Assembly (NCBI GenBank): GCA_020345945.1
Contig: CP070773.1
Coordinates: forward strand, 113,554-120,394
Source: Candidatus Bathyarchaeota archaeon
Lineage (GTDB): Archaea; Thermoproteota; Bathyarchaeia; RBG-16-48-13; GCA-020345945
Reading direction: 5' to 3'
DNA length: 6,841 nt
In this document: positions 1-6,841 of the stretch, piece by piece
Layout: each line of letters opens with the position of its first letter
Numbering within the stretch: position 1 is the first letter of the stretch
Notes under the pieces: model-generated
What the model was told of the DNA's origin: nothing
What the model saw: the letters and a program-made list of their open reading frames with translations, nothing else
The model's database searches: none
Position numbers and translations under genes: made by a program

Positions 1-147
1 CCACGCCGTTTCAGACCTGGTAACAGGCCTGAGGTGTGGACGAGGGCTGGGATAGAAGATCCCGTTGATGGGGTAGGGGTGTAAGCATCAAGGTTTCGAT
101 CGAGATGTTCAGCCCGCTGCTCCCAATCGCCCAAGGTGTTGGGTTGA
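1..147 (+). rRNA. 23S ribosomal RNA, 3' end (partial)
   Basis: This is the last part of the large-subunit rRNA; the 5' portion lies outside the window. The stretch at about 63-146 (GTTGATGGGG, GGGGTGTAAGC, GTTCAGCCCGC, CAATCGCCC) aligns by eye with the conserved 3' terminal helices of 23S rRNA. The E. coli counterpart reads GTTGATAGGCC, GTGTGTAAGC, then CTAATGAACC, and the TTCAGCCCGC block is typical of archaeal versions. The 3' end was placed near 147 by alignment with the E. coli terminus and could be off by several bases. About 95 nt of pyrimidine-rich spacer follow, with no 5S rRNA or tRNA. The rRNA processing stem cannot be tested because its 5' strand is missing. Identity is confident; the exact end is not. 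Confidence 0.88.
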
Positions 148-198
148 AAAAGAAACCTCCGTCCAGGCGATATCTGACCTCTGCTTCTCTCTTCCTAG

Positions 199-220
199 TA
201 TTTTAAGAAGAATTTTTATT
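199..220 (+). promoter_or_regulatory. Probable TATA region of rnpB
   Basis: Two A/T-rich blocks, TATTTTAA (199-206) and ATTTTTAT (212-219), sit in the spacer between the 23S end and rnpB. The second is centred about 26 nt before the first base of RNase P helix P1 (241), the usual archaeal TATA-to-start distance. The T-rich run could equally help end rRNA transcription. The assignment rests on spacing only. Confidence 0.4.
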
Positions 221-240
221 TGTCTTCTCCCTGTTCCCCT

Positions 241-560
241 TGGGGCAAGCTGGTGGGCAGGTGTCGGGCATTTGTCTGAGGAAGCTTCACCTCGCTTGTG
301 GAGAAGTGGCGTCGTGAGACGCAAGGGGAGACCCTTAACCACGGTGCAGAAACGATATCCCTCCTGTCAAATGTGTATGAGATGACGGCTGAAGCGAGGC
401 TTTCGCTTGTCATCGACGATGGCATGTGAGAGAGAGTGAAACGCCCGTTTCACTTGCGACAAGGCCAAGTAGAAGTTGATGAGGTCCACACGAGACTCGG
501 GTAGGCCGCATAGCTGAATCCTGCCTAGAACAGAAGGTGAGCTACGACCAGCATGCCCCA
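241..560 (+). ncRNA. rnpB: RNase P RNA
   Basis: This is the catalytic RNA of ribonuclease P, which removes 5' leaders from pre-tRNAs. The ends pair as helix P1: 241-254 with 547-560, 14 positions broken by one A-A mismatch. The universally conserved P4 is present: AGCT (283-286) pairs with AGCT (540-543), U287 is bulged as in the family, and CACC (288-291) pairs with GGTG (536-539). GAGGAAGCTTCACC (278-291) corresponds to CR-I, the GGTGCAGAAACGATATCC segment (343-360) to CR-II/III, AAGGCCAAGTAG (461-472) to CR-IV, and the ACAGAAGGTGAGCT segment to CR-V. GCGTC-GTGA-GACGC (309-322) is a GNRA-capped hairpin. Positions 381-414 form a long two-part arm that fits P12. The length of about 320 nt suits an archaeal type A RNA. 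True ends may extend a few bases beyond P1. It converges with tsr3, whose stop codon is 22 nt away. Confidence 0.92.
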
Positions 561-581
561 CTATCCCTTTGACATAATCAG

Positions 582-1127
582 TTATCTCTTGAATCCCATT
601 TCTTGGAAAAGTCTCGTTTGAATTTGGATCATCTGAGTGCTGTCTTCTGCCTTCTGGTACTCTAATAGAGATCTCCTATTAAGATCGAGGAATGTATGTC
701 CCCATTTGAATTTTGAGAGTATTTGGTCTGCTAATGTTTCTTCGCCGATTATGAAGAGTGCTCCGCTGAAGGCTTCTACGGTTGAGAGCTTTCCAATCGA
801 ACCGTAGTTTATTGGATTTCCAGCAATCAGGAGAGGCATACATCTATGCTTTCCCTTCATCTTCACCTTTAGTTCTCCCTCTAGCTGGTTCCAACTGCAG
901 TCAACCGCGGTTAGTCCTCTTCTCTCTATATCCCTCTTATCCGCAGGTGAGAATGCTTTCACTGCGAAGGGGTCTAGTATTGTGGTACCTTTTGGGAGAT
1001 GCGAAGGGCGGGTTATGATCCTTGCGAAACCGCTTTTACCTAATCTTAGTCCTGAGCATTTCTTTGGGTCACATTCTTTCATATGCAGGATATAGAGCTT
1101 GATTAGATTCTGATGGGTCTCTATCAC
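582..1127 (-). CDS. tsr3: Tsr3-type rRNA aminocarboxypropyltransferase (DUF367)
   Basis: Predicted cytoplasmic enzyme of 181 aa. Tsr3 transfers the 3-amino-3-carboxypropyl group of SAM to a uridine-derived base in helix 31 of small-subunit rRNA; archaeal homologues are assumed to do the same. Family hallmarks visible are the N-terminal CDPKKCSGLRL segment (residues 19-29), VDCSW (75-79), PLLIAGNPINYG (98-109) and KLSTVEA (113-119), in the right order and at the usual length for an archaeal member. The start is a GTG (1125-1127) that overlaps the TGA of the upstream nnr gene as GTGA, so the two are probably translationally coupled. A good Shine-Dalgarno, GAGGTG, lies 8 nt upstream (complement of 1136-1141), inside the end of nnr. 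The gene converges with rnpB. Recognition is by motif. Confidence 0.92.
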   Translation of the reverse strand: MIETHQNLIKLYILHMKECDPKKCSGLRLGKSGFARIITRPSHLPKGTTILDPFAVKAFSPADKRDIERRGLTAVDCSWNQLEGELKVKMKGKHRCMPLLIAGNPINYGSIGKLSTVEAFSGALFIIGEETLADQILSKFKWGHTFLDLNRRSLLEYQKAEDSTQMIQIQTRLFQEMGFKR

Positions 1128-2638
1128 CCTTGTCGCACCTCAAGATGCGACATCGGTTCCTCCAATACTCTAGGGATGTAATCGATGATGTCTGTTGCAA
1201 CGATATGGTATCCCTTCTCGAATACAGCAAAGTCTCCTGCAGCTCCATTAACAAAGGCTCCGCAGCTTGCGGCTATGAACGGGTCGATGCCTCTTGAGAG
1301 GAAGGCTCCTACAATCCCACTTAACGTATCACCTGTTCCTCCGACAGTCATTCCTGGGTTTCCTGTGTGGTTAAGCTTCGTCCTCGTTCCATCTGAGATA
1401 ATATCTACTGCTCCCTTGAGGAGGATGGTTGCACCAGTCTCTTTCGCATATCTCTTTATGTGTTCAATCTTTGAGTCAAGGTCTTTAGGTGGGGGTTCGC
1501 CGGTCAATATCTCATATTCGCCTAAATGCGGAGTCAGAACAGCTGGAGAACTTAGCCTTATTTCAGATTCTGTGAAAGCTTTCAGTGCGTCTGCGTCGAG
1601 AAGTAATGGTGTATGGTGCTCTTGTACGAGATCTAGGATTTGTTTGCAGGTTTCAGCTGTTTCTTTATGTAATCCTAATCCTGGACCAATCACTATTCCT
1701 GTTGCTGTCTTGAGAAGCTTCTCTATTAAGTTGAGATTTTCTGGTCTCAAGTGCTTTCCTTTCATCTTTTCTACTATGATATTTGGTGACATTGAGGCAA
1801 TAACATATCCAGTCAAGTTAGGAGCAGCGATATGTACCAAGTCTATGCCAGTTCTCATGGCAGCTTGTCCAACAAAGAAGGGTGCTCCTGAATATGTTTC
1901 ACTTCCGCCAATTACAAGGAGTCTACCGAACATTCCTTTGTGTGCATCTATTGGTCTGAATTGGTCGATGGCTAAAAGATCGCCTGGACCGCACCATTCT
2001 TCTGCCTCCAGAGGAATGCCTATGTTCGCTACCACGATCTCGCCTAAGAGTTTCTTTTTACGTTTCATCCCGACTTTCAAAGCGTGGAATGTTACTGTCA
2101 AGTCTGGACGGACGTATTCTCCAGGTGTTTCTCCTGTATCAGCTTCCATACCAGAAGCTATGTCAACGGATATCTTGAATCCTGTCGACATTTCAATAGT
2201 TCTAATAGCTGAAACCAAGGGTTGCTTTAGCTTTCCTTTGATCCCTGTTCCTACAAGTGCATCTACTATTATATCATGGCTATGTGGTTCAAACATGGAA
2301 GAATCGGATATGATTCGCAGATTCACAGAAGATTTAAGTCTCTTAATAGTCTCCCAGTTTTTCTCAGTTGCTTTGTGAAGAATTCTTGTGGGGTCTCCAA
2401 CAAGTATCAGTGTAACGTTGAATCCGAGACTTGCCAAGTGCCTCGCCGTCACCATTCCATCTCCACCGTTGCCTCCCACTCCGGCGTAGACAACAACAGT
2501 CTTTGTTGGAGGAAATCTCTTGCTTATTTCTCTGGCAACCGCAGCTCCAGCATTCTCCATCAGCTGAATGGGTGAGATCCCTAGGTACTCGGCGTTTCTC
2601 TCAAGGGTTCGCATCTCCCTCGTGCTGAAAATCGACAT
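1124..2638 (-). CDS. nnr: Bifunctional NAD(P)HX epimerase / ADP-dependent NAD(P)HX dehydratase
   Basis: A metabolite-repair enzyme of 504 aa, full length for the bacterial/archaeal fusion. The N-terminal YjeF_N domain (about 1-220) interconverts R- and S-NAD(P)HX. It shows ENAGAA (28-33), the glycine-rich GVGGNGGDG (53-61), DALVGTGIKG (126-135) and VDIASGMEADTG (158-169). The C-terminal ribokinase-like YjeF_C domain (about 225-500) dehydrates S-NAD(P)HX using ADP. It shows HKGMFGRLLVIGGS (233-246), VIGPGLG (316-322), LLDADAL (346-352), LTPHLGEYEILTG (368-380) and the catalytic GGTGDTLSG (433-441). The ATG at 2638 is preceded by GTGAT (complement of 2644-2648) at 5-nt spacing, a plausible ribosome binding site. 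It is first in a two-gene unit with tsr3 and divergent from the intron-bearing gene. Confidence 0.97.
   Translation of the reverse strand: MSIFSTREMRTLERNAEYLGISPIQLMENAGAAVAREISKRFPPTKTVVVYAGVGGNGGDGMVTARHLASLGFNVTLILVGDPTRILHKATEKNWETIKRLKSSVNLRIISDSSMFEPHSHDIIVDALVGTGIKGKLKQPLVSAIRTIEMSTGFKISVDIASGMEADTGETPGEYVRPDLTVTFHALKVGMKRKKKLLGEIVVANIGIPLEAEEWCGPGDLLAIDQFRPIDAHKGMFGRLLVIGGSETYSGAPFFVGQAAMRTGIDLVHIAAPNLTGYVIASMSPNIIVEKMKGKHLRPENLNLIEKLLKTATGIVIGPGLGLHKETAETCKQILDLVQEHHTPLLLDADALKAFTESEIRLSSPAVLTPHLGEYEILTGEPPPKDLDSKIEHIKRYAKETGATILLKGAVDIISDGTRTKLNHTGNPGMTVGGTGDTLSGIVGAFLSRGIDPFIAASCGAFVNGAAGDFAVFEKGYHIVATDIIDYIPRVLEEPMSHLEVRQG
1131..1152 (-). promoter_or_regulatory. Hairpin around the tsr3 Shine-Dalgarno
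   Basis: A perfect 7-bp inverted repeat, TGTCGCA (1131-1137) and TGCGACA (1146-1152), encloses an 8-nt loop. In the nnr-tsr3 mRNA the loop carries GAGG of the tsr3 Shine-Dalgarno, and the next two bases (TG) fall in the stem. The start codon lies 3 nt past the stem. The repeat also lies in nnr coding sequence (around residues 496-502), so chance is possible. If real, it could modulate tsr3 translation or tie it to ribosomes finishing nnr. Confidence 0.35.
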
Positions 2639-2648
2639 CCGCTATCAC

Positions 2649-2776
2649 TTCTTTTCAGTAGAACTCACAATCTACTCTGGGGTCTTTAATACTAAAACCG
2701 TTCTTTTCTTCGAAATTCTTTAATCATTCTATCATTCAGAATTGTGAATAGGTGAATCTAAAAGAAGGAGACAGAT
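2649..2776. promoter_or_regulatory. Divergent promoter region nnr / AsnC-domain gene
   Basis: This spacer of about 130 nt must hold promoters for both directions. On the - strand, an A/T-rich TAGTATTAAAG block (around 2686-2697) is a TATA candidate for nnr. On the + strand, CGAAATTCTTTAAT (around 2711-2724) looks like a BRE plus TATA element for the small gene. The + gene also has a strong Shine-Dalgarno, AAGGAG (2765-2770), 6 nt before its ATG. TATA assignments are by eye only. Confidence 0.45.
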
Positions 2777-3073
2777 ATGCCAACAGCATTTGTGTTAATA
2801 AACTCTGAGATTGGGTCGGAAGAAGATGTTTTAGAAGACCTTCGAAAGGTAGAGAACGTGCAAGAGGCGTACGTGGTTGTGAATCTAGCTTCTGGAGAGG
2901 CATGTTAATGCCTCAGTTTGTCTAGTTTCACCACGAAATACGGCGTCTACGACATCATCGCGAAGGTCAAAGCAGAGGACATGAATAAACTGAAAGAGAC
3001 TATTACTTGGCGAATACGAAGGCTAGACAAGGTAAGAAGTACATTAACTATGATTGTCATATCGCAGACTTAG
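2777..3073 (+). CDS. Stand-alone Lrp/AsnC C-terminal (RAM) domain protein, split by an intron: join(2777..2877, 2938..3073)
   Basis: The spliced gene encodes 78 aa. Exon 1 begins MPTAFVLINSEIGSEEDVL; exon 2 carries YGVYDIIAKV, ITWRIRRLDKVRSTLTM and ends VISQT. This is the AsnC_trans_reg (RAM) alpha/beta ligand-binding domain without the DNA-binding HTH, a small family common in archaea at about 75-80 aa. Such proteins oligomerise and are thought to bind amino acids or similar effectors; the ligand and partner here are unknown. The ATG at 2777 has AAGGAG 6 nt upstream. Read without splicing, the frame stops at TAA 2906-2908 after 43 residues, inside the insert, although exon 2 stays in the same frame because the insert is 60 nt. 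Removing 2878-2937 joins GT and A to a Val codon and gives EAYVVYGVYD, the expected family sequence. A pseudogene is the alternative, but both exons are intact and the junction is exact. Confidence 0.88.
2878..2937 (+). other. Archaeal bulge-helix-bulge intron in a protein-coding gene (60 nt)
   Basis: The junctions form a canonical hBHBh' motif, the substrate of the archaeal tRNA splicing endonuclease. Outer helix CGTA (2868-2871) pairs with TACG (2939-2942). Central 4-bp helix CGTG (2872-2875) pairs with CACG (2932-2935). The 5' bulge is GTT (2876-2878) and the 3' bulge AAA (2936-2938), on opposite strands. Inner helix GTGAA (2879-2883) pairs with TTCAC (2927-2931). It continues past a T-T mismatch to CTAG (2885-2888) with CTAG (2922-2925), and is capped by GAGGCAT (2897-2903) pairing with ATGCCTC (2908-2914) over a GTTA loop. 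Cleavage after the second base of each bulge gives GT|T and AA|A, a phase-2 intron within codon 34. It contains one in-frame TAA. The bulge polarity (5' bulge next to the inner helix, 3' bulge next to the outer one) matches archaeal tRNA introns. There is no homing endonuclease ORF. Splicing itself is inferred, not observed. Confidence 0.9.
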
Positions 3074-3084
3074 TTCGCAAAACT

Positions 3085-3123
3085 GGAGATTTGAGAACAC
3101 TACTTAAATTCTCCTTTCTTTTT
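3085..3123 (+). terminator. Possible terminator after the AsnC-domain gene
   Basis: A weak 5-bp stem, GGAGA (3085-3089) with TCTCC (3110-3114), is followed by the T-rich run TTTCTTTTT (3115-3123). It starts 12 nt after the stop codon. Archaeal termination mainly needs the T-run; the stem may be incidental. The element overlaps the putative TATA box of the next operon. Confidence 0.4.
3101..3110 (+). promoter_or_regulatory. Putative TATA box of the lipoate operon
   Basis: TACTTAAATT is the best TATA-like block in the 141-nt gap before the M23-like gene. It predicts a transcription start near 3130 and a leader of about 85 nt. No operator repeats stand out in that leader. Confidence 0.4.
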
Positions 3124-3214
3124 ACCACTAAAATTGTCAGTTTGAAAACACCAAGGTCCTGCCATATCTCATAACGGTTCGATCGATCTCCATCCTGCTT
3201 GTCAGTTCGAGGTC

Positions 3215-4162
3215 ATGGATTTGTATCTGAAAGTTGCCCGTTCAGGAAACGTTTCTCTATCAGTTCCTGAAGGGTCTATGATCTCTTTTCACAATAGTCC
3301 ATATTATTCGCACAAGAATAGGTTCGCCGTCGACTTATATCCCCCTAATTCTGAATTTGAAGCATATGCTCTAAGTCCTATTGATGGAATTCTGAGAAGT
3401 ATACGAAGGTTCAAGTCTCCAAGATCAAAGTGGTTCAGTCCTCCGCCTTTTGAACCTCTAATGCTCATTGAGAGTAACGATGATCCTGAACTTTTTGTAA
3501 AGATTCTACATTTGAATCCATCAGTCCAAGAGAACGATCGTGTATACATAGGGGACTGCATCGGTACTTTTCTTAGAAGTGGATACTTTCATCGATGGAC
3601 AGATCCTCACATGCATATTGAGGTTCGACAGCGTACTGATCCAATTAGAGCAAGAGGAGGACTTCCTATTGATCTCATCAACGATTCCAAGTCACTTCCG
3701 TCTTCCTTGTGTCAAGATCAGGAAATGTCAGGGAAACTGTCCTTGGTCACAGATGAATATGTACTATTAGAGATGGACTCCTCGGTGTCTAAGTTTGGCA
3801 ATTTTTCAGGCTTATCTGCTTCTATAGGAACTGTTCAAGGAATTTTGGACTGTGGAATTCCTCACTACAATTTGGGTGGATTACATCTTCCCTCCATAAT
3901 AAAGGTTGGATTACCAGCTATCCTGAAGATCAATGGTAAAACTATTGGACAAGTGAGTAAGAACCTTGAAAATACCATACTCTTCAAGAGTCTAAAGACA
4001 AGGATAAAAATCGACGACATCCCTATCTTGGGGTTATCTCTTAGGCTTCATGTAGGTATCTCTAGAACCATTAAAGTAATTCCAACTGATCCTTCGACTT
4101 TCCCCTTTGTAGAGAACGATCAGGTGACAATTTCTATTCGAGGGGTCGATTCGGAGAATTGA
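3215..4162 (+). CDS. M23-peptidase-like (LytM/duplicated hybrid motif) protein, first gene of lipoate cluster
   Basis: A 315-aa protein of uncertain function. The N-terminal half (about 20-150) resembles the M23 metallopeptidase fold. H33 and D40 sit in YYSHKNRFAVD, followed by a beta segment LSPIDGILRS (53-62), H99 in KILHLNP, ENDRVYIGDCIG (106-117) and the terminal HxH motif H132-M-H134 in DPHMHIEVR. The first ligand pair is spaced H-x6-D rather than the usual H-x3-D, so peptidase activity is doubtful. No signal peptide or membrane segment is visible, which argues against a cell-wall role. The C-terminal half (about 165-315) is beta-rich and unrecognised. The start is uncertain: GAGGT (3209-3213) is only 1 nt before the ATG, whereas a TTG at 3221 would be 7 nt away. 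Its TGA overlaps the next gene's TTG, so it belongs to the same operon. Confidence 0.72.
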   Translation: MDLYLKVARSGNVSLSVPEGSMISFHNSPYYSHKNRFAVDLYPPNSEFEAYALSPIDGILRSIRRFKSPRSKWFSPPPFEPLMLIESNDDPELFVKILHLNPSVQENDRVYIGDCIGTFLRSGYFHRWTDPHMHIEVRQRTDPIRARGGLPIDLINDSKSLPSSLCQDQEMSGKLSLVTDEYVLLEMDSSVSKFGNFSGLSASIGTVQGILDCGIPHYNLGGLHLPSIIKVGLPAILKINGKTIGQVSKNLENTILFKSLKTRIKIDDIPILGLSLRLHVGISRTIKVIPTDPSTFPFVENDQVTISIRGVDSEN

Positions 4163-5172
4163 ATTCTATAACAATTCCAGAAAGAGTGAGAGTATCCTAC
4201 GGGTCTGCCATACTCCTCGGTTTGATTCGTGGTGTGTCCGCTGTAGATCCTACAACTGTTTACCTTCTCACCTATTATGCTGGTAAGTGTACGGCAAACT
4301 GTGCTTTCTGTCCTCAATCGAGAGAAAGTACTGCTAGATCGGATCGTCTGTCGAGAGTAATCTGGCCCGACTTCAGAACAACAGAAGTAATCGAAAAGCT
4401 GGCGAATAGTCAAGCAGGCGGTCGCGTGAAGCGTGTATGTATACAGACACTGAACTACAAGAATATGTTTGAAGATGTTCTAGGAATAGTTGGTTTTGTA
4501 TCGGAGAGATCGAAGGTTCCGATTTCTGTATCCACTAAACCGTTGACTCTAATTCAACTAAAACAGCTCAAGATGTATGGTGTTGATCGCATCTCTATAC
4601 CCTTGGATTGTGCCACTCGCAATGTGTTTCGGGTTATCAAGGGTTCAGGAATTGACGGTCCATACTCATGGGGGATGCATTGGAAGGGTCTGACGGATGC
4701 ATTGAAGGTGTTTGGTCTTGGTGGTGTCAGCACCCACATTATCGTAGGTTTGGGAGAGACTGACGAAGAGTTGGCAGAGATTTTTAGACGCTTGATTGAC
4801 CTTGGAATTTTTCCAGGTCTCTTTGCGTTTACACCGGTTCAGGGGACAAACCTAGAAGAGAGTATCAAGCCATCGATTTCTCGTTATCGAAGAATCCAAC
4901 TTCTTCACTATCTTCTAACCAATAGATCAATTCGTTATGAGGATCTTAAGTTTGGAGAAAAGGGAGAAGTCATCGATTTCGGTTTGTCTAGACAAGAACT
5001 AGGGAAGATAATTAGGAGCGGTCTTCCCTTTGTTACATCGGGTTGTCCTGACTGCAATCGTCCATTCTATAATGAGAAACCTGGAGGGCCTCTCTATAAC
5101 TATCCTCGACCACTTAATAGGGAAGAAATAGATCAAATAGTAGAAGTATTATTGGGGAATAATTATGACTGA
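4159..5172 (+). CDS. Radical SAM, biotin-synthase-like protein; probable LipS1/LipS2-type lipoyl synthase subunit
   Basis: Predicted cytoplasmic iron-sulfur enzyme of 337 aa. The radical SAM motif C-x3-C-x2-C is at C44, C48 and C51 (KCTANCAFC) and binds the SAM-cleaving [4Fe-4S] cluster. A C-terminal CPDC pair (C296, C299) in GCPDCNRPFYNEKPGG is a candidate site for a second cluster. In Thermococcus kodakarensis, two proteins once annotated as biotin synthases (LipS1, LipS2) jointly insert sulfur at C8 and C6 of an octanoyl group. Adjacency to an LplA-type ligase and a second radical SAM gene makes this the likely role here. My guess is LipS2, without proof. The start is a TTG (4159-4161) overlapping the previous stop as TTGA; its own stop overlaps lplA by 8 nt. 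A true biotin synthase is less likely because no bio genes are nearby. Confidence 0.82.
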   Translation: MNSITIPERVRVSYGSAILLGLIRGVSAVDPTTVYLLTYYAGKCTANCAFCPQSRESTARSDRLSRVIWPDFRTTEVIEKLANSQAGGRVKRVCIQTLNYKNMFEDVLGIVGFVSERSKVPISVSTKPLTLIQLKQLKMYGVDRISIPLDCATRNVFRVIKGSGIDGPYSWGMHWKGLTDALKVFGLGGVSTHIIVGLGETDEELAEIFRRLIDLGIFPGLFAFTPVQGTNLEESIKPSISRYRRIQLLHYLLTNRSIRYEDLKFGEKGEVIDFGLSRQELGKIIRSGLPFVTSGCPDCNRPFYNEKPGGPLYNYPRPLNREEIDQIVEVLLGNNYD

Positions 5173-5953
5173 TGTCTGGCGTTTTTTCGGCATCGACTGT
5201 TACGACGCCTATATGAATATGGCTATTGATGAATCTATATCGAGAACTAAACTCGAATCAGATACTCTGAATACCATTCGTTTCTATCGATGGCAGCCTT
5301 CGGCTGTATCAATAGGCTATTTCCAGATCGCGGAAGAAGAGGTCGATTTTGAGGCATGTTCTGCTCTCAATATCGATATGGTCAGACGCATTACTGGAGG
5401 TGGAGCGGTCTATCATGACTATGCTGGTGAGTTGACCTACAGCTTGATTGTTAACGAATCGAACAAGAAGATTCCGAAAGATATTGCGAAGTCTTACGAG
5501 ATCATATGTCTCGGAATAGTTGAAGGACTGAAGACCATTGATATCGATGCAGCCTTCAAGCCTATTAATGACATTATTGTGAACGGACGGAAGATCTCTG
5601 GTAACGCTCAGACTAGACGTTGGGGAGTAGTTCTACAGCATGGAACTATCTTGGTAGACGCCGACATTAGAACGATGTTCAAGGCTCTCAAAGTCAGTAA
5701 GGAGAAGATTAGCGATAAACAAATCAAGGCAGTTGAGGATCGAGTTACAACGATCAAGAAAGAATTAGGTCGTAAGGTAACTTTTGAAGAAGTAGCTTCT
5801 GCCCTGAGAATAGGCTTTGAGAAGACTCTTGATATTGATTTAATCGATCAACCTCTTACAGACCGTGAAACCTCTCTCGCGTTGGAGTTGAGAGAAACCA
5901 AGTTCAAGAACAAGGATTGGAATATGAAAAGGCCTTCCCAATTTGGATTGTAG
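5165..5953 (+). CDS. lplA: LplA-type lipoate/octanoate-protein ligase
   Basis: A 262-aa member of the biotin/lipoate A/B protein ligase family. It attaches lipoate or octanoate to the lysine of carrier domains such as GcvH or 2-oxoacid dehydrogenase E2. Visible signatures are the RRITGGGAVYHD block (74-85), the NDI--NGRKISGNAQ block with the presumed catalytic K143 (135-149), and LQHGTILVD (157-165). It lacks the accessory C-terminal domain of E. coli LplA. In archaea that domain is often a separate protein, and none is seen here, so this may be a single-chain ligase, a transferase, or may need a partner encoded elsewhere. The ATG overlaps the upstream radical SAM gene by 8 nt; the 3' end overlaps the next gene by about 37 nt. 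Both flanks being radical SAM genes supports octanoylation before sulfur insertion. Confidence 0.9.
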   Translation: MTDVWRFFGIDCYDAYMNMAIDESISRTKLESDTLNTIRFYRWQPSAVSIGYFQIAEEEVDFEACSALNIDMVRRITGGGAVYHDYAGELTYSLIVNESNKKIPKDIAKSYEIICLGIVEGLKTIDIDAAFKPINDIIVNGRKISGNAQTRRWGVVLQHGTILVDADIRTMFKALKVSKEKISDKQIKAVEDRVTTIKKELGRKVTFEEVASALRIGFEKTLDIDLIDQPLTDRETSLALELRETKFKNKDWNMKRPSQFGL

Positions 5954-6841
5954 GTATCGGAGGGCTTCTTCTGAGTGAGATTGCCAAAGGAACAACTGTG
6001 CAGGAGCTCGCAGCGAGGGTTGAGGTAGAATTCGATAGAATGCTCGAATTATCCAGAAGAAAATCGTGGGCAAGTTTCGGCAAGAAGATCTGGTTCTATG
6101 CACCTACATTTGCCCCATATTCTTCAGCTGACGCTGATTTTCCATCCTATACTTTTCCGTCTATTTCAGTAACTGGTAGTCATTGTGCACTTGGCTGTTT
6201 ACACTGTAAGGGTAAACTCCTCAACACAATGATTCCTGTTTCTAGCCCTGAGAATCTCGTCAGCTTAGCTTACACTCTGAAAGAGAAAGGTTCCCTGGGC
6301 TTCCTTCTCAGCGGCGGTTGTCTCCCTAATGGTTCAGTACCAATTGGGGGATTCTTGGACGCTATTGCAGAGATAAAGCGTGAAGTCCAGCTTACTGTAT
6401 TGGTACATACAGGCCTCGTTAATCTGGAGACTGCCAAAAAAATGAAAGAAGTTGGCGTAGATGGTGCGTTAATAGATGTAATTGGGTCCGACAAGACGAT
6501 AAACGAGATATATAACCTCAAAGAGGCGTCCATTCAAGATTACGAGAGATCATTAGATGCGTTGCATAGGTCTGGGGTTCCAGCCATTCCCCATATTCTG
6601 CTAGGATTACATTATGGTAAGATTAATGGGGAATTACAGGCTCTCGATATGATCTCAAGATACTCCCCAGCTGCCTTGGTGATAATTGTGTTGAGACCTC
6701 TTCGTGGCACTCCTATGGCTACAGTCTCTCCTCCTCCACCAAGGGAAATTGCCAAGTTTATCGCGACTGCTCGTTTTGCTCTTAAACAGACCCCTATGGT
6801 TCTTGGTTGTGTTCGGCCACTTGGAACACATAAAACGGAAA
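5917..6841 (+). CDS. Second radical SAM protein, probable LipS1/LipS2-type lipoyl synthase subunit (3' truncated by window)
   Basis: The open frame runs to the window edge, giving 308 residues plus one base. The radical SAM motif is C90-x3-C94-x2-C97 (HCALGCLHC). Further conserved blocks are SGGCLPNGSVP (with C135), VHTGLVNLETA, IDVIGSDKTI, ILLGLHYGKI and VLGCVRPLGTHK (with C298). C298 and the conserved GC-RP-G-H context are candidate second-cluster ligands. The sequence differs clearly from the first radical SAM gene, so this is a paired, not duplicated, enzyme. By context it supplies the other sulfur-insertion step of lipoyl formation, tentatively LipS1. The start is uncertain: the frame opens at 5869, and the only usual start before conserved sequence (FPIWIVGIGGLLLSE) is TTG 5917, with AAGGA directly abutting it. 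That start implies a 37-nt overlap with lplA. Confidence 0.82.
   Translation, partial: MEYEKAFPIWIVGIGGLLLSEIAKGTTVQELAARVEVEFDRMLELSRRKSWASFGKKIWFYAPTFAPYSSADADFPSYTFPSISVTGSHCALGCLHCKGKLLNTMIPVSSPENLVSLAYTLKEKGSLGFLLSGGCLPNGSVPIGGFLDAIAEIKREVQLTVLVHTGLVNLETAKKMKEVGVDGALIDVIGSDKTINEIYNLKEASIQDYERSLDALHRSGVPAIPHILLGLHYGKINGELQALDMISRYSPAALVIIVLRPLRGTPMATVSPPPPREIAKFIATARFALKQTPMVLGCVRPLGTHKTE

Follow-up and report, generated by a model that had tools for sequence, protein, structure and literature searches.

An archaeal gene for a 78-aa stand-alone RAM protein (Lrp/AsnC ligand domain) is interrupted by 60 nt in the genome of a Candidatus Bathyarchaeota archaeon. The insert occupies positions 2878-2937 on the + strand of the window, by which we mean the whole stretch of 6,841 nt that was analysed. 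How is such a gene read? A preliminary description of this DNA proposed that the insert is an mRNA intron removed at a BHB motif. It called archaeal introns of this type very rare and cbf5 the classic case.

Results

The split RAM gene and its predicted intron

The spliced ORF runs from ATG 2777 to TAG 3071-3073 and encodes 78 aa. With cuts between 2877 and 2878 and between 2937 and 2938, it reads ...EAYVVYGVYD... at the join. The spliced protein matches PF01037 AsnC_trans_reg (E 8.2e-17). It is similar to PDB 2zbc (E 5.5e-22, residues 1-76) and 2e1a (E 9.2e-15, residues 1-75), stand-alone RAM proteins that are like it in sequence and whose genes we take to be intronless. When the insert is left in place, the frame from ATG 2777 gives 43 aa and then ends at the TAA 2906-2908. 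The insert has the features of a BHB intron, namely a 4-bp central helix with two 3-nt bulges, and the ORF is recovered when the cuts are placed behind the second bulge base (Table 1). Using both reading and a script, we found every element of the hBHBh' fold at the position given in the preliminary description. Its account of an AsnC/RAM gene broken by 60 nt with an in-frame stop was confirmed, and the two cuts that it predicted rejoin the 78-aa ORF exactly with EAYVVYGVYD at the join.

Table 1. Features of the split RAM gene, in window coordinates
Feature	Position	Strand	Basis
GGAG, Shine-Dalgarno-like	2767..2770	+	read in the sequence; presumed role
Exon 1 (codons 1-33 and two bases of codon 34)	2777..2877	+	spliced translation; PF01037 match of the spliced protein
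Outer helix, 5' strand CGTA	2868..2871	+	pairs with TACG 2939-2942
Central helix, 5' strand CGTG	2872..2875	+	pairs with CACG 2932-2935
5' bulge GTT	2876..2878	+	predicted cut between 2877 and 2878
Predicted 60-nt intron, in-frame TAA 2906-2908	2878..2937	+	script; also model R2
Inner helix, 5' strand GTGAA	2879..2883	+	pairs with TTCAC 2927-2931
Stem beyond the inner helix: U-U mismatch, then CTAG/CTAG	2885-2888/2922-2925	+	
Hairpin in the intron interior, GAGGCAT-GTTA-ATGCCTC	2897..2914	+	predicted fold
Central helix, 3' strand CACG	2932..2935	+	pairs with 2872-2875
3' bulge AAA	2936..2938	+	predicted cut between 2937 and 2938
Exon 2, stop TAG 3071-3073	2938..3073	+	spliced translation; dN < dS between two paralogues

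Other kinds of intron were considered. A group I or II self-splicing intron was rejected, as the only matches of Rfam models to the window are RNase P and 23S rRNA, and 60 nt is far too short for this class. The cbf5 intron was also set aside, since the host gene is not cbf5 and its spliced product is a PF01037 AsnC_trans_reg protein. ARAGORN detected no tRNA in the window.

The window begins with the 3' end of a 23S rRNA (1-146), followed by an archaeal RNase P RNA (245-556). Downstream of the RAM gene lies a 315-aa ORF (3215-4162) whose only match, to Peptidase_M23, is weak and misses the cut-off (E 2e-4). It is followed by LipS2 (4159-5172), a lipoate-protein ligase-like protein (5165-5953) and a LipS1-like protein (5917-6840); the last two are below the NCBIfam cut-off, and the frame of the LipS1-like protein is cut by the window end. 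Judging from these matches, the region 4159-6840 is likely a lipoate synthesis cluster.

Strength of the BHB motif

The strict hBHBh' scan demanded 4 Watson-Crick outer pairs, a 3-nt bulge, 4 Watson-Crick central pairs, a second 3-nt bulge and an inner helix of 5 or more pairs, no more than one of them G-U, around an insert of 25-200 nt. It found one match on the + strand of the window and none on the - strand, so the RAM motif is the sole strict BHB there. In 150 dinucleotide shuffles of the window, strict BHBs arose at a mean of 0.12 per strand. When the insert alone was shuffled, 4 central and at least 4 inner pairs appeared at the boundary set by homology in just 0.13% of 20,000 draws. This upholds the earlier argument that structure and coding restoration coincide at the same bases.

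We also scanned 400 kb of the host genome on both strands (20 stretches of 20 kb, 34% of the genome, 7,500 bases masked). The strict scan gave 11 BHBs, and roughly 14 are expected by chance at the window shuffle rate, with slightly different length limits. One of the 11 is a second RAM copy; judged by reading frames only, the other ten included no conspicuous split gene. A looser scan of the same 400 kb returned 1,185 matches with 91 frame-joining candidates, judged without homology comparison. Strict BHBs arise by chance across the genome, and thus the motif alone proves little. The key evidence is the coincidence of the predicted BHB with an insert defined by homology.

Folding gave a mixed picture. 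A 79-nt segment folds with a z of -3.24 against shuffles and a 91-nt segment with -3.18. Folded whole, the 297-nt gene is not stabler than its shuffles (z -0.30), and its centroid retains the BHB form. The minimum-energy fold is a near-degenerate shift of the 5' bulge at -27.8 kcal/mol, 0.7 lower than the exact BHB at -27.1 kcal/mol.

Uninterrupted relatives and the codon-34 paralogue

A RAM match was present in 59 of 60 relatives (11 from the same order, the rest from the same class). Close uninterrupted copies are up to 79% identical to the spliced ORF and continuous across the join. The comparison with AsnC-domain homologues lacking the insert, which the preliminary description had suggested as a check, thus came out in its favour: they read through the site uninterrupted. 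Among the matches listed for these 60 relatives, the only interrupted copies are the two of the host genome (G000). We listed 11 genomes in full, mostly with weak best matches, and saw no other split copy in them, with the exception of a partial match in G007 adjoining an N-masked stretch.

The host assembly is of metagenome type, 1.19 Mb long and 66% complete. Its second interrupted RAM copy (locus L002, C1:480437-480731) is 73% identical and carries a 55-nt insert, not a multiple of 3, at the same codon 34 and in the same BHB form; its predicted join links 1617 to 1673 of L002. In the strict scan of L002, the BHB of this insert is the sole match on the + strand. A distant RAM copy of the host (36% identity) is intact.

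Between the copy in the window and L002, one inner pair and one pair of the second stem change from A-U to G-C on both sides, and one further inner pair changes from G-C to G-U. For this comparison the intron alignment was taken from the model alignment and not from MAFFT, which misplaced the 3' stem. The covariation is not clearly above shuffles: with two sequences, 129 of 500 shuffles match on all measures; with four sequences, 22-38 of 500 shuffles do so on each of four measures, and 360 of 500 on one further measure. The L002 fold is not stabler than shuffles (z -0.04), and its minimum-energy fold lies 1.6 kcal/mol below its BHB form.

Using covariance model R2, we found the codon-34 intron in one of 256 genomes of the class, namely the host, at both places. 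The covariance search of related genomes at this codon, another check suggested in the preliminary description, thus detected the intron in none of the 255 other genomes of the class; the paralogue has it, and 15 public protein clusters share the intron-encoded tail. These clusters came to light when the unspliced 43-aa product was used as a protein query. It had 17 matches, 15 of which (38-54 aa) contain exon 1 and continue into a tail from VVN or VVK onwards; the remaining two are ordinary 76-aa proteins. Each match stands for a 90% cluster, and the copy of the window itself may lie behind one or more of them. The tails suggest that the genes behind the 15 clusters carry the codon-34 intron. 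Four of the 15 are named 'hypothetical protein', and one cluster name reads in full 'hypothetical protein ISS96_03110 [Candidatus Bathyarchaeota archaeon]'. Gene calling apparently truncates such genes, so archaeal mRNA introns are probably under-counted.

Inserts at codons 12, 45/46 and 60

Among 74 named loci encoding relatives, 70 are continuous and four are interrupted (L091, L119, L121 and L124); L121 belongs to Ca. Benthortus lauensis of the Wolframiiraptoraceae. In these four, 29-32 nt separate RI from RRLDKV, and a cut after the second bulge base joins AT to A, which gives Ile60 in 4 of 4. Model R1 found the codon-60 intron in 8 genomes among 398 of the phylum, all of family code f33; four of the 8 contain the named loci, so that 8 is the complete number. 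The match of model R1 in the host genome covers 48 nt of exon and no intron, and it is left out of this number.

In the order of these codon-60 genomes, 44 genomes were searched, and 39 have a match at E 1e-12 or better among the matches listed. Also among these matches, 24 of the 39 genomes hold a continuous orthologue, 8 the codon-60 intron and 6 a codon-12 intron; in one, there is only a distant copy. The codon-12 intron is 25 or 27 nt long and its 6 genomes share genus code g65. The phylum search matched 356 of 398 genomes at 1e-10, and the follow-up of 34 chosen low scorers brought out a fourth position, where inserts of 21-23 nt lie between codons 45 and 46. Six of the seven genomes of the class with this intron have the gene; it is interrupted in 6 of 6, and each of them also has at least one uninterrupted paralogue. 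The phylum matches were listed to about E 1.4e-27, so that the interrupted copies are a lower bound and others may have escaped notice. Filters were stricter in those model searches that covered more than 40 genomes.

The inserts at codons 12, 45/46 and 60 are all of BHB type and 21-39 nt long. A longer copy in G131 has its extra residues in open frame and was not counted as an intron. The RAM paralogues listed in these searches are mostly uninterrupted, which makes a weak control. The view of this gene as a further intron host is therefore supported, and that of a single intron proved too narrow: the family has at least four positions in the phylum.

At both the codon-12 and the codon-60 introns (L168-L173 and L129-L136), the 5' exon reads GAG(G)AT ahead of the cut. 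This shared context might reflect a target preference for intron insertion. On two Bathyarchaeota contigs, second RAM-like copies (L065 4859-5076 and L075 4742-4963) have in-frame stops near residue 12 and no insert; the L065 copy also has a frame slip. It is possible that these degenerate copies are pseudogenes, and they were left out of the comparison.

Statistics across 22 copies

In total, 22 DNA-level copies in 21 genomes are interrupted at four positions, and in 22 of 22 the frame is recovered when the cut is placed behind the second bulge base. For 21 copies the join was set first by homology alone, which left 1-4 equal candidates per copy. In 21 of the 22, one homology-allowed join has 4 central pairs, 3+3 bulges and 4-10 inner pairs. 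The 22nd copy, on a contig end in G190, was handled by a separate script; it has a 30-nt insert whose removal restores RIRRL. Shuffling the insert with the exons kept reproduced the central and inner helices in 0-0.41% of draws per copy (21 copies). Since the copies at any one site are related, the four sites are the independent units. The exon-side helix has 4 pairs at codon 34 and just 1-3 at codons 12, 45 and 60. Because of these short exon-side helices, the motifs at sites 12, 45 and 60 are relaxed rather than textbook ones.

Exons and introns change together in the central helix. At codon 12, the silent Thr change ACT/ACC is matched by CTCA/CTCG in the intron, and at codon 45 the silent Val change GTG/GTA is matched by CCAC/CTAT. 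In exon 2, which lies 3' of the intron, dN is lower than dS in all 10 pairs compared, though some pairs have a sequence in common.

Whatever its length, every intron contains a stop in frame with exon 1 (21 of 21 by script, the 22nd by reading). The stop varies between TAA, TAG and TGA and shifts its place between relatives. When whole introns were shuffled, the joint chance of the stops was 0.01 with the four sites counted once and 7e-7 with 11 representatives, which are not fully independent; when only the loops were shuffled, it was 0.03 and 5e-5, respectively. That the stop is a kept feature is suggestive, not proven, and stop-bearing copies are easier for searches to notice.

The protein tree, built with a quick method on 77 columns, leaves 39 of 74 inner branches open. 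It groups the codon-12 copies (99) and places the codon-60 copies on one side of an unsupported branch; the codon-34 copies and the codon-45 copies need two changes each on this poorly resolved tree. We infer that the four positions are separate gains, which rests on position and not on the tree. The intronless genus g90 inside the family with the codon-60 and codon-12 introns is compatible with gain or loss.

Discussion

The 60 nt at 2878-2937 are, in our view very probably, an mRNA intron excised at the BHB by EndA, with the exons joined by RtcB. The host genome encodes one EndA (PF01974, sequence partly masked) and one RtcB. EndA would cleave the pre-mRNA at the BHB and RtcB would ligate the exons to give the RAM ORF. 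As each of the introns analysed contains a stop in frame, an unspliced message would yield no more than a short dead-end peptide. The same genome has a 91-nt tRNA gene (L204 3289-3379, G000:C1 about 783290-783380), which ARAGORN calls Arg(tcg). It appears to read better as tRNA-Thr(CGT) with an intron of about 15 nt.

A stop in the middle of a gene, in a metagenome-type assembly that is 66% complete, is also what would be seen if the insert were a disabling mutation in a decaying pseudogene or an assembly error. This is very hard to reconcile with two paralogues being interrupted, with 15 public protein clusters that end in an intron tail and with 22 copies at four codons whose homologous frame is restored. 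The dN below dS in all 10 exon 2 pairs and the matched exon-intron changes also argue against it, and we regard such an origin as most improbable. Translational bypassing is known from T4 gene 60 and the yeast mitochondrial byps. A ribosome that skipped the insert, with no RNA removed, would account for short structured inserts inside ORFs and for the stop within them. However, take-off and landing triplets match in only one of 21 copies and fail to match in the other 20, and the BHB geometry at all four sites (4-bp central helix, 3+3 bulges) is something that bypassing does not need. Skipping by the ribosome is thus highly unlikely. It could also be supposed that EndA cuts the BHB and the halves are never religated, so that cleavage destroys or regulates the message and the intact joined ORF is a relic. 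RtcB is present, and the join frame kept at four sites together with downstream dN < dS points to joined exons, which leaves this idea with scarcely any credibility. Excision by EndA followed by joining by RtcB explains these observations best.

The best reading of the comparative data is that one gene family acquired introns on at least four occasions, as four positions imply at least four insertions. Retaining the introns would be near-neutral and may be tolerated since the cell never lacks EndA and RtcB. That one gene was hit repeatedly would most likely stem from high expression, under which introns would insert more readily by reverse splicing and recombination; this route is a guess. To call the RAM gene a 'hot spot' in comparison with other genes is conjecture. 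A wider proposal, which we put forward tentatively and hold to be rather doubtful, is that mobile tRNA-type introns use the RAM gene as a landing site and have entered it at least four separate times, at G/purine-rich codons. The sites would be held open by matched evolution of exon and intron, and the stop would be kept in each intron, which would make splicing by EndA and RtcB an obligatory switch from a dead-end peptide to a working regulator.

The cbf5 mRNA intron was reportedly described by Watanabe in 2002. It is found in Desulfurococcales and Sulfolobales, with the BHB in the pre-mRNA, according to the accessible part of Yokobori 2009 (PMC2738675). As far as that text goes, the cbf5 and RAM introns have in common a pre-mRNA BHB cut between the second and third bulge residues with the ORF restored, and a patchy distribution with intronless relatives. 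One position is described there for cbf5, whereas the RAM gene family has four; most cbf5 BHBs are called unconventional, whereas the RAM motif of the window is canonical. The RAM introns differ further in being as short as 21 nt and in having a stand-alone RAM gene as host. In the HVO_1309 mRNA of Haloferax, a BHB is cleaved by EndA, and the action of EndA on an mRNA is shared with the RAM introns, for which it is predicted; the HVO_1309 sites lie in the 5' UTR, whereas the RAM introns split a coding frame (PMC7714728, available sections). Archaeal tRNA introns have canonical or relaxed (hBH, HBh') BHBs in the portion of PMC6379350 at hand, with the same 4-bp helix and two 3-nt bulges as the RAM inserts. 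The RAM sites 12, 45 and 60 resemble the relaxed tRNA-intron type, but their host RNA is an mRNA and not a tRNA.

Beside its own 5' UTR case, the accessible text of the 2020 paper gives cbf5 mRNA as the only additional archaeal BHB intron reported (PMC7714728), and introns in genes other than cbf5 appear in that of PMC2738675 as predicted, not confirmed. No other archaeal mRNA intron host was seen in the available portions of PMC12397907, PMC4090602 and PMC13149111. Literature searches, which covered few subscription papers, returned no report of a RAM gene as BHB intron host. Unusual archaeal transcripts were reportedly studied by RNA-seq in 2013, and that work may list further BHB cases.

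The RAM gene would thus be a second host gene family beside cbf5, with predicted introns at four positions in 22 DNA-level copies from 21 genomes. These introns may serve as a natural comparative set for the gain, keeping and loss of mRNA introns under protein-only splicing, and at 21-60 nt they are short targets for direct tests. The stop found in 22 of 22 introns leads to a testable idea about translation and splicing in cells where the two processes share one RNA.
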